Part shown: positions 1-64,000 of the stretch, piece by piece
How the letters are laid out: each line of letters opens with the position of its first letter
Numbering within the stretch: the stretch's first letter is position 1
Origin: Sporosarcina sp. FSL K6-2383
GTDB taxonomy: Bacteria; Bacillota; Bacilli; Bacillales_A; Planococcaceae
NCBI RefSeq assembly: GCF_038618305.1
Contig: NZ_CP152017.1
Span: 1,093,501-1,157,500, forward strand
Direction of reading: 5' to 3'
DNA length: 64,000 nucleotides
Notes under the pieces: model-generated
Seen by the model: the letters and a program-made list of their open reading frames with translations, nothing else
The model's database searches: none
Told to the model about the DNA's origin: nothing
Program-made: the position numbers and the translations under genes

Positions 1-202
1 GTATGACCATAAGTATACCGTTCGTTTGAATTTTGACTTGGAGACAATTCAAGAAACAGACGCGCCTGCTGTTGTCGTTCCTTCATCGGAATCAAAAACT
101 GAAGAAAAAACAGGGAACAATGTAATCATCTATATACTTATCGCAGTACTTGCCGTGGTGATTGTTATCATCGCGCGCAAAGTTAAATCATCAAAAAAAT
201 AA
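1..202 (+). CDS. C-terminal fragment of a membrane-anchored NEAT-domain haem-binding protein (5' end outside window)
   Basis: Only the last 66 residues are present, read in frame from base 2. The fragment opens with YDHKYTVRLNFD, which matches the end of a NEAT domain: a YxxxY motif in the last strands, where the first Tyr normally ligates haem iron. A short acidic linker follows, then one hydrophobic helix of about 20 residues and a basic tail (ARKVKSSKK). This is the same tail plan as the NEAT protein at 2186. No LPxTG- or NPxTG-type sortase signal is visible before the helix, so it should be held by the transmembrane helix. It lies 24 bases before the next NEAT gene in the same direction, so co-transcription is likely. 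The number of NEAT domains upstream cannot be seen. Confidence 0.8.
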   Translation, partial: YDHKYTVRLNFDLETIQETDAPAVVVPSSESKTEEKTGNNVIIYILIAVLAVVIVIIARKVKSSKK

Positions 203-226
203 ACCACAATTAGAGGAGAGAAACAA

Positions 227-2074
227 ATGAAAAAGCAAATCATGCTATTATTATCAGCACTACTCGTTGTATTTTCAGTATTTCCAGCACTTCAATCTCA
301 AGCTGCTGAAGTAACTACACAAGAACTTGAGGTAGCGTTTGACGTATTAAAAGCAGATAGTGATGACAAGTCTACTGCTGGAGATTTTGTGAAAAGCCCA
401 GCAAAAATTGCTGTTGAAGACGGCAAGACCTATGCATACGTAACACTACAGCAAGCTAAGTTTTGGCAGACACTAAAAGTGCAGGCGACACAACCAGGTA
501 CATTTACAGAAGCTAATTTTGTAGATGCAGTAGTCGTTAGTGAAGATACGCAAGCAAATACTAGACTTGTAAAATTTGAAGTGCAAGATATTACTAAAGT
601 TTTGAATGTTAAAGCTCATATCATTGTTACAGGTGTGCCAGGGATTGGCGAGTATGACCATACCTATGATCTCCGTTTGAAATTTGACGGCAGCAAAACT
701 CCTGCAACACCAGAAGTAAACCCTGAGGTAAAACCGGATGTGAAGCCAGAAGCATTGAAAGATGGTGCATATACAATTGGCTTTGAAGCATTGCATGAAA
801 CAGAAGATAAGGCATCTTCAATGGGTAGATATATTGATGCTTCGGCAGCTCTTACAGTGAAAGACGGTAAAAATCTTGTAGCACTGACGTTAACAAATAA
901 CGAGCAAATTACGGCATTCCAAGTAGAGCAAGAAGACGGTAAATACGTTGATGCAACAGTTATTGATACAGACGAAAAAGCAGACACACGTGTAGTTGGA
1001 TTTGAAGTAGCAGATCTGTCTGCAATCATGAATGCCAAAGTAACAGTATTTGTGGCAGCAGCAAACCACACGGGTAACTATACAGTTCGTCTTGCTTTTG
1101 ATCAAAAAAGCATCAAAGCAGCAACTGAAGAAGTAGCAACAGATGGTGTATTTACAATCGACTTTAAAGCATTGCATGAAGAGGAAGACAAAGAATCTTC
1201 TATGACAAGATATATCGAAACACCCGCAGCACTTACAGTAAAAGGCGGTAAAAATCTTGTAGCACTGACGTTAACAAATAACGAACAAATAACAGCATTC
1301 CAAGTAGAGCAAGACGGTAAATACGTTGACGCAACAATTGTGAACACAGACGAAAAGGCTAATACGCGTGTCGTATCATTTGAAGTAGCAGATCTAGCTG
1401 CAATCATGAATGCAAAAGTAACAGTATTTGTGGCGGCAGCAAATCACACTGGCAACTATACAGTTCGTCTTGCTTTTGATAAAGATAGTGTCAAAGCAGT
1501 AACAACTGAAGAAATTGTTAAATTTGCAGACATCGACAAATCATGGGCAAAACCATATATTGAAGCACTTGCTGCTAAACAAATCGTTAAAGGTAAAACA
1601 GCTACAACGTTTGCTCCGAATGACACGATTACAAGAGCGCAATTTGCATTGATGTTATCACGTGCACTTGAACTTCCAAAACAAGATTTCGAAGGAACAT
1701 TCTCTGATGTAACACAAGCGATGGATGGAATTGTTTTTGAAATCGAAGCAGCAAACCGTGCAGGCATTATTAAAGGAAATGAAGGCAAGTATAACCCGAA
1801 TGAAAAAATTACTCGTCAACAAATGGTAACAATGATTATCCGTGCGATTGAATTCAAGGATGCAAGTGTATTAAAGGACGTAACAAATGCAGTAGTATTT
1901 ACAGATACTAAAAACATCACTGCTGAGGCAAAAAAATCAATCGATTTGGCAGCAGGCCTTGGTATCATTAGTGGAAAAGAAGTAAAAGGTCAGAAAGTAT
2001 TCGAACCACAAGCAGACGCAACTCGTGCACATGCATCTAAAATGGTTTATCAGCTAGTCGAAAAACTTAAATAA
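227..2074 (+). CDS. SLH-anchored surface haem-binding protein with three NEAT domains
   Basis: 615 residues with a signal peptide (about 1-26). NEAT1 spans about 30-155, NEAT2 about 180-293, NEAT3 about 306-419, and three SLH repeats span about 430-612. NEAT domains bind or pass on haem taken from haemoproteins; SLH repeats bind the pyruvylated wall polymer. The plan resembles the B. anthracis NEAT-SLH protein BslK. NEAT1 has the YDHTY motif (Tyr143, Tyr147). NEAT2 and NEAT3 are nearly identical, including at DNA level, so they arose by recent duplication. In both, the first Tyr of YxxxY is replaced by His (His281/Tyr285, His407/Tyr411), so their haem ligation may differ or be lost. The RBS is AGAGGAGAG, 7 bases before the ATG. 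Confidence 0.9.
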   Translation: MKKQIMLLLSALLVVFSVFPALQSQAAEVTTQELEVAFDVLKADSDDKSTAGDFVKSPAKIAVEDGKTYAYVTLQQAKFWQTLKVQATQPGTFTEANFVDAVVVSEDTQANTRLVKFEVQDITKVLNVKAHIIVTGVPGIGEYDHTYDLRLKFDGSKTPATPEVNPEVKPDVKPEALKDGAYTIGFEALHETEDKASSMGRYIDASAALTVKDGKNLVALTLTNNEQITAFQVEQEDGKYVDATVIDTDEKADTRVVGFEVADLSAIMNAKVTVFVAAANHTGNYTVRLAFDQKSIKAATEEVATDGVFTIDFKALHEEEDKESSMTRYIETPAALTVKGGKNLVALTLTNNEQITAFQVEQDGKYVDATIVNTDEKANTRVVSFEVADLAAIMNAKVTVFVAAANHTGNYTVRLAFDKDSVKAVTTEEIVKFADIDKSWAKPYIEALAAKQIVKGKTATTFAPNDTITRAQFALMLSRALELPKQDFEGTFSDVTQAMDGIVFEIEAANRAGIIKGNEGKYNPNEKITRQQMVTMIIRAIEFKDASVLKDVTNAVVFTDTKNITAEAKKSIDLAAGLGIISGKEVKGQKVFEPQADATRAHASKMVYQLVEKLK

Positions 2075-2102
2075 TTATCAATCTATATGAATAGCAATCC
2101 CA

Positions 2103-2138
2103 ATGCCGGCGTCACTGTACTTAGTGATGGCCGGCGTT
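2103..2138 (+). other. Intercistronic hairpin between NEAT genes
   Basis: An imperfect GC-rich inverted repeat (ATGCCGGCGTCAC / GTGATGGCCGGCGT) separates the two NEAT genes. No T-tract follows, so it is more likely an mRNA stability or processing element, or a weak attenuator, than a full terminator. Confidence 0.45.
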
Positions 2139-2185
2139 GTAGTGATTGCCGGGGAAAAGTTCCTTAATAAAGGAGAGAGTTTGAT

Positions 2186-3085
2186 TTGAAAAAGAATGTT
2201 ATTTTTTTAGCAGCTATGATGTTAATGCTTATCATTCCAACATTCGTACCTCAAAAAGCCGCAGCCGCCTCACCTTATGCTGACGGTGAATATGTGGTGC
2301 CGTTTAGCGTGTTAAAAGATTCGGGTAGTGAACCATCGGCAACAGCGGACTACGTTGTCAGTCCAGCAAAACTAATTGTCCAAAACGGTAAGATGCATGT
2401 AGTGATGACGCTGAATAATAGCTCGTGGTGGCAGTATTTTAGAGTGAACGGCGCTGAAGTACAAGTGGTCAGTAATGATACGGCGAATGACAAGCGTGTT
2501 GTGAAGTTTGAAGTGAAAGACCTCAACCAATTGATCAACGCTAAAATCCATATTATTGTCACGGGGATTCCTGGCTTTAATTATGACAATAAATACGATA
2601 TTCGATTCAAATTTAACAGCTCGAATATCCCGTTAGCGCCTGTCGTTGAAAAACCAAAATCTACCCCAACTCCAGCAGTTAAACCTTCTGAGCCGGAAAA
2701 AGTAGCTACGACACCGTCTCAAAAACCATCTGATACAAAAGAAGAGAAAAACCAACAAGCACCGCCAAAAGTAGAAGAAAAACCCGCAACATCCAAAGAG
2801 GATGCTGTTAATCCAAAAGCAGAAGATTCGATTGTGGAAAAAGATCAAACATCAACTGAACCAGTTGAGTCAACGGATTCCATAGACGCTGAAGTTCCGG
2901 CAAGTGAGGACGATGCAGAAGAACTAGAAGCTGAGGAAACAGCTGAAGGAATTGAAGAACCGGTCGTTGAAGAAGTAGAAGCGATTTCAACACCGAATTT
3001 TAATCCGACATGGATCATTATAATTCTTGCAATTGTTGTTCTTGTTGGTGCAGTGTTACTATTCAATAGAAAACGAAAATCATAA
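2186..3085 (+). CDS. Membrane-anchored single-NEAT haem-relay protein (IsdC-like)
   Basis: 299 residues: signal peptide (1-28), one NEAT domain (about 31-146), a long Glu/Pro/Lys-rich linker (about 150-270), a transmembrane helix (about 274-295) and an RKRKS tail. The NEAT domain keeps the lip motif around SATADY and the YDNKY pair (Tyr133, Tyr137) expected of a haem binder. It is the most IsdC-like domain here and would accept haem from the outer SLH-NEAT protein and pass it to the IsdE-like lipoprotein. Unlike classical IsdC it has no NPxTN-type sorting signal, so anchoring should be by the helix. The RBS AGGAGAG precedes the ATG. The relay role comes from family knowledge and position; only the domains are seen directly. 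Confidence 0.85.
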   Translation: MKKNVIFLAAMMLMLIIPTFVPQKAAAASPYADGEYVVPFSVLKDSGSEPSATADYVVSPAKLIVQNGKMHVVMTLNNSSWWQYFRVNGAEVQVVSNDTANDKRVVKFEVKDLNQLINAKIHIIVTGIPGFNYDNKYDIRFKFNSSNIPLAPVVEKPKSTPTPAVKPSEPEKVATTPSQKPSDTKEEKNQQAPPKVEEKPATSKEDAVNPKAEDSIVEKDQTSTEPVESTDSIDAEVPASEDDAEELEAEETAEGIEEPVVEEVEAISTPNFNPTWIIIILAIVVLVGAVLLFNRKRKS

Positions 3086-3092
3086 CTAACGC

Positions 3093-3120
3093 GGGCCTTG
3101 ATGTAATATCAAGACCCTTC
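3093..3120 (+). terminator. Weak terminator-like hairpin between NEAT and IsdE-like genes
   Basis: GGGCCTTGAT pairs with ATCAAGACCC (one mismatch) and TTCTTT follows. The T-run is short, so it may only damp transcription into the transporter genes. Confidence 0.4.
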
Positions 3121-3142
3121 TTTAAGGAGTTGTTCAATAAAT

Positions 3143-4015
3143 ATGCGGAAAATGAGCTATATGCTATGCATACTTATCACCATTGTGTTGGCTGGTTGTT
3201 CATCACAAAATGAGGCTTCTACTAAAGAGCCCATCGATCCAGCAGAGGATCGAATTGTTGCAACGACAGTCGCTTTGACGGAAATTATGGATGCGCTGGA
3301 ACTTGATTTAGTCGGTATTCCATCGAGCTATAAAGACTTACCGGTGCGCTATGAAGACGCTAAAGAAGTCGGCAATCCGATGAGCCCTGATATGGAAATG
3401 CTCTTGTCATTGAAACCAACGGAAATACTATCCGTGACAACATTACAATATGATTTGCAAGAAATGTTCGATGAGCGCAATATTGATATGACCTATGTCA
3501 ATTTGGAAAGCATCGACGCGATGCACGATGAAATTTTGAAAATGGGCGAAAAATATGATCGTCAAACACAAGCGCAGGCGATAATTGATCAATTTGAAAC
3601 GAAAGTAGCTGAGATTGAGCAAGCAGTAGAAGGACAAAAGCAACCCTCTGTTCTCATATTACTGGGGATCCCGGGCAGTTATCTCGTTGCAACTGAACAT
3701 TCTTACATCGGTGATCTTGTGAAGCGTAGTGGTGGGAAGAATGTCATCACTGGGGAAGATGTCGAGTTTTTATCATCTAATACGGAATATTTACAGCAGG
3801 CTAAACCGGATATCATTTTAAGGGCGGCACATGGTATGCCTGAAGAGGTCATTAAAATGTTTGATGATGAATTCCGAACGAATGATGTGTGGAAACATTT
3901 TGAAGCAGTGAAAAATAATCGTGTCTATGATTTGGATGAACTTCTATTTGGGACAACTGGTAATCTAGCAGCTATTGAAGCGTTGGATGAACTGCAAAAA
4001 ATGTTGTATCCATAA
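3143..4015 (+). CDS. isdE: Haem ABC transporter substrate-binding lipoprotein (IsdE-like)
   Basis: 290 residues. The N-terminus is a lipoprotein signal with lipobox LAGC (Cys19), followed by a helical-backbone-type periplasmic-binding fold of the siderophore/haem class. Two features fit the IsdE branch: GNPMSPDME with Met80, and LRAAHGMPEE with His230. These match the Met/His pair that ligates haem in S. aureus IsdE (Met78/His229), as I recall it. It would take haem from the NEAT proteins and hand it to the permease encoded 15 bases downstream. The RBS is AAGGAG. Confidence is high for the class and good for haem rather than a siderophore. Confidence 0.85.
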   Translation: MRKMSYMLCILITIVLAGCSSQNEASTKEPIDPAEDRIVATTVALTEIMDALELDLVGIPSSYKDLPVRYEDAKEVGNPMSPDMEMLLSLKPTEILSVTTLQYDLQEMFDERNIDMTYVNLESIDAMHDEILKMGEKYDRQTQAQAIIDQFETKVAEIEQAVEGQKQPSVLILLGIPGSYLVATEHSYIGDLVKRSGGKNVITGEDVEFLSSNTEYLQQAKPDIILRAAHGMPEEVIKMFDDEFRTNDVWKHFEAVKNNRVYDLDELLFGTTGNLAAIEALDELQKMLYP

Positions 4016-4030
4016 AAGGTAGGGAAAAGG

Positions 4031-5023
4031 ATGTTTGCTAAAAATAAAAAAATGCTTAGTTTTGTCAGTGTCATCATACTGCTCGCCGTTGTCATTATTA
4101 TATCGGCCATTACAGGTAGCATAAAAGTTACACTGTTCGAGCTCATTCAAGGGCTATTCACAGGAACGAATGATGATATGGCGATTATTCAAGATTTACG
4201 ATTTCCGCGGATTATCATAGCATTGTTTGCGGGTGCGGCTTTGTCAGTGGCAGGGGTGCTATTGCAAGCGGTTATGCGTAATCCTTTAGCGGATCCAGGT
4301 ATTATCGGTGTTTCAGCGGGTGCAGGGTTTATGTCGATACTCGTCGTAGCTTTATTCCCAACGTTGTATTTCTTTGTGCCACTGTTCGCTTTTTTAGGCG
4401 GAGCCTTGGCGTTTTTCCTTGTCTATTCATTATCTTGGAAATCAGGACTTGACCCGTTACGCATGATTTTAATCGGAATTGCGGTCAACGCCTTATTTAC
4501 GGGGCTTAGTCAGGGTCTAGGGTTTAGTGGCGGTGCATTGACTCAATCCCTAAGTCAGACGCTGACCTCGACGTTGACGATGAAAAAATGGAGCGATGTC
4601 GATGTCATTGTGTTGTATGGCACTATCGGGCTCATTTTATCATTCGGTATGTATGCGTGGTGTAATTATTTGGCGCTAGAAGATCGAACAGCGAAAAACC
4701 TGGGTGTCAATGTCAATTTGGCACGCTTTGTGATTTCATTAGTCGCAGTCTTACTTGCATCAGTTGCGACGTCTGTTGCTGGGCTATTCGCGTTTGTCGG
4801 ATTGCTAATCCCGCATATTGGCCGTTCGTTAGTCGGCACGGATCACAAAGTGCTCATTCCATTTTCAGCGTTGGCGGGAGCATTACTCATTTTAACGGCG
4901 GATACACTTGGCAGAACAATAATCGCGCCGAATGAAATACCCGCATCTATCATCATGGCCGTCATCGGAGGACCTTTCCTCATATTCTTACTCAGAAAGA
5001 GTGATCGTATTTATGGACATTAA
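4031..5023 (+). CDS. isdF: FecCD-family iron/haem ABC transporter permease (IsdF-like)
   Basis: 330 residues with about nine or ten hydrophobic segments, typical of the FecCD/BtuC permease family. The family motif RNPLADPGIIGVSAGAGF is present near residue 82, and the C-terminal part carries the conserved GLLIPHIGRSLVG and NEIPASIIMAVIGGP stretches that contact the ATPase. It forms the membrane channel for the substrate delivered by the lipoprotein encoded just upstream. The 3' end overlaps the ATPase gene by 11 bases, indicating translational coupling. The haem assignment rests on the neighbouring NEAT and IsdE-like genes. Confidence 0.87.
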   Translation: MFAKNKKMLSFVSVIILLAVVIIISAITGSIKVTLFELIQGLFTGTNDDMAIIQDLRFPRIIIALFAGAALSVAGVLLQAVMRNPLADPGIIGVSAGAGFMSILVVALFPTLYFFVPLFAFLGGALAFFLVYSLSWKSGLDPLRMILIGIAVNALFTGLSQGLGFSGGALTQSLSQTLTSTLTMKKWSDVDVIVLYGTIGLILSFGMYAWCNYLALEDRTAKNLGVNVNLARFVISLVAVLLASVATSVAGLFAFVGLLIPHIGRSLVGTDHKVLIPFSALAGALLILTADTLGRTIIAPNEIPASIIMAVIGGPFLIFLLRKSDRIYGH

Positions 5024-5783
5024 GGATATTACTTTTTCGTACGATAAAAAAGTCAATACACTACATGGTGTCACAAGTACGATTGATAGTGGGAAAATCA
5101 CAACGATTATTGGACCGAATGGTTGTGGCAAATCAACGCTGCTTGGCATCATGTCGAATAATTATCAGCCGCAACGTGGACAAGTACTCTTAGATGGCAA
5201 AGCACTCACGGACTTTAAACCGAAGGAACTGGCGAAGAAGTTAGCTGTCGTCCATCAGCAAAATAACGCCCCCTCTGATATGACCGTCGAAAAGTTAACG
5301 AGCTATGGACGAATACCTTACAAAAATCTGTTCTCCTCAACGACGGAGGAAGACGAACAAGCCGTTGAGTGGGCACTAGACTGTACGAATTTGACGGACA
5401 AAAGAAAAGTGCCGATTGACGAATTGTCAGGTGGTCAAATGCAACGTGTCTGGATTGCCATGTCGCTTGCACAAAAAACGCCCTATCTTTTTTTAGATGA
5501 ACCGACAACTTATCTCGACATTTATTACCAATACGAGCTATTAGAATTGATCAAGAGCTTAAATCGTACACACGGTATGTCGATCGTCATGGTGCTGCAT
5601 GATATTAACCAAGCCATCCGCTATAGCGACACCATCATTGCGATGAAAAACGGTAAAGTTGTTGTCAAAGGTACGCCTAGCGAAGTCATTACAGTGGAAA
5701 CAGTGAAAGAAATTTATGGCGTTGACGTTGTCGTAAAAACAGATGAGCAGGCAGGGATGTATATTGTTCCTGTTGGTATATGA
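5013..5783 (+). CDS. Iron/haem ABC transporter ATP-binding protein (FhuC/HmuV type)
   Basis: 256 residues from the ATG at 5013. An upstream in-frame start at 4932 would add 27 residues that lie inside the permease gene and is not credible. Walker A is GPNGCGKST (35-42), the signature is LSGGQMQRVWIAM, Walker B is YLFLDEPTTYLD and the H-loop is VLHDINQA, so it is a complete ABC ATPase. It powers the IsdE/IsdF-like transporter. The S. aureus isd locus has its ATPase elsewhere or borrows FhuC, so having it here completes the transporter. No srtB or haem-degrading monooxygenase gene follows; the cluster ends at the terminator just downstream. Confidence 0.9.
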   Translation: MDIKDITFSYDKKVNTLHGVTSTIDSGKITTIIGPNGCGKSTLLGIMSNNYQPQRGQVLLDGKALTDFKPKELAKKLAVVHQQNNAPSDMTVEKLTSYGRIPYKNLFSSTTEEDEQAVEWALDCTNLTDKRKVPIDELSGGQMQRVWIAMSLAQKTPYLFLDEPTTYLDIYYQYELLELIKSLNRTHGMSIVMVLHDINQAIRYSDTIIAMKNGKVVVKGTPSEVITVETVKEIYGVDVVVKTDEQAGMYIVPVGI

Positions 5784-5795
5784 AATTAAATTAGG

Positions 5796-5830
5796 AAGCC
5801 ACCATTTCAATGATAGAGATGGTGGCTTTT
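5796..5830 (+). terminator. Rho-independent terminator of the haem uptake cluster
   Basis: AAGCCACCAT and ATGGTGGCTT form a perfect 10-bp stem around a 13-base loop, followed by TT. Confidence 0.85.
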
Positions 5831-5923
5831 GTGCGTTACCTTAACGTGCCAGCTGCTAATAGTTGGAAACTCTTCGCTCTTGGTTGCAGGTTCTTGTGAT
5901 TTGATTAACAGGAGAGTACTCGC

Positions 5924-6097
5924 CATTACAGTTAGCCATATTGCCATTACAGTTTGTGCATTTGTCATTAGAGTTATAGCGCGCCATTACAGTTCTCGGA
6001 TTTGCCATTACAGTTTGTGCATTTCCCATTAGAGTTTTAGAGCCCCATTACAGTTTTCGGATTTGTCATTACAGTTCCCACATTAGTCATTACAGTC
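5924..6097 (+). repeat. Intergenic short tandem array A (nine units, core CATTACAGTT)
   Basis: Nine copies of CATTA(C/G)AGT(T/C) start at 5924, 5945, 5966, 5985, 6006, 6027, 6046, 6067 and 6088. Steps are 21, 21, 19, repeated, giving a higher-order unit of exactly 61 bases seen three times; the third copy of the first two triplets reads CATTAGAGTT. The rest of 5831-6280 holds no convincing gene: the only open frame runs through the repeats. The array follows the haem cluster terminator and precedes the ilvD promoter. Confidence 0.9.
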
Positions 6098-6282
6098 TTA
6101 GCCCTTCTAGCCAGTTCACGAATTTCTACAAGCACTCCCGCGAGCTCAAAAATGACTCTGAAAAAAATATTTTAATTTGTTCATAAAATAGTAGTATGCA
6201 ATATATCGCGATGCGTCGGGATTTGTAAGCGCATTCAAACAAACGCACTATTTGTAATTGGCTAATAATTTAAAAAAGACTG

Positions 6283-6311
6283 TTGACTCTAGTAGGAATC
6301 CAAGATATGAT
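6283..6311 (+). promoter_or_regulatory. SigA-type promoter of ilvD
   Basis: The -35 is TTGACT (6283-6288), the spacer is 17 bases and the -10 is TATGAT (6306-6311). A hairpin follows at the very start of the predicted transcript (6326-6355, AAAAGTT...AACTTTT), with about 95 bases more before the ilvD start. Confidence 0.75.
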
Positions 6312-6449
6312 GACTTCAATCCAATAAAAGTTCGTGATTCAAATCACAAACTTTTAAGCGAAACGAGTAAAATTACAAAATAAGCGAGCAGAGAAGAATT
6401 AAAACTGTTCTTCCTTCATGTGTGAGTGATTTGATTAGGAGAGAGTGCT

Positions 6450-8117
6450 ATGAGAAGTGACATGATCAAAAAAGGTGTGGATCGCGCACCTCACAGAAGT
6501 TTGCTTTACGCGACTGGTATTAAAACGAAAGATTTAGAGAAACCATTCATTGGTGTCTGTAACTCATATATTGATATTATTCCGGGACATAAGCACCTAA
6601 ACAAGTTTGCGGAAATTGTCAAAGCAGCCATTTGGGAAGCAGGCGGGGTTCCGTTCGAATTCAATACAATTGGTGTTGACGATGGAATTGCGATGGGGCA
6701 TATCGGTATGCGGTATTCATTGCCAAGCCGTGAGCTCATTGCTGATTCAGCGGAAACGGTCATTAACGCACACTGGTTTGACGGTGTGTTCTATATTCCA
6801 AACTGTGACAAAATTACACCAGGAATGCTAATGGCAGCGGTTCGCACGAATGTCCCTTCTGTCTTTGTATCAGGTGGTCCAATGGAAGCTGGTGTATCTT
6901 CAGATGGGAAGGCACTGTCACTCACTTCGGTATTTGAAGGGGTCGGCGCCTATAAAGCAGGCAAAATGTCAGCCGAAGAACTTCTCGACATTGAAAATAA
7001 CGCTTGCCCAACATGCGGCTCTTGTTCAGGAATGTTCACTGCGAATTCCATGAACTGTTTAATGGAAATGGTTGGTTTAGCATTACCGGGCAATGGAACA
7101 ATTGTTGCAACTTCAGATGAGCGACATAAACTCATTAAAGATGCAGCCAAACATTTGATACGGATGATTAAAGAAGACGTTAAACCTCGCGATATCGTTA
7201 CAAAAGAAGCTATTGACGATGCATTCGCTTTAGATATGGCAATGGGTGGTTCAACGAATACCGTATTGCATACATTAGCACTCGCTCATGAAGCAGAAAT
7301 TGACTATAACGTTCATGATATTAACGTAGTGGCAGAGCGCGTCCCCTATTTAGCGAAAATTATGCCAGCTTCAGATGTTTCAATGGATGATATTTTTAAA
7401 GCAGGTGGCGTAAGTTCTATTATTAATGAACTAACGAAAATACCAGGTGCCATTCATCCAAACCGCATTACCATAACTGGAAAAACGATTGGTGAAGATG
7501 TAGCTGATTATCCGATTCTCAATGACAAAATCATTCGTACGAAAGATAACCCACATAGTAAGGTCGGTGGTCTATCCGTTCTTTTCGGAAACATCGCACC
7601 AGATGGTGGGGTGATTAAAGTAGGTGCTGTCGATCCATCCATTAAAGAGTTTCGTGGTGAAGCAATTGTCTTTGAATCACAAGACGATGCACAAGAAAAC
7701 ATCGATAATGGCACTGTACGTGAAGGTCATGTCGTGGTCATTCGTTACGAAGGACCAAAAGGTGGACCAGGAATGCCAGAAATGCTTGCCCCGACATCCG
7801 CAATTCAAGGACGCGGTTTAGGCACAAAGGTAGCACTAATTACGGATGGACGTTTCTCCGGAGCTTCTCGTGGGATTTCAATCGGACATATATCCCCTGA
7901 AGCAGCTGATGGTGGACCTATCGCACTTGTTGAAAATGGAGACATCATCGCAATTGATTTGACGAATAGAACAATTGAGCTCGAGGTTGCGGATGAGATT
8001 TTAGCAGAACGTAAATCGAACCTACAACCGTTCGAACCGAAAATTAAAAAAGGCTGGTTAGCTCGATATTCAGCACTTGTCACATCTGCAAGTACTGGCG
8101 GCGTAATGAAAATCTAA
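6450..8117 (+). CDS. ilvD: Dihydroxy-acid dehydratase
   Basis: 555 residues, full family length. It dehydrates 2,3-dihydroxy-isovalerate and 2,3-dihydroxy-3-methylvalerate to the keto acids that precede valine, leucine and isoleucine. The iron-sulfur and active-site motifs are visible: NCDKITPGM and [19 protein letters not shown], plus the C-terminal GRFSGASRG motif. The start ATG follows a strong RBS (AGGAGAGAG). It has its own promoter and is separated from ilvB by a T-box leader, so it can be expressed independently of the rest of the pathway. Confidence 0.97.
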
Positions 8118-8139
8118 AGTAATTAAATACATTAACTCG

Positions 8140-8421
8140 TTGATGAGGTAAAAGTGGTTGGAATTCGTATTCACAGAGAGCCGGTGGTGCTGAAAGCCGG
8201 TAATACAACCAACCGCGACATCCCCTCGGAGTGGATTGCTGAAACTTGTGTAACAATAGGCAATCTCGGGCTTAGAGAAATCTGTGCTCGTTAGCAACGA
8301 ATAGACTCGTCTATTCATAAGGTAGCGATTTTGCTACGAACAAGGGTGGTACCATGAAAAGCTTTTTCATCCCTATGTAAAGAAGAATATTTCTTTGCGT
8401 GGATGAAGAAAGCTTTTTTTA
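8140..8421 (+). ncRNA. T-box riboswitch leader of the ilvB-leuD operon (probable tRNA-Ile specifier)
   Basis: The conserved T-box AAGGGTGGTACCA lies at 8342-8354. A terminator follows: GAAAAGCTTTTTCATCC pairs with GGATGAAGAAAGC, with a T-run ending near 8420. Upstream is a Stem I with the usual AGAGAG and GGTGGTGCTGAAAGCC elements (about 8174-8200). The likely specifier codon is ATC at 8220-8222, in the context GCGAC-ATC-CCCTCGGAG that resembles other T-box specifier loops, so uncharged tRNA-Ile should favour read-through. The B. subtilis ilv-leu leader uses a Leu specifier, so this would be a different sensing choice. The T-box itself is certain; the specifier is my reading without a folding program. 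Confidence 0.92.
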
Positions 8422-8476
8422 TTCGATGAATTAAGTGATTATTCAATAATTAAAAACAGTAAGGAGGAGTTTGTAG

Positions 8477-10237
8477 ATGAATGCTGGAGTTCAAGCGAAG
8501 CAAGTAACAACTGAAATGGCACCGGAAACTGTGACTGAACAACAAACAAACCAACCGAAAGATGGGTCGGCTGTTCTCATTCAGGCGTTAAAGGACCAAG
8601 GTGTCGAAGTTGTCTTCGGTTATCCTGGGGGGGCCGTTTTACCCATCTATGATGCACTGTATCAAAACCCAATCACTCACGTACTTGCTCGACATGAACA
8701 AGGCGCGATTCATGCGGCTGAAGGCTATGCACGTGTTTCTGGAAAACCAGGCGTTGTCATTGCAACATCAGGTCCAGGAGCAACAAACTTAGTAACAGGA
8801 ATTACCGACGCCATGATGGACTCACTACCACTCGTTGTTTTTACTGGCCAAGTAGCAAGCTCCGTCATTGGGACAGATGCTTTCCAAGAAGCTGATATTA
8901 TCGGTATCACGCAACCAATTACGAAACATAATTACCAAGTAAATAACGTAGCAGATTTACCAAGGATTATTAAAGAAGCGTTCCATATTGCTTCAACGGG
9001 ACGTAAAGGTCCGGTTCTAGTCGATATTCCGAAAGATATTGCTACGAGTCTAGCTGTACCTACTAATGAGGTAGAGGCAGAAGTCAATTTACCAGGCTAT
9101 CAACCGACAACAACTCCAAACTTTTTACAAATACAAAAAGCAGCACAAGCCATTTCCCAAGCGAAAAAACCATTGATTCTTGCAGGTGCCGGTATTCTTC
9201 ATGCACAAGCAATGGACGAATTGAAAGAATTCGTAGAAAAACATCAAATTCCAGTAACGAACACGCTACTAGGACTTGGTGGAATCCACGGAAATCACGA
9301 AATGTTCCTTGGAATGGCTGGTATGCACGGCACGGTTACATCTAATATGGCACTTTATAAATGCGATGTACTCATCAATATTGGTGCACGCTTCGATGAT
9401 CGATTGACGGGAAATCTGGGGAAATTCGCTCCAAACGCAAAAGTCATTCATATCGACATCGACCCAGCCGAAATCGGCAAAAATGTCCCGACAGAAATCC
9501 CGATTGTGGCAGATGCGAAGGAAGCATTAAAAGCTTTGTTACAGCAAGAAATTACTGTGACAGAGACAGGCGATTGGCTAACGTATTTACAGGAATCTCT
9601 TAACGAGTATCCTCTATGGTATAACACGGATGAAAAGGCATTGCTTCCTCAACAAGCCTTGGAAATCATCCACCGTGTGACGAATGGAGATGCCATTGTG
9701 ACGACAGACGTCGGACAACATCAGATGTGGGCGGCGCAATATTATCCACTAAATAATCCGGATCACTGGGTAACTTCCGGTGGGCTTGGAACAATGGGCT
9801 TCGGTTTCCCAGCAGCAGTGGGTGCTCAAATTGCAAAACCAGATAAACGTGTTGTTGCCATTGTGGGTGATGCTGGCTTCCAGATGACGGCACAGGAGCT
9901 ATCCTTACTACAAGAGCTTCGCATTCCTGTGAAAGTTGTTATTTTGAACAACCAAGCACTCGGTATGGTTCGTCAATGGCAGGAAACATTTTATGAGGAA
10001 CGCTTCTCACAATCCTTGATTCCTGTACAACCGGATTTTGTCAAACTAGCAGAAGCGTATGATATCAAGGGTTACCGTATTGAAACGTTGGAAGAAGCTG
10101 AAACAGTGTTCCAAGAAGCATTATTATCGGATGAACCGGTCCTCATTGATTGTCGCGTAAAGCAGTTGGAAAACGTCTATCCGATGGTAGTACCAGGTAC
10201 AGGGCTACATGAAATGATTGGGAGGAACCCGAAATGA
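8477..10237 (+). CDS. ilvB: Acetolactate synthase, large catalytic subunit
   Basis: 586 residues. It condenses pyruvate with pyruvate or 2-ketobutyrate using thiamine diphosphate. Visible are [15 protein letters not shown] and the catalytic Glu in [16 protein letters not shown], the central FAD-binding region, and the C-terminal thiamine-diphosphate motif [13 protein letters not shown]...NN. About 28 N-terminal residues before the conserved domain are Gln/Thr-rich and look non-catalytic. The RBS AAGGAGGAG fits the chosen ATG. It is the first gene after the T-box and its stop overlaps the start of the small-subunit gene by 4 bases. Confidence 0.97.
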
Positions 10238-10752
10238 AAAGAGTCATTACTGTAACGGTCATCAATCAAAGTGGTGTATTGAATCGGGTGACGGGCCTAC
10301 TGATGAAAAGGCAATTCAATATTGAAAGTATTAGTGTAGGTCACACAGACCAGCCCGACAGATCAAAAATGACGTTTATCGTCAATGTGGATGATGAACG
10401 GAAAATCGAACAGCTCGTTAAACAGCTGTCCAAACAAATTGATGTCTTGAAAGTCAATGACATTACGGACAAATCAATCGTCATGCGTGAGCTTGCTTTA
10501 GTGAAGGTCATTTCACCGCCACATGTCAGAAGTGAAATGAACAGCATCATCGAGCCATTCGGGGCGAGAATCCTTGATTCTAGCAAAGGCGTTGTGACCT
10601 ATCAAGTTGTCGGTCATCCCGAAAAAATTGAAGCGTTCATTGAATTGCTGAAACCCTATGGCATCAAGGAATTGACACGAACAGGTACGACAGCGATGAC
10701 ACGTGACATGCAAAAAATCCAATCGCCACAGCTATCGATTTTGAAACAATGA
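10234..10752 (+). CDS. ilvH: Acetolactate synthase, small regulatory subunit
   Basis: 172 residues. The N-terminal ACT domain (about 3-78) contains [15 protein letters not shown] and [13 protein letters not shown], the site of valine feedback binding in this family. The C-terminal domain (about 80-160) matches the AcoHb-like half of IlvH/IlvN. It binds and stimulates IlvB. Its ATG overlaps the ilvB stop (ATGA), indicating coupled translation. Confidence 0.95.
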
Positions 10753-10806
10753 GGAAAAGATTCACGGCAATACCATATAAATCTAAAAAAACAAACAACC
10801 TACTAG

Positions 10807-13390
<2,584 letters not shown>

Positions 13391-13409
13391 AACAAGGAGG
13401 AGAGTTCCT

Positions 13410-14510
13410 ATGGAAAAAAGAGTAGCAGTATTACCAGGCGATGGAATCGGTCCAGAAGTGACGGCAGCAGCAGTAAAGGTGCTAGAAACGATTGGAAGAC
13501 GCTTTAATCATACTTTTCATATTGAATATGGGGCAATCGGTGGCAATGCGATTGACCAATTTAACAATCCACTTCCGGATGAAACAATTGAGCTTTGCGA
13601 AAAGAGTGATGCCGTTCTACTCGGAGCAGTAGGTGGACCAAAATGGGATCAGAATCCCTCGGAGCTACGTCCAGAAAAAGGGCTGTTGGCGATCCGAAAA
13701 CATTTTGACCTGTTTGCTAATCTTCGTCCGGTAGCTGCTGTCCCATCTTTGCTCCATGCCTCTCCTCTAAAAGAAGAAGTGGCGAAGGATGTCAATATGA
13801 TGATCGTTCGCGAATTAACGGGCGGTATTTACTTCGGCCAACCGAGCAGACGGACAGAGAAATCAGCCGTTGACACACTGGTTTATACGCGAGAAGAGAT
13901 TGAACGCATTGTGGAAAAAGCCTTTGAATTGGCTAGATTGCGCCGAGGAAAAGTGACGTCTGTCGATAAAGCAAACGTGCTAGAATCCAGTAAGCTATGG
14001 CGTGAAGTGGTGGAAGAAAAGAGAAAGGCGTATCCAGATATCGAAGTAGAACACGCATTAGTCGACTCCTGTGCAATGAAATTAATTACAAATCCAGCAG
14101 CATTTGATGTTGTCGTTACTGAAAATATGTTTGGTGATATTTTGAGTGATGAAGCGTCCGTTATTACAGGTTCTCTTGGTGTGTTACCGTCGGCGAGTAT
14201 TAATGGAGATAACTTTGGGTTATATGAGCCAGTTCACGGGTCAGCACCTGAAATTGCAGGTCAAGATATTGCTAATCCAGCGGCAACGATTTTATCGGTT
14301 GCGATGATGTTGAAATATTCCTTTGACCTGAAAGCAGAGGCGACAGCTATTGAAGCAGCGGTGAATACAGTATTCGAAGACGGCTTCTTCACAGCGGATC
14401 TTGCTTCACCGGGGCAACGGGTTTTATCGACAAGAGAATGGACAGACAAAGTTGTAGATGAACTTGATACGCAATTTGTTTCAAATAGTATTATGTTCTC
14501 ATACGTTTGA
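13410..14510 (+). CDS. leuB: 3-isopropylmalate dehydrogenase
   Basis: 366 residues, the usual length. It oxidatively decarboxylates 3-isopropylmalate with NAD+. Visible are VLPGDGIGPEV at the N-terminus, ELTGGIYFG, the metal/substrate motif NMFGDILSDEASVITGSLG and GLYEPVHGSAPEIAGQ. The RBS is AAGGAGGAG, 8 bases before the ATG. It lies 19 bases after leuA and is followed by a terminator-like hairpin before leuC. Confidence 0.96.
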   Translation: MEKRVAVLPGDGIGPEVTAAAVKVLETIGRRFNHTFHIEYGAIGGNAIDQFNNPLPDETIELCEKSDAVLLGAVGGPKWDQNPSELRPEKGLLAIRKHFDLFANLRPVAAVPSLLHASPLKEEVAKDVNMMIVRELTGGIYFGQPSRRTEKSAVDTLVYTREEIERIVEKAFELARLRRGKVTSVDKANVLESSKLWREVVEEKRKAYPDIEVEHALVDSCAMKLITNPAAFDVVVTENMFGDILSDEASVITGSLGVLPSASINGDNFGLYEPVHGSAPEIAGQDIANPAATILSVAMMLKYSFDLKAEATAIEAAVNTVFEDGFFTADLASPGQRVLSTREWTDKVVDELDTQFVSNSIMFSYV

Positions 14511-14523
14511 TACATTTCAGAGG

Positions 14524-14566
14524 AGAGGGAATGGGTATACTGCCCATCTTCCCTCTTAGATTTTTT
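14524..14566 (+). terminator. Terminator-like hairpin between leuB and leuC
   Basis: AGAGGGAA(14524-14531)...TTCCCTCT(14549-14556) pair, with a further inner TGGG/CCCA stem, and TAGATTTTTT follows. It has all parts of an intrinsic terminator, so leuCD may be expressed less than ilvB-leuB. Confidence 0.7.
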
Positions 14567-14597
14567 ATACTATCTATGTGGAAGGGAGAGGCACAAA

Positions 14598-16007
14598 ATG
14601 GCTAAAAATATTATTGAAAAGATTTGGGACCAACATGTCGTTTACGAAGAACAGGGGAAGCCGGATTTGCTCTATATCGACCTTCATTTATTGCATGAAG
14701 TGACTTCTCCACAGGCATTTGAAGGGCTAAGACTAGCGAATCGAACTGTACGACGACCTGATTTATGCTTTGCGACGATGGACCATAACGTGCCGACGCG
14801 TAATAGAGATGCCATTAAAGATCCGATTGCGCGGAAACAAATTAACACATTGCAAACGAATTGTGATGAATTCGGTATCCAGCTTGCGAATATGGATCAC
14901 CCCGACCAAGGGATTGTTCATATTATTGGACCAGAACTTGGGTTGACGCAACCAGGAAAAACAATTGTCTGTGGAGATAGCCACACATCAACACATGGAG
15001 CTTTCGGAGCGATTGCATTCGGTATTGGAACGAGTGAAGTTGAGCACGTACTATCGACACAAACACTTTGGCAGGCGAAACCGAAAACGATGGAAATTCG
15101 TGTAAATGGTAAGCTCGGTTTCGGCGTAACCGCAAAAGATATTATTTTAGCGATTATCGCTAAGTTTGGCATTGATATGGGAACAGGTCATATCGCTGAA
15201 TTTACTGGCGAAGCCATCCGAAATCTGACGATGGAGGAACGGATGACGATTTGTAATATGTCGATTGAAGCAGGTGCAAAAGCAGGTTTAATCAGCCCGG
15301 ACGAAACGACGGTTGCTTATTTGAAAGGTCGTAGATATGTTGCGGAAGATGAAGCATTCGACGAAGCTGCAGCAACGTGGTTAGCACTTGCATCAGATGA
15401 AGATGCGACATATGACAGAGTTGTCGAGATTGATGCAAATGAAATCGAACCATTTGTGACATGGGGAACGAATCCGGCAATGGGCTCAGGTATTACAGCA
15501 AATGTCCCCTATGCGAAGGATTTTGAATCGGAGTCAGACAAAGAAGCGTTGAAACAAGCACTTGCTTATATGGGACTTGAAGAAGGAGTACCATTGACTT
15601 CAATTGACATCCAACATGTTTTCATTGGTTCTTGCACAAATGCTAGATTAAGTGATTTGCGTGCCGCTGCCGAAGTGATAGAAGGGAAGAAAGTCCATTC
15701 CTCTGTCACAGCGATTGTTGTACCTGGTTCGCGTACGGTTAAAAAACAGGCAGAAGACGAAGGACTCGATTCCATCTTCCTTGAAGCAGGATTTGAATGG
15801 CGGGAGTCTGGATGTAGTATGTGTTTAGCGATGAATGATGATGTTGTGCCAACTGGCGAACGTTGTGCTTCGACTTCAAACCGTAACTTCGAAGGACGCC
15901 AAGGGGCCGGTGCTCGCACACATCTAATGAGCCCAGCAATGGCTGCAGCTTCGGCAATTGCAGGTCATTTCGTTGACGTCAGGGAATTGCAAAGTGCGAA
16001 TGCATAA
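14598..16007 (+). CDS. leuC: 3-isopropylmalate dehydratase, large subunit
   Basis: 469 residues. Together with LeuD it isomerises 2-isopropylmalate to 3-isopropylmalate. It is an aconitase-family protein with an iron-sulfur cluster: the ligand cysteines are in [12 protein letters not shown] and [12 protein letters not shown], and [12 protein letters not shown] is also present. The RBS is GGAAGGGAG. leuD follows 17 bases downstream. Confidence 0.96.
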
Positions 16008-16024
16008 CGAAGGGAGCTGAGTAG

Positions 16025-16618
16025 ATGGAACCGATTAATGAAGTGATCAGCGTCATAACGCCACTCGATCGTAAAAATGTTGATACAGACCAAATTATTT
16101 CAAAAGAATTTCTTAAACGAATTGAACGGACTGGGTTTGGAAAATATGTATTTTATCATTGGCGCTTTAATGAAGATGGTAGCGAAGTGAAAGATTTTGT
16201 CCTCAACGATGAGCGATTCAAAGGATCGAAAATTTTAGTCGCCCATGAAAACTTTGGTTGCGGATCGTCTCGAGAGCATGCACCTTGGTCAATTTTAGAT
16301 TATGGATTCAATGTTGTCATTGCTCCGAGTTTCGCAGATATTTTTCACAATAACTGTATGAAGAATGGTTTGTTACCTATTAAATTAACAATTGCTGAAG
16401 TGGAAGAGTTACTGGCGAATGGTCAACAACAGCCTTATTCTGTGGATATAAATTTGGAGAAACAGACGGTGACAGGGCAGGATGGCAAGGTGTATTCATT
16501 TGATATTGATCCTTACTATAAACAAATGTTGTTAAACGGTTGGGATGAAATTTCGTTAACAATCCAATATGAAGAGCATATTGCGAAGTATGAAGAACGA
16601 GTGAAACAATCGGTGTAA
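16025..16618 (+). CDS. leuD: 3-isopropylmalate dehydratase, small subunit
   Basis: 197 residues, the swivelling domain of the isopropylmalate isomerase. The motif NFGCGSSREHAPW is intact, and NVDTDQIISKEFLK is at the N-terminus. It is the last gene of the ilv-leu operon, and the long palindrome at 16626 ends the unit. Confidence 0.96.
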   Translation: MEPINEVISVITPLDRKNVDTDQIISKEFLKRIERTGFGKYVFYHWRFNEDGSEVKDFVLNDERFKGSKILVAHENFGCGSSREHAPWSILDYGFNVVIAPSFADIFHNNCMKNGLLPIKLTIAEVEELLANGQQQPYSVDINLEKQTVTGQDGKVYSFDIDPYYKQMLLNGWDEISLTIQYEEHIAKYEERVKQSV

Positions 16619-16625
16619 ATAGGAG

Positions 16626-16676
16626 GGGCTATCCGAGAAGTTAGTGTACACTAACTTCTCGGATAGCCCTAATTTT
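16626..16676 (+). terminator. Terminator of the ilv-leu operon: perfect 44-bp palindrome
   Basis: Bases 16626-16669 are a perfect 22+22 palindrome with no loop bases, centred on GTAC (16646-16649), and AATTTTTT follows. It should terminate the operon. A stem this long without a loop is unusual; in RNA four or more central bases would form the loop. Confidence 0.85.
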
Positions 16677-16885
16677 TTATTTACCACTAAAATATTACTT
16701 TCTCTACTTCAATCAAGTGTCATCATGAAGTTATCGATCATTTTGAGGAGGTTATCGATCAATTCAGCAGAGTTATCGTCATTCCGGGACCTTTAGCTCA
16801 TCTAAGTGGTAAACTTGCCTATCTGTATTAAGGTTTTTGGGATAGAATCTTGCTCTTGTTTACCGTCTTTTTGCATGTGTTTTTA
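16677..16885. other. Convergent intergenic region with short array B
   Basis: This lies between leuD (plus) and the collagen-like gene (minus). It holds three units with core TTATCGATCA or TTATCGTCA starting at 16731, 16752 and 16773, exactly 21 bases apart. No gene and no clear minus-strand terminator for the collagen-like gene were found. Confidence 0.6.
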
Positions 16886-18634
16886 TTAATTGATACTCAG
16901 ACCTGCACTTGCCTCTCCTGTCAAAGTGTTTACTAGATTAATGCCGCTAGCAGTTGCAGAAAACACCATTAGCAAACGGTCACCTTCAGTGACATTAAAC
17001 GAGAAGCCACTTGCAGTATCCGCTACTGCAGTACCGATTGAGATTGTACTTGGGAACTCTAGACTTACAGTAACACCAGTAGCGTTGAAGGTGCTGCTAT
17101 CTCCGGTTGCATGATATATTTCAGCATGAACGGTCATTGTGGATAGTGGAAGGTTCAATCCGATGGTACTTCTGAAAAACGCCGATATGCTTGTCAGTGC
17201 CCCTGTACGAGGAACCATAAAGGCTAAGTTACTAAGGGCCGGAAGTATGAATGAACCACCAGCGATGGCAACGCCAGGTATTGAAGTTCCAAAGCCTATT
17301 AGTGCCGGAGTACCAACTAATCCTAAGGCTAATGTGTTCAATGTGACAGCTGAAGTTCCCGAAGCAAATGGAATTAACGCGCTAGCACCTGGTATACCTT
17401 GAGGTCCTGTATCGCCAGTGACACCTTGTGGACCTTGGATACCCTGAATTCCTTGTGGCCCAGTATCTCCCGTGACGCCTTGAATACCTTGTATCCCCTG
17501 AAGCCCTTGTGGTCCGGTTGGTCCGGTAGGCCCTGTATCCCCGGTGACACCTTGTATTCCCTGGATACCCTGAATTCCTTGAGGTCCAGTATCTCCCGTG
17601 ACGCCTTGAATACCTTGTATCCCCTGAAGCCCTTGAGGTCCAGTCGCACCGGTAGGTCCAGTATCTCCAGTGACACCTTGTGGACCTTGGATGCCCTGAA
17701 TTCCTTGTGGTCCAATCGCGCCGATTGTCCCAGTGGGACCTGTAGCCCCAGTTGGTCCCGTTACACCTTGAATCCCTTGAGGTCCAGTCGCGCCTGTATC
17801 CCCGGTAGTACCTGTAGCACCAGTCGGTCCCGTTACACCTTGAAGCCCTTGTAGCCCAGTCGCGCCTGTAGCCCCAGTTGGTCCCGTTACACCTTGAATC
17901 CCTTGAGGTCCAGTCGCACCTGTAGCCCCGGTAGTACCTGTAGCACCAGTCGGTCCCGTTACACCTTGAATCCCTTGAGGTCCCGTCGCGCCTGTAGCCC
18001 CGGTAGTACCTGTAGCCCCAGTTGGTCCCGTTACACCTTGAATCCCTTGAGGTCCCGTCGCACCTGTAGCCCCGGTAGTACCTGTAGCACCAGTCGGTCC
18101 AGTAACACCTTGAATCCCTTGAGGCCCAGTCGCGCCGGTAGCTCCCGTAGTACCTGTAGCACCAGTCGGTCCTGTAACACCTTGAATTCCTTGAGGTCCA
18201 GTCGCCCCCGTAGCTCCCGTATTTCCAGTAACACCTTGAATGCCCTGAACGCCTTGGGGTCCTTGAGGTCCAGTCGCACCTTGAATACCCTGAATCCCTT
18301 GGGGTCCTTGAGCTCCGGTAACGCCTTGAATTCCTTGAGGACCAGTTGCACCTTGAATACCTTGAACTCCCTGAGGTCCCGTAGCGCCAGTAGACCCTGT
18401 AGCTCCTGTAGCCCCTGTCGGTCCAGTAGCTCCAGTTACGCCTTGAACTCCTTGAGGCCCCGTCGCGCCAGTAGGCCCTGTAACTCCAGTAGGTCCCTGA
18501 GGTCCAGTCGCACCTGTTGGTCCTTGACAACAACATAAGCAACTATCGCATTCGCAACAGTCATCAGTTCCACGACACTCACTAGATTCATTACATTTGC
18601 TAGATTGATGTCGCACATAATCATAAAAATTCAT
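16886..18634 (-). CDS. Collagen-like exosporium protein with BclB-type C-terminal domain
   Basis: 582 residues: a short Cys-rich N-terminus (nine Cys between residues 14 and 36), about 127 uninterrupted Gly-X-Y triplets (37-418) and a C-terminal domain of 164 residues starting [10 protein letters not shown] and ending SAGLSIN. That domain matches, from memory, the BclB-type exosporium glycoprotein domain. Triplets are rich in GPT, GAT and GPQ; Thr-rich triplets are typical O-glycosylation sites. There is no signal peptide, as expected for spore coat or exosporium proteins made in the mother cell. The RBS GGAGTG precedes the ATG. A glycosyltransferase gene lies upstream on the same strand. No hydroxylase or export gene is nearby. 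Confidence 0.88.
17743..18250 (-). repeat. 72-bp tandem repeats inside the collagen-like gene
   Basis: The triplet-coding DNA repeats with a 72-base (24-residue) period: equivalent points fall at 17761, 17833, 17887, 17959, 18031, 18103 and 18175, with one 54-base step. The number of units is likely to vary between strains, and assemblies may collapse it. Confidence 0.8.
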
Positions 18635-18787
18635 TTTATCACTCCTTTCCGTAACATCTTATTCGTGTAATAAAGGAAGGGACGGGCTATCAACTACTTG
18701 TCTACGAAATCTTGAAATTAAATATGAGGAAATCCTAGAATTTATGATGTAAGAGATAGCGGAATGCTACGTTTATAAATACAAAAT

Positions 18788-18824
18788 AAACAGCTGCTTC
18801 GTAAAAATGTCGGAGTAGCTGTTT
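18788..18824 (-). terminator. Probable terminator of the GT2/TPR gene (minus strand)
   Basis: AAACAGCTGCT pairs with AGTAGCTGTTT around a 15-base loop. On the minus strand a T-rich run (TATTTTGTATTT) follows. It lies about 100 bases after the glycosyltransferase stop. The rest of 18635-18924 shows no gene. Confidence 0.55.
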
Positions 18825-18924
18825 GGTTTATTCACATCGAAAAAATATATAGAACTAACTTGATAAGGAGTCTCACGGAAGAGAATTGGAGCAAGTATCT
18901 AGTATCTAAATAGATTCAATAGAC

Positions 18925-20013
18925 TCACTTAGATTGATTATTTTCTTTTCCGGACATATTATCAAAATACTTTTTATTTCCGATTATCCTGTCGTCATTA
19001 GGTCTATACTTGCGTGCTAACTCATTATGTTGATAGGCTTTGTCGTATTGTTTTACACGATCATAAAGGACGCATAATTGAAGATGAGGTACCCAAGTCG
19101 AAAATGAAGTGTTTTGCAAACTTAGATGCTGGTTCACTTCATAAAGTAGCGCTTGATGATACCAGTGAATAGCCACTTCATTTTTACCTTGTTGCATAAA
19201 GTTATAACCAAGTCGACAACAAGTTTCAGGTCGTGGAACATCATAGGTAAGAGTTTGTAAAGTTGCGTGCAGTGCACTTTCTTTGTCATTTAATTCATAA
19301 TAGCAATCAGCAAGCTTCAGGCATGCCCGAATTTCGTCTTCTATCCAGCCTAACTTTGAATCTAGAAACTTTTTATAATAATGGCTGGCTTCTTCAAAGA
19401 GACTATGATCTTTCAATTCATTGGCAAAATAGAATGTATCCCGCGGGGAAAGCGCCTCTCCTGATTCAATCAACTTGCGATAAATCCTGAGATTACGTTC
19501 ATGATCATGGCTTAAAGGGGAGTGGGTGACAGCAGCATCACCGTCAACTAGGTTACCTGACACGGAAAGAAACTCATGAACTGCGCCTATCCATTGAAAA
19601 TTATTTTCTCTTTTAACCAAGCGATACCTTCTCAATCGAGAAGTTACATTTCCCTCCTCATCAAAGCTTAAATGGTAATTCAATGAAACGGCGTCAGTTG
19701 AAGGAGACAATGACTGTTTCAGCAATGTGAATTTCTCCTGATCTTCCTTTGTAAAGATATCATCCGCATCCAGCCAAAGAATGTAGTCCTTTGTAGCTTG
19801 TTGAAAAGAAAAATTACGTGCTGCTGCAAAATCATCGATCCACTGAAAATCAACAATATGGTCCGTATAGTTTTTGACAATGTCTTTTGTTCGGTCAACC
19901 GATCCTGTATCGACAATAATGACCTCATCGACTAACTCGCTAACCGATTCCAAGCATCTTCCGATGACCTCCTCTTCATTTTTTACTATCATGCATAAAC
20001 TTATCGTTATCAT
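18925..20013 (-). CDS. Family 2 glycosyltransferase with C-terminal TPR-like repeats
   Basis: 362 residues from the ATG at 20013, which follows GGAGGG; a longer frame to 20061 adds 16 residues without an RBS. The GT-A fold is clear: ISLCMIVKNEEEVIGRCLESV, DTGSVDRTKDIV and the DxD-type motif WLDADD. The C-terminal half (about 200-340) is helical and TPR-like, as in SunS-type protein glycosyltransferases that act on peptides. Lying next to the collagen-like exosporium protein, it may glycosylate the Thr-rich triplets. That role is inference from position. Confidence 0.8.
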   Translation of the reverse strand: MITISLCMIVKNEEEVIGRCLESVSELVDEVIIVDTGSVDRTKDIVKNYTDHIVDFQWIDDFAAARNFSFQQATKDYILWLDADDIFTKEDQEKFTLLKQSLSPSTDAVSLNYHLSFDEEGNVTSRLRRYRLVKRENNFQWIGAVHEFLSVSGNLVDGDAAVTHSPLSHDHERNLRIYRKLIESGEALSPRDTFYFANELKDHSLFEEASHYYKKFLDSKLGWIEDEIRACLKLADCYYELNDKESALHATLQTLTYDVPRPETCCRLGYNFMQQGKNEVAIHWYHQALLYEVNQHLSLQNTSFSTWVPHLQLCVLYDRVKQYDKAYQHNELARKYRPNDDRIIGNKKYFDNMSGKENNQSK

Positions 20014-20243
20014 TTTTATCCCTCCGAGCATTCTTACTATATATATGCAGAGGGGAATCATATGGTGGTCATTATGAATGTATACATTACTTTTTAATTA
20101 AACCAATCAAAAACGATTGAAGAGATAAGGAAAATAAGACATCCTAGTAAATGGAAGTTTTTTCGCTGTGTAATTATGGTATTATAAATGGATAACTGTA
20201 CAATGTAAGGAAGTAGAAAGATAGGCAAGGAGGAAATAATTAC

Positions 20244-22511
20244 ATGTTAAAAAATAAAAAAATGAGGATCCTATTCAAATTCGGAATAGCAACAATAGCT
20301 ATTTCATTATTTGGCTTTGGCATCCTAACTGTTAAAGCAAATCCAATAGATCAAAGCTTTACAGACGTACATAATGAGTTCTGGGCAAAGGATGAAGTGA
20401 CACAACTTGTTGAATTGGGGATTATTAACGGTTATCCGGACAAGCAGTTCAGACCTAGTTTGGAAGTGTCACGGGCCCAGGCAGCCAATTTAATGACTAA
20501 TGCACTGACGTTACCGTTTACATCATATAAGCCCGTTTTTAAAGATGTGAGTGCGAAATCATCCCATGCAAAAGGTGCAATTGCGACCTATGAAGCAGGT
20601 ATTTTCCTTGGAAAAGAAGATGGGACGTTCGGAGTCGGGGATTCATTGACACGGGAACAGATGGCGACGGTCATTGTTCGTGCTTTCGACTTGGAAGATA
20701 CAGGGGAAGATATTCATTTTAAAGATGAGGTCCGTATTAGCGATTCACATAAGTTTGGTGTGAAGGTGCTGGCGCAGCATGGGATTACAACAGGGAAAGA
20801 AGATGGGACATTCGATCCGAAAACGCCTGTCAATCGCGCGACATACGTTGTGTTTCTCCATCGGGCAATGACGCAAAATAAACTGATTGAAGAGCTACCT
20901 CCAACCGTATTTAACGAGTCTCAGCTCTATGGAAGCTACGAGCCGATTCGTTATGAACAACAATTTGTAGAAGTACCAGTATCATCTAGTCATAAAACGT
21001 ATTTACGATCAAACGACACTTTACAATTTGCAGGGGAGAAGATTATTCAGCATCCCCATGCAAAGGATATTGCCTATACATATAGGGTTGCTGGTAAATC
21101 ACCTGCGACGGTAACTTTAACGAAAAGGGAATTACCGAATGGGGATTACTTTTTATTCACAGAGCTGCGAAATCCACAACGGATGCCTCTCACAATTGAT
21201 GTTGTCCAGACAGAAGTGGGTCTGGCAAAAGCTGTTCTTCATGAATTTAGTCGGTTCCCCATTAAAAGAGTTGTGGATGAAACATTTGGTCTAGACATTA
21301 CAACGTATCCGACAGGGGTTTTTGAGAAAATTGATGTTGACGGTAAAGTGACTCAAGATATGATTGGGAAGTCATACCGTTCAACGGAGTTATATCAGAA
21401 GTATCCGACGGGTGCGGAAAGTCATACAAGAGAATTGCATCAAGAAAACGAAGCCTTTAGTGGTGTTCAGCTAGGGGAAACACAGCTGTCGATTTACAGA
21501 TTGCATTCAAGAGGCTTTGATGTAGTCGATCAATGGCTGTTAGCATCCAAGGAGCGATTGTTTGAAGATCGCAAGCAGATGGATGCGTGGATGTTAGAAT
21601 CAGCAATAAATTATAAAAAACGTAATAAATGGTATACGGCACAAGGTCCATATAATAAAATGGCAATCACTGTTGAGCCGATTCCTAAGTCAGGAAAAGG
21701 CTATGGGCGTAACCTATTACTTGTGAAAGAGGATAGAGTTATGGCACTTTATTCGGCAACGAACCAACGGTATTATGAAAGCCTGTTATATAATTCGTTT
21801 GCCAATCTAGATATTTTTAGAGGTGGCGCAACCTATTGGGAAACTGAAGTAACGAGTACGTACTTGAAGAGCTTGTATGGTATAACAGCTCCGTTTGTCG
21901 ATACTAGGTTTAACGAGCAGATTGCTTTGTTTATGTATAATAGTGGGAAAGCATTCAATCATACTGATTATAGCGTTGGGTTGAAAAACTATGCTGATTT
22001 ACTTGTGTCACAGAAGAAAAAAGGTAATGTCATCGTAGTGGATAATGCGTCCTATTATATTTCAGATTATTTCCCATTGGCGCAAAAGGTGAAGACACAT
22101 ACATCCATGAACCATTTACTGGGTGGAATGAACATTCTTCTAAAGGCATACCAAGAATTCAATGATCCGGCGTACTTAAATACGGCGATTAGCATCCAGA
22201 CAGCGGTGGAAAAGGATAAGGCGAAGTGGATACGTCCAGATGGGGATATTTGGTATAAGATTTCACCTGAATATGAATTCATCGGTCGCGATTATGTCCA
22301 CTTGACGTTAGAGGATTTGATTAATTCTTACGAGCTATGGTCTGAGATTGATCCCACGAGATTGCCGATTTTTGAAGAAATGATTCGTTCAAAAGCCGGC
22401 TATTTGAATCAAAATGGCTTAGGCTACACGACGAAAATCAAAAATGGCCTTGAGCGCATAAATCTGCCGGAGTTACTTCCAGCGGGTTCTGAACATACTG
22501 ATGCCCTATAA
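20244..22511 (+). CDS. SLH-domain surface protein with a large C-terminal domain of uncertain function
   Basis: 755 residues. The N-terminus has a basic start and one hydrophobic stretch (about 8-31), probably a signal peptide. Three SLH repeats follow (about 39-82, 99-146, 159-206). Residues 220-755 are not a domain I can name with confidence. The last third (FNEQIALFMYNSG, GGMNILLKAYQEF, WIRPDGDIWYKISPEYEFIGRDYVHLTLEDLINSYELW) looks like an alpha/alpha-toroid and faintly recalls the C-terminal domain of glucuronyl C5-epimerases, which would mean action on a polysaccharide. The RBS is AAGGAGGAA. It is probably transcribed alone and ends at the terminator at 22518. Confidence 0.75.
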   Translation: MLKNKKMRILFKFGIATIAISLFGFGILTVKANPIDQSFTDVHNEFWAKDEVTQLVELGIINGYPDKQFRPSLEVSRAQAANLMTNALTLPFTSYKPVFKDVSAKSSHAKGAIATYEAGIFLGKEDGTFGVGDSLTREQMATVIVRAFDLEDTGEDIHFKDEVRISDSHKFGVKVLAQHGITTGKEDGTFDPKTPVNRATYVVFLHRAMTQNKLIEELPPTVFNESQLYGSYEPIRYEQQFVEVPVSSSHKTYLRSNDTLQFAGEKIIQHPHAKDIAYTYRVAGKSPATVTLTKRELPNGDYFLFTELRNPQRMPLTIDVVQTEVGLAKAVLHEFSRFPIKRVVDETFGLDITTYPTGVFEKIDVDGKVTQDMIGKSYRSTELYQKYPTGAESHTRELHQENEAFSGVQLGETQLSIYRLHSRGFDVVDQWLLASKERLFEDRKQMDAWMLESAINYKKRNKWYTAQGPYNKMAITVEPIPKSGKGYGRNLLLVKEDRVMALYSATNQRYYESLLYNSFANLDIFRGGATYWETEVTSTYLKSLYGITAPFVDTRFNEQIALFMYNSGKAFNHTDYSVGLKNYADLLVSQKKKGNVIVVDNASYYISDYFPLAQKVKTHTSMNHLLGGMNILLKAYQEFNDPAYLNTAISIQTAVEKDKAKWIRPDGDIWYKISPEYEFIGRDYVHLTLEDLINSYELWSEIDPTRLPIFEEMIRSKAGYLNQNGLGYTTKIKNGLERINLPELLPAGSEHTDAL

Positions 22512-22517
22512 AACAGT

Positions 22518-22551
22518 AGCACCCCTCACATTGTGTGGGGTGCTTTTTTTT
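22518..22551 (+). terminator. Rho-independent terminator after the SLH protein
   Basis: AGCACCCC(T)CACA pairs with TGTG(T)GGGGTGCT, followed by eight T. Array C begins immediately afterwards. Confidence 0.9.
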
Positions 22552-22557
22552 GATGTG

Positions 22558-22793
22558 AACGTTGCATAGTTAAGTGTAAACGTTGTTAAGTATTGCGCGA
22601 ACGTTGTTTAGTTAGGTGTAAACGTTGTGAAGTATTGCGCGAACGTTGTTTAGTCAGATGGAAACGTTGTTAAGTTAGCAGGAAACGTTGCTAAGTGGTG
22701 TGAACGTTGCGTAGTTAGGCAAAAAGGTTGTGAAGTATCGTGAAAATGTTGTTTAGTTAGACGAAAGCATCGCATATTTTCGCGAAAGCATTG
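22558..22793 (+). repeat. Intergenic short tandem array C (twelve units, core AACGTTG)
   Basis: Units start at 22558, 22579, 22600, 22621, 22642, 22663, 22684, 22703, 22724, 22745, 22766 and 22787. All steps are 21 except one of 19 (22684 to 22703). The first eight have AACGTTG; the last four are degenerate (AAGGTTG, AATGTTG, AGCATCG, AGCATTG). The second half of each unit is often TTAGTTAG or GAAGTATT. It lies between the terminators of two convergent genes. Confidence 0.9.
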
Positions 22794-22803
22794 TCAAGTC
22801 AAA

Positions 22804-22846
22804 TAAAAAAACCCATCCACAACTCAGCAGTCGAGAGTGGATGGGG
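22804..22846 (-). terminator. Rho-independent terminator of the glucosaminidase gene (minus strand)
   Basis: ACCCATCCAC and GTGGATGGGG pair. On the minus strand a run of seven T follows the stem. Confidence 0.85.
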
Positions 22847-22856
22847 TCACTAAAAT

Positions 22857-24845
22857 TTATTGAGTCGTTACGCGTTCGACGAGGTCTGAGCGAATCCAGC
22901 CATAGTCTGATGGTGGATTAGCGTCTGATAGCACTTTGTACCACAGTGCACCATCGCTGCCGATTGTTTCTTCGACAATTACTAAAGGATAGCCAAATGC
23001 GGCATTATAACCAGGATCCTTCTGCTTATACGAAAATAGTTTTGTACTTAAAGGATCTGGACTTGTCCTTACATTGACACCGACAGGACCCTTGTAAATA
23101 ATGCGTCCAAGATCGGCTTGTTTGTAATCGCGTTGACCAAGATATGAATCGATTCGCCACATGTGTCCGGCAACTTTCGCACCCCAGTTTGGATCAGACG
23201 CATATTTCACATTGAAGCCTACAGCTTTATTACCCGGAGCGGCTCCGTTAGAATGGCCGCCGAGTGGATTGGCGTAATTAAGATTGATATAGCGTGTGAT
23301 GAATGCATCAATACTATTGATGGGATGCAAATAGGTAGCTCCTAATTCTGGAGAAGAATCAAATACTTGGATACCAAAAATATTATTTTTCGTTTGGGCA
23401 TTGCCACTCATTCCGTAATCACTTTCATGGATGGCTGTCGCGAGAATGAACATCGCATTGACACGATGTGTTTCTTCAATTGTCTTCAAATAATCACCAA
23501 GGCCGATGAGTTTTGACTGAGTAGTCGCACCTTGATAACGAGCAATTCCTGTATTTTCACGGTCCTTCAGTATTTCATTAATATATCGATTAAGCTCTTC
23601 GCTACTATAGGAAGTAGGTTGGCGAACAGATTGAAATTGGAAATATGAATAGTGGGTTATTGTATTTTTCGTACCCATTTCATTAAAATGGACACCATCA
23701 AAGCTTGTATATTTTTTACCAACCCGCATAGTTGAAGGAGCTAATCCGATGTAATAAACCCCACGAACTTTTGCCAATTGATTATACGTATTATGATATA
23801 ATAAACCATCTTGGCCGACTTCATAAAAGTCATAACCTTGGACAAGCTCTGTTGGAACAAGCTCAACTTCGTTAGTTCTTGCATAGAAAGTAGCGCCTGC
23901 TAATTCTACAATGACATAATCGGGGCCACTGCCGATATATTTCATCTCACGCCCTTTTTGAATGTATGTCACTTCAGTGCGAAGGGCGGAGTCTAGATAA
24001 AGGGAAGTCACTTGTTTAGGATTTTCTGCGCCAAATGCACGCCCGCTCTTCATCTTTACCACTTTGTTGTTTTTAACAATGGCCTGAATAGTGGAAGATG
24101 AATTGTATACAGCTAATGCATCTTCATAAGTTTGGTATTGTGCAGGTGTAGGATTCAATTCGCCATTTGAAATACCACTGACCTGATAGACTTCTGGGAT
24201 GACGCCTGGTGTACTTGGAGCAGTAGGTTTTAGTGAATCTGCTGCCGCAAACATTCTGAACAAAAATGCGGAAGCATGTGCGATTGTTGCGTTATCCTTT
24301 GGTTTAAAATAGACACCATCTTTACGGTGATCCCCTCGGATAATATTCAAATTGACGGAGGCGTTAACGGCATCGACAAAGTTAGCTGAAATTTTATTGG
24401 AATCCTTGAATGTGAATGTTGATTGTTGAACGGGCAACTTTAAATAACGGAAAGCCTTGTACATCATTCCTGCCATATGTTGTCTTGTGATTTTATCATT
24501 GGCTTTGAATGTTCCATCAGGGTAGCCCGATAGAATACCGGCGCCAGCAGCGTTTTGGATTTCAGTTGTTATGCTTGAGTTGGCTTTCAAGTCTTTAAAT
24601 GTGTACTTGGTAGAAGCCGGTAAATCGAGTGCGCGGGCTATATAGGAAGCAAATTCTCCACGCGTAACTGCCTTGTTTGGGTTGTAATTCATCTTGGCAT
24701 CTGCCCGGATAACATTTTTGGCAATCCAATAATTCATTTCCATTTCCATTTGATGTCCGTCAATATCACTAGCGAACACTTTTGTTTGGAAGAGTGGCGC
24801 AAACAAAAGCAATGTGACTAACGTAAAAGTGACTATTTTTTTCAA
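22857..24845 (-). CDS. SLH-anchored endo-beta-N-acetylglucosaminidase (GH73) with SH3 domain
   Basis: 662 residues: signal peptide (1-25), three SLH repeats (about 30-200), a linker/unknown region (about 215-420), a GH73 LytD/LytG-type glucosaminidase domain (about 430-580) and a C-terminal SH3-type wall-binding domain (about 590-660). The catalytic Glu is probably in AIHESDYGMSG; NNIFGIQ and the aromatic patches around INLNYANP are typical of the family. It would cleave the glycan strands of peptidoglycan while held by SLH repeats to the secondary wall polymer, for growth or separation. The RBS on the minus strand is AGGGAGGAT. Confidence 0.87.
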   Translation of the reverse strand: MKKIVTFTLVTLLLFAPLFQTKVFASDIDGHQMEMEMNYWIAKNVIRADAKMNYNPNKAVTRGEFASYIARALDLPASTKYTFKDLKANSSITTEIQNAAGAGILSGYPDGTFKANDKITRQHMAGMMYKAFRYLKLPVQQSTFTFKDSNKISANFVDAVNASVNLNIIRGDHRKDGVYFKPKDNATIAHASAFLFRMFAAADSLKPTAPSTPGVIPEVYQVSGISNGELNPTPAQYQTYEDALAVYNSSSTIQAIVKNNKVVKMKSGRAFGAENPKQVTSLYLDSALRTEVTYIQKGREMKYIGSGPDYVIVELAGATFYARTNEVELVPTELVQGYDFYEVGQDGLLYHNTYNQLAKVRGVYYIGLAPSTMRVGKKYTSFDGVHFNEMGTKNTITHYSYFQFQSVRQPTSYSSEELNRYINEILKDRENTGIARYQGATTQSKLIGLGDYLKTIEETHRVNAMFILATAIHESDYGMSGNAQTKNNIFGIQVFDSSPELGATYLHPINSIDAFITRYINLNYANPLGGHSNGAAPGNKAVGFNVKYASDPNWGAKVAGHMWRIDSYLGQRDYKQADLGRIIYKGPVGVNVRTSPDPLSTKLFSYKQKDPGYNAAFGYPLVIVEETIGSDGALWYKVLSDANPPSDYGWIRSDLVERVTTQ

Positions 24846-24985
24846 TTATAATCCTCCCTACTCATTATTCTTCTATATTAGCAGAATTTCATGAGAATGA
24901 TAGGAGTTGAAGTTACTTGTAATGAAAATGAAACTAAAGGATATGCCACGACGTCATATAAAATGTTATAATATGAAGGACTTTG

Positions 24986-25092
24986 TTTAACTTGATTCAG
25001 CAGAAGTCCCCCACTTCCATAAGTGGGGGGATGAATGCCAGAAAAGTATTTCAATCAGAGGGAGTTCAAACTCCCTGCTGATTCAAGTTAAA
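24986..25092. repeat. 107-bp inverted-repeat element with two internal hairpins (MITE-like)
   Basis: The ends form an 18-bp inverted repeat with one mismatch (TTTAACTTGATTCAGCAG at 24986-25003 against 25075-25092). Inside are a perfect 9-bp hairpin CCCCCACTT/AAGTGGGGG (25008-25029) and a second hairpin GGGAGTT/AACTCCC (25060-25075). The C-rich hairpin recalls the end structures of IS200/IS605-type elements, so it may be a non-autonomous relic. No transposase gene is present. Confidence 0.6.
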
Positions 25093-25181
25093 GCCTCCGG
25101 CGGATGTCACAGATTTTGAAGGGAGTGAATTGAGCAAGCTCAATTCAAAATCTGGACGCAATCACGCCGAGGCGCGATTGA
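25093..25181. repeat. GC-rich hairpin element, probable dispersed intergenic repeat
   Basis: Starting GCCTCCGGCGGATGTCACAG, this stretch contains CAGATTTTGAA/TTCAAAATCTG (25110-25154), an inner GAATTGAGC/GCTCAATTC (25127-25146) that competes with it for three bases, and AATCACGCC/GGCGCGATT (25160-25179). It looks like a dispersed structured repeat; genome-wide copy number is not visible here. Confidence 0.5.
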
Positions 25182-25241
25182 TAAAATTACTAGCTAACAT
25201 CTATTATCGTGCGAGCAGTCGTAGAAAGGGTAAATTCGTTG

Positions 25242-26705
25242 ATGACAATATTAAAAGAGAAATTAAAAGAAAAAGATACATTGTATTTCGTGGTGGCACT
25301 GGCTGTCACCGTGATAGCTTTACTCCTTCCTACATCCATTGCGCTTATTGTAAGTTCGGTATTTTTTGTGCTCTTTGCCTTTTTGAGACCACAGCAGAGC
25401 TTGCTGTTCCTAGTTGTGTATGTCAGTATTCGTCCGCTTCTTGTGGAAGTGAATTCGGGACTTAAGCTCATTGGGGATCTAATCACACTCGTTGCTTTTG
25501 CAAAATTAGTGTTATCGAGTGGGCGAGACTGGAAATCATTGTTTACATTTAAGTGGTTTGAGTGGGCATTTTTTGCCTTCTTACTATTTGGTTCTATTAT
25601 CGGGCTCACACATGGCGTGTTGCCTTCTTCTATTATTTTCCAAATCAGAACATTTGTTATTATGTACTTGCTCTATTATATTGTGTCAAGGATGTTTTTA
25701 TCAGAGGGCTGGGTCAAGCAACTGGCATGGATTACGGTTTGGACAAGTTTGATTGTGTCCATTCATGGACTCATTGAAAAGCTATCTATGAGAACGCTAT
25801 TGTTGCCTGATGTTTGGAAATATAAGACGTTATCTGCCACGAACTTTGTACGAATATATGGATTACCGGGTAATCCGAACTCACTAGGCTTGCTGTTGTT
25901 CTTCGGAATAATTGCCATCTTGTATCTTCAATATATCTATAAATCGGAGAAATACAAATGGTTTTTGATGATTAATTTAGTGTTATTCCTTGGTACGTTT
26001 ATTATGACTTATTCACGCGGGACATGGATTTCAGCTGCGGTATTCGGAGCAGTTTTTATCTTTTCGACAAAGAACTGGAAGGTGTTAAAACGTCTCGCAT
26101 TGGCGGGCGTTGCTGCACTTGTATTGGTCTATTATCCAGTGAACCTTGGCGTCCAGCTTTTTGCAAAACTAGGGCTAGAAGCGCCACCAACTGGACCAGG
26201 CAGTATTGGGGAACGTTTTAATGAAACATTTGATGAGAAAAACTTAGCGCTGATGTCTGAAAGTGGTCGCTTTTTCTATATCGAGAAAGGATTTGAAGTA
26301 TTTAAGGATAATCCAGTAACAGGTACTGGATTTGGTTCGTTTGGAGGATCTGCTACACTGTCCTACGGATCACCTATTTATAAGTACTACGGAATTCGTT
26401 CGGATATTTACGGAGGAAAGTATTTTTACTCAGATAATCAGTATATTCAAGTCATTGCTGAAACTGGAGCGATTGGTGTAGCCTTATTCGCTGCATTTCT
26501 TCTCACTATGCTTGGAATGTTCTGGAAAGAACGCAAGACTACTTTTGGTAAATTCATGATTGCCTTTTGGCTTGCAACAGGATTCTCTGGTTTCTACTAT
26601 AATATTTGGGAACTGAAATTGTATACGATGTTCTTTTTCCTGATATTCGGTGTATTTGCCTCGCAGACGAACCAATATGTTAAGTTGAAAATAAAAGATT
26701 TGTGA
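25242..26705 (+). CDS. O-antigen ligase / Wzy-polymerase family membrane protein
   Basis: 487 residues from the ATG at 25242, preceded by AAAGGG. An in-frame GTG at 25209 lacks a good RBS. About eleven hydrophobic segments are visible, with a large external loop (about 315-420) containing NPVTGTGFGSFGG, the typical motif of the Wzy_C/WaaL superfamily that joins or polymerises lipid-linked glycans. In Gram-positives such proteins are often linked to exopolysaccharide, wall polymer or glycoprotein assembly. The neighbours (SLH enzymes, CsaB) favour a surface-polymer role. The exact substrate cannot be told. Confidence 0.75.
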   Translation: MTILKEKLKEKDTLYFVVALAVTVIALLLPTSIALIVSSVFFVLFAFLRPQQSLLFLVVYVSIRPLLVEVNSGLKLIGDLITLVAFAKLVLSSGRDWKSLFTFKWFEWAFFAFLLFGSIIGLTHGVLPSSIIFQIRTFVIMYLLYYIVSRMFLSEGWVKQLAWITVWTSLIVSIHGLIEKLSMRTLLLPDVWKYKTLSATNFVRIYGLPGNPNSLGLLLFFGIIAILYLQYIYKSEKYKWFLMINLVLFLGTFIMTYSRGTWISAAVFGAVFIFSTKNWKVLKRLALAGVAALVLVYYPVNLGVQLFAKLGLEAPPTGPGSIGERFNETFDEKNLALMSESGRFFYIEKGFEVFKDNPVTGTGFGSFGGSATLSYGSPIYKYYGIRSDIYGGKYFYSDNQYIQVIAETGAIGVALFAAFLLTMLGMFWKERKTTFGKFMIAFWLATGFSGFYYNIWELKLYTMFFFLIFGVFASQTNQYVKLKIKDL

Positions 26706-26711
26706 ACGGAG

Positions 26712-26750
26712 CCGTTCTGAGGAATAAGACTTTCCTCTGAACGGTTTTTT
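26712..26750 (+). terminator. Rho-independent terminator after the ligase-like gene
   Basis: CCGTTC(T)GAGGA pairs with TCCTC(T)GAACGG, followed by six T. Confidence 0.9.
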
Positions 26751-26825
26751 CCTTCTTATAGATTATGGTAATCTGTCGAATCCTCTGGTAAGCTGTATAT
26801 TCATAGGAAGGGAGAGTGGCGCTTT

Positions 26826-29099
26826 ATCACTAGTAAAGTAGCTTCAATTAAACGTTTTAGTAAACAACTTGCAATAACAGCGGTGGCAGCCTCGTTGATC
26901 TGGACTGCACCTGGAAATACATTCGCAAAAGAGACTCCGGTGAAAAGTTATCCAGTATCATCGGGCGTGACATACTCACAATATGCCAATTCGACAACTA
27001 ATTACATAAACCATCTTTCGGTTAACTTAGGAGATCCTTATACAAAATTAGCAGTTGGTTTACCGGCACCTATTACAAAAACATCGACAACAACTGCCCA
27101 AGCCAATCGAGATTCAAGAGATGGTAATCGAGTGGTAGGTGCAGTGAATGCTTCATTTTTTGATATGAAAAGCGGCTTGCCTATGTATTTGATTTCACAA
27201 GGGAATAACATTGTAAACGGAGGCGTTATTTCCAAGTCATCTAGCTATTATGTTAGCCAGCCGATTGCCTTTGGTGTGACGAAAGATGGACTCGCTGAAA
27301 TTGATACATATAAATTAGGTATACATGTCGGCTACAAAGGTCAAAATTATCAAATTACGGGATTGAATCGTGAGCGCCAGAACGATGAAACGATTATTTT
27401 TACTCCGCAATACAATAGTAAAAATACTAATTCCAATGAATTCGGGATTGAAGTTGTCATTGATACAGGTCAGCCCATTACGAATACACAGTACGGCCAA
27501 CAACTGACTGGGAAAGTAGTTAAAGTACGAGACTACGGATCAAAAGAGAAATTAGAAATCCCATCAACAGGGTTTGTCCTATCTGTCCATGGTGCGAAAG
27601 GGTTAGAACGCTTTAAGGGCATGAATGTTGGGGATGATGTCTCACTTTCTTTATCCATCGATGATAAATGGATGGATTCTCAATTTATGTTGGCGAGCGG
27701 CCCGATGTTAGTAAAAGATGGCCAGCGGAATATTACGATGAACACGTCCAATTGGCGAGCAAGTACACCAACAGCGCGTACAGCCATTGCGATTAGTAAA
27801 GATAAGAAGCAAGTGCATTTAGTTACTGTAGACAATGTCAAAGGCTATAGTAAAGGAATGACATTGACGCAGTTTGCTAATTATTTGGTGGCACAAGGCT
27901 ATGACCGTGCTATCAATTTTGACGGTGGTGGTTCAACTGCTATGGGCATAAGAAATTATGGTAGCAATACTGTGGTATTGGCAAACCGTACTACAGCAGC
28001 AGAACGAAGGGTGTCTTCTATTATTGAAGCAATCAGTACAGCACCAGTTAGTGATCCAGCACATTTGAATGTATCGCGTAACCAGGTAGGTACGATGTTG
28101 ACTGGTGCCACAACTTCTTTAACTGTCAATTATGTGCTCGATACGCACTATAATCCTTTAACAGTAGACACCAGCCAACTAGTAATTACTTCGGAGAAAG
28201 GTAATCTATCTGCTACTGGATTATCCTATAGTGCACTGAATGCGGGTGAGGATCGCGTGACTGTGCAATACGGAAATGCGAAACAATCCTTCCCAGTGAC
28301 AATCGTTAACGAACCAGCGAAGTTGACGATTTCACCGTCTACAACAAAGGTGAAGCCTGGATCTTCAGTCGCATTTAAAGCGAATGCAACGGATGCACAA
28401 GGGAAACCAATTATTTACTCACCAGAACAAGCGAAGTGGAGTGTCACAGGTGATATTGGTACAATCACACAGTCTGGTAGCTTCCAAGCAGTCAATAAAG
28501 CTGGGCAAGGAACGGTGACAGTGACAATAGGAACAAAAACAGCTAGTATTCCTATCTCGTTAACGGATGGAACACCTGCGTTTACAGATATTCCCGCGAA
28601 TTATGCCTATTATACAGAGATTAGTTATTTGAAGGATCTCGGCTATATTCGAGGAGATTTGGATGGTAAATTCAATCCAGGCAACACGTTGTCCCGTGAA
28701 CATGCGGCAGTCATTTTGAGTCGAGTATTTAATCTGAATACAGTAGCAACAAGCGAACAGAAGTTTACAGATGTTCCGGCAACGCATCGCTATGTCAATG
28801 AAATCAATGCGATTGCAAATGCTAATTTAGTAGGCGGTAAAGGGGACGGAACATTCGATCCAGCCGGCGAATTGACACGTGCGCAAATGGCAGCAATTCT
28901 TGTCAAAGCGTATAATCTATCAGGTGAATCTGCGAAGAAATTTAAGGATGTCCCAGCAGGTCATTGGGCGTATAAGCAAGTTCATATTTTAGCGAATTAC
29001 GGTATTACGACAGGTAACGAAAAGGGTAATTTCGAACCGAATAAGCCTGTCAATCGCGCACAATTTAGTGCATTCTTGTATCGTAGTATTAATCAGTAA
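26826..29099 (+). CDS. SLH-anchored phosphodiester glycosidase (NAGPA/DUF2233 family), probable ATC start
   Basis: About 757 residues if it starts at the ATC at 26826; the first standard start in frame is the GTG at 26883 (738 residues). The longer form gives a complete signal peptide with a basic region (KRFSKQLAI) before the hydrophobic core; the GTG form loses all basic residues. The catalytic domain (about 70-400) has VVGAVNASFFD, MLASGPMLVKDG, ARTAIAIS and the glycine-rich NFDGGGSTAM of the NAGPA family, which removes terminal sugars joined through phosphodiesters. Bacterial Ig-like segments (about 415-580) and three SLH repeats (about 585-757) follow. Its substrate may be a wall or teichoic-type polymer; that is inference. 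Confidence 0.82.
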   Translation: MTSKVASIKRFSKQLAITAVAASLIWTAPGNTFAKETPVKSYPVSSGVTYSQYANSTTNYINHLSVNLGDPYTKLAVGLPAPITKTSTTTAQANRDSRDGNRVVGAVNASFFDMKSGLPMYLISQGNNIVNGGVISKSSSYYVSQPIAFGVTKDGLAEIDTYKLGIHVGYKGQNYQITGLNRERQNDETIIFTPQYNSKNTNSNEFGIEVVIDTGQPITNTQYGQQLTGKVVKVRDYGSKEKLEIPSTGFVLSVHGAKGLERFKGMNVGDDVSLSLSIDDKWMDSQFMLASGPMLVKDGQRNITMNTSNWRASTPTARTAIAISKDKKQVHLVTVDNVKGYSKGMTLTQFANYLVAQGYDRAINFDGGGSTAMGIRNYGSNTVVLANRTTAAERRVSSIIEAISTAPVSDPAHLNVSRNQVGTMLTGATTSLTVNYVLDTHYNPLTVDTSQLVITSEKGNLSATGLSYSALNAGEDRVTVQYGNAKQSFPVTIVNEPAKLTISPSTTKVKPGSSVAFKANATDAQGKPIIYSPEQAKWSVTGDIGTITQSGSFQAVNKAGQGTVTVTIGTKTASIPISLTDGTPAFTDIPANYAYYTEISYLKDLGYIRGDLDGKFNPGNTLSREHAAVILSRVFNLNTVATSEQKFTDVPATHRYVNEINAIANANLVGGKGDGTFDPAGELTRAQMAAILVKAYNLSGESAKKFKDVPAGHWAYKQVHILANYGITTGNEKGNFEPNKPVNRAQFSAFLYRSINQ

Positions 29100-29103
29100 T
29101 ATA

Positions 29104-29136
29104 GATGGAACCCTTCATTCGTGAGGGTTCCATTTT
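29104..29136 (+). terminator. Rho-independent terminator after the phosphodiester glycosidase gene
   Basis: ATGGAACCCT and AGGGTTCCAT form a perfect 10-bp stem with a 9-base loop; TTTT overlaps the end. A TATAAT at 29158-29163, just downstream, could serve the next gene, though its -35 is poor. Confidence 0.8.
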
Positions 29137-29194
29137 CATGTGGATGCACTGGTATGATATAATGGGAACATCATGCAGTAAAGGAAGTTGGCCA

Positions 29195-30340
29195 ATGAAA
29201 ATCGGTATTGTCGGCAATTATGGGAATGATAATAACGGAGATGAAGCGATTTTGCTAAGTATCGTTAAGCAGGTCACATCGACGTTCAATATAAGTAGTG
29301 AACAGCTCACTGTCTTTAGTAATAATCCTGAGCAAACGGCAAAACGCTATGGAGTCAGTAGTTTTCCTCTTTATTATAAAAATGGTAATGCGGTTAAAAC
29401 ATTTTTCAAAACGTACCGTCTCAATAAGGAAATCGTGAAGACATTCGATTTACTAATTATTGGCGGCGGTGGTATTTTAATGGACTTGTATCGAAGGGAA
29501 GCTCCGTTGTACGGTTCGTATGCCATGATGGCTAAAAATTCGAATACGCCTTATGTCATTTATGGGTGTGGAGCAGGGCCGCTATTATCTGGGTTGGGCA
29601 AATGGTTCATCCGTTATATGTGTAAGCACGCGGAAAGTATTTCGGTGCGTGATCCTGAATCGGCAGACTTGTTGCAAGCGATTGGTGTGAAGGAGCAAGT
29701 GCAGATCATTGGGGATCCGGCATTTTCACTACGGAAAGTCGTGCAGGACAAAGCAGCTGCTCCGACGAAAATTGGAATTACAGCCGTTCCTTATTATAAT
29801 GCAGGCTATTGGCCAGAAGGAAATGCTACGATCTATAACGATTACGTTGAAGGTATGGCAAAAAACTTGGACAAGCTTGCGGCGCAACATGATGTCGAAC
29901 TGACATTTTTTGCGACAAAGTTTCCTCAAGATGCAGATGTGACAAAGGATATTGTGAAAAAAATGATCTACCAAGATAAGACAACAATAATTGACGATAA
30001 TCTCCTACCGAATATGATTCTTGATATAACGGCACAGCAAGATGTGGTAATCGGCACCAGGTTACATTCACTAATCTTGGCAACCTGTACGGAAACGCCA
30101 ATTATGGCGATTTCGTATCATCATAAAGTGAGTGACTTCATGAAGCTTGCGAATTTAGAAAAGTATGCATTCCCTATTGGAGATATCCATCATCACCCTA
30201 CGTTATTCCTGGATGCGTTCAGCGAAATGAAACAAAATTGGCAAGCTACGATTTCAGATACGAAAAGCCTATCTAGTCAGCTATATGAGGAGTCCATGAA
30301 GGGAACAAAACAGTTTGTAGATGCAATTAAACATAAATAA
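29195..30340 (+). CDS. csaB: Polysaccharide pyruvyl transferase (CsaB-like)
   Basis: 381 residues from the ATG at 29195, which follows AAAGGAAG; upstream in-frame ATGs fall in the preceding terminator and promoter. Family signatures are the N-terminal KIGIVGNYGNDNNGDEAIL, the middle TPYVIYGCGAGPL and the C-terminal GTRLHSLILATCTETPIMAISYHHKV. In B. anthracis CsaB adds the pyruvyl ketal to the secondary cell wall polymer that SLH repeats recognise. Six SLH proteins are encoded in this window, one just upstream. A role in making their anchor is therefore well supported by family and context, though spore or exopolysaccharide pyruvylation remains possible. Confidence 0.85.
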   Translation: MKIGIVGNYGNDNNGDEAILLSIVKQVTSTFNISSEQLTVFSNNPEQTAKRYGVSSFPLYYKNGNAVKTFFKTYRLNKEIVKTFDLLIIGGGGILMDLYRREAPLYGSYAMMAKNSNTPYVIYGCGAGPLLSGLGKWFIRYMCKHAESISVRDPESADLLQAIGVKEQVQIIGDPAFSLRKVVQDKAAAPTKIGITAVPYYNAGYWPEGNATIYNDYVEGMAKNLDKLAAQHDVELTFFATKFPQDADVTKDIVKKMIYQDKTTIIDDNLLPNMILDITAQQDVVIGTRLHSLILATCTETPIMAISYHHKVSDFMKLANLEKYAFPIGDIHHHPTLFLDAFSEMKQNWQATISDTKSLSSQLYEESMKGTKQFVDAIKHK

Positions 30341-30347
30341 TGATAAA

Positions 30348-30385
30348 AAATCCGTCAAAGTGAACGCCACTTTGACGGATTTTTT
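30348..30385 (+). terminator. Rho-independent terminator after csaB
   Basis: AAATCCGTCAAAGTG and CACTTTGACGGATTT form a 15-bp stem with a 5-base loop and a T-run. The rest of 30386-30521 shows no gene. Confidence 0.92.
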
Positions 30386-30521
30386 ATAGAATAGAAGTAT
30401 TTGTTAGGTGCGAAAGATCCACTCTACTGTACTTATGGGGAGCATTTGAAGGACTTAGAAGGAGGCGTTTCTTGAACTGATAGGGCAGTATTTTGAAATC
30501 TATTGTATATGTGAAGAGCTA

Positions 30522-30551
30522 TTGACAAATAAATATCTTTGTTGTTATAGT
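30522..30551 (+). promoter_or_regulatory. SigA-type promoter of the ribose operon
   Basis: The -35 is a perfect TTGACA (30522-30527), the spacer is 18 bases and the -10 is TATAGT (30546-30551). The operator follows directly. Confidence 0.85.
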
Positions 30552-30552
30552 A

Positions 30553-30570
30553 TGTGTAACCGGTTACACA
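30553..30570. promoter_or_regulatory. RbsR operator (perfect 18-bp palindrome)
   Basis: TGTGTAACCGGTTACACA is a perfect palindrome with the central CG of LacI-family operators. It starts two bases after the -10 and so covers the transcription start. The gene it precedes encodes the LacI-family repressor, so autoregulation and ribose control of the whole operon are expected. Confidence 0.85.
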
Positions 30571-30592
30571 TCGGATTGAAAGGGTGTACTAG

Positions 30593-31576
30593 TTGGCGAA
30601 TATTCGAGATGTAGCGAAGAAGGCGGGCGTATCTGTCGCGACGATTTCGCGTTATTTGAACAAAAAAGGTTATGTCAGTAAAGAGGCCAAAGAAGTCATT
30701 GAGCAAGCTATTAAGGATTTAGATTATAAACCAAATCAAGTGGCGCGGTCTTTGAGCACGAAGCAAACGAAGTTCATTGGCTTAATTGTGCCTGATATTA
30801 TGAATCCGTTCTTCCCGGAGCTTGCCCGTGCAGTAGAAGATGTGGCATTGATGTATGGCTATACAGTTATACTGTGCAATTCCGATAGAAAGGCCGAAAA
30901 AGAAATTCATTATATTGAAACATTGAAGCAGAAATATGTGGCGGGTTTTATTGTCACGACCAACCAATTGCATGCGAGCCACTATCAGAACTTGGAGCTA
31001 CCGATTGTTGCATTGGACCGTACGATTCATGCAGCTATTCCTACAGTGTCATCGAATAATAAAGAAGGTGCACAAATGGGAACAACCTATTTGCTGGAAC
31101 AGGGTTGTCGAAATATCGTTTGTTTGCGCGGACCCGAAGGACTTGGACCGGCAGATGATCGGCTAGCTGGCTTTCTAGAGGCAGTTAAAGAGAAAAATAT
31201 AACAACTCATATTATAGAATGTCCTTTCCATTTTGAGCAGTCGGAAAAGATTGCTCAAAAGTTTCTGTCAGATATACAAGGGATTGATGGTATTTTTGCA
31301 AGTAGTGATGTGTCGGCAGCAGGTGTATTGAAGGCGGCGCATACATTAGGAATGAAGGTGCCTGATGATTTGCAAATTGTCGGTTTTGATGGTATTACAC
31401 TTGGCGGTATGTTGACGCCGGGGTTAACGACAGTAGCGCAGGATATTTATAAGATGGGTACACTTGCGACACGGATGCTTATTAAGTCAATAGAAGGTCT
31501 TGAGCTGGAGCATAAAGAAATTCAAGTGCCAGTTAGACTGGTTATTCGCGGGACAACGAGGAGTGAAGAAGGATGA
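30593..31576 (+). CDS. rbsR: LacI-family transcriptional repressor of ribose genes
   Basis: 327 residues from a TTG start preceded by AAAGGG. The N-terminal helix-turn-helix is NIRDVAKKAGVSVATISRYLN (about residues 3-23), and the hinge KPNQVARSLSTKQTK is followed by a periplasmic-binding-like sensor domain. It is the first gene of the rbs operon and its stop overlaps the rbsK start by 4 bases. It should bind the palindrome at 30553 and release it on ribose or a derivative. Confidence 0.92.
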   Translation: MANIRDVAKKAGVSVATISRYLNKKGYVSKEAKEVIEQAIKDLDYKPNQVARSLSTKQTKFIGLIVPDIMNPFFPELARAVEDVALMYGYTVILCNSDRKAEKEIHYIETLKQKYVAGFIVTTNQLHASHYQNLELPIVALDRTIHAAIPTVSSNNKEGAQMGTTYLLEQGCRNIVCLRGPEGLGPADDRLAGFLEAVKEKNITTHIIECPFHFEQSEKIAQKFLSDIQGIDGIFASSDVSAAGVLKAAHTLGMKVPDDLQIVGFDGITLGGMLTPGLTTVAQDIYKMGTLATRMLIKSIEGLELEHKEIQVPVRLVIRGTTRSEEG

Positions 31577-32457
31577 TTACAGTTATTGGTAGCATCAATA
31601 TGGACTTAGTTGTCCAGACGGATGATTTTCCAAAACAAGGTGAAACGGTTTTAGGTCAATTATTTACGACTGTACCGGGCGGCAAAGGTGCTAATCAGGC
31701 AGTAGCTGCGGCCCGTCTTGGTGGGCAAGTGCAAATGGTAGCGAGTGTGGGCAATGATAGTTTTGGCTTGGAGCTCCTTGAAAATCTACAAGCAAACGCT
31801 GTCGACATTTCAGGAGTTCGACAAAGTTCAGAAGTAGCTTCTGGCATTGCGAATATTTTACTGTCAGATGGAGATAACCGCATCATCGTCGTATCGGGTG
31901 CTAATTTTGAAGTAACACCTTCTTATATCGATGAAATGCAAGAAAGTATACGTAAAAGTAAGCTAGTAATCTTACAACTAGAAATTCCGATTCCAACGAT
32001 TTTACACACGTTGGAACTATGCTCAACTTTAAACATTCCCGTGTTGTTAAATCCAGCACCCGCGGGTGGCTACGATAAAAAATTCATGCGTTATACAACG
32101 TATTTGACACCCAATGAAACAGAATGTGAGCAGATTTTTGGGATGGATATGGAATCGGCGTTAGAAAGCCATCCGAATAAATTGATCGTGACACTAGGCA
32201 GTGCAGGCGCCCGTTATTATGATGGTGATCGACACATCATTGTTGAAGGATTTAAGACGGAGGTTGTCGATACGACAGGAGCGGGCGATACATTTAACGG
32301 TGCATTTGCCTTTGCGATTGTTGAAGGCTATGCATTGAAGGAAGCGGTTCAATTTGCGAATGCAGCTGCATCATTATCTGTTGAAAAATTCGGGGCGCAA
32401 GGCGGTATGCCAACACGTACAGATGTGGAAGCCAGACTTGGAAGTGACCAACGATGA
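31573..32457 (+). CDS. rbsK: Ribokinase
   Basis: 294 residues, a PfkB-family sugar kinase that phosphorylates ribose to ribose-5-phosphate. Both family signatures are present: PGGKGANQAVAAARLGG (about residue 37) and the C-terminal DTTGAGDTFNGAFA with the catalytic Asp. It overlaps rbsR and rbsD by 4 bases each (ATGA), so translation is coupled. Confidence 0.96.
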   Translation: MITVIGSINMDLVVQTDDFPKQGETVLGQLFTTVPGGKGANQAVAAARLGGQVQMVASVGNDSFGLELLENLQANAVDISGVRQSSEVASGIANILLSDGDNRIIVVSGANFEVTPSYIDEMQESIRKSKLVILQLEIPIPTILHTLELCSTLNIPVLLNPAPAGGYDKKFMRYTTYLTPNETECEQIFGMDMESALESHPNKLIVTLGSAGARYYDGDRHIIVEGFKTEVVDTTGAGDTFNGAFAFAIVEGYALKEAVQFANAAASLSVEKFGAQGGMPTRTDVEARLGSDQR

Positions 32458-32843
32458 AAAAACAAGGGATTTTGAACCGCGAACTGGCAGCGGCTTTTGC
32501 CAAGCTGGGTCATACAGATCAGATCACCATTGCAGATTGCGGATTACCTATTCCGGATGGTGTTCGTTGTATAGATCTGTCTTATATCATTGGCAAGCCA
32601 TCTTTCATTGAAATCCTAGAAGCTGTTTTGGATGATGTTGAAGTAGAATATGCTTTTATTGCAAGTGAAATGGTGAGTGCGAATGCGGAGATCTTTAACA
32701 AAGTACATCATAAGATTCCACAAATCGCTGAATTGCCACATGAAGACTTTAAGCAACTAACAAGGAGTTCAAAAGTCATTATCCGTACAGGCGAGGCAAC
32801 ACCTTACGCGAATATTATTTTGCAGTCTGGCGTTATATTTTAA
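32454..32843 (+). CDS. rbsD: D-ribose pyranase
   Basis: 129 residues, full length. RbsD converts beta-ribopyranose to the furanose form used by ribokinase. The N-terminal MKKQGILNRELAAAFAKLGH and the ADCGLPIP motif are characteristic, as is the C-terminal RTGEATPYANIILQSGV. Confidence 0.96.
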   Translation: MKKQGILNRELAAAFAKLGHTDQITIADCGLPIPDGVRCIDLSYIIGKPSFIEILEAVLDDVEVEYAFIASEMVSANAEIFNKVHHKIPQIAELPHEDFKQLTRSSKVIIRTGEATPYANIILQSGVIF

Positions 32844-32864
32844 ACGGAAGGTGGGTGAACAAAC

Positions 32865-34361
32865 ATGATTGAAATGACCGGAATTTCAAAGGCTTTTGAT
32901 GGCAATAAAGTCCTGAATAATGTTGAGTTTTCTATAAAAAAAGGTGAAATTCACGCACTCATGGGTGAAAATGGTGCTGGGAAATCGACGTTGATGAAAA
33001 TCTTGACTGGTATTTATGCGCGAGACGCAGGTGAAGTAAAGGTAAAGGGCAAGCTGGTCGATTTTAAAAATCCAAAGGAAGCAGAACGTGCTGGGATTGC
33101 GGTTATTCACCAAGAGCTTAATATTTTACCGGATTTGACTGTGACGGAAAACCTGTTCCTTGGTAATGAAAAGACGTTCGGGAAAAGTGGGATTTTAAAG
33201 ACGGGGAAAATGAATCGAGAAGCCAAAAAGGTTTTATTGGAGCTTGGATTGGATGTCGATGTGAAATCGGTTGCTCGCGATCTTTCAGTTGGAAAGCAGC
33301 AAATCATTGAAATTGCGAAAGCGATGTCATCCAATGCAGAAGTGATTATTATGGATGAGCCGACAGCGGCACTCACTGATCGAGAAATTGAGTCACTGTT
33401 TGAAACGATTAAAGCATTACAGGAAACGGGCGTTTCTTTCGTTTATATTTCACATCGTATGGAAGAAATTTTTGCGATTTGTGATCGAATTACTATTTTA
33501 CGGGATGGCAATTATGTCGGCGTTAAAGAGATTAAAGAAACATCCTTCGATGAAATCGTACAGATGATGGTTGGGCGAGAGCTCGGGGAACGTTTCCCGG
33601 AACGTCATGCAGAAATTGGCGACGTGAAATTGACTGCTGACGGATTGACGCGAAATGGGCATTTCGAAAATATATCCTTTGAGCTGCGAAAAGGCGAGGT
33701 TCTTGGCATCGCAGGTTTGATGGGGGCAGGAAGAACTGAGGTTGCACAGGCACTGTTTGGCTATCGGAAATTGCATAAAGGTGACCTGTTACTCGACGGG
33801 AAGCCTGTTAAAATTACGAATCCTCTGCAAGCTAAAAAACTGAGCTTCGGTTATGTCACAGAAGACCGGAAATCGGAAGGACTAATCGTAGAGTTCTCGG
33901 TAAAAGACAATTTAAGCTTACCGAATTTTAATAAAATCGCCAGTAACGGCATCATTAAGACGAAGGAAGAACAAAGCTTATACGACAGTATGGTAGAACG
34001 ATTAGGTATCCGAACTTCGGGTCCACATCAATTGGCAAAATCACTGAGTGGTGGAAACCAGCAAAAGGTTGTTATTGCTAAATGGCTCGGTATTGAGCCT
34101 GATGTTTTAATACTGGACGAGCCAACGCGTGGTGTTGATGTTGGAGCGAAAAAAGAAATTTATACGATTATCAATGAGCTTGCTGAAAGAGGTGTCGCGA
34201 TTTTGATGATTTCATCGGAATTACCTGAAATTATTGGGATGACTGACCGCGTGCTTGTCATGCATGAAGGGACTGTCACGGCAGAACTACAGCGAGAGGA
34301 TATGACGCAAGAACGAATTATGCATTACGCTACGGGAGGTGACAAAGTTGCTCAAATCTAA
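32865..34361 (+). CDS. rbsA: Ribose ABC transporter ATP-binding protein (double ATPase)
   Basis: 498 residues with two ABC domains. The first has Walker [10 protein letters not shown], signature [15 protein letters not shown] and Walker [14 protein letters not shown]. The second has a degenerate Walker A (GLMGAGRTE), signature [15 protein letters not shown] and [15 protein letters not shown]. This asymmetry is normal in RbsA/MglA proteins. The RBS is GGAAGGTGG. The 3' end overlaps rbsC by 14 bases. Confidence 0.96.
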
Positions 34362-35289
34362 TTCACAATCGGTACTTCAAAAAATTGGTCCGTTTATTGG
34401 GCTACTATTAATTGTTGTAATCATTACGATCATGAGTCCAAATTTCTTAACTTTAAACAATTTACTCAACGTTTTAAGACAGGTGTCTATTAACGCATTA
34501 ATTGCATTTGGGATGACATTTGTTATTTTAACAGGTGGTATTGATTTATCGGTCGGTTCTATATTAGCGTTGACCGGTGCGGTGACTGCCGGTATGATGG
34601 CTAGCGGCGTAGATCCTGTACTAGCGATGTTCCTCGGTTTACTGCTAGGAGCAGTTCTTGGTGCCATCAACGGCGTCATTATTGCGAAAGGAAAAGTTGC
34701 TCCTTTCATCGCAACGCTTGCAACGATGACGATTTTCCGTGGGCTAACGTTGGTCTACACGGAAGGACGACCAATTTCTGGACTTGGTGATTCACAAGCA
34801 TTTCAATTGCTAGGAAAAGGTTACTTCTTCGGGATTCCTGTACCAGTTATTACGATGGCTATCACGTTTGGTGTGTTGTACTTCATTTTGAAGAAGACGA
34901 CGTTTGGTCGTCGGGTTTATGCAGTCGGGGGCAATGAAGAAGCATCTCGTCTATCAGGGATTAGTGTAGATCGGATTAAGATTTACGTCTACTCGTTAAC
35001 GGGAGCATTGGCTGCGCTTGCCGCATTGATATTGACATCACGGCTCAATTCAGCTCAACCTACAGCGGGCAGCATGTTTGAACTCGATGCGATTGCCGCG
35101 GTTGTGCTCGGTGGAACAAGTTTGACGGGTGGACGCGGTTGGATCGTCGGGACGTTAATCGGCGCGCTCATTATTGGTGTCTTGAATAATGGTTTGAATT
35201 TGATTGGTGTATCCTCCTTCTTCCAGCAAGTGGTGAAGGGTGCAGTTATATTAGTTGCAGTACTATTAGATCGTAAAAAAACAGCATAA
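34348..35289 (+). CDS. rbsC: Ribose ABC transporter permease
   Basis: 313 residues from the TTG at 34348, which has GGGAGGTG six bases upstream. An earlier in-frame GTG at 34339 lies inside that Shine-Dalgarno sequence and is unlikely. The protein has about nine or ten membrane segments, with the family motifs [19 protein letters not shown] and [14 protein letters not shown] and the C-terminal [12 protein letters not shown]. It is the membrane channel for ribose. Confidence 0.95.
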
Positions 35290-35302
35290 GGAGATGGGGA
35301 AA

Positions 35303-36220
35303 ATGAAGAAAATTCATGTAGCGTTTTTGATGGCGATTATGCTTGTCTTGGCGGCATGTTCGACGGAAGCACCAGGTGCTAAAAAAGAGTCAGAATCAAT
35401 AGGTGGAGAGGGAGACTTGAAAATTGGTTTCTCTATTTCAACATTGAATAATCCATTTTTCGTGACGTTGAGTGAAGGAGCACAAGCACAAGCAGATGAA
35501 ATGGGTGCGGAACTCATCGTGATTGATGCACAAGACGATGCTGCTAAACAAGCGAGTGATGTGGAAGACTTAATTCAACAAGGTGTTGATTTGATTTTGA
35601 TCAACCCAACGGATTCGGAAGCAGTTGTAGCGACTGTTCAATCAGCTAATGATGCAGGGATTCCAGTTATTACAGTTGACCGCAGTTCTGAAGGTGGAGA
35701 AGTGGTTTCTCACATTGCTTCGGATAACAAAGCTGGTGGGGAATTAGCAGGACAGTATATGCTTGAGTTACTTGGTGAAGGCGCGAAAGTGGCTGAGTTA
35801 GAAGGTATCGCGGGTTCTTCAGCAGCACGTGACCGTGGGGCTGGCTTCAATGAAATTGCGGCAGGTAAATTGGATGTTGTTGCTAAACAAACAGCGAACT
35901 TTAACCGTGCAGAGGGCTTAACAGTTATGGAAAATATTTTACAAGCAAATCCTGATATTGTAGGCGTTTTCGCTCATAATGATGAGATGGCACTTGGAGC
36001 ACTGGAAGCAATTGATGCTGCAGGTAAGGATATTAAAGTGGTTGGTTTTGACGCAACAGATGACGCAGTGAAATCTGTCGAAGAAGGCAAGTTGGCTGGA
36101 ACTGTTGCTCAAAAACCAGAACAGATTGGTAAGAAAGCAGTAGAGGCAGCTGTACAATCACTTAAAGGTGAAACAGTAGAAGCATCAATTCCAGTTGAAT
36201 TAGAATTAATTAAGAAATAA
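35303..36220 (+). CDS. rbsB: Ribose-binding lipoprotein
   Basis: 305 residues from the ATG at 35303. The ATG at 35294 directly abuts the RBS AAGGAG and is too close. Signal peptide with lipobox LAAC (Cys19), then a type I periplasmic-binding fold (GFSISTLNNPFFVTL, NPTDSEAV, VTVDRSS, FAHNDEMALGA). It captures ribose outside the membrane for RbsAC. It is the last gene of the operon. Confidence 0.95.
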   Translation: MKKIHVAFLMAIMLVLAACSTEAPGAKKESESIGGEGDLKIGFSISTLNNPFFVTLSEGAQAQADEMGAELIVIDAQDDAAKQASDVEDLIQQGVDLILINPTDSEAVVATVQSANDAGIPVITVDRSSEGGEVVSHIASDNKAGGELAGQYMLELLGEGAKVAELEGIAGSSAARDRGAGFNEIAAGKLDVVAKQTANFNRAEGLTVMENILQANPDIVGVFAHNDEMALGALEAIDAAGKDIKVVGFDATDDAVKSVEEGKLAGTVAQKPEQIGKKAVEAAVQSLKGETVEASIPVELELIKK

Positions 36221-36231
36221 TTGACTGAAAA

Positions 36232-36274
36232 ACAAGCCGTTAGGGGATTTTCCTAGCGGCTTGTTTTTTTTTTG
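36232..36274 (+). terminator. Rho-independent terminator of the rbs operon
   Basis: ACAAGCCGTTAGG pairs with CCTAGCGGCTTGT, followed by a long T-run. The stop of the convergent LytTR gene is only 8 bases beyond the T-run. Confidence 0.92.
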
Positions 36275-36281
36275 TGCTTCA

Positions 36282-36953
36282 TCAAAATCCAAGTACTTTT
36301 CGCACTTCATTGATATACGTCTGGCTGACAGGTAATTCAGTGCCATCTTTTAGAATGAGTATGAGATTTGAAGAGAAATCTCTGCTGATACGATGAATAG
36401 AGGGAATGTTGACGATATAGGAACGGTGAATGCGCAAAAACGTATTCGGCAAACGTAAGTGCAAATCCTTTAATGTATGACTCGTGTTAAAGCGCTCATT
36501 TTCAGCATAAAACCATGTTTTCTTCTGCAAGCTTTCTATATGCGTAATCTGTTCAACAGGTAGTAGACTCCAGTCATCCTGTTGCTTACCGGTAAGAAAG
36601 CGGAAGGGTTCGTGCTTTAGCACATGATAATTGGGAGGGAGGATAACGACCAACGCCCCGGGTTCACCGTTAAGATGAATCGGATACCCGATGCCATAAT
36701 AGGACACGCCAAACAATGAATTATCCATAATCGTATCAACTTTACGCTGTTCCATAATGACTCGATCTGCAATGCTCCCAGGTCTAATCACTTGCCCTTC
36801 TTTTAATCGGATGTCGTGCAATCCAGCAGCGTAATAGACATAATGCTCGCCAATAGCAATGGCAATAGCCGCATCCTTCGGTATCCAATCCTCCATTATC
36901 ATAGCGTATTGCAGTAAAACCTCTTTCGAAACTGCCGTTCTCCCCATGGTCAT
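36282..36953 (-). CDS. LytTR-domain transcriptional regulator divergent from aceA
   Basis: 223 residues. The C-terminal 100 residues are a LytTR DNA-binding domain (KTWFYAENERFNTSHTLKDLHLRLPNTFLRIHRSYIVNIPSIHRI...LPVSQTY). The N-terminal part (about 1-125) is not a receiver: there is no phospho-Asp pocket. It contains AIAIAIGEHYVYYAAG and a later GEPGALVVILP and may be a small-molecule sensor. The start has an RBS (GAAGGGGGA). It is divergently placed against the isocitrate lyase gene with about 205 bases between, so it is a candidate regulator of the glyoxylate shunt. That link is inference from position. Confidence 0.8.
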   Translation of the reverse strand: MTMGRTAVSKEVLLQYAMIMEDWIPKDAAIAIAIGEHYVYYAAGLHDIRLKEGQVIRPGSIADRVIMEQRKVDTIMDNSLFGVSYYGIGYPIHLNGEPGALVVILPPNYHVLKHEPFRFLTGKQQDDWSLLPVEQITHIESLQKKTWFYAENERFNTSHTLKDLHLRLPNTFLRIHRSYIVNIPSIHRISRDFSSNLILILKDGTELPVSQTYINEVRKVLGF

Positions 36954-37038
36954 ACTCGTTTCCCCCTTCGATTCTATTAGTCGTCTTTTGAATAAACCAT
37001 TTCATCCCTCAAAAACATTGTTTTGTCCAAATGTACAG

Positions 37039-37128
37039 ACAGTTTTAATTTTCTGTTATATATTACTATATAACAAATTCATCTGTTATGAAACAGTTCG
37101 AAAGCATTAATTTTCCGAAACAGTTGAC
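37039..37128 (+). promoter_or_regulatory. Candidate regulator sites upstream of aceA
   Basis: ACAGTT occurs at 37039, 37093 and 37120, spaced 54 and 27 bases; the last two extend to the direct repeat GAAACAGTT. The copies lie between the divergent LytTR gene and aceA. LytTR proteins bind direct repeats, though usually about 21-22 bases apart, so the link is tentative. Confidence 0.4.
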
Positions 37129-37158
37129 GTTAAAAAATGGGAAGGTGTGTGGGGAAAT

Positions 37159-38439
37159 ATGACTAGACAACAACAGATTGCACAATTGGAGAAAAGCTGG
37201 GCGGAGGATAGCCGTTGGAAGGGGATTGAGCGCGCTTATTCTGCGGAGGATGTTGTGAGGCTTCGTGGATCTATTCTTATTGAACAAACGCTAGCTACAA
37301 AAGGGGCGGAGCGTTTATGGAAATCACTTCATGAAGAAGACTTCATAAATGCACTTGGAGCGTTGACAGGAAATCAGGCAGTGCAACAAGTGAAGGCTGG
37401 ACTACAAGCTATCTATTTAAGTGGTTGGCAAGTGGCGGCAGATGCGAATCTTTCAGGTCAAATGTATCCAGACCAAAGTTTATATCCAGCAAACAGTGTG
37501 CCATCAGTTGTTAAACGTATTAACCAAGCACTTCAACGGGCAGACCAAATTGACCATGCAGAGGGACGAGAAGATGGTTTTGACTGGTTTGCGCCGATTG
37601 TAGCAGATGCTGAGGCAGGATTTGGTGGACCTCTAAATGTTTTCGAATTAATGAAAGGCATGATTGAAGCAGGTGCGGCGGGCGTTCACTTGGAGGACCA
37701 ACTAGCATCTGAAAAGAAATGTGGGCATTTAGGCGGTAAAGTATTGTTACCAACACAAAATGCCATTCGTAACTTGGTAGCTGCAAGACTTGCGGCTGAT
37801 GTACTTGGTGTACCAACTGTGTTGATCTCACGTACAGATGCAGATGCAGCCGATATGGTGACAAGTGATATTGACCCTGTGGATAAAGACTTCTTAACAG
37901 GAGAGCGTACACCTGAAGGATTTTACCGTACAAAACCAGGAATCGATCAAGCGATTGCACGTGGATTGGCTTATGCACCGTATGCAGATCTTGTATGGTG
38001 TGAAACATCTCATCCTTCATTGGAAGAAGCACAGCAATTTGCGGATGCTATCCATGCGAAGTTTCCGGGCAAGAAGCTGGCTTATAACTGTTCACCTTCC
38101 TTCAACTGGGAAGCGAATTTGGATCAAGAAACGATTGCGAAATACCAAGTGGAGCTCGGCAAAATGGGCTACAAATTCCAGTTCGTGACACTTGCAGGTT
38201 TCCACTCTTTGAACCACAGTATGTTCAATCTTGCGCATGACTATAAAGACAATGGCATGGCGGCGTATTCGAAACTGCAACAAGCTGAGTTTGCCAATGA
38301 AGACAAAGGCTACACAGCGACAAGACACCAACGCGAAGTAGGTACAGGGTACTTTGATGAAGTGTCACAAATCATTTCGGGCGGTACGTCTTCGACGACG
38401 GCAATGCAAGGTTCAACGGAAGTCGCGCAGTTTGTTTGA
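37159..38439 (+). CDS. aceA: Isocitrate lyase
   Basis: 426 residues from the ATG at 37159; an in-frame GTG 12 bases upstream lies in the Shine-Dalgarno region. It splits isocitrate into succinate and glyoxylate, the first step of the glyoxylate shunt. The catalytic motif KKCGHLGGK is intact, as are [26 protein letters not shown] and the C-terminal NCSPSFNW. aceB follows on the same strand. The pathway allows growth on acetate or fatty acids, which fits the acyl-CoA genes further on. Confidence 0.96.
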
Positions 38440-38454
38440 TTTGAATAAATGAAT

Positions 38455-38550
38455 AACAGCGAAGGCGCCTTAAAAGGGGTCGCCGAAGCCATAAGACTGG
38501 CGGCGAAGCTGCTTGGCTTATGGTGAGAGGCATCCCCGAGCGCCGTAGCG
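38455..38550 (+). repeat. Structured intercistronic element between aceA and aceB
   Basis: A GC-rich stretch (GCGAAGGCGCC... to ...CGAGCGCCGTAGCGAG) contains a hairpin CCATAAG(38489-38495)/CTTATGG(38517-38523) with a GC-rich loop. It looks like a dispersed REP-like element inserted in the operon leader of aceB. No T-run follows, so it is probably not a terminator. Confidence 0.5.
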
Positions 38551-38585
38551 AGTTCAATGGAATTGAATCGAGGAGGGTGATCAAT

Positions 38586-40190
38586 CTGTCTACTCAACAA
38601 GTGACATCGCATTCGATAAAAGTTTTAGGGGAGTTAACGGCTGGAAGTGAAGAAATATTAACACCGCAAGCATTGGCGTTTCTACAAACTCTTCATGATA
38701 ACTTCGATGGGAGAAGGAAAGAGCTACTTGCAAAGCGGCAAGAGCGCCAACGTGATATTGATCGGGGGGGCAAACTGGATTTCTTGCCCGAAACGCAAAC
38801 TATCCGACAAGGGGATTGGACGATTGCGCCTCTTCCCGAAGATCTTGAGGATAGACGAGTAGAAATTACGGGTCCAGTTGACCGGAAAATGGTCATCAAT
38901 GCCTTGAATTCTGGTGCGAAAACCTTCATGGCTTGTTTTGAAGATGCGACATCTCCAACATGGGCAAACATGCTGGAAGGGCAACTCAATATGAGGGATG
39001 CTGTTCGTAGAACAATTGAATTTGAACAGCAGCCGAATGGCAAAACATATAAGTTAACCGATGAGATTGCTGTATTGATGATTCGCCCGCGTGGGTTGCA
39101 TTTATCGGAGAAAAACATCTTTGTGAATGGCGAGCCGATTGCGGGAGGCTTCTTTGATTTTGGACTGTATATGTTCCATAATGCGAAAGAATTAATAGCA
39201 AGAGGCTCGGGACCGTACTTTTATTTACCAAAGCTGGAGAGTCATTTGGAGGCGAGATTGTGGAATGATGTGTTTGTTTTTGCACAGCGGCAACTTGGTA
39301 TTCCAAACGGTACAATCCGGGCAACAGTATTAATTGAAACGATTATGGCGGCGTTTGAGATGGATGAAATCTTGTATGAGCTACGGGATCATTCCGCAGG
39401 CTTGAATTGTGGGCGTTGGGATTATATTTTCAGCTTTATCAAACGACTGCGCAATCGTTCGGATGTTATTTTACCAGATCGTGGGCAAGTGACGATGACG
39501 TCTCCGTTCATGCGGGCGTACACATTGCTTTGTGTGCAAACTTGTCATAAACGGAATGCACCAGCCATTGGGGGAATGGCGGCGCAAATTCCGATTAAAA
39601 ATGATACGCAAGCAAACGAAGAAGCTTTTGCTAAAGTGAGTGAGGATAAGCGTCGAGAAGCAACAGACGGACATGACGGCACATGGGTAGCGCATCCAGG
39701 GCTAGTCGCTGTCGCTTTGGAGCAATTCAACGAACATATGCCGACGCCGAATCAGATTGATCGAAAACGGCAGGATGTCCAGGTGACTGCGGAGGATTTA
39801 GTGGAAGTGCCATTTGGAACGATTACGGAGCAAGGACTGCGCGTGAATTGCAGTGTCGGTGTTCAGTATATTGCTTCTTGGTTGAGAGGAAATGGTGCAG
39901 TGCCCATAAATAATTTGATGGAAGACGCTGCGACCGCAGAAATTTCGAGGTCACAAGTATGGCAATGGATTCGCCATGCACAAGGGAAATTGGAGGATGG
40001 TCGCGATATTTCAGAACAATTGGTGTCGGATATATTGAAGGAAGAATTAGAATTGATTCGACAGACAGTCGGTGAAGGTAATTTCCACATTGGGAAATAC
40101 GAAGAGGCGGCTGAACTATTTTCAACATTGACCTTGCAAAATAATTTTATAGAGTTTTTGACCTTGCCTGGGTATGACAAAATAAAATGA
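38586..40190 (+). CDS. aceB: Malate synthase A, probable CTG start
   Basis: 534 residues if translation begins at CTG 38586. The RBS AGGAGGG (38571-38577) sits 8 bases before it, and the protein then reads (M)[17 protein letters not shown], the normal N-terminus of this family. An ATG in frame at 38520 lies in the upstream hairpin, has no RBS and would add 22 unrelated residues. It condenses glyoxylate with acetyl-CoA to malate. Motifs include [44 protein letters not shown] and the C-terminal catalytic region [14 protein letters not shown]. Together with aceA it completes the glyoxylate shunt. Confidence 0.93.
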
Positions 40191-40213
40191 ATCAACATTA
40201 TAATCCGAACAAG

Positions 40214-40338
40214 GTTGATTAACGCTTCAGGCGGACGCTTTCCGCGGGCACGGCTTCAATCTCCTCGTCACTACGTTCCTGCGGGGCTTTCAGCTCGCGC
40301 TGTTCCCGCAGGAGTCGCCGCCCTATGCTCCAATCAAC
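40214..40338. repeat. 125-bp GC-rich intergenic repeat with terminal inverted repeats
   Basis: The element is bounded by GTTGATT (40214-40220) and AATCAAC (40332-40338). It contains CTTTCCGCGGGCACGGCTTC and a long hairpin CCTGCGGG/CCCGCAGG (about 40278-40313). It is far more GC-rich than its surroundings. From memory it resembles a repeat that recurs between genes in many Bacillaceae genomes; copy number cannot be checked here. Confidence 0.65.
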
Positions 40339-40446
40339 GAAAGTAGACTGTTATAGTTACGAACACTACAACAGAAAATCATATAATGATTCTCTTTTTA
40401 GTGATAATAAGTAATTAAAAAATCGAGTAAAATGGAGGAGATTAGT

Positions 40447-40575
40447 ATGCAAACGAACACGAACAGAAGTGACAAGCCAAAGAAAATTTGTCGGGAATGT
40501 GGTTGTGAAATCGTAGAGAAGGTGGACTCTCCTCTTTACGAGTGTGAGCGGTGTATGGGTTTAAATGAAGAATGA
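40447..40575 (+). CDS. Small zinc-ribbon protein (42 residues)
   Basis: A short gene with a strong RBS (TGGAGGAG, 7-8 bases before the ATG) coding 42 residues. Two Cys pairs are visible: CRECGC (15-20) and CERC (33-36), a four-Cys zinc-ribbon layout. It is similar in size and Cys pattern to the YhfH family of Bacillus, whose function is unknown. A hairpin with a T-run (AACGGC...GCCGTT, 40583-40622) follows, so it can be its own transcript. Confidence 0.75.
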   Translation: MQTNTNRSDKPKKICRECGCEIVEKVDSPLYECERCMGLNEE

Positions 40576-40580
40576 TTGTA

Positions 40581-40622
40581 GAAACGGCTCTATTTCTTTG
40601 CGTGGGGAGTGGGCCGTTTTTA
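40581..40622 (+). terminator. Terminator after the zinc-ribbon gene
   Basis: AAACGGC pairs with GCCGTTT, loop about 22 bases, followed by TTTTT. Confidence 0.65.
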
Positions 40623-40726
40623 TCGTTAATAAAGGGTTTTCGTGATGTCTATTGAAGTAATTTAGTAATCATGTATGATGAGGCTAGACTTCACAAGTAA
40701 TCTGAAAAAAGTAAGGGGGAATTTTT

Positions 40727-41893
40727 ATGCGTAATGAAGAAATGTTATTAATACCAGGACCAACGCCAGTAGTCGATTCGATTTATGATGCGATGGCGAG
40801 TGAAACGAGAGGACATACGGATCCGCGCTTTGTCGCCATTTATAAAAACGCCATTGAGCAGACGAGGGCAATGCTGCAAACAGATGGGGAAGTGTTTGTC
40901 GTTGCTGGTTCGGGAACGATTGCGATGGAAATGGCGCTCGTCAACACAGTTGTTGCTGGTGAAAAAATCCTAGTCATTAGTCAAGGCTATTTCGGCGATC
41001 GCTTTATTACACTAGGGCAGGCCTTTGGTATTGAAGTGGATGTGCTGCAAGCGGAATGGGGCAAGCAAGTAGCTCCGGCAGATGTGGAGGCGAAACTGGC
41101 AGCAGGGCAGTATAAAGCAGTGACGGTTACACATGCCGATACTTCGACAGGCGTTGCAGCTAACCTGGATGCGCTCGTACCAATCGTGAAAAAACATGGA
41201 GCACTTGTCATTTTGGATGGTGTCTGTGCAACGGCTGCGATGGAAGAGGATATGGGCAAAACTTACGGTGATCCTAACTATAAGATTGATATTATTTTAA
41301 CAGGCTCCCAAAAAGCAATCGGCGTACCACCGGGACTGGCGATTGTTGCCTTTAACCAAACCGCGCTGGCTGCACGGAAGCAAATTGAGCGTGTGCCAGC
41401 TTATTATTGCGATATTTACAATTGGATTCCGATTATGAATGATCCATCCAAATACTTTGCTACACCTCCTGTGAACTTGATTTATGCTTATGATGAAGGG
41501 ATGCGTCTCGTTTCGGAAGAGGGTATGTCGGCAAGAATTAGACGCCACACTGCATTTGGTAAAGCGGTGCGTGCTTCTCTAGGCGAATACGGCATGACAG
41601 CATTAGCCGATGAAACCGTTGCGGCTTCGACGTTGAGCTGTATTCTTTATCCGGAAGGCGTAGACGATGTGGTATTCCGTTCAGCACTGGCGAAAAAAGG
41701 TGTCATTGTCGCAGGCTCGCTTGCTCATTTAGCAGGAAAAGCCTTCCGTATTGGACATATGGGCAATACGACGGAAGAAATGTTAGAACAAGCCATCCGT
41801 TCAATCGGCGAAACGTTGAATCAAATCGGACACGCTGTTGATGTAGAGAAGGCTGTTGGGCGGTTTAAGGAAGAAGTTTTGTTAGGCGTTTAA
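40727..41893 (+). CDS. Class V aminotransferase (alanine/serine-glyoxylate type)
   Basis: 388 residues, fold-type I PLP enzyme. The N-terminal LLIPGPTPVVDSIYDAM and GHTDPRF, the HADTSTGVAANLD motif and the PLP lysine in TGSQKAIGVPPG mark the AGXT/PucG/serine-pyruvate aminotransferase family, which typically transfers an amino group to glyoxylate to give glycine. Its position next to aceA-aceB fits a role in using glyoxylate. The amino donor (alanine, serine or ureidoglycine) cannot be decided; no purine-degradation genes are nearby. The RBS is AAGGGGGAA. Confidence 0.87.
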   Translation: MRNEEMLLIPGPTPVVDSIYDAMASETRGHTDPRFVAIYKNAIEQTRAMLQTDGEVFVVAGSGTIAMEMALVNTVVAGEKILVISQGYFGDRFITLGQAFGIEVDVLQAEWGKQVAPADVEAKLAAGQYKAVTVTHADTSTGVAANLDALVPIVKKHGALVILDGVCATAAMEEDMGKTYGDPNYKIDIILTGSQKAIGVPPGLAIVAFNQTALAARKQIERVPAYYCDIYNWIPIMNDPSKYFATPPVNLIYAYDEGMRLVSEEGMSARIRRHTAFGKAVRASLGEYGMTALADETVAASTLSCILYPEGVDDVVFRSALAKKGVIVAGSLAHLAGKAFRIGHMGNTTEEMLEQAIRSIGETLNQIGHAVDVEKAVGRFKEEVLLGV

Positions 41894-41903
41894 GAAGATA
41901 TGA

Positions 41904-41946
41904 GCAAGTCATTCTGGTGTAGACACTGGAATGACTTGTTTTTTAT
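41904..41946 (+). terminator. Rho-independent terminator after the aminotransferase gene
   Basis: CAAGTCATTC(T)GGTGT pairs with ACAC(T)GGAATGACTTG, followed by six T. Array D begins about 17 bases later. Confidence 0.9.
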
Positions 41947-41962
41947 GCTTGTTTACTGAAAA

Positions 41963-42445
41963 GATAGCTCAGTTCATCCGGCGTAGTCCAGTTTGCTGAA
42001 AAGGTAGTTCAGTTTCACCTTAAGGTAGTCGAGTTTGCGAAATCGGTAGTCCAATTCGCCCGGCGTAGCTCAGTTTGCCGAAAGGGTAGTCCAGTTTCAG
42101 CATAAGGTAGTCGAGTTTACGAAATCGGTAGCTCAGTTCATCCGGCGTAGCTCAGTTTGCTGAAAAGGTAGTTCAGTTCATCCGGCGTAGCTCAGTTTGC
42201 TGAAAAGGTAGTTCAGTTCGCCCGGCGTAGCTCAGTTTGCCGAAAAGGTAGTCCAGTTTCAGCATAAGGTAGTCGAGTTCACGAAATCGGTAGCTCAGTT
42301 CATCCGGCGTAACTCAGTTTGCTGAAAAGGTAGTCCAGTTTCACCTTAAGGTAGTCGAGTTTGCGAAATCGGTAGCTCAGTTCATCCGGCGTAGCTCAGT
42401 TTGCCGAAAGGGTAGTCCAGTTTTCCAAATAGGTAGCCCAGTTTC
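41963..42445 (+). repeat. Intergenic short tandem array D (24 units, core TAGTCCAGTT / TAGCTCAGTT)
   Basis: TAG of successive units starts at 41965, 41984, 42005, 42026, 42047, 42066, 42087, 42108, 42129, 42148, 42169, 42188, 42209, 42228, 42249, 42270, 42291, 42310 (here TAA), 42331, 42352, 42373, 42392, 42413 and 42434. Every step is 19 or 21. Short units usually end CATCCGGCG or GCCCGGCG; long ones end TTTGCTGAAAAGG, TTTGCGAAATCGG or TTTCAGCATAAGG, so units of several types are shuffled. It is the longest array in the window and fills most of the gap before fruR. No reading frame survives it. Confidence 0.92.
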
Positions 42446-42505
42446 AAAGTTAAGCCGTACAACCTCTCAATTTCAATTAATTAACCCTATCAAACAGTTA
42501 TATTC

Positions 42506-42550
42506 AATCAAAAACAATCATTAATTAATCATTTATGACTGTTTTTGATT
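42506..42550. promoter_or_regulatory. Inverted-repeat operator upstream of fruR
   Basis: AATCAAAAAC (42506-42515) and GTTTTTGATT (42541-42550) are perfect inverted repeats around an AT-rich centre with further ATTAATTAAT symmetry. Expected to be the DeoR-family FruR operator because it lies just before the promoter of fruR. Confidence 0.6.
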
Positions 42551-42558
42551 ATTCGTGA

Positions 42559-42586
42559 TTGCTTTTAATCGTAATTCAGTTATAAT
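42559..42586 (+). promoter_or_regulatory. Promoter of the fru operon
   Basis: A TTGCTT (42559-42564) and a perfect -10 TATAAT (42581-42586) are separated by 16 bases, directly downstream of the inverted repeat. Confidence 0.6.
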
Positions 42587-42620
42587 TGAAATATACAGAA
42601 AACAGTGGAGGTGATTATTC

Positions 42621-43373
42621 ATGTTAACTTCAGAGAGACATCAGCTCATCTTGCAAATTGTCAAGGAACAGGGCGTTGTGAAAATACAAGATTTGGTGGA
42701 TGCGACACAGGCTTCTGAGTCAACGATTCGAAGAGATTTAACAGTACTGGAAGAGGAACAATTTTTAAAGCGTGTACATGGCGGCGCAGCTAAATTGCAT
42801 GGGATGATTATTGAACCGAGCATGCCAGAAAAAGTGAATCGTAATTTGAGTGAGAAGCAAAAGATTGCGAAGTTTGCTGCCAGTTTAGTTGAGGAAGGTG
42901 ATTGCATTTATTTGGATGCTGGTTCAACGATTACGGAAATGATCGATTACCTACCGGAAAAAGATCTTGTTGTCGTAACAAATGGCTTGATGCATGTCGA
43001 GCGATTATTGGATAAGGGGATACGCGTCTATGTGACTGGCGGTTATGCGAAAGCGGGGACTCGAGCACTGGCGGGTGGTAGTGCATTAATCAGCTTGGAG
43101 CAATATCACTTTGACAAGTGTTTTTTAGGGGCAAATGGTATTCATACGGTGCATGGATTTACGACACCTGATCCTGAGGAAGCTTTGGTGAAAAAGAAAG
43201 CGCTGTCAATGTCGCGAGAAACGTTTGTGCTGGCAGACAACACGAAGTTTGGTGAGATTTCATTTGCTAAAATAACGGATTTGAAAAAGATTACGATTAT
43301 TACAGATGCGTTAGATGAAGACATCATAGATTTATATAAAGATAAAACAACAGTAAGGGTTGTGACCTCATGA
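42621..43373 (+). CDS. fruR: DeoR-family repressor of the fructose operon
   Basis: 250 residues. The N-terminal DeoR helix-turn-helix (RHQLILQIVKEQG...ASESTIRRDLTVLEEEQFLKRVHGGA) is followed by the sugar-phosphate-binding DeoRC domain (IYLDAGSTITEM, VTNGLMHVERL, FLGANGIHTVHGFTTPDPEEA). The effector is expected to be fructose-1-phosphate. The RBS is GTGGAGGTG. Its stop overlaps the fruK start by 4 bases. Confidence 0.93.
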   Translation: MLTSERHQLILQIVKEQGVVKIQDLVDATQASESTIRRDLTVLEEEQFLKRVHGGAAKLHGMIIEPSMPEKVNRNLSEKQKIAKFAASLVEEGDCIYLDAGSTITEMIDYLPEKDLVVVTNGLMHVERLLDKGIRVYVTGGYAKAGTRALAGGSALISLEQYHFDKCFLGANGIHTVHGFTTPDPEEALVKKKALSMSRETFVLADNTKFGEISFAKITDLKKITIITDALDEDIIDLYKDKTTVRVVTS

Positions 43374-44290
43374 TTTATACAATGACATTAAATCCTTCGA
43401 TTGATTACTTAATCACACTCGAACAGCTACAACTGGGTGCGTTAAATCGGATTGAACACGATGCCAAATTTCCTGGTGGAAAAGGCATTAATGTATCACG
43501 CGTGCTGAAACGTTTAGGAGTGGACAGTAGGCCGTTAGGGTTTATCGGTGGCTTTACAGGTGCTTATTTGGAACGTTATTTAGAAGCAGAGCAGATTACA
43601 ACAGATTTTGTGCATGTCAAAGAAGATACAAGAATTAATGTGAAATTAACGACGGATGTTGAAACGGAGATTAATGGGCAAGGACCGATGATTACCAAAG
43701 CGGAGTATGAACAGCTCCAAGTGAAAATTAAGTATCTTCCGGAAGGCAGCACGTTAATTTTATCAGGCAGTGTACCGGCGGCTTTACCGGAGACAACGTA
43801 TGAGGATTTAATCAAACTTTGTGTGGCAAATGGTGTGCAGTTTGTGGTGGATGCGGAAGGTGAGTTATTACAGAAAGCAATTACGTATCGCCCGTTCCTC
43901 ATCAAGCCAAATCACCATGAATTGGGCGGATTATTTAATGTGGAGATTGCAGAACCAGCGGCAGCGATTCCCTATGCAAGGCAATTAGTCGAGCAAGGCG
44001 CGCAAAATGTCATTGTTTCATTAGCTGGAAAAGGGGCGGTATTTGTCAATGCCAAGCTTGCGTTAATCTCTTCAGTGCCTACTGGTGAATTAAAAAGTTC
44101 AGTAGGTGCAGGCGATTCGTTGGTGGCAGGTTTTTTGGCGAAATATTTACAAACGAATGATGTTGAGGAAGCATTCAAGTATGGCGTGGCAACAGGTAGT
44201 GCAACGGCATTTTCTGTTGGCCTAGCGATGAAAGAAAAAATCGAACAGTTATACCCACAAATCTCAATTATTGAAAGGAGCGAATTCTAA
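43370..44290 (+). CDS. fruK: 1-phosphofructokinase
   Basis: 306 residues, PfkB family. It phosphorylates fructose-1-phosphate, the product of the PTS, to fructose-1,6-bisphosphate. Signatures are FPGGKGINVSRVLKRLG and the catalytic SSVGAGDSLVAGFLA. Its start overlaps fruR and its stop shares one base with the fruA start (TAATG), so the three genes are tightly coupled. Confidence 0.95.
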   Translation: MIYTMTLNPSIDYLITLEQLQLGALNRIEHDAKFPGGKGINVSRVLKRLGVDSRPLGFIGGFTGAYLERYLEAEQITTDFVHVKEDTRINVKLTTDVETEINGQGPMITKAEYEQLQVKIKYLPEGSTLILSGSVPAALPETTYEDLIKLCVANGVQFVVDAEGELLQKAITYRPFLIKPNHHELGGLFNVEIAEPAAAIPYARQLVEQGAQNVIVSLAGKGAVFVNAKLALISSVPTGELKSSVGAGDSLVAGFLAKYLQTNDVEEAFKYGVATGSATAFSVGLAMKEKIEQLYPQISIIERSEF

Positions 44291-46152
44291 TGAAAATCAC
44301 TGATTTATTAACAAAAGAAACGATTGTTTTGTCCATGAGGGGTACCGATAAAAAGGGCGCCATTGAGGAACTGGTCACCCAACTAGATCGAGCAGGGAAG
44401 CTTGCTGATCCTGCTCGATTTACAGCAGCCATTTTAGCAAGGGAAGCACAAAGTACGACAGGTATTGGTGAGGGCATTGCGATTCCACATGCTAAAACAA
44501 CAGCTGTGAAAGCACCGGCAATTGCGTTTGGGAAATCACAAACAGGTATTGAATATGAGTCATTAGATAATAAACCAGCTCATTTGTTTTTCATGATTGC
44601 AGCACCGGATGGCGCGAATGATACGCATTTAGCAGCGCTAGCACGCCTTTCAGGTATGTTGATGAATGACAAGGTTCGAAAATTACTATTGGCAGCTAAT
44701 TCAGAGGATGAAGTTCTAGAGATTATTAACGAGCATGATCAAGAAGAGGAAACAGTGAAAGCGGTTCCGACAGGTGGCCATACCATTGTAGCTGTGACAG
44801 CTTGTCCAACTGGAATTGCCCACACGTATATGGCGGCGGATGCTTTGAAGGCAAAAGCGGAAGAAATGGGCGTTTCGATTAAAGTAGAAACAAATGGTTC
44901 TGGTGGAGCTAAAAATGTATTAACGAAGGAAGATATTAAAAATGCAACGGCTGTTATTATTGCAGCGGATACAAAGGTGGATACCAATCGTTTTATTGGT
45001 AAACATGTGATTCAGGCACCGGTTGCAGCGGGGATTCGTCGCCCTCAGGAACTAATTGAAAAAGCGGTCAATCAGGACGCGCCGCTATTTAAAGGTGATG
45101 GTAACGAGAGTGCTAGTGAAGAGGGAGCAGCGAAGAAATCATACTTTTATAAGCATTTAATGAACGGTGTTTCCAATATGCTACCATTCGTCGTAGGTGG
45201 TGGGATTTTAATCGCAATTTCGTTTATGTTTGGTATTCTTTCAGCTAATCCAGATGATCCATCCTACAATGAATTCGCAGCGGCACTCATGACGATTGGT
45301 GGCGGCAATGCGTTTGGATTAATGATTCCTGTTCTTGCTGGTTTTATCGCGATGAGTATTGGTGATCGTCCAGGATTTGCGCCGGGTATGGTTGGTGGCT
45401 TAATGGCAGCGACGGGCGGAGCTGGTTTTCTTGGTGGATTGATTGCCGGATTTTTAGCCGGCTATATCGTTCTATTACTGAAAAAGCTCTTTGCAGGACT
45501 ACCATCTTCATTGGAAGGGATCAAGCCTGTATTGCTCTACCCGTTATTCGGTATATTCTTAACGGGTGTAATCATGTTATTTGTAGTGATGGACCCGGTT
45601 ACAGCACTTAACGCAGGACTTTCAAATTGGTTGAATGGTTTAGGAACAGGGAACCTAGTGTTGATGGGCGTTATTCTTGGTGGAATGATGGCTGTTGATA
45701 TGGGTGGACCAATTAATAAAGCAGCCTTTACATTTGGTATTGCAATGATTGATGCGGGAAATTTTGCACCACACGCAGCCATTATGGCGGGCGGCATGGT
45801 GCCGCCACTTGGGATAGCACTTGCTACAACATTCTTTAAGAAAAAATTTACGAGGGCAGAGAAAGATGCCGGAAAAACGAACTATATTATGGGTGCAACC
45901 TTTATTACTGAAGGCGCCATCCCATTTGCAGCCGCAGACCCAATGCGCGTGTTACCAGCAGCGATTATCGGCTCCGCTGTTGCAGGTGGATTAACGGCGA
46001 TGTTTAAAATTGGTTTGCCAGCTCCACATGGTGGTATATTCGTTATTCCTATCATTGAAGGGAATCCATTCTTATACCTCCTTGCCATCGTAGTAGGGAG
46101 TTTGGTTACAGCGTTGATTGTAGGTCTATGGAAGAAACCTGTTCAGGTGTAA
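44290..46152 (+). CDS. fruA: Fructose PTS transporter, EIIABC fusion
   Basis: 620 residues in the order EIIA (about 1-145, phospho-His in GEGIAIPHAKT), EIIB (about 165-265, phospho-Cys in VTACPTGIAHTYMAADAL) and EIIC (about 285-618, around eight to ten membrane segments). It imports fructose as fructose-1-phosphate. The domain order is the usual one for Bacillus FruA. It is the last gene of the operon. Confidence 0.96.
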   Translation: MKITDLLTKETIVLSMRGTDKKGAIEELVTQLDRAGKLADPARFTAAILAREAQSTTGIGEGIAIPHAKTTAVKAPAIAFGKSQTGIEYESLDNKPAHLFFMIAAPDGANDTHLAALARLSGMLMNDKVRKLLLAANSEDEVLEIINEHDQEEETVKAVPTGGHTIVAVTACPTGIAHTYMAADALKAKAEEMGVSIKVETNGSGGAKNVLTKEDIKNATAVIIAADTKVDTNRFIGKHVIQAPVAAGIRRPQELIEKAVNQDAPLFKGDGNESASEEGAAKKSYFYKHLMNGVSNMLPFVVGGGILIAISFMFGILSANPDDPSYNEFAAALMTIGGGNAFGLMIPVLAGFIAMSIGDRPGFAPGMVGGLMAATGGAGFLGGLIAGFLAGYIVLLLKKLFAGLPSSLEGIKPVLLYPLFGIFLTGVIMLFVVMDPVTALNAGLSNWLNGLGTGNLVLMGVILGGMMAVDMGGPINKAAFTFGIAMIDAGNFAPHAAIMAGGMVPPLGIALATTFFKKKFTRAEKDAGKTNYIMGATFITEGAIPFAAADPMRVLPAAIIGSAVAGGLTAMFKIGLPAPHGGIFVIPIIEGNPFLYLLAIVVGSLVTALIVGLWKKPVQV

Positions 46153-46170
46153 TTAAATACGCTGTGATAA

Positions 46171-46206
46171 CCCCATTTCGTGTAGTTGCGAAATGGGGTT
46201 TTTATA
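46171..46206 (+). terminator. Rho-independent terminator of the fru operon
   Basis: AACCCCATTTCG pairs with CGAAATGGGGTT, loop of seven bases, followed by TTTT. Confidence 0.9.
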
Positions 46207-46280
46207 TGAGGAAAGGTAATCCCACGTGCAACCCGCGCTGGCCAGCATGCAAAGCTCTACAATAGAATATAATTTTTCGC

Positions 46281-46311
46281 TTGACCTTGACGTTAACGTC
46301 AATGCTAAACT
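46281..46311 (+). promoter_or_regulatory. MerR-type promoter/operator of the acyl-CoA operon
   Basis: A -35 TTGACC (46281-46286) and a -10 TAAACT (46306-46311) are separated by 19 bases, the over-long spacer typical of MerR-activated promoters. The perfect palindrome TTGACGTTAACGTCAA (46287-46302) fills the spacer. From memory it resembles the operator described for LiuR-type regulators of branched-chain and fatty-acid degradation. Confidence 0.85.
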
Positions 46312-46357
46312 AATGATAATGTTGAATATTCAAATATATCTAAAGGGGGAGGCAACC

Positions 46358-46735
46358 ATCAAGGATATTACTGAAGTTGCGAAGATATATGGGGTATCGA
46401 CGCGTACCATTCGTTATTATGAAGAGCTTGGGTTGCTGCAACCTGATCGAACAGAAGGCAACAAACGGATTTATTCGAAAGCGGAAAGCGTGAAATTGCA
46501 GCTTATCTTTCGAGGCAAGCGCTACGGATTTACATTGGATGAAATAAAGGAAATGATTTTGCTTTTTGATAAAGATCGTACGGGACGCAAACAATTGGAG
46601 CGTACCATTGAATTTGGCCATGAAAAAATTGATCAGGTGGAAGCGAAGATTCAAGAGCTGACAGACATGAAAGCGGAAATGGAGCAGCTTCTTGCTGGTT
46701 TCACGAACAAGCTAAACGACCTAAAGGGGGAATAG
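46358..46735 (+). CDS. MerR-family regulator of acyl-CoA metabolism (LiuR-like), probable ATC start
   Basis: 125 residues if it starts at ATC 46358, giving (M)KDITEVAKIYGVSTRTIRYYEELGLLQPDR, a standard MerR N-terminus. A strong RBS (AAGGGGGAGG, 46343-46352) lies 5 bases upstream, and no ATG, GTG or TTG occurs in frame until about 23 codons into the protein. In-frame ATGs further up (46226 to 46319) fall in or before the promoter. The winged helix-turn-helix is followed by a helix (about 72-120) for dimerisation; there are no Cys, so it is not a metal sensor. It probably controls itself and the two acyl-CoA genes directly downstream. Confidence 0.82.
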   Translation: MKDITEVAKIYGVSTRTIRYYEELGLLQPDRTEGNKRIYSKAESVKLQLIFRGKRYGFTLDEIKEMILLFDKDRTGRKQLERTIEFGHEKIDQVEAKIQELTDMKAEMEQLLAGFTNKLNDLKGE

Positions 46736-46739
46736 GGAG

Positions 46740-48257
46740 ATGAACAGTTCACAATTGGTGGCGCGTAATGCAAGGAAGTATCCGCAAACAGAAGCGGTTA
46801 TTGGAATGGGGAAGCGATATTCGTATCAGCAGCTAGACGGATTAGTGAATCAGTTCGCACACGGGCTGAGGAACCATGAAATAGGTGAAGGGGACAGGGT
46901 TGTTCTATATATGCCGAATGTCCCGGAATTCGCGATTGCTTATTTTGCAATTCAGCGTTTAGGAGCCATTGTTGTGCCCATTAATGCACGGATGACTCTT
47001 TCTGAAGTGGAGTATGTATTGGGGGATTCTGGTGCCAAGGCTTTTGTTGCTCATGACTTATTGTTTGCGGCTATTAAAGAGATGAACAGCAATCTGCTAC
47101 TAATCAAAACAGGGGAAGGACAAACTGGCTGGATTAGTTTTGAATCTGTATTCGAAGAAAACAGTACGCCAATTGACTGTAATTTACCGGAATCTGCGGA
47201 ATCGACTATTTTGTATACGTCTGGAACAACGGGGAAACCGAAAGGTGTGTTATTTAGTTATAAAAATATCCTGACGGTTGCGCAAATGATTTGTGTCGAA
47301 ATGGAAATAAAGCCGGAAAGCCGTTTACTTATCATGATGCCACTTAGTCATTCTGCTCCACTCCATCTGTTATTTATGGCAGGTCTTATTGTAGGCGCGA
47401 CGAGCGTGTTGACGCCGACATTTACGCCAGATTTGTTGATTGATACGGTGGAGCAGGAAAAAACGACGCATTTCTTTGGTGCACCTGTCGCTTACTTATT
47501 GACAGCGAAGCATCCAAAAATGGCAACGGCCGATTTGTCTTCGATGCAATGGTGGATTTACGGGGGAGCTCCATTATCGAAGCCAGAGGTGGAATATGTG
47601 CAACAAGCCTTTAAAACAGATAATCTTGTTTGCGTTTATGGACTGACAGAGGCGGGGCCAAACGGAACTTTATTAACCGGAAGTGAACATGCGACGAAGG
47701 CGGGAAGTATTGGGAAACGGGCAGCTTTGCATGCGGAAATCATGGTGGCGAATGCGGTTGGTGAAACTGTCCAGCTTGGTGAAGTCGGGGAAATTCTATT
47801 GTGCGGGGAGGGCAATATGATTGGGTACTATAAAAATGAAGAGGCGACGGCAGAGACGTTCACCGGAAACTGGTTGAAAACGGGCGATTTAGCGAGGGTC
47901 GATGAGGACGGCTACATCTGGATTGTTGATCGCAAGAAGGATTTAATTATTTCTGGTGGGGTTAATATTTATCCAAAGGAAGTGGAGGACGCTCTGGTCA
48001 CACATCCATTAATCAATGAAGTAGCGGTTATTGGTGTGCCACATCCAGAGTGGGGCGAGACAGTGAAGGCCTATTTTGCGGCAAGTGAGGAGCTTGACCT
48101 GGAGGATGTGAAACAATTTGCTGAGGAGAAACTAGCACATTATAAAGTCCCGCGCCTGTATGAGCAAGTCGATGCTTTGCCACGGAATGCTTCTGGAAAA
48201 ATACTCAAGCAACCGCTGAGAAAGAGGGATAATTATGGTGCTACAACAACAGATTGA
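46740..48257 (+). CDS. Acyl-CoA synthetase (AMP-forming; fatty-acid or short-chain)
   Basis: 505 residues, ANL superfamily. The AMP-binding P-loop STILYTSGTTGKPKGVLF, the YGLTEAGPNG motif, the hinge KTGDLARVDEDGYIWIVDRKKDLIISGG and the C-terminal catalytic Lys in PRNASGKILKQPLR are all present. It activates a carboxylic acid to its CoA ester. Chain length cannot be told from sequence by eye. It lies 4 bases after the MerR gene and overlaps the acyl-CoA dehydrogenase gene by 23 bases, so the three form one unit. Confidence 0.9.
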   Translation: MNSSQLVARNARKYPQTEAVIGMGKRYSYQQLDGLVNQFAHGLRNHEIGEGDRVVLYMPNVPEFAIAYFAIQRLGAIVVPINARMTLSEVEYVLGDSGAKAFVAHDLLFAAIKEMNSNLLLIKTGEGQTGWISFESVFEENSTPIDCNLPESAESTILYTSGTTGKPKGVLFSYKNILTVAQMICVEMEIKPESRLLIMMPLSHSAPLHLLFMAGLIVGATSVLTPTFTPDLLIDTVEQEKTTHFFGAPVAYLLTAKHPKMATADLSSMQWWIYGGAPLSKPEVEYVQQAFKTDNLVCVYGLTEAGPNGTLLTGSEHATKAGSIGKRAALHAEIMVANAVGETVQLGEVGEILLCGEGNMIGYYKNEEATAETFTGNWLKTGDLARVDEDGYIWIVDRKKDLIISGGVNIYPKEVEDALVTHPLINEVAVIGVPHPEWGETVKAYFAASEELDLEDVKQFAEEKLAHYKVPRLYEQVDALPRNASGKILKQPLRKRDNYGATTTD

Positions 48258-49905
48258 TAGCGAACTCGCAAAGAACTTTTACGAAGGTGATAGAACGCTT
48301 CAAAAAATCTTGAAGGAGACCTTATCACCAGAATTTTACGCCTACGCACAGAAAAAATTGACGGATTTCGGTTCTTTAGCTGCCAATGAAATTGATGAAC
48401 GTGCCCGACATACAGACCGTGAAGGGCAACCCCGTTTAGAAAAGTATGATAAATATGGTGATGAAGCGTCGCATGTCTGGGTCAATGAAGGCTATAAAAA
48501 AACGGTGGAGGAAACATACCGCACAGGGATTGTTGGCTATGTTCATAAAGATATACCAGAGTTAGGTCATAAGGGGAACTATCTATACAGTTTTGCCCAA
48601 GGCTATTTGCTGTCACAGGCAGAGCCAGGACTCCATTGTCCGGTAACGTTGACACAAGCAACAGCCTATTTGCTTGACCACTATGCCAGTGATGAAGTGA
48701 AAAAGAAGTTCCTGCCGCATGTTTGTGCAACGGGAGATGTGGAATTATTTGAAGGCGCGACTTTCTTAACAGAAAGGCAAGGGGGATCTGATGTTGGGGC
48801 TAATGTTGTAAAAGCAGTGGCAGCTGGTGATAATTATCGCTTATATGGCGAAAAATATTTTGCGTCCAATGCCGGTATAGCGGGCGTTGCGATGGTTCTT
48901 GCACGGATGGAAGGGGCCCCGGAAGGTTCGCGTGGTTTGAGTTTATTTGCAGTGCCTTGGCGACAAGAGGATGGTTCGTTAAATGGCATCCAAATTCGTA
49001 GATTGAAAGATAAGCTTGGCGTCAAAGCGGTACCATCTGGAGAAGTAGAATTCGATGGTGCGCTGGCCTATGTTGTAGGTGAGCCGTCACAAGGCTTCTA
49101 TTACATGATGGAAGCGTTGAACTTATCGCGTATTTGCAACGCCATTGCATCCCTTGGCATCATGCGCCGTGCGTTCAACGAGGCGTCCATGTATGCAGAT
49201 AGACGCAATGCGTTCGGTAAAAAGTTAACGGACTTTCCGATGATTCGAGAAAGCCTCGCAACAATGAAAGCAAAGCTGGAAATCGAGCTAGCCACCACAT
49301 TTGATTTGATTCAGCTATACGATAAAGTGACTGCTGGCAAAGCTTCGGACGAGGAAATTGTTTTGAGTCGTTTAAAAATTGCACTTCTGAAAAAAGAAAC
49401 GGCGGAGCAAGCCATTCACTTTTCCCATGAAGCGATTGAGATGCACGGCGGCAATGGTTACATCGAGGACTTTGTTACGCCAAGGCTGCTGCGCGATGCA
49501 CAAGTGCTAACGGTATGGGAAGGAACTGCCAATATTCTAGGGCTAGAACTCATTCGACTGGTCAATAAATTCAGTGCACACACCTTATTTATGGATGAAA
49601 TGACGGCGAGGCTCCATGCTGTTCCTGATCATGCATGGCGCAAGCGAGTAGTTGGCATAGCTGGGAAAATGTCGCTAGATCTTGCGACATTTGCAAGACT
49701 AGATCCAGACCATCAAACAGTTGAAGCAAAGGCATTAATGCATGAAATGGCATTGCTCTATGAAGCAGTAATTGCACTGGAATGGGCAGAGCGCTACGGT
49801 GATCAATATGAAAAATTGATGATGATTTTCATTGAAACGAATTGGCCGGAGCGTGCGGTCGGTGACGAGAAGAGTAGTGTGAAGTATTTTGCAGCTATAA
49901 TGTGA
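48235..49905 (+). CDS. Acyl-CoA dehydrogenase (AidB-like subfamily)
   Basis: 556 residues, longer than classic acyl-CoA dehydrogenases (about 380) because of an N-terminal extension and a C-terminal helical part, as in the AidB-type branch. Visible: FLTERQGGSDVGAN (FAD/substrate region), YADRRNAFGKKLTDFPM, AIEMHGGNGYIEDF and LLRDAQVLTVWEGTANI. It should oxidise an acyl-CoA to the enoyl-CoA with FAD. Being coupled to the acyl-CoA ligase, it probably uses that enzyme's product. The substrate is unknown. Confidence 0.88.
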   Translation: MVLQQQIDSELAKNFYEGDRTLQKILKETLSPEFYAYAQKKLTDFGSLAANEIDERARHTDREGQPRLEKYDKYGDEASHVWVNEGYKKTVEETYRTGIVGYVHKDIPELGHKGNYLYSFAQGYLLSQAEPGLHCPVTLTQATAYLLDHYASDEVKKKFLPHVCATGDVELFEGATFLTERQGGSDVGANVVKAVAAGDNYRLYGEKYFASNAGIAGVAMVLARMEGAPEGSRGLSLFAVPWRQEDGSLNGIQIRRLKDKLGVKAVPSGEVEFDGALAYVVGEPSQGFYYMMEALNLSRICNAIASLGIMRRAFNEASMYADRRNAFGKKLTDFPMIRESLATMKAKLEIELATTFDLIQLYDKVTAGKASDEEIVLSRLKIALLKKETAEQAIHFSHEAIEMHGGNGYIEDFVTPRLLRDAQVLTVWEGTANILGLELIRLVNKFSAHTLFMDEMTARLHAVPDHAWRKRVVGIAGKMSLDLATFARLDPDHQTVEAKALMHEMALLYEAVIALEWAERYGDQYEKLMMIFIETNWPERAVGDEKSSVKYFAAIM

Positions 49906-49910
49906 CTAGT

Positions 49911-49950
49911 AAATCCCTTACCACTAATTGTAGTGTGTAGGGGATTTATT
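49911..49950 (+). terminator. Terminator of the acyl-CoA operon
   Basis: AAATCCCTTAC pairs with GTAGGGGATTT and TATT follows; the T-run is short. Confidence 0.65.
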
Positions 49951-50282
49951 AGTTGTAGATTAAGCTTGAATAAAAGAATCTGTAATTGAATTTACCACAG
50001 AGTATAGCCGTATGGATGCTAATCAGAGCCCATATGGCTTTTTTGTCTCGGAAGCAAGCGGCAATATCTCGCTTGTCTGTAAAAAGACCATAAGTTTGCG
50101 CATCTAATCCTTCTTTGTATGTAAAAGGGAGTGTATTCATTATAAGTAGAGGGTTCTTATTATTCTGAAAAAATGGAAGTGAGTAGAATATTATCAATCT
50201 TCCATGTTAGAATGAAAGTAATGCTATTGTCCTTGAATAGAAAGTCCGCTTTTATAGGTTAAAAGATTGTAGGGGGGAAATC
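49951..50282. other. Intergenic region without a supported gene
   Basis: A minus-strand open frame (49949-50197, 82 codons) starts at TTG without an RBS and resembles nothing I know; it could be a gene relic. No clear promoter for the chemoreceptor was found. Confidence 0.4.
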
Positions 50283-51971
50283 ATGAAGTTCACTGTAGCA
50301 AAAAAATTATGGTTTGGTTTTGGAGCAGTATTAGTTTTGCTGGTAATTGTTGGTGTAATGAGTTTGTGGGCAACGATTACCCTTGATGAGGAGTATACAT
50401 TTTTACTAGATGATCGTGTCAAAAAAGTGGAGTTAATTGATGAATTCATTTTAAGGCACAATGAAGTGCAAAGTAATGTACGCGGTTATATGTTATTTAA
50501 GGATGCTTCCTATTTAGAGGCACAGACAGCAAACGCTACTCGGTCTGATGAACTAATGGAAGAACTATCCAAAGTATTGCAAGTAAAGGAACACCAGGTC
50601 TTATTAGAAGAAATGGGAATAGCTAGAGTAAAGTTTGCAAATTTACAAAATGATATTATAGAAAGTGTCCAAGATGATAAAGAACGTAAGGCGACAGAGC
50701 TTGGACGAGCGACGGCAACAGTAGGCGCTGTCATACTCGAAAATGCAGAAATCATCAAACAGGACCAATTTAAAGAGCGAAATGATGCACGTGATGAATT
50801 GGAAGGTTATATGTTTGGCATAATTGTTTTCGTTATCAGTATGGTTGCCTTTGCAGTAATTGTAGGTCTTGTCATTTCGATGCTGATCGCTCGTAGTATT
50901 TCGCGACCTGTTCGTATTGTGACAGATGGATTGAACGAGATTGCTGACGGTAATCTGACAATGGATTTACTTTCAGTTAAAAACAAAGATGAGATTGGTG
51001 ATATGGCAGCAGCGTTTAACAAAATGGGAACGGATGTTGCAAATATGGTGCGTAAAATCAACTTTTCGGCTACTCAATTAGCGGCCCAATCTGAAGAATT
51101 ATCAGCAAGTTCAGAAGAGAGCTTGGCTTCATCAGAAATGGTGGCGAAGACGGCTGAAAATCAGTTATTGGGTAGCGAACAGCAGCAAAGAATTATTGGA
51201 CAATCGACCTCATCAATGGAAGAGCTGTCTTTAGGCGTTGCTGAGATTGCAAACAATAATGAAGAGATGCTACAGGCAACAGAAACGATGTCGCAGCTTG
51301 TTACGACAGGTTCAGGTATGGTCGGGAAAATGTCGGAGCAGATGTCCACAATTCACACGACAATCCAAGAATCTTCCGGGATTATGGAAGAAATGGCGCG
51401 TCATTCAGATGAAATACAAACAATTACATCTCTTATTACAGATATTTCGGATCAGACGAATTTACTTGCATTAAATGCAGCGATAGAAGCGGCACGTGCA
51501 GGTGAGTACGGTAAAGGATTCGCAGTTGTTGCAGAAGAAGTACGAAGACTGGCCGAGCAATCGAAAAATTCGGCTTCTGAAATCGAAGCGATGGTTGGTA
51601 TGATCCAAAACGCATCAAAACGTGCAGTGACATCTATATCTGCAGGCAGTGAGCGTGTGGATGATGGCATAGCAGCTACTGAACAATCGCGTGAAGTATT
51701 TGAGAAAATTCAATATGCGGTTGGCGATGTAACGACGAAAGTCGAAACGGTATCTGCCGCCATTGAAGAAATTCAAGCGATGGCTGATGAAGTAAGTCGT
51801 GGTGCTAATGAGATCCAACAGTTGAGTGGCGAAGCGGCTGCTTCTGCAGGTGATACAAGTGCAGCTACGGAAGAACAGCTTGCGGTAACTGAGGAAATTT
51901 CCGCAAGCGCTCAAGCATTAGCAAGACTAGCCGAGGAACTTCAAACGGAAATGAAACATTTTAGAGTGTAA
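50283..51971 (+). CDS. Methyl-accepting chemotaxis protein
   Basis: 562 residues: transmembrane helix 1 (about 10-32), an extracellular four-helix-bundle sensor (about 33-180), transmembrane helix 2 (about 185-208), HAMP (about 208-262, [18 protein letters not shown]) and a long cytoplasmic signalling coiled coil. The highly conserved hairpin tip is [40 protein letters not shown]. It signals through CheA/CheW. It has no dedicated ligand-binding fold I can name. It is probably monocistronic: the RBS is GGGGGGA and a terminator follows at 51981. Confidence 0.93.
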
Positions 51972-51980
51972 AGCGCAGTA

Positions 51981-52018
51981 ACGAACAACGCATCCTATGA
52001 TGCCGTTGTTCGTTTTTT
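51981..52018 (+). terminator. Rho-independent terminator of the chemoreceptor gene
   Basis: ACGAACAACG pairs perfectly with CGTTGTTCGT, and six T follow. Confidence 0.88.
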
Positions 52019-52093
52019 GTTGTTGGTTCGACTTTCGTTGTCCGGTTCGCTGAATTGGTTGCCCAGTTTTCCATTTCCGTTGTCCAGTTCCCG
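52019..52093 (+). repeat. Intergenic short array E (four units, core GTTGTCC(A/G)GTT)
   Basis: GTTG starts at 52019, 52037, 52058 and 52079 (steps 18, 21, 21; the first unit lacks one base of the core). The core GTTGTCCAGTT resembles those of arrays D and F. It directly follows the chemoreceptor terminator. Confidence 0.7.
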
Positions 52094-52146
52094 TATTCAT
52101 AAAAAAAGAAACGCAAAGGAAATTTCCCCCAACCCGGCTATTGGTC

Positions 52147-52152
52147 TATAAT
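52147..52152 (+). promoter_or_regulatory. -10 box (TATAAT) of the CapA-like gene
   Basis: TATAAT with a weak -35. It overlaps the ATG at 52151, which shows that this ATG cannot be the translation start. Confidence 0.5.
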
Positions 52153-52201
52153 GAATGATGTACAAAATGGATTTGAATTTAGTATGACTGGAGATAGTTT
52201 A

Positions 52202-53311
52202 TTGAATAAAAAGATCGTGAACTTATTAATGATTGTATTCATTATTAGTGGCTGGGGATTTATTGCTTATGGAGTAAATAGTTTGCTTGATAAGCAGCCT
52301 ACCGTGCTGAAGGCACCGGCTGATTTTTTGAAACGGGGCAATTCAACAACACTGCATTTCGAGCCACATTCTAAGACGATTACTATCGGAATGATTGGTG
52401 ATATCCTTCTGCATCATCCACTTTTCACGTATGATAATTATGATTTTGCGTTTGCTGGCGTGAAAGACAAACTAATTGGTATCGATTTTTTGTTAGCCAA
52501 TCAAGAATCGATGCCAGGTGGCAAGGAACTTGGGTTATCCGGGTATCCGAGCTTTAACAGTCCCAAGCATATCATTCGGGATTTGAAAGTGAATGGCGTA
52601 GATATGATATCGATTGCGAATAACCACACAATTGACCGAAAAGAAGCAGGGCTGCGAAAAGCGATAGGGCATATCAAGGAATATAACATGCCCTATGTAG
52701 GTGCCTACACATCGATTGAAGATAAGTCAGCCAATCGAATTTTAGAAGTCGACGGTATTCAAATTGGAGTTCTGAGCTATACGTATGGGACAAATGGGAA
52801 CCCTGTTCCACACGGTAAAGAATATTTAGTGTCTCTAATCGACCGTGAACGAATGCAACAGGAAATCAGTCATTTGTCGGGACTTGTGGATGTGGTCGTA
52901 GTCTCTATGCATTGGGGGAACGAATATCAGCTGACACCGTCACAGGGGCAAGAAGAGCTTGCACAGTTCGTTTCGGATGCAGGGGCGGATATTATTTTTG
53001 GCCATCATCCACACGTATTGCAGAAATATGATGAGGTTGGGAAGACGAAAGTATTTTATTCGCTAGGTAATTTTTACTCTGCTCAGCAGTTTGATTCTAC
53101 AAATATTGGGGGAATTGCGAGAGTTACTGTTAGGAGAACTGAGGTTGCTGGCAAGTATTATACGGAAGTGCTTGATCCAGTATTTTATCCGACGGCGGTG
53201 AAGAGAGATGACAAAAAGAGGTTTGTTGTTGTGCCGTTAAGAAATGCGGGTACTTCTGCTATGTATGATGAAGGATGGATAGGCAAGCATTTAGGTGTAC
53301 CATCTTGGTGA
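52202..53311 (+). CDS. CapA-family metallophosphatase-like protein (poly-gamma-glutamate capsule type)
   Basis: 369 residues from TTG 52202, which has TGGAGA about 6-8 bases upstream. ATGs at 52151 and 52184 lie in the -10 box or just after the expected transcript start. One N-terminal transmembrane helix is followed by the PGA_cap/CapA calcineurin-like domain with GMIGDILLHHP, LANQES, SIANNHTIDR, VSMHWGNEYQ and GHHPHVLQ. CapA proteins take part in poly-gamma-glutamate export or anchoring. No capB/capC/pgsBC partners are nearby, so it may be a stand-alone paralogue of unknown role. Confidence 0.85.
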   Translation: MNKKIVNLLMIVFIISGWGFIAYGVNSLLDKQPTVLKAPADFLKRGNSTTLHFEPHSKTITIGMIGDILLHHPLFTYDNYDFAFAGVKDKLIGIDFLLANQESMPGGKELGLSGYPSFNSPKHIIRDLKVNGVDMISIANNHTIDRKEAGLRKAIGHIKEYNMPYVGAYTSIEDKSANRILEVDGIQIGVLSYTYGTNGNPVPHGKEYLVSLIDRERMQQEISHLSGLVDVVVVSMHWGNEYQLTPSQGQEELAQFVSDAGADIIFGHHPHVLQKYDEVGKTKVFYSLGNFYSAQQFDSTNIGGIARVTVRRTEVAGKYYTEVLDPVFYPTAVKRDDKKRFVVVPLRNAGTSAMYDEGWIGKHLGVPSW

Positions 53312-53318
53312 AAAAGTA

Positions 53319-53362
53319 AAAGCGTTCCCCTCCAAATGAAGGAGTATGGGAACGCTTTTTGC
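53319..53362. terminator. Bidirectional terminator between capA-like and 5'-nucleotidase genes
   Basis: AAAAGCGTTCCC and GGGAACGCTTTT pair perfectly around a 19-base loop with T-runs on both strands, serving the two convergent genes. Confidence 0.9.
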
Positions 53363-53368
53363 TAGTAC

Positions 53369-55567
53369 TTATTCAGCTTTCTTCACCTGTTTAATGTTGT
53401 AGATGAAGTTTGAAACAATTTTTGCGGCTTGTTCACGTGACGTGGAACGAGTAGGCATAAATTTGCCATCTGAACCTGATGCAATGCCAAGTTCGTGAAG
53501 CATAGAAATGGCATTGACTGCTTCGGCATCATAGTTACCGAAATCACTGTACGGTGCAGCCGTAGATGCTTTATATGCTTCGCCTGTATATGCTGTAAAA
53601 GCACGTTCGAGCATTAACGCGAATTGTGCACGTGTGACATTTTCGCTAGGATTGAACTTGCCGTCAACGCCTTTCACAAGACCGTTTTCATAGGCTGCCG
53701 CAATCTCAGCTTGTGTATCCGCGGCATAATCGCTGATATCACTGAATGGTGCAGTTCCATCTGCTTTTAAATCAAGGGAACGAACAATCCAAGAAGCAGC
53801 TTGTGCACGTGTCATTTCTTTTTGTGGAGCAAATGTTGCGTCCGTTCCATTGACAACACCACGGTAATAAAGATCTGAAACGTATTTATACGATTTACTG
53901 TTATAAGCTAAATCGGTATAAGGAACTTTTGCTAGAATACGTCCTTCAATACCTGTATTGAGCGTCCCTACCGATTTTAAATGATCTGCAAGGTTTTCCC
54001 AATCGGAGAAGCCAGGCTCGCTCACACGACCTTCCTCATAGGCTTTACCAAGTGCTTCAAAGCCATCGCCGCCTCTTGCCGTAAAGACATTTGTAGCTGC
54101 TTTATACATTTTATTGGCTTCGATTTCTTGACCGTCAATATTTAATGAAATGATGCGTTTTCCGGCTTCAGCCTCACCGTCAAAAATAACTTGCATACCT
54201 GAAACATGAAGGAAGCCACCAGATTCTTTTGGATATTCTTTAACCGCATGTTCGAAAGTTTCTTTCAGTTCAGAACCACTTAGTTCAATGATTGCAAGTG
54301 GGTTACCAAATGGTAGAACCGTCAGAACCTGACCATATGTAATCGGTCCTTGTTGAATAGATGTACGAATGCCCCCACCGTTTTGGAAAGCAATCACAGT
54401 TTCTGGGTCAATTTCTTTTGATTTTTTCAGCATACCGTCTGTGATAAGATTTCCTAGATTGGATTCACCAGCACGAACACCGCCAATGAGCGCCTTGCTG
54501 TCCTCGCTCATATCACGAAGACCGCTTAGGAAAACATCAGCAGTTGCACCAATTTGTTTTTCGGTTGTTGCATCTACTTTAGCGGTAAAAGGCTTAAGTA
54601 GTTCAGCCGCCGCGGCGTCTGTTGCTGCATTTTCACCACCAACTGCGTGTAGAACGCCACTATAGTCCTTAATAACACCTTTTTCATCGAATGTAACATC
54701 TAGTTGTCCGAGGAATTTGTTATACTCATTGGCTTGGACAATGACAACCGGTTCAGTATCTTTGTTTAAAACAACTGGTTCATCCAGTTTGACATGTGTA
54801 TGACCGCCAACGATAATATCGATGCCGGGTACGTTTTTGGCTAATAGTAAATCATTATCGATCTTATCAGAGTCATCATAGCCAATATGTGTAAGGGCGA
54901 TAATTTTGTTGACACCCGCTTTTTCAAATGCAGCAACAGCGGCTTTTGCTTCCACGATATAATTTGTAAATACTATTTTTTCAGGGCTGGCAATGGCGAC
55001 TGTTTCTTCTGTCGTGAGTCCGAAAATACCAACCTTTTCTCCATTGATTTCTTTAATAATACCATTGTAGATATTTCCATCTTTTGCATCGGCTTCAATT
55101 GTTCTAGATTGTAAGCCATCGAAAAGACCATCTGCTGTGAAATCGACGTTTGAACTAACGAATGGGAACTTTGCGCCCTTGATGAAATCAGCTAATGCTT
55201 TATGGCCCTCTGAAGATAAACCAAGGTCAAATTCGTGGTTGCCAAATGTCATAGCATCATAGCCAAGATAGTTCATAACCGCAAGGTCCGCTTTTCCTAA
55301 AAACTCATTGAAATAGAGAGTACCTGAAAAGACGTCGCCGGCATCAAGAAGAACATTATACGGATGGTCTTCTTTCAGTTTCTTGACGAGTGCAGCACGT
55401 TCAGCCGTTGTTTTAAGATTGGCGTGCGTATCATTCGTGTGAAGAACAGTTAAAGAAAAATCTCCTGTAGCAGCGACTGGTGTTTCGGCAGCAAGAACCG
55501 GTGTGATGGCAACTGTACTTAATAAAAGCATAGCAGTTGCAGTCCCTTTAAAGTATTTACTAGACAT
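53369..55567 (-). CDS. SLH-anchored 5'-nucleotidase / UshA-type metallophosphoesterase
   Basis: 732 residues from the ATG at 55567, which follows AAGGAAGGT; the frame extends to 55660 without an RBS. Signal peptide (1-26), a metallophosphatase domain (about 30-270; LHTNDTHANL, DAGDVFSG, FGNHEFDLG, VGGHTHVKL), the 5'-nucleotidase C-terminal domain (about 320-510; GESNLGNLITDGML, GDGFEALGK) and three SLH repeats (about 545-725). It would release phosphate from extracellular nucleotides or nucleotide-sugars while held on the wall. It is convergent with the CapA-like gene and shares its terminator. Confidence 0.92.
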   Translation of the reverse strand: MSSKYFKGTATAMLLLSTVAITPVLAAETPVAATGDFSLTVLHTNDTHANLKTTAERAALVKKLKEDHPYNVLLDAGDVFSGTLYFNEFLGKADLAVMNYLGYDAMTFGNHEFDLGLSSEGHKALADFIKGAKFPFVSSNVDFTADGLFDGLQSRTIEADAKDGNIYNGIIKEINGEKVGIFGLTTEETVAIASPEKIVFTNYIVEAKAAVAAFEKAGVNKIIALTHIGYDDSDKIDNDLLLAKNVPGIDIIVGGHTHVKLDEPVVLNKDTEPVVIVQANEYNKFLGQLDVTFDEKGVIKDYSGVLHAVGGENAATDAAAAELLKPFTAKVDATTEKQIGATADVFLSGLRDMSEDSKALIGGVRAGESNLGNLITDGMLKKSKEIDPETVIAFQNGGGIRTSIQQGPITYGQVLTVLPFGNPLAIIELSGSELKETFEHAVKEYPKESGGFLHVSGMQVIFDGEAEAGKRIISLNIDGQEIEANKMYKAATNVFTARGGDGFEALGKAYEEGRVSEPGFSDWENLADHLKSVGTLNTGIEGRILAKVPYTDLAYNSKSYKYVSDLYYRGVVNGTDATFAPQKEMTRAQAASWIVRSLDLKADGTAPFSDISDYAADTQAEIAAAYENGLVKGVDGKFNPSENVTRAQFALMLERAFTAYTGEAYKASTAAPYSDFGNYDAEAVNAISMLHELGIASGSDGKFMPTRSTSREQAAKIVSNFIYNIKQVKKAE

Positions 55568-55705
55568 AGAGCACCTTCCTTTTCCCTTAGTTGTTACTAT
55601 TTTATCACCAAAATAATATATTGAATAATGACAAAATAGTATTCTTATTAAGTGTATCATTTAGGCTACTATTGAACAAATTAATTTTAGGTAAATTTTA
55701 TGAAT

Positions 55706-55744
55706 AAAAAACCTGAGAGAATAGATCATCCTCTCAGGTTTTTT
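55706..55744 (-). terminator. Terminator of the amidase gene (minus strand, symmetric)
   Basis: AAAAAACCTGAGAG pairs with CTCTCAGGTTTTTT around an 11-base loop. It lies just after the amidase stop; T-runs exist on both strands. Confidence 0.9.
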
Positions 55745-55747
55745 CGG

Positions 55748-57412
55748 TTAAGGCGCTGAATAATATTGTACGAGACCTTGATAAATGGACTCGGCGTAGA
55801 TTTCCAAAAAGCTATCACTTGTTAGCTTTTTAAAGTCATCTGTATTTGATAGAAAAGCAAGCTCGATGAGTACGGAAGCAACGTTATTATTTCGAATGAC
55901 GTAAAAACGCTCATCCTTCACGCCTCGATCAGTCATGCTGGCGTTTTTCACTAGATTTTTTTGAATCAAAGTTGCTAACGCCTTACTTTCAGCAGAATTA
56001 GGATTAGAAGATGAATCAAAAAACGTTTCAGTCCCTTTAGCTGAAGCAGATGTAGCAGAATTCACATGAATAGAGACAAATGTTTCGGCATAATTTTTCT
56101 TTGCAAACTCCGTACGCTGCTCCAATGATAAATAGGTATCATCAGAACGTGTCATGATGACATTTGCACCTGCATTATTCAGCTTAGCTTCTACAAGCAG
56201 AGCGACTTTTAGGGTAATGCTTTTCTCTGTTACTTTATTATTGGTAGCACCTGGATCATGATCGCCGTGACCAGCATCTAATATAATAATTCGATCTTGA
56301 AGGGGCTTGTTAGTTGTGTTCAGTAATTTTAAATAGCTTTTATGGACATAACCTATATTTGAATTTATATAGATTTCGGCCCAGTAACCATCCAATGATA
56401 GTATCTCGACTGTTTGTCCAAGTGTTAATGAGTCGATGATGGGAGAGTCTGTGCTGGCAGATTCCCGGATATTAAGGCTATTAACGGTTACTTTTCCCGT
56501 CAAATTGCTTGTACTAGTCGGTGGTGCAATCACAGGGGGTACTTCCGTGCCAACCTCAATCGTGTAGCTTCTGTTAATATAGCCTACCCCATGATTGAAA
56601 AGAATGTGTAGCCAATCCCCAGTTTGACCGACTACTTCAACGATATCTCCACTGCCTAACTTGTGAATAACAGAGCCATCAACTGATGGCAAAGTGCGAA
56701 CGTTAAGTACGTCTTCGCCTTCAGTAGTTACTTTAGCAAAATAGGTCCTAGCTGTTACTTCAGGAAGTTTGACTGCTAAAGTAAACTTTTCATCCATCGC
56801 ACGTGCTAGAAAAAGTGTGAACTGTGAGCGTGTTAGAAAGCTATTCGGCAGGAACTTTCCGGCGTCCCCTCTTGTAACGCCAGCATAGTACAGCCCATTG
56901 ATGCGTTCGGCATAGCCATAGTCTTTTGAGATATCGGTCATCATCATAGGACGCTCGCCTGTAATTTTTTCTGAAAGATTGAAGGCAACCGCAAGTGCAT
57001 TGCCCATTTCACCACGTTTTAAGTTTTCGTTAGGTTTAAAGTAGCCATTTGTATCTGCCTTGAAATAACCAAGGGCGACAGCACGGCTTGCATAATCATA
57101 CTGCTCGGTTCCAACTTTAAGATCTTTGAATTCGATAGACGGAGTAGGGATGTCCTGCTTTTCGGCAGCAATGATAAGCATTTTAGCTGCTTGTGCACGA
57201 GTTAGATTATTGCCAGGTTTAAAGGTCGCTCCATCTTTCTCCTGGTAACCTTTAATAATACCAAGACCCGCTATGTAATTGACTTGCTCGTAATATTCCT
57301 TAGTAGGTGTGACATCCTTGAATTGAATTTGTTGTGCAGATGAACGTCCCGGGACTATGGAAACGAGAGCGAAGATCATCAGTACAACGGCAGCCCATTT
57401 AATTGTTCTCAT
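55748..57412 (-). CDS. SLH-anchored N-acetylmuramoyl-L-alanine amidase with two SH3 domains
   Basis: 554 residues: signal peptide (1-26), three SLH repeats (about 30-205), two bacterial SH3 domains (about 222-285 and 305-365) and an Amidase_3 catalytic domain (about 370-552). Zinc ligands of the family are visible: His in LDAGHGDHDPG, Glu in VTEKSITLKVA, His in VSIHVNSA and the catalytic Glu in SVLIELAFLSN. It cuts the bond between MurNAc and the stem peptide. With the GH73 enzyme and the nucleotidase it forms a set of SLH-held wall enzymes. Confidence 0.92.
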   Translation of the reverse strand: MRTIKWAAVVLMIFALVSIVPGRSSAQQIQFKDVTPTKEYYEQVNYIAGLGIIKGYQEKDGATFKPGNNLTRAQAAKMLIIAAEKQDIPTPSIEFKDLKVGTEQYDYASRAVALGYFKADTNGYFKPNENLKRGEMGNALAVAFNLSEKITGERPMMMTDISKDYGYAERINGLYYAGVTRGDAGKFLPNSFLTRSQFTLFLARAMDEKFTLAVKLPEVTARTYFAKVTTEGEDVLNVRTLPSVDGSVIHKLGSGDIVEVVGQTGDWLHILFNHGVGYINRSYTIEVGTEVPPVIAPPTSTSNLTGKVTVNSLNIRESASTDSPIIDSLTLGQTVEILSLDGYWAEIYINSNIGYVHKSYLKLLNTTNKPLQDRIIILDAGHGDHDPGATNNKVTEKSITLKVALLVEAKLNNAGANVIMTRSDDTYLSLEQRTEFAKKNYAETFVSIHVNSATSASAKGTETFFDSSSNPNSAESKALATLIQKNLVKNASMTDRGVKDERFYVIRNNNVASVLIELAFLSNTDDFKKLTSDSFLEIYAESIYQGLVQYYSAP

Positions 57413-57551
57413 TGTGTCCTCCCTTGTTATACTAGAGTCGTAGATTCAGTTTACCAGTGATGGGGCCGTAAAGCTATAATGATAAATAACTAATCCACTA
57501 TTTTTTTATTATTGAATTCACAGTCAAGAGGTTGAACGTTACATGATATGT

Positions 57552-57557
57552 TATAAT
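57552..57557 (+). promoter_or_regulatory. Extended -10 promoter of the GT4-flippase pair
   Basis: TGTTATAAT (57549-57557) is an extended -10 element; no good -35 lies 17 bases upstream. The adjacent region 57413-57551 holds the divergent amidase leader and no other gene. Confidence 0.45.
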
Positions 57558-57623
57558 CATTGAATGAAATTAAAGGCGTAGCGAATGAGCTATTATATAG
57601 ATAGGGATAGGATGAGAATTAAC

Positions 57624-58730
57624 ATGAAAAAAATAGTTGTGTTTAGCAATATGTATCCGTCATCACAGCATCCGACATTTGGATTATTTGTCAAAAATCA
57701 AGTGGAGCTTCTTCAATGGGCAGGTCTTGATGTGGATGTAGTTGCGATTCAGGATCCGGGTAAAGGGAAAGTAAGAGCCTTACAAAAATATATGATATGG
57801 TTTAGTCGTTCTGTTGTTTATTTAATGAAAAACCAAAAAAAATTATCACTTACGCATGCACATTATGCATTTCCGACAGGGATTCTGTCATTGATGGGGA
57901 AAAGGATGTTTGGCATTCCTTATGTTGTAACGGTTCATGGTGGCGATATTGATCAAATGGCTGCAAGGAGTCAACGAATTGCTCGTATGACGAAGAGGAT
58001 TTTGCAACAGGCGGAGGCTGTCATTGTTGTGGGGGACAAGCTTCGGAAAGACGTAACAAGCCGTTTCGGTGTTGCAAATGCAAACGTGCATGTCATGAGC
58101 ATGGGTGTTGATACGTCTGTCTTTAACTATGTGCAGAAAGAGGAGGCCCGCAACCAGATTGGCCTGTCGCAAGATGAAAAAATACTGCTATTCGTAGGGA
58201 ATATTACCCGAGCAAAAGGGTTGCTTGAACTTGTTGAAGCGTTCGATTCGTTGAAATTGTCGTTACCTGATAGCTCGTTGTATATCGTTGGTTCGCAGAA
58301 AGATAGTCATTTTTTCGAAGAGTTGCGGTCGTTTATCCGCGATAAGGATGTGGAAGATATCCACTTTAAAGAGCCATTAGGACAAGCTGCGTTATCTCTT
58401 TGGATGTCGGCTGCCGATGCACTGATTTTGCCTTCACACCATGAGGGCTTTGGATTGGTCGCACTTGAGGCCATGTCTGCTGGCACGAAGGTTGTTGGTA
58501 CAGATGTTGGTGGGCTGTCTTATTTATTGAAGGATGGTGCTGGGGTTTTAGTCGAAGCGAAAAATCCGGACTCGTTGGCGCAAGGTATGTGGAGTGTGCT
58601 AGATGAAGAGGTGATTGATGAAGCCGTTGTGCGCGCAAGAATTGCGGAACACTCCTTTGAAGCTATTTTAGAGAAGTTATTATCGATTTATCGTTCAGCT
58701 GAGAAAGGTCAGGTTGATCGTAATGAGTAA
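57624..58730 (+). CDS. Family 4 glycosyltransferase
   Basis: 368 residues from the ATG at 57624; in-frame starts at 57585 and 57612 are possible but add residues before the conserved KKIVVFSNMYP. GT-B fold: the N-terminal domain has THAHYAFPTGIL and VVTVHGGDID, and the C-terminal domain has ILLFVGNITRAKGLLELVEAF and the EX7E motif in PSHHEGFGLVALEAMSAGTKVVGTDVGG. It transfers a sugar from a nucleotide donor, probably at the membrane face. The stop overlaps the flippase start, so the pair may build and translocate one lipid-linked glycan. The acceptor is unknown. Confidence 0.87.
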   Translation: MKKIVVFSNMYPSSQHPTFGLFVKNQVELLQWAGLDVDVVAIQDPGKGKVRALQKYMIWFSRSVVYLMKNQKKLSLTHAHYAFPTGILSLMGKRMFGIPYVVTVHGGDIDQMAARSQRIARMTKRILQQAEAVIVVGDKLRKDVTSRFGVANANVHVMSMGVDTSVFNYVQKEEARNQIGLSQDEKILLFVGNITRAKGLLELVEAFDSLKLSLPDSSLYIVGSQKDSHFFEELRSFIRDKDVEDIHFKEPLGQAALSLWMSAADALILPSHHEGFGLVALEAMSAGTKVVGTDVGGLSYLLKDGAGVLVEAKNPDSLAQGMWSVLDEEVIDEAVVRARIAEHSFEAILEKLLSIYRSAEKGQVDRNE

Positions 58731-60006
58731 AATGATGAAAATTATCGGGGCTGTCGCTGTGATTAATATCGTGGCGCGGATGTTTGGTTTTTTACGAGAA
58801 GTTGTCATTGGGAACCAGTATGGCACAACGACGACGGCGGATGCCATTGCGACAGCGTATGCAATACCGAATTTCATTTACCTCGTGGTAGGTGGGGGAT
58901 TGACGACGGCGTTTATATCGGTCTATCATTCGACGAGAACGGATAAGTCCTTGTATGTACGCAAATCGTTTACGACTGTTCTTGTGGCGGCTGTGTCGAT
59001 AACGGCTTTCTTAATGATCTTTACAGATCCAGTGTTAAAGCTGTTTTTCAACAATCGAAGTGCCGAGGATTTCGCATTGATACGTAATCTTTATCTTTGG
59101 ATGATGCCTTCTTCTATCATTCTTGTGTTATCGACATGGATGAGTGGGGCGCTAAATATCAATGGTAAATACAATTTGTCGAGTATGGCAGTACTGCTCT
59201 ACAATGCGGCATTTGTCGGAATTGCTGTGCTGCTGACGAAGCCGTTTGGAGCGGAATCCTACGGAATTGGTGCTATGATAGCTGCCATTTTAATGGGAGG
59301 ATTCTTGTATGTTGGTTTTCGGAGATCAAAACTATATTCGTTAAAACCATCTTTTGGCATGTCTGATGATGTTAAACGGTTATGGGTCATCGCGTTGCCG
59401 ATTTTGTTTGGTGGAGCCTCATTACAATTCTATATCCTTATCCATCGAATTGTAGCGGCTCAATTTGATGCAGGTGTGATTTCAGCGGTTAACTACGCAT
59501 CGAAATCGACAGGCCTTCCACAGGCAATTCTGATGACTGCGGTGACAACGGTTATTTACCCTCTTTTGAGTAAAAAAGAAGGAGAGGGCGATATGGAGAC
59601 CATCCGCAAGCTTTATAAAAAAGGGATGCTCTATTTAGTTACACTACTTGCACCAGCAACGGCTGTCGCGTACTTTTTTGCGGAACCGCTTATCAGTTTC
59701 GTTTTCGAACGAGGGGAATTTACGAGAGAATCGACCTTGTTGATGACACCGATATTCCAAGTATTTGCGCTGTCGATGTTCTTCTTGGCTGCGAATACGT
59801 TTATTACTCGATTTTATTATGCAAAAGCTAATTCAATTGTGCCGGTCATATTCAGTGTGATTAGTGTCTTGGGGATTAATATAGCAGTTATCTATTTAAT
59901 GAAGGATGCGTTTGGTGCTTCATCGATTGCATATGGTACGTTTATTAGTGCGGCGATAAACTTTGTGATGCTTGTAATTTATGCACGAGTGAAGTGGAAG
60001 CTGTAA
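58723..60006 (+). CDS. MurJ/MVF-family lipid-linked glycan flippase
   Basis: 427 residues from the ATG at 58723, overlapping the glycosyltransferase stop; a TTG at 58714 is an alternative. About twelve hydrophobic helices. The N-terminal IVARMFGFLREVVIGNQYGTTTTADAIATAYAIPNF is characteristic of the MurJ (MviN) branch of the MOP superfamily. It is shorter than typical MurJ (about 500 residues, 14 helices), lacking roughly two C-terminal helices. It may flip lipid II or another undecaprenyl-linked glycan made with the upstream glycosyltransferase. Confidence 0.8.
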   Translation: MSKMMKIIGAVAVINIVARMFGFLREVVIGNQYGTTTTADAIATAYAIPNFIYLVVGGGLTTAFISVYHSTRTDKSLYVRKSFTTVLVAAVSITAFLMIFTDPVLKLFFNNRSAEDFALIRNLYLWMMPSSIILVLSTWMSGALNINGKYNLSSMAVLLYNAAFVGIAVLLTKPFGAESYGIGAMIAAILMGGFLYVGFRRSKLYSLKPSFGMSDDVKRLWVIALPILFGGASLQFYILIHRIVAAQFDAGVISAVNYASKSTGLPQAILMTAVTTVIYPLLSKKEGEGDMETIRKLYKKGMLYLVTLLAPATAVAYFFAEPLISFVFERGEFTRESTLLMTPIFQVFALSMFFLAANTFITRFYYAKANSIVPVIFSVISVLGINIAVIYLMKDAFGASSIAYGTFISAAINFVMLVIYARVKWKL

Positions 60007-60056
60007 GTCGTTTATTAAGTCGAGCGGTTTCGGTGATAGTGAAAGAACAAGTTACT

Positions 60057-60251
60057 ATGTGGTTTGAACATTTCCATGCATATTCTGGGATCAGTTGGAA
60101 AGGCATTATTACGACTACGGAAAATCGGGAAATTTTGGTAGGTATAGGAATCGGGTGCTGGGCATTTGACGATTTGACAGATGATTTGGAAAGGCGACTG
60201 AGTCATTACTATATAATCGAGAAGCCCTCGATATTGACGCGCGTATTTTGA
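60057..60251 (+). CDS. Possible small protein of unknown function
   Basis: A 64-codon open frame from ATG 60057, downstream of the flippase gene. The RBS is poor (GAAAGAA) and the product (MWFEHFHAYSG...) resembles nothing I recognise. It may be a chance frame; it is listed because the 60007-60289 gap has no other content. Confidence 0.22.
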   Translation: MWFEHFHAYSGISWKGIITTTENREILVGIGIGCWAFDDLTDDLERRLSHYYIIEKPSILTRVF

Positions 60252-60289
60252 CCACTACATTGAAAAAAGCTTCTTTTTTGGAAGAATAA

Positions 60290-60330
60290 CAACAAGGAGG
60301 ACTATCCGTTATGGATAAGTCCTCCTTGTT
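60290..60330 (+). terminator. Long hairpin, probable terminator of the GT4-flippase unit
   Basis: AACAAGGAGGAC pairs with GTCCTCCTTGTT, with an inner TATCC/GGATA stem: nearly perfect over 18 bp. Only AGGTATTT follows, so the T-run is weak. As in the leuD terminator, an AGGAGG word lies in or beside the stem. Confidence 0.55.
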
Positions 60331-60349
60331 AGGTATTTAGGGATAGTGA

Positions 60350-60550
60350 ACGTTGTCTACTTTGCTGAAAATGTTGTTTAGTTTCCGAAAAACGTTGTCT
60401 AGTTTGTTGATTATGTTGCTTACTTGATCAAACGTTGTTAACTTTCCCGAAAGCGTTGTCTAGTTTCCGAAAAACGTTGTCTAGTTTGTTGATTATATTG
60501 TTTACTGGATCGAACGTTGTCAACTTTGCCGAAAACCTTGTTAAGTTACC
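60350..60550 (+). repeat. Intergenic short tandem array F (ten units, core AACGTTGTCTAGTTT)
   Basis: The GTTG position of successive units falls at 60352, 60373, 60394, 60415, 60434, 60455, 60476, 60497 (here ATTG), 60516 and 60537 (here CTTG). Steps are 21, 21, 21, 19, 21, 21, 21, 19, 21. The spacer word TTTGCTGAAAA (60361-60371) also occurs in array D. It lies between the flippase hairpin and the convergent SulP gene; no minus-strand terminator for SulP is obvious here. Confidence 0.9.
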
Positions 60551-60569
60551 CAATTGGGCACAGCATTAC

Positions 60570-62156
60570 CTACATAAAAAAGTTATCTACGCCAATTCGA
60601 TCTTCCAAGCCACTTTTCTTAAATAACAAAATTTTATCTTTTGGTAAACGCTTGATAATGATTTGAATTCCCCTTTTATCCGCGTCATCAAGCAAAGCAA
60701 AAAGTGTTGCCTCCCCTGTTGCATCAACAACAGAAAGGTGTTCCATATCGAGAATGATTTTTGTCGCACCAGATTCAAGCAGCTGTGGATATTTATTTTC
60801 AAATATTTTGGCGGTCCCAAAGAAAATAGGACCATCTACAGTATACTTCGTTAATGAAGTAGGGCCATCCATACCGAATTTAACAATCTCTACATCAGAT
60901 AGCTTTGCCTCCTCAATATGGAGTTTTCCACTCATTTTCTTCAGGAACGAGAGGGCTGCTAGTAAAATCCCAACTTGAACGGCGACGGTTAAATTGATAA
61001 AAATCGTCAATAGAAATGTTGTTAATAAAACAATAGAATCTCCTGAACGAATCGATAGAATATGAATGAACGCTTTTCGAGCACTCATATTCCACGCGAC
61101 ATACATCAAAATCGGTGCCATCGCCGCTAGCGGAATATGCGACGCATAGGGGGCGAATAACAGTAAAAAAGCCAAAACAAATAGACTTTGCACAACTCCA
61201 GATATTGGACTGACAGCACCGGAACGAATATTTGTCGCAGTTCTTGCGATTGCCCCAGTTGCAGGAATACCCCCGAATAATGGTGTAATAATGTTGGCAA
61301 TTCCCTGTCCGAACAGCTCCCTCTTTGAATCATGCTTCTCCCCGCTTTTCATACTATCTGCAACAACCGCTGATAGCAGTGATTCAATGGCACCGAGTGC
61401 GGCAATAATGAGCGCGGGCTGCCATAGAGATACCAATTTAGATAAGGTGATGTGTGGAAAATGGAAGCTTGGTAGGGTCTTTGGAATCCCGCCGAATGCC
61501 GTTCCAATGGTTTCTAATTTCCCGGGGAATAGGAAAAATGAAATGATTGTTGGAACGAGTAATGCAACGAGTAGTAAAGGAATATGTGGAGCAATCCTTG
61601 GTAATAAAAAGATGACGGCTAATCCGATAACTGCGACTAGAATACTGTAGGGATTTACCGTATGGAATTGCTTGAAGAGATCAACCATATTTTCATGAAA
61701 AAATTCTTTTTTCTCTAGATCGGTGATGCCGAAGAAGTTGCCAAACTGACCTGTAAAAATGATAACAGCGATTCCAGTTGTGAAGCCGATTGTAACCGAG
61801 CGTGGAACAAAGTGGATCAGACTACTAATGCCGAGAAAACTCATAATGACGAGGAAAACACCGGCCAAAAATCCGGCAATTAGCAAATCCTCATAACCGT
61901 ATTGCAGAACGATTGCTAGTAGAATCGGGATGAAAGCGCCTGTAGGTCCGGCAATCTGAAAACGAGATCCTCCTAATAATGCAACGAGAAGGCCGGCGAT
62001 GATTGTCGTGTAAAGACCATACTCAGGCTTGACCCCCGAGGCAATTGCAAAAGCCATCCCGAGCGGAATGGCTACAATACCAACTGTAATTCCCGCAATC
62101 AAATCCTTGCGAAATCCGGTTGCGTCATAATGAAGATAACGATTATCCTTGAACAT
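60570..62156 (-). CDS. SulP-family anion transporter with STAS domain
   Basis: 528 residues. The membrane domain (about 20-410, ten or more helices) has the SulP signature (ITVGIVAIPLGMAFAIASGVKPEYGLYTT, GGSRFQIAGPTGAF). The C-terminal STAS domain (about 430-525) has LDMEHLSVVDATGEATLFALL. Substrates in this family include sulfate, bicarbonate and dicarboxylates; neighbouring genes do not help to choose. The ATG at 62156 lacks a strong RBS but fits the family start. Confidence 0.88.
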   Translation of the reverse strand: MFKDNRYLHYDATGFRKDLIAGITVGIVAIPLGMAFAIASGVKPEYGLYTTIIAGLLVALLGGSRFQIAGPTGAFIPILLAIVLQYGYEDLLIAGFLAGVFLVIMSFLGISSLIHFVPRSVTIGFTTGIAVIIFTGQFGNFFGITDLEKKEFFHENMVDLFKQFHTVNPYSILVAVIGLAVIFLLPRIAPHIPLLLVALLVPTIISFFLFPGKLETIGTAFGGIPKTLPSFHFPHITLSKLVSLWQPALIIAALGAIESLLSAVVADSMKSGEKHDSKRELFGQGIANIITPLFGGIPATGAIARTATNIRSGAVSPISGVVQSLFVLAFLLLFAPYASHIPLAAMAPILMYVAWNMSARKAFIHILSIRSGDSIVLLTTFLLTIFINLTVAVQVGILLAALSFLKKMSGKLHIEEAKLSDVEIVKFGMDGPTSLTKYTVDGPIFFGTAKIFENKYPQLLESGATKIILDMEHLSVVDATGEATLFALLDDADKRGIQIIIKRLPKDKILLFKKSGLEDRIGVDNFFM

Positions 62157-62456
62157 TCAATTCACTCCGTCTACTTTGACTTGTCTGAGACATTCTTTAT
62201 TAAGTATAGCCAACAAACGTTGGAGTGACAAGGTTTTAAGATTAGGAGGGCGAAAAATAGGTTAATAGAGTCAACATACAGATTGACAAAATGTGCTTTT
62301 TGGCTCTCCTAGTCAGAATTATTGGAGTTAAAGAACATTGGATGGTTATCTGGAAATCTATTCAACTTTCAAACATTCATCCGAAGAAGAGGGTAGAAAC
62401 AAATAGTTATATTGAAATGATTACTGTATATAGCTTAGAGAAAGTGAGTGTATCAT
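62157..62456. other. Divergent intergenic region between SulP and BMP lipoprotein genes
   Basis: About 300 bases with no gene. A TTGACA at 62283-62288 could be a -35 for the plus-strand genes, but no good -10 lies 16-18 bases further. Nothing else is recognisable. Confidence 0.4.
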
Positions 62457-63416
62457 ATGAAAAATAAAATAATAGTTGTTTTATTTATAACACTGTTACT
62501 TGGGGCCTGTGGTCTAGAAGAAAGAAATCCGCTTGAAGGGAAAGTGAAGGTTGGCGTTATGCTTTCTGAAAACGGCCTTGGAGATCAATCATTTTCGGAT
62601 TTGGCTTTTGCGGGTTTGATGAAGGCGCGAGATGAAGATGGTATTGTTGTCGAATACTTAGAGCTTGCAGATACAGGCACGTATGAAAGTGGATTTGAAC
62701 AACTAGCTAACAACGGAAATGATTTAGTGTTCGCGCTTGGATTTACCGGCCAAGAAGCACTTGAAAAAGTAGCACAAGCCTATCCGCAACAATCCTTCGT
62801 TTTGGTTGACGCGGTATCGGAAATGAACAATATTACTTCAATTACCTTCAAGGAAAACGAGGGAAGTGTTCTAGCGGGTATAGTTGCGGCGACGGTGTCG
62901 GAAACGCAGACAATCGGTTTTATTGGTGGCGTAGAAGCCCCACTCATTCAACGTTTTGAGCAAGGCTTCGTGCAAGGCGCAAAATCAGTGAATCCAACGA
63001 TTGAAATTATGACTGAATACGCCGGAAGCTTCGATAATGATGCACTTGGAGCAGAAATTGCAGCAAATATGATTGATAGTCAGGCGGACGTTCTGTATGC
63101 TGCGGCTGGATTTACAGGAGTTGGCATGCTGCAAGAAGCTGAAAAACAGGGTGTCTACGCAATTGGGGTAGATAGTGATCAATACTTTTACGCAGAAAAA
63201 GCTGTCATTACATCGATGATGAAGAAGATCGATCTTGCCTTATTTGATATTATCCATGCCTATAAAGAAACTGGGGAAATCCCATCAGGTCATGTTGAGC
63301 TTGGGCTTGCGGAAAATGCGGTTGGACTCGCTCCATTCCGTGTTCTCGATTTAACGCAGGAGGACCAAAATAGACTGGACGGATACTTAGAAAAAGCTAC
63401 TTCGGAAATGAAATAG
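62457..63416 (+). CDS. BMP-family substrate-binding lipoprotein
   Basis: 319 residues from the ATG at 62457 (an in-frame GTG at 62448 overlaps the RBS). Signal peptide with lipobox LGAC (Cys18), then the BMP/Med fold (KVGVMLSENGLGDQSFSDLAFAGL, FALGFTGQEALEKVA, VDAVSEMNNITSITFKENEGSVLAG, IGFIGGVEAPLIQRFEQGF, AAGFTGVGMLQEA, IGVDSDQYFY). Typical BMP ligands are nucleosides. No ABC transporter genes adjoin it. Instead a chemoreceptor gene starts 10 bases downstream, so it may act as a ligand-presenting partner for chemotaxis. The Med-like branch of the family is an alternative. Confidence 0.88.
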   Translation: MKNKIIVVLFITLLLGACGLEERNPLEGKVKVGVMLSENGLGDQSFSDLAFAGLMKARDEDGIVVEYLELADTGTYESGFEQLANNGNDLVFALGFTGQEALEKVAQAYPQQSFVLVDAVSEMNNITSITFKENEGSVLAGIVAATVSETQTIGFIGGVEAPLIQRFEQGFVQGAKSVNPTIEIMTEYAGSFDNDALGAEIAANMIDSQADVLYAAAGFTGVGMLQEAEKQGVYAIGVDSDQYFYAEKAVITSMMKKIDLALFDIIHAYKETGEIPSGHVELGLAENAVGLAPFRVLDLTQEDQNRLDGYLEKATSEMK

Positions 63417-63426
63417 GGAGGGGAAT

Positions 63427-64000
63427 ATGAACATGACCATTAAGAAAAAGATATTACTCAATTCACTCTCCGTGCTCGGTCTTTCTATAGTAATGATAGC
63501 GGTAATTATATTTAGAATGATGGCGATTCAAAATACAAGCAGTGATTATGTAAATGTCCTATTAGCAGTCCATGATGTGAATGCTGAAACGAAAGCAACA
63601 ATGAATAGCTTGAATACGCTCGCTTATAATATGACTGACGGTAATAAGGAAAATGTGCGTAATCAGCTTGATTCGACAACATTAGCATTTGAAGCCGCTG
63701 GGAGCCTGGTAAAAGAGAAAGAAGCACGTGCTATTTTAGTAGAAGCACAGGAGAAATTTGTTGTATTGAAAGAAGCAGCACTAGCGGCAGTTGAAGAGAA
63801 CAATTCTGCAGAAATCAATCGACAATCCCTCCGGAATGTAGGGATCGTTAACGATATTTATATGGTAGATCTTTATACATCTGCACACTACGATTATTTA
63901 CAAGAATTGCTCGCAAAACAAATTAAGGACGTCATTACATTTGCTGTACTTGGTACTATATTTGTCATAGTAGGAACGATTGTGATTGTTCTTCGATTGG
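63427..64000 (+). CDS. Methyl-accepting chemotaxis protein (3' end outside window)
   Basis: 191 codons are present from ATG 63427 (RBS GGGAGGGG). Transmembrane helix 1 (about 9-31), an extracellular helical sensor (about 32-172, four-helix-bundle type) and the beginning of transmembrane helix 2 (about 175 onward). The HAMP and signalling domains would lie beyond the window. The call rests on the sensor layout, its similarity to the chemoreceptor at 50283, and tight coupling to the BMP lipoprotein gene. Confidence 0.75.
   Translation, partial: MNMTIKKKILLNSLSVLGLSIVMIAVIIFRMMAIQNTSSDYVNVLLAVHDVNAETKATMNSLNTLAYNMTDGNKENVRNQLDSTTLAFEAAGSLVKEKEARAILVEAQEKFVVLKEAALAAVEENNSAEINRQSLRNVGIVNDIYMVDLYTSAHYDYLQELLAKQIKDVITFAVLGTIFVIVGTIVIVLRL

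Follow-up and report, generated by a model that had tools for sequence, protein, structure and literature searches.

Short direct repeats at a nearly constant step lie past gene ends in the source Sporosarcina genome, and it is the step, not the repeated word, that unites them. Six such intergenic arrays (A to F; Table 1) are found in the window, by which we mean the whole 64-kb stretch of DNA that was analysed. All six had been predicted from the sequence, with different words and a near-constant step, and all six are present. Considered together with a core that is better kept than its spacer and with the replacement of words at kept sites, the arrays are tentatively read here as direct-repeat rows for a candidate DNA-binding protein that would tolerate 19-22 bp and act as a roadblock behind terminators.

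Arrays of the window and their words

With the core word as a ruler, every step measured in the six window arrays is either 21 or 19 bases; the single step of 18 included in the original prediction was not found. The final units of array C are recognised with a looser word, and array F, located by its core word, starts at 60352. Array D begins about 15 bases past the hairpin listed in Table 1 and is partly built of 82-base repeats. The higher-order periods decompose into the two steps (82 = 21+21+21+19; 61 = 21+21+19), and Tandem Repeats Finder recovers most array stretches of the window with periods of 21, 40, 42, 61 and 82, array E giving a 13-base match only. A coding tandem repeat is rejected, as had been argued from the sequence, since steps of 19 and 20 bases break the reading frame and periods of 40, 61 and 82 are not multiples of 3. 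The spacer word TTTGCTGAAAA, noticed beforehand in arrays D and F, is indeed common to both. In the 19-base units of array D and of other type I arrays, also in the relative G061, the spacer is distinct and GC-rich, often CCCCGGGG or CCCCGAGG; because of this spacer, the short unit appears to be a separate unit type rather than a random deletion.

Table 1. Repeat arrays of the window and the hairpin preceding array D (window positions)
Feature	Position	Strand	Units and core	Steps (bases)
Array A	5924..6100	+	9 units, core CATTACAGTT (type III)	21,21,19,21,21,19,21,21
Array B	16730..16783	+	3 units, core GTTATCGATCA	21,21
Array C	22558..22800	+	about 12 units, core AACGTTGYYWAGTT (type II)	21x6,19,21,21,19,21
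Hairpin and T-run, intrinsic-terminator-like, of the aminotransferase gene 40727-41893	41902..41949	+		
Array D	41964..42444	+	24 units, core GTAGYYSAGTT (type I)	16 steps of 21, 7 of 19
Array E	52037..52090	+	3 units, core GTTGYCCRGTT, spacers mutually dissimilar	21,21
Array F	60350..60545	+	10 units, core AACGTTGTCTAGTT (type II)	21,21,21,19,21,21,21,19,21

Self-similarity of the gaps holding arrays A, C, D and F shows strong peaks at lags 21, 40, 42, 61 or 82, the best two peaks having z of 5.9 to 16.9 for A, C and D and of 7.6 and 4.3 for F. The gaps of B and E, too short for a strong peak, give z of 2.1 and 2.4, and some other gaps reach z of 3 to 4 at unrelated lags. Elsewhere in the window, a minus-strand ORF at 17374-18634, collagen-like in appearance, contains repeats of 9, 18, 27, 54 and 72 bases. 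Before array F, within 58714-60250, a MurJ-like ORF stops at 60006 and another frame is open to about 60249, possibly reflecting a frameshift or a second small gene.

Five word families are recognised in the sampled source genome: type I, GTAGYYSAGTT; type II, AACGTTGYYWASTT; type III, CATTACAGTT and CATGACAGTT; type IV, TTATGACCGCC; and type V, GTTATCGATCA. The cores had been taken as locus-specific. The arrays are indeed united by their step and not by their word, but a few word families are reused across loci, type I being found at 19 loci of a sample picked partly by matches to array D. Genome-wide, the type I word has 273 copies against 17 for the reversed control, and adjacent type I pairs number 199 against 0. 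The adjacent-pair pattern occurs 69 times in G061, 3 times in G014 and in none of the other 65 genomes of the genus that were searched. Lone type I words (7 of 242 in 864 kb, about 4 being expected from the reversed control) are near chance, and an ordinary transcription-factor operator is rejected on that ground.

Used as a similarity query, the DNA of array D matches 2 of 61 genomes, its own included; step-based scans find arrays in more species. A step-defined repeat family escapes similarity searches, perhaps the reason why this one went unseen. Against its own genome, array D gives 32 further match rows at 68-88% identity, many spanning several units, and this resemblance to many other arrays over whole units suggests copying between loci. 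As a side remark, contig NZ_JADHDX010000001.1 (L153), filed under Arthrobacter beigongshangensis REN13, shows 93% protein identity to the source Sporosarcina at the query gene, and its label looks wrong.

Step, core and word across genomes

The source genome (G000) is a single contig of 3.67 Mb, of which the window covers positions 1093501-1157500. A lag-identity scan covered 464 kb of it (20 evenly spread stretches and the window) and retained 60-bp intergenic stretches with at least 60% identity at lags 12-45; intergenic counts were used, the coding-sequence values being distorted by N runs in L059 and L060. Lag 21 yielded 16 stretches, lag 42 yielded 11, lag 40 yielded 5 and lag 25 a single one, with none at the remaining lags from 12 to 45 and none in shuffles. 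Word chains were also searched (any 8-base word, one mismatch allowed, at least 4 units, all steps from 12 to 60). In the source genome, 8 of 231 gaps contain chains at a step of 20-22, with doubles at 39-43; chains at other steps were found in single gaps at 34, 35 and 60, and shuffles gave 0. Period scans of this kind had been proposed with the original prediction, and the arrays exceed chance in them.

In relatives, chains at 20-22 are present in 6 of 103 gaps of G061, in 3 of 105 of G014 (with one possibly spurious array in L125, where the gap is 2390 bases long and the steps are 22, 22, 21) and in 20 of 375 of other Sporosarcina, a genus in which four-unit chains are almost confined to 20-22 and its double. 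The Bacillaceae have 10 in 411 gaps, 4 of the 10 being orthologues in near species (L175, L187, L189, L191) and therefore not independent. In Lysinibacillus/Ureibacillus, chains at 20-22 were found in 0 of 143 gaps, and the lag scan detected one array at a 42-base lag in L. sphaericus. Shuffles of all genome sets together gave one match. Words of relatives with a like step include CGATCATATAA, CGCTCATAAA, CGCCAATAA, AAACGACCAAAG and CGGTGATAA, and the Bacillaceae array word is CTATCCGCACATAAA. The same rule being seen in separate assemblies of other species, an assembly artefact, named beforehand as a possible refutation, is unlikely. Other constant steps may be used in other families: a small mixed sample (146 gaps) contains one 20-22 array (G043), together with chains at 17-19 in G037 and at 17-19, 26-28, 37-39 and 50-52 in G038, this last genome (L152, L255) suggesting the idea.

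The step is 19/21 in the source clade and 20, 21 or 20/21 in relatives. In 47 strict arrays, 349 of 385 steps are of 20-22 and 36 of 19, the chaining here having allowed 19-22 only and the word-chain search 12-60; the mean step of an array ranges from 19.8 to 21.67, with a median of 20.68. It had been proposed that a step of 21 places all cores on one face of the helix. The two-turn spacing stands; strict one-face phasing is not kept, given the steps of 19 and 20 and the clade-dependent spacing.

Identity between adjacent units of the 47 strict arrays averages 0.87 over the nine best-kept columns and 0.40 over the remaining twelve, a contrast inflated by word-based detection. Because such detection favours cores, the contrast was remeasured on regions picked by total identity alone. 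At lag 21, the means are then 0.79 and 0.45, that is, a gap of 0.34 against 0.20 under permutation. Taken singly, 18 of the 56 lag-21 regions and 5 of the 20 lag-20 regions have a concentrated core at p<=0.01, and the other 38 lag-21 regions fall short of it; the total-identity threshold was lax enough for 2 to 13 regions to pass at each of the control lags 17 to 30. A core of about 9 bases is thus conserved between units and the remainder is much less kept. Conserved core, freer spacer and fixed step together have the look of binding sites set in a row. Intergenic tandem repeats of 52 bases form a class apart, observed in 7 of 411 Bacillaceae gaps (L161, L193, L199, L201, L216 and others), in Robertmurraya, Mesobacillus, Evansella, Caldibacillus and Bacillus. 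In six regions of this class, found by the same word method, identity is high throughout the unit and is still 0.74-0.84 outside the best columns. A length of 52 bases is close to five helical turns, as a step of 21 is to two.

Past the terminator of the aminotransferase gene (site D), an array is present in 7 of 7 species compared, with five word families. The word is type I in the source, AAGTGTCCAAC in G061 and CGCCAATAA in G014; G071, G072 and G078 have CGATCATA/GACCGATC forms (L154 and G078 are, judged by length, the same contig, so that their rows are not independent), and G073 has an AACGTTT form with three strict units. The flanks of the site, terminator and downstream promoter DNA, can be aligned among G000 (the source genome), G061 and G014, and the G014 array consists of five CGCCAATAA cores 21 apart with dissimilar spacers. 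A GC-rich stretch at 40215-40330 resembles an imperfect inverted repeat and also dispersed Bacillaceae repeats; the relatives compared lack a visible counterpart at the orthologous position.

More generally, an array is present at 16 of 25 orthologues of the six window array sites, against 6 of 62 orthologues of other sites (Fisher p=6e-7; counted by hand), bearing in mind that a long gap may be inherited as such and also leave room for an array; shuffled gaps at orthologous sites carry one in 0 of 119. Left out of this count are rows in which a gene was not called (at 34361, at 48257, at the end of the window and for 3 of 4 species at 11853), incomplete matches, the second of the two sides in four convergent gaps, and a G073 match at 55747, on the far side of its site-D gap; with this match kept, the second figure is 7 of 63 (p=1.4e-6). 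Array presence is nevertheless patchy between species. Site B is the only window site where the three closest species have the same word, in 3 to 6 units as judged by eye, and its units differ one by one between species. Two of the three site-A words, those of G000 and G014, share the ending ACAGTT and may be related. Finally, a 222-aa LytTR-domain protein (36282-36953) adjoins a convergent gap that is empty in the window and holds long arrays in G014, G071 and G072.

Position and orientation relative to genes

Where genes are called on both sides of the gap, strict arrays occupy 30 of 824 co-directional gaps, 13 of 179 convergent gaps and 1 of 284 gaps between divergent genes (Fisher p=3e-4; p=2e-5 with the single divergent case moved). 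The divergent case is a gene-calling error. Expressed per gene 3' end, the frequency is 3.6% in co-directional and convergent gaps alike, and the association with 3' ends that had been put forward for checking is thereby supported. A genuine exception exists, however, in the hit-biased sample, where one divergent gap holds a type I array of 16 units. A cruder earlier test, based on one 9-mer pair at lag 19-21 and a rough ORF caller, had given 19 of 280 divergent gaps against 30 of 826 others; the later count relies on a second caller and on the four-unit test. This gene caller is home-made; it overlooked some genes and, in L042, called a spurious one within an array.

All six window arrays follow a plus-strand gene and then a hairpin, the latter judged by eye. 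A terminator-like hairpin stands between gene and array in 32 of 42 cases, the figure for control gaps being 255 of 638; the search ranges differ in that the control used a shorter part of each gap, and one array was lost to a key collision. These figures come from a second version of the test; the first, which gave 22 of 43, failed where the stem runs into the T-run. For 25 of the 32 arrays with a hairpin, the first unit lies 12-38 bases past the start of the T-run.

As for direction, it agrees with that of the upstream gene in 21 of 22 co-directional arrays of the sampled source genome (p=1.1e-5; two adjacent rows merged). Types I-III do so in 20 of 20 cases, and the lone exception belongs to type IV, the forward direction of which is set by convention. 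Three co-directional arrays (L035, L042, L060) lie behind genes that oppose the replication direction inferred from GC skew, and 3 of 3 follow the gene; a replication-oriented motif is rejected on these cases, too few to be final. Type IV occurs in both directions, as does the G061 word GTTGGACACTT, and G014 has a reversed type I array. The link to gene ends that had been predicted from the six arrays is therefore retained, and orientation along the upstream gene is a strong tendency instead of a rule.

Candidate mechanisms and known systems

In the tentatively preferred reading as rows of protein-binding sites, each core of about 9-11 bp would seat one protomer of a sequence-specific protein, and neighbouring protomers would touch at two-turn spacing, 19-22 bp being tolerated. 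Core and step would then be under selection and the spacer sequence would not. Neighbour contact fits the step tolerance better than strict one-face phasing does. Separate word families within one genome might be read by different proteins or by paralogues; from one species to another, a word would be exchanged along with its reader and the site retained. Bound in this way, the protein could stop or insulate transcription that escapes the terminator, a job made likely by the fact that rows start about 25 bases past T-runs and mostly point along the upstream gene. A step of 20-22 held over unrelated words in Planococcaceae and Bacillaceae argues for the reading. Against it stand the near-chance level of lone type I words, unlike an ordinary operator, the orientation exceptions, the 19- and 20-base steps and the whole-unit likeness of array D to other arrays. 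Of the roles considered in the original prediction, a protein scaffold fits best. By analogy with centromeres, it may further be imagined, as a rather improbable extension, that Bacillales share a docking system behind gene ends which conserves spacing and not sequence, the word at a kept site being replaced wholesale as its quickly evolving reader, specific to each genome, changes.

Strongest among the rival readings, possible though on the whole doubtful, is that of a self-spreading minisatellite, in which slippage or unequal exchange and copying behind terminators would generate the arrays, with a step set by the duplication machinery and no function. The higher-order repeats of 82, 61 and 40 bases, the unit-by-unit differences at site B, the further match rows of array D and the patchy presence all suit such an element, for which DNA past terminators would presumably be a safe insertion place. 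Neutral duplication should, however, yield many unit lengths, and others are nearly absent in Sporosarcina at the four-unit threshold; neutral decay, likewise, should not spare a 9-base core, and yet the five cores of G014 are kept at site D. Searches for two classes of mobility protein also speak against it. No reverse transcriptase was matched (PF00078 gives 0 matches in G000, with control hits in 3 of 14), and a retroelement product (DGR, retron, DRT) is rejected; PF01797 matches at one place, as two overlapping matches each with a stop, leaving no intact Y1 transposase, and REP/RAYT is rejected as well. If the arrays are neutral after all, they point to a duplication process locked to two helical turns, and if they bind protein, to a general means by which these Gram-positive chromosomes protect their gene ends.

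Arrays could also act as RNA, a read-through transcript whose row of words would bind a protein or pair with RNA (sponge, Rho-loading). Location past terminators and gene-wise orientation agree with this, but it is improbable: a flexible RNA would not obviously require a step constant to within 1-2 bases, and the folds of arrays D and C do not go beyond shuffles (z -0.63 and -0.47), so that a structured RNA is rejected and the structured read-through RNA originally envisaged finds no support in folding. At the Rfam gathering score, the only match in the window is a T-box; this leader (RF00230) lies at 8131-8377, upstream of an ORF at 8477.

Equally improbable is a reading by analogy as putative binding rows, or sinks, for LytTR-domain regulators. 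LytTR operators are described as 9-bp direct repeats mostly 12 bp apart, in a minority 11 or 13, with low sequence conservation (PMC6193735). This is the geometry of the arrays, with the same looseness of word, and the resulting repeat spacing of 20-22 bp is found for 349 of 385 array steps. LytTR domains are moreover encoded in 68 of 68 genus genomes, and full matches to a LytTR consensus exceed shuffles in the source (8 of 71 units; 1.35 shuffled) and in G061 (4 of 84; 1.45). There is, however, no excess in other Sporosarcina (2 of 196; 4.0 shuffled) or Bacillaceae (1 of 58; 1.6), G014 has 1 of 23, and most units fail the consensus even in the source genome. Array-rich genomes have 5, 5 and 8 LytTR genes within a genus range of 1-8, and an expansion of these genes in the array-rich genomes is rejected. 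Known sites are pairs upstream of promoters, the arrays being rows of 3-49 units past gene ends, and 19-base steps fall outside the reported spacers. Divergent gaps, where promoters are the sole gene-end signals, hold 1 array in 284 (the annotation error), but co-directional arrays are also upstream of the next gene. Because most units are off consensus and LytTR genes are not expanded, we regard LytTR as a likeness and not as membership.

The claim that no described element follows this rule thus needs qualification, since LytTR operators and the STAR repeats of Staphylococcus share parts of it; a step-defined repeat family with changing words was itself not found described in the open-access literature searched. 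Plasmid iterons likewise recur in direct orientation roughly every two helical turns, and a single protein binds them; the arrays, in contrast, are chromosomal, occupy many loci past gene ends and use several words per genome. CRISPR arrays have constant-length repeats and variable spacers, whereas core and spacer are far shorter here and the same spacers return within higher-order repeats. REP/RAYT repeats and DNA-uptake sequences are interspersed, intergenic short words, some of them at terminators; the array cores differ in being non-palindromic, outside the hairpin and in constant-step rows.

With STAR, the arrays share intergenic direct repeats with a short kept motif and less kept, locus-distinct spacers, a variable unit number, different loci in each species and a function that is unknown (PMC3532100). 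STAR is built on one 14-bp GC-rich motif, T(G/A/T)TGTTG(G/T)GGCCC(C/A), with spacers of 40-44 bp (PMC3532100). The arrays use several unrelated words of 9-11 bases, past gene ends, which are swapped at kept sites; GGCCC occurs in 0 of 47 array consensus strings, and steps of 19-22 contrast with the roughly 40 bp or more between STAR motifs. With a single motif and steps above 50, STAR is the nearest described repeat found.
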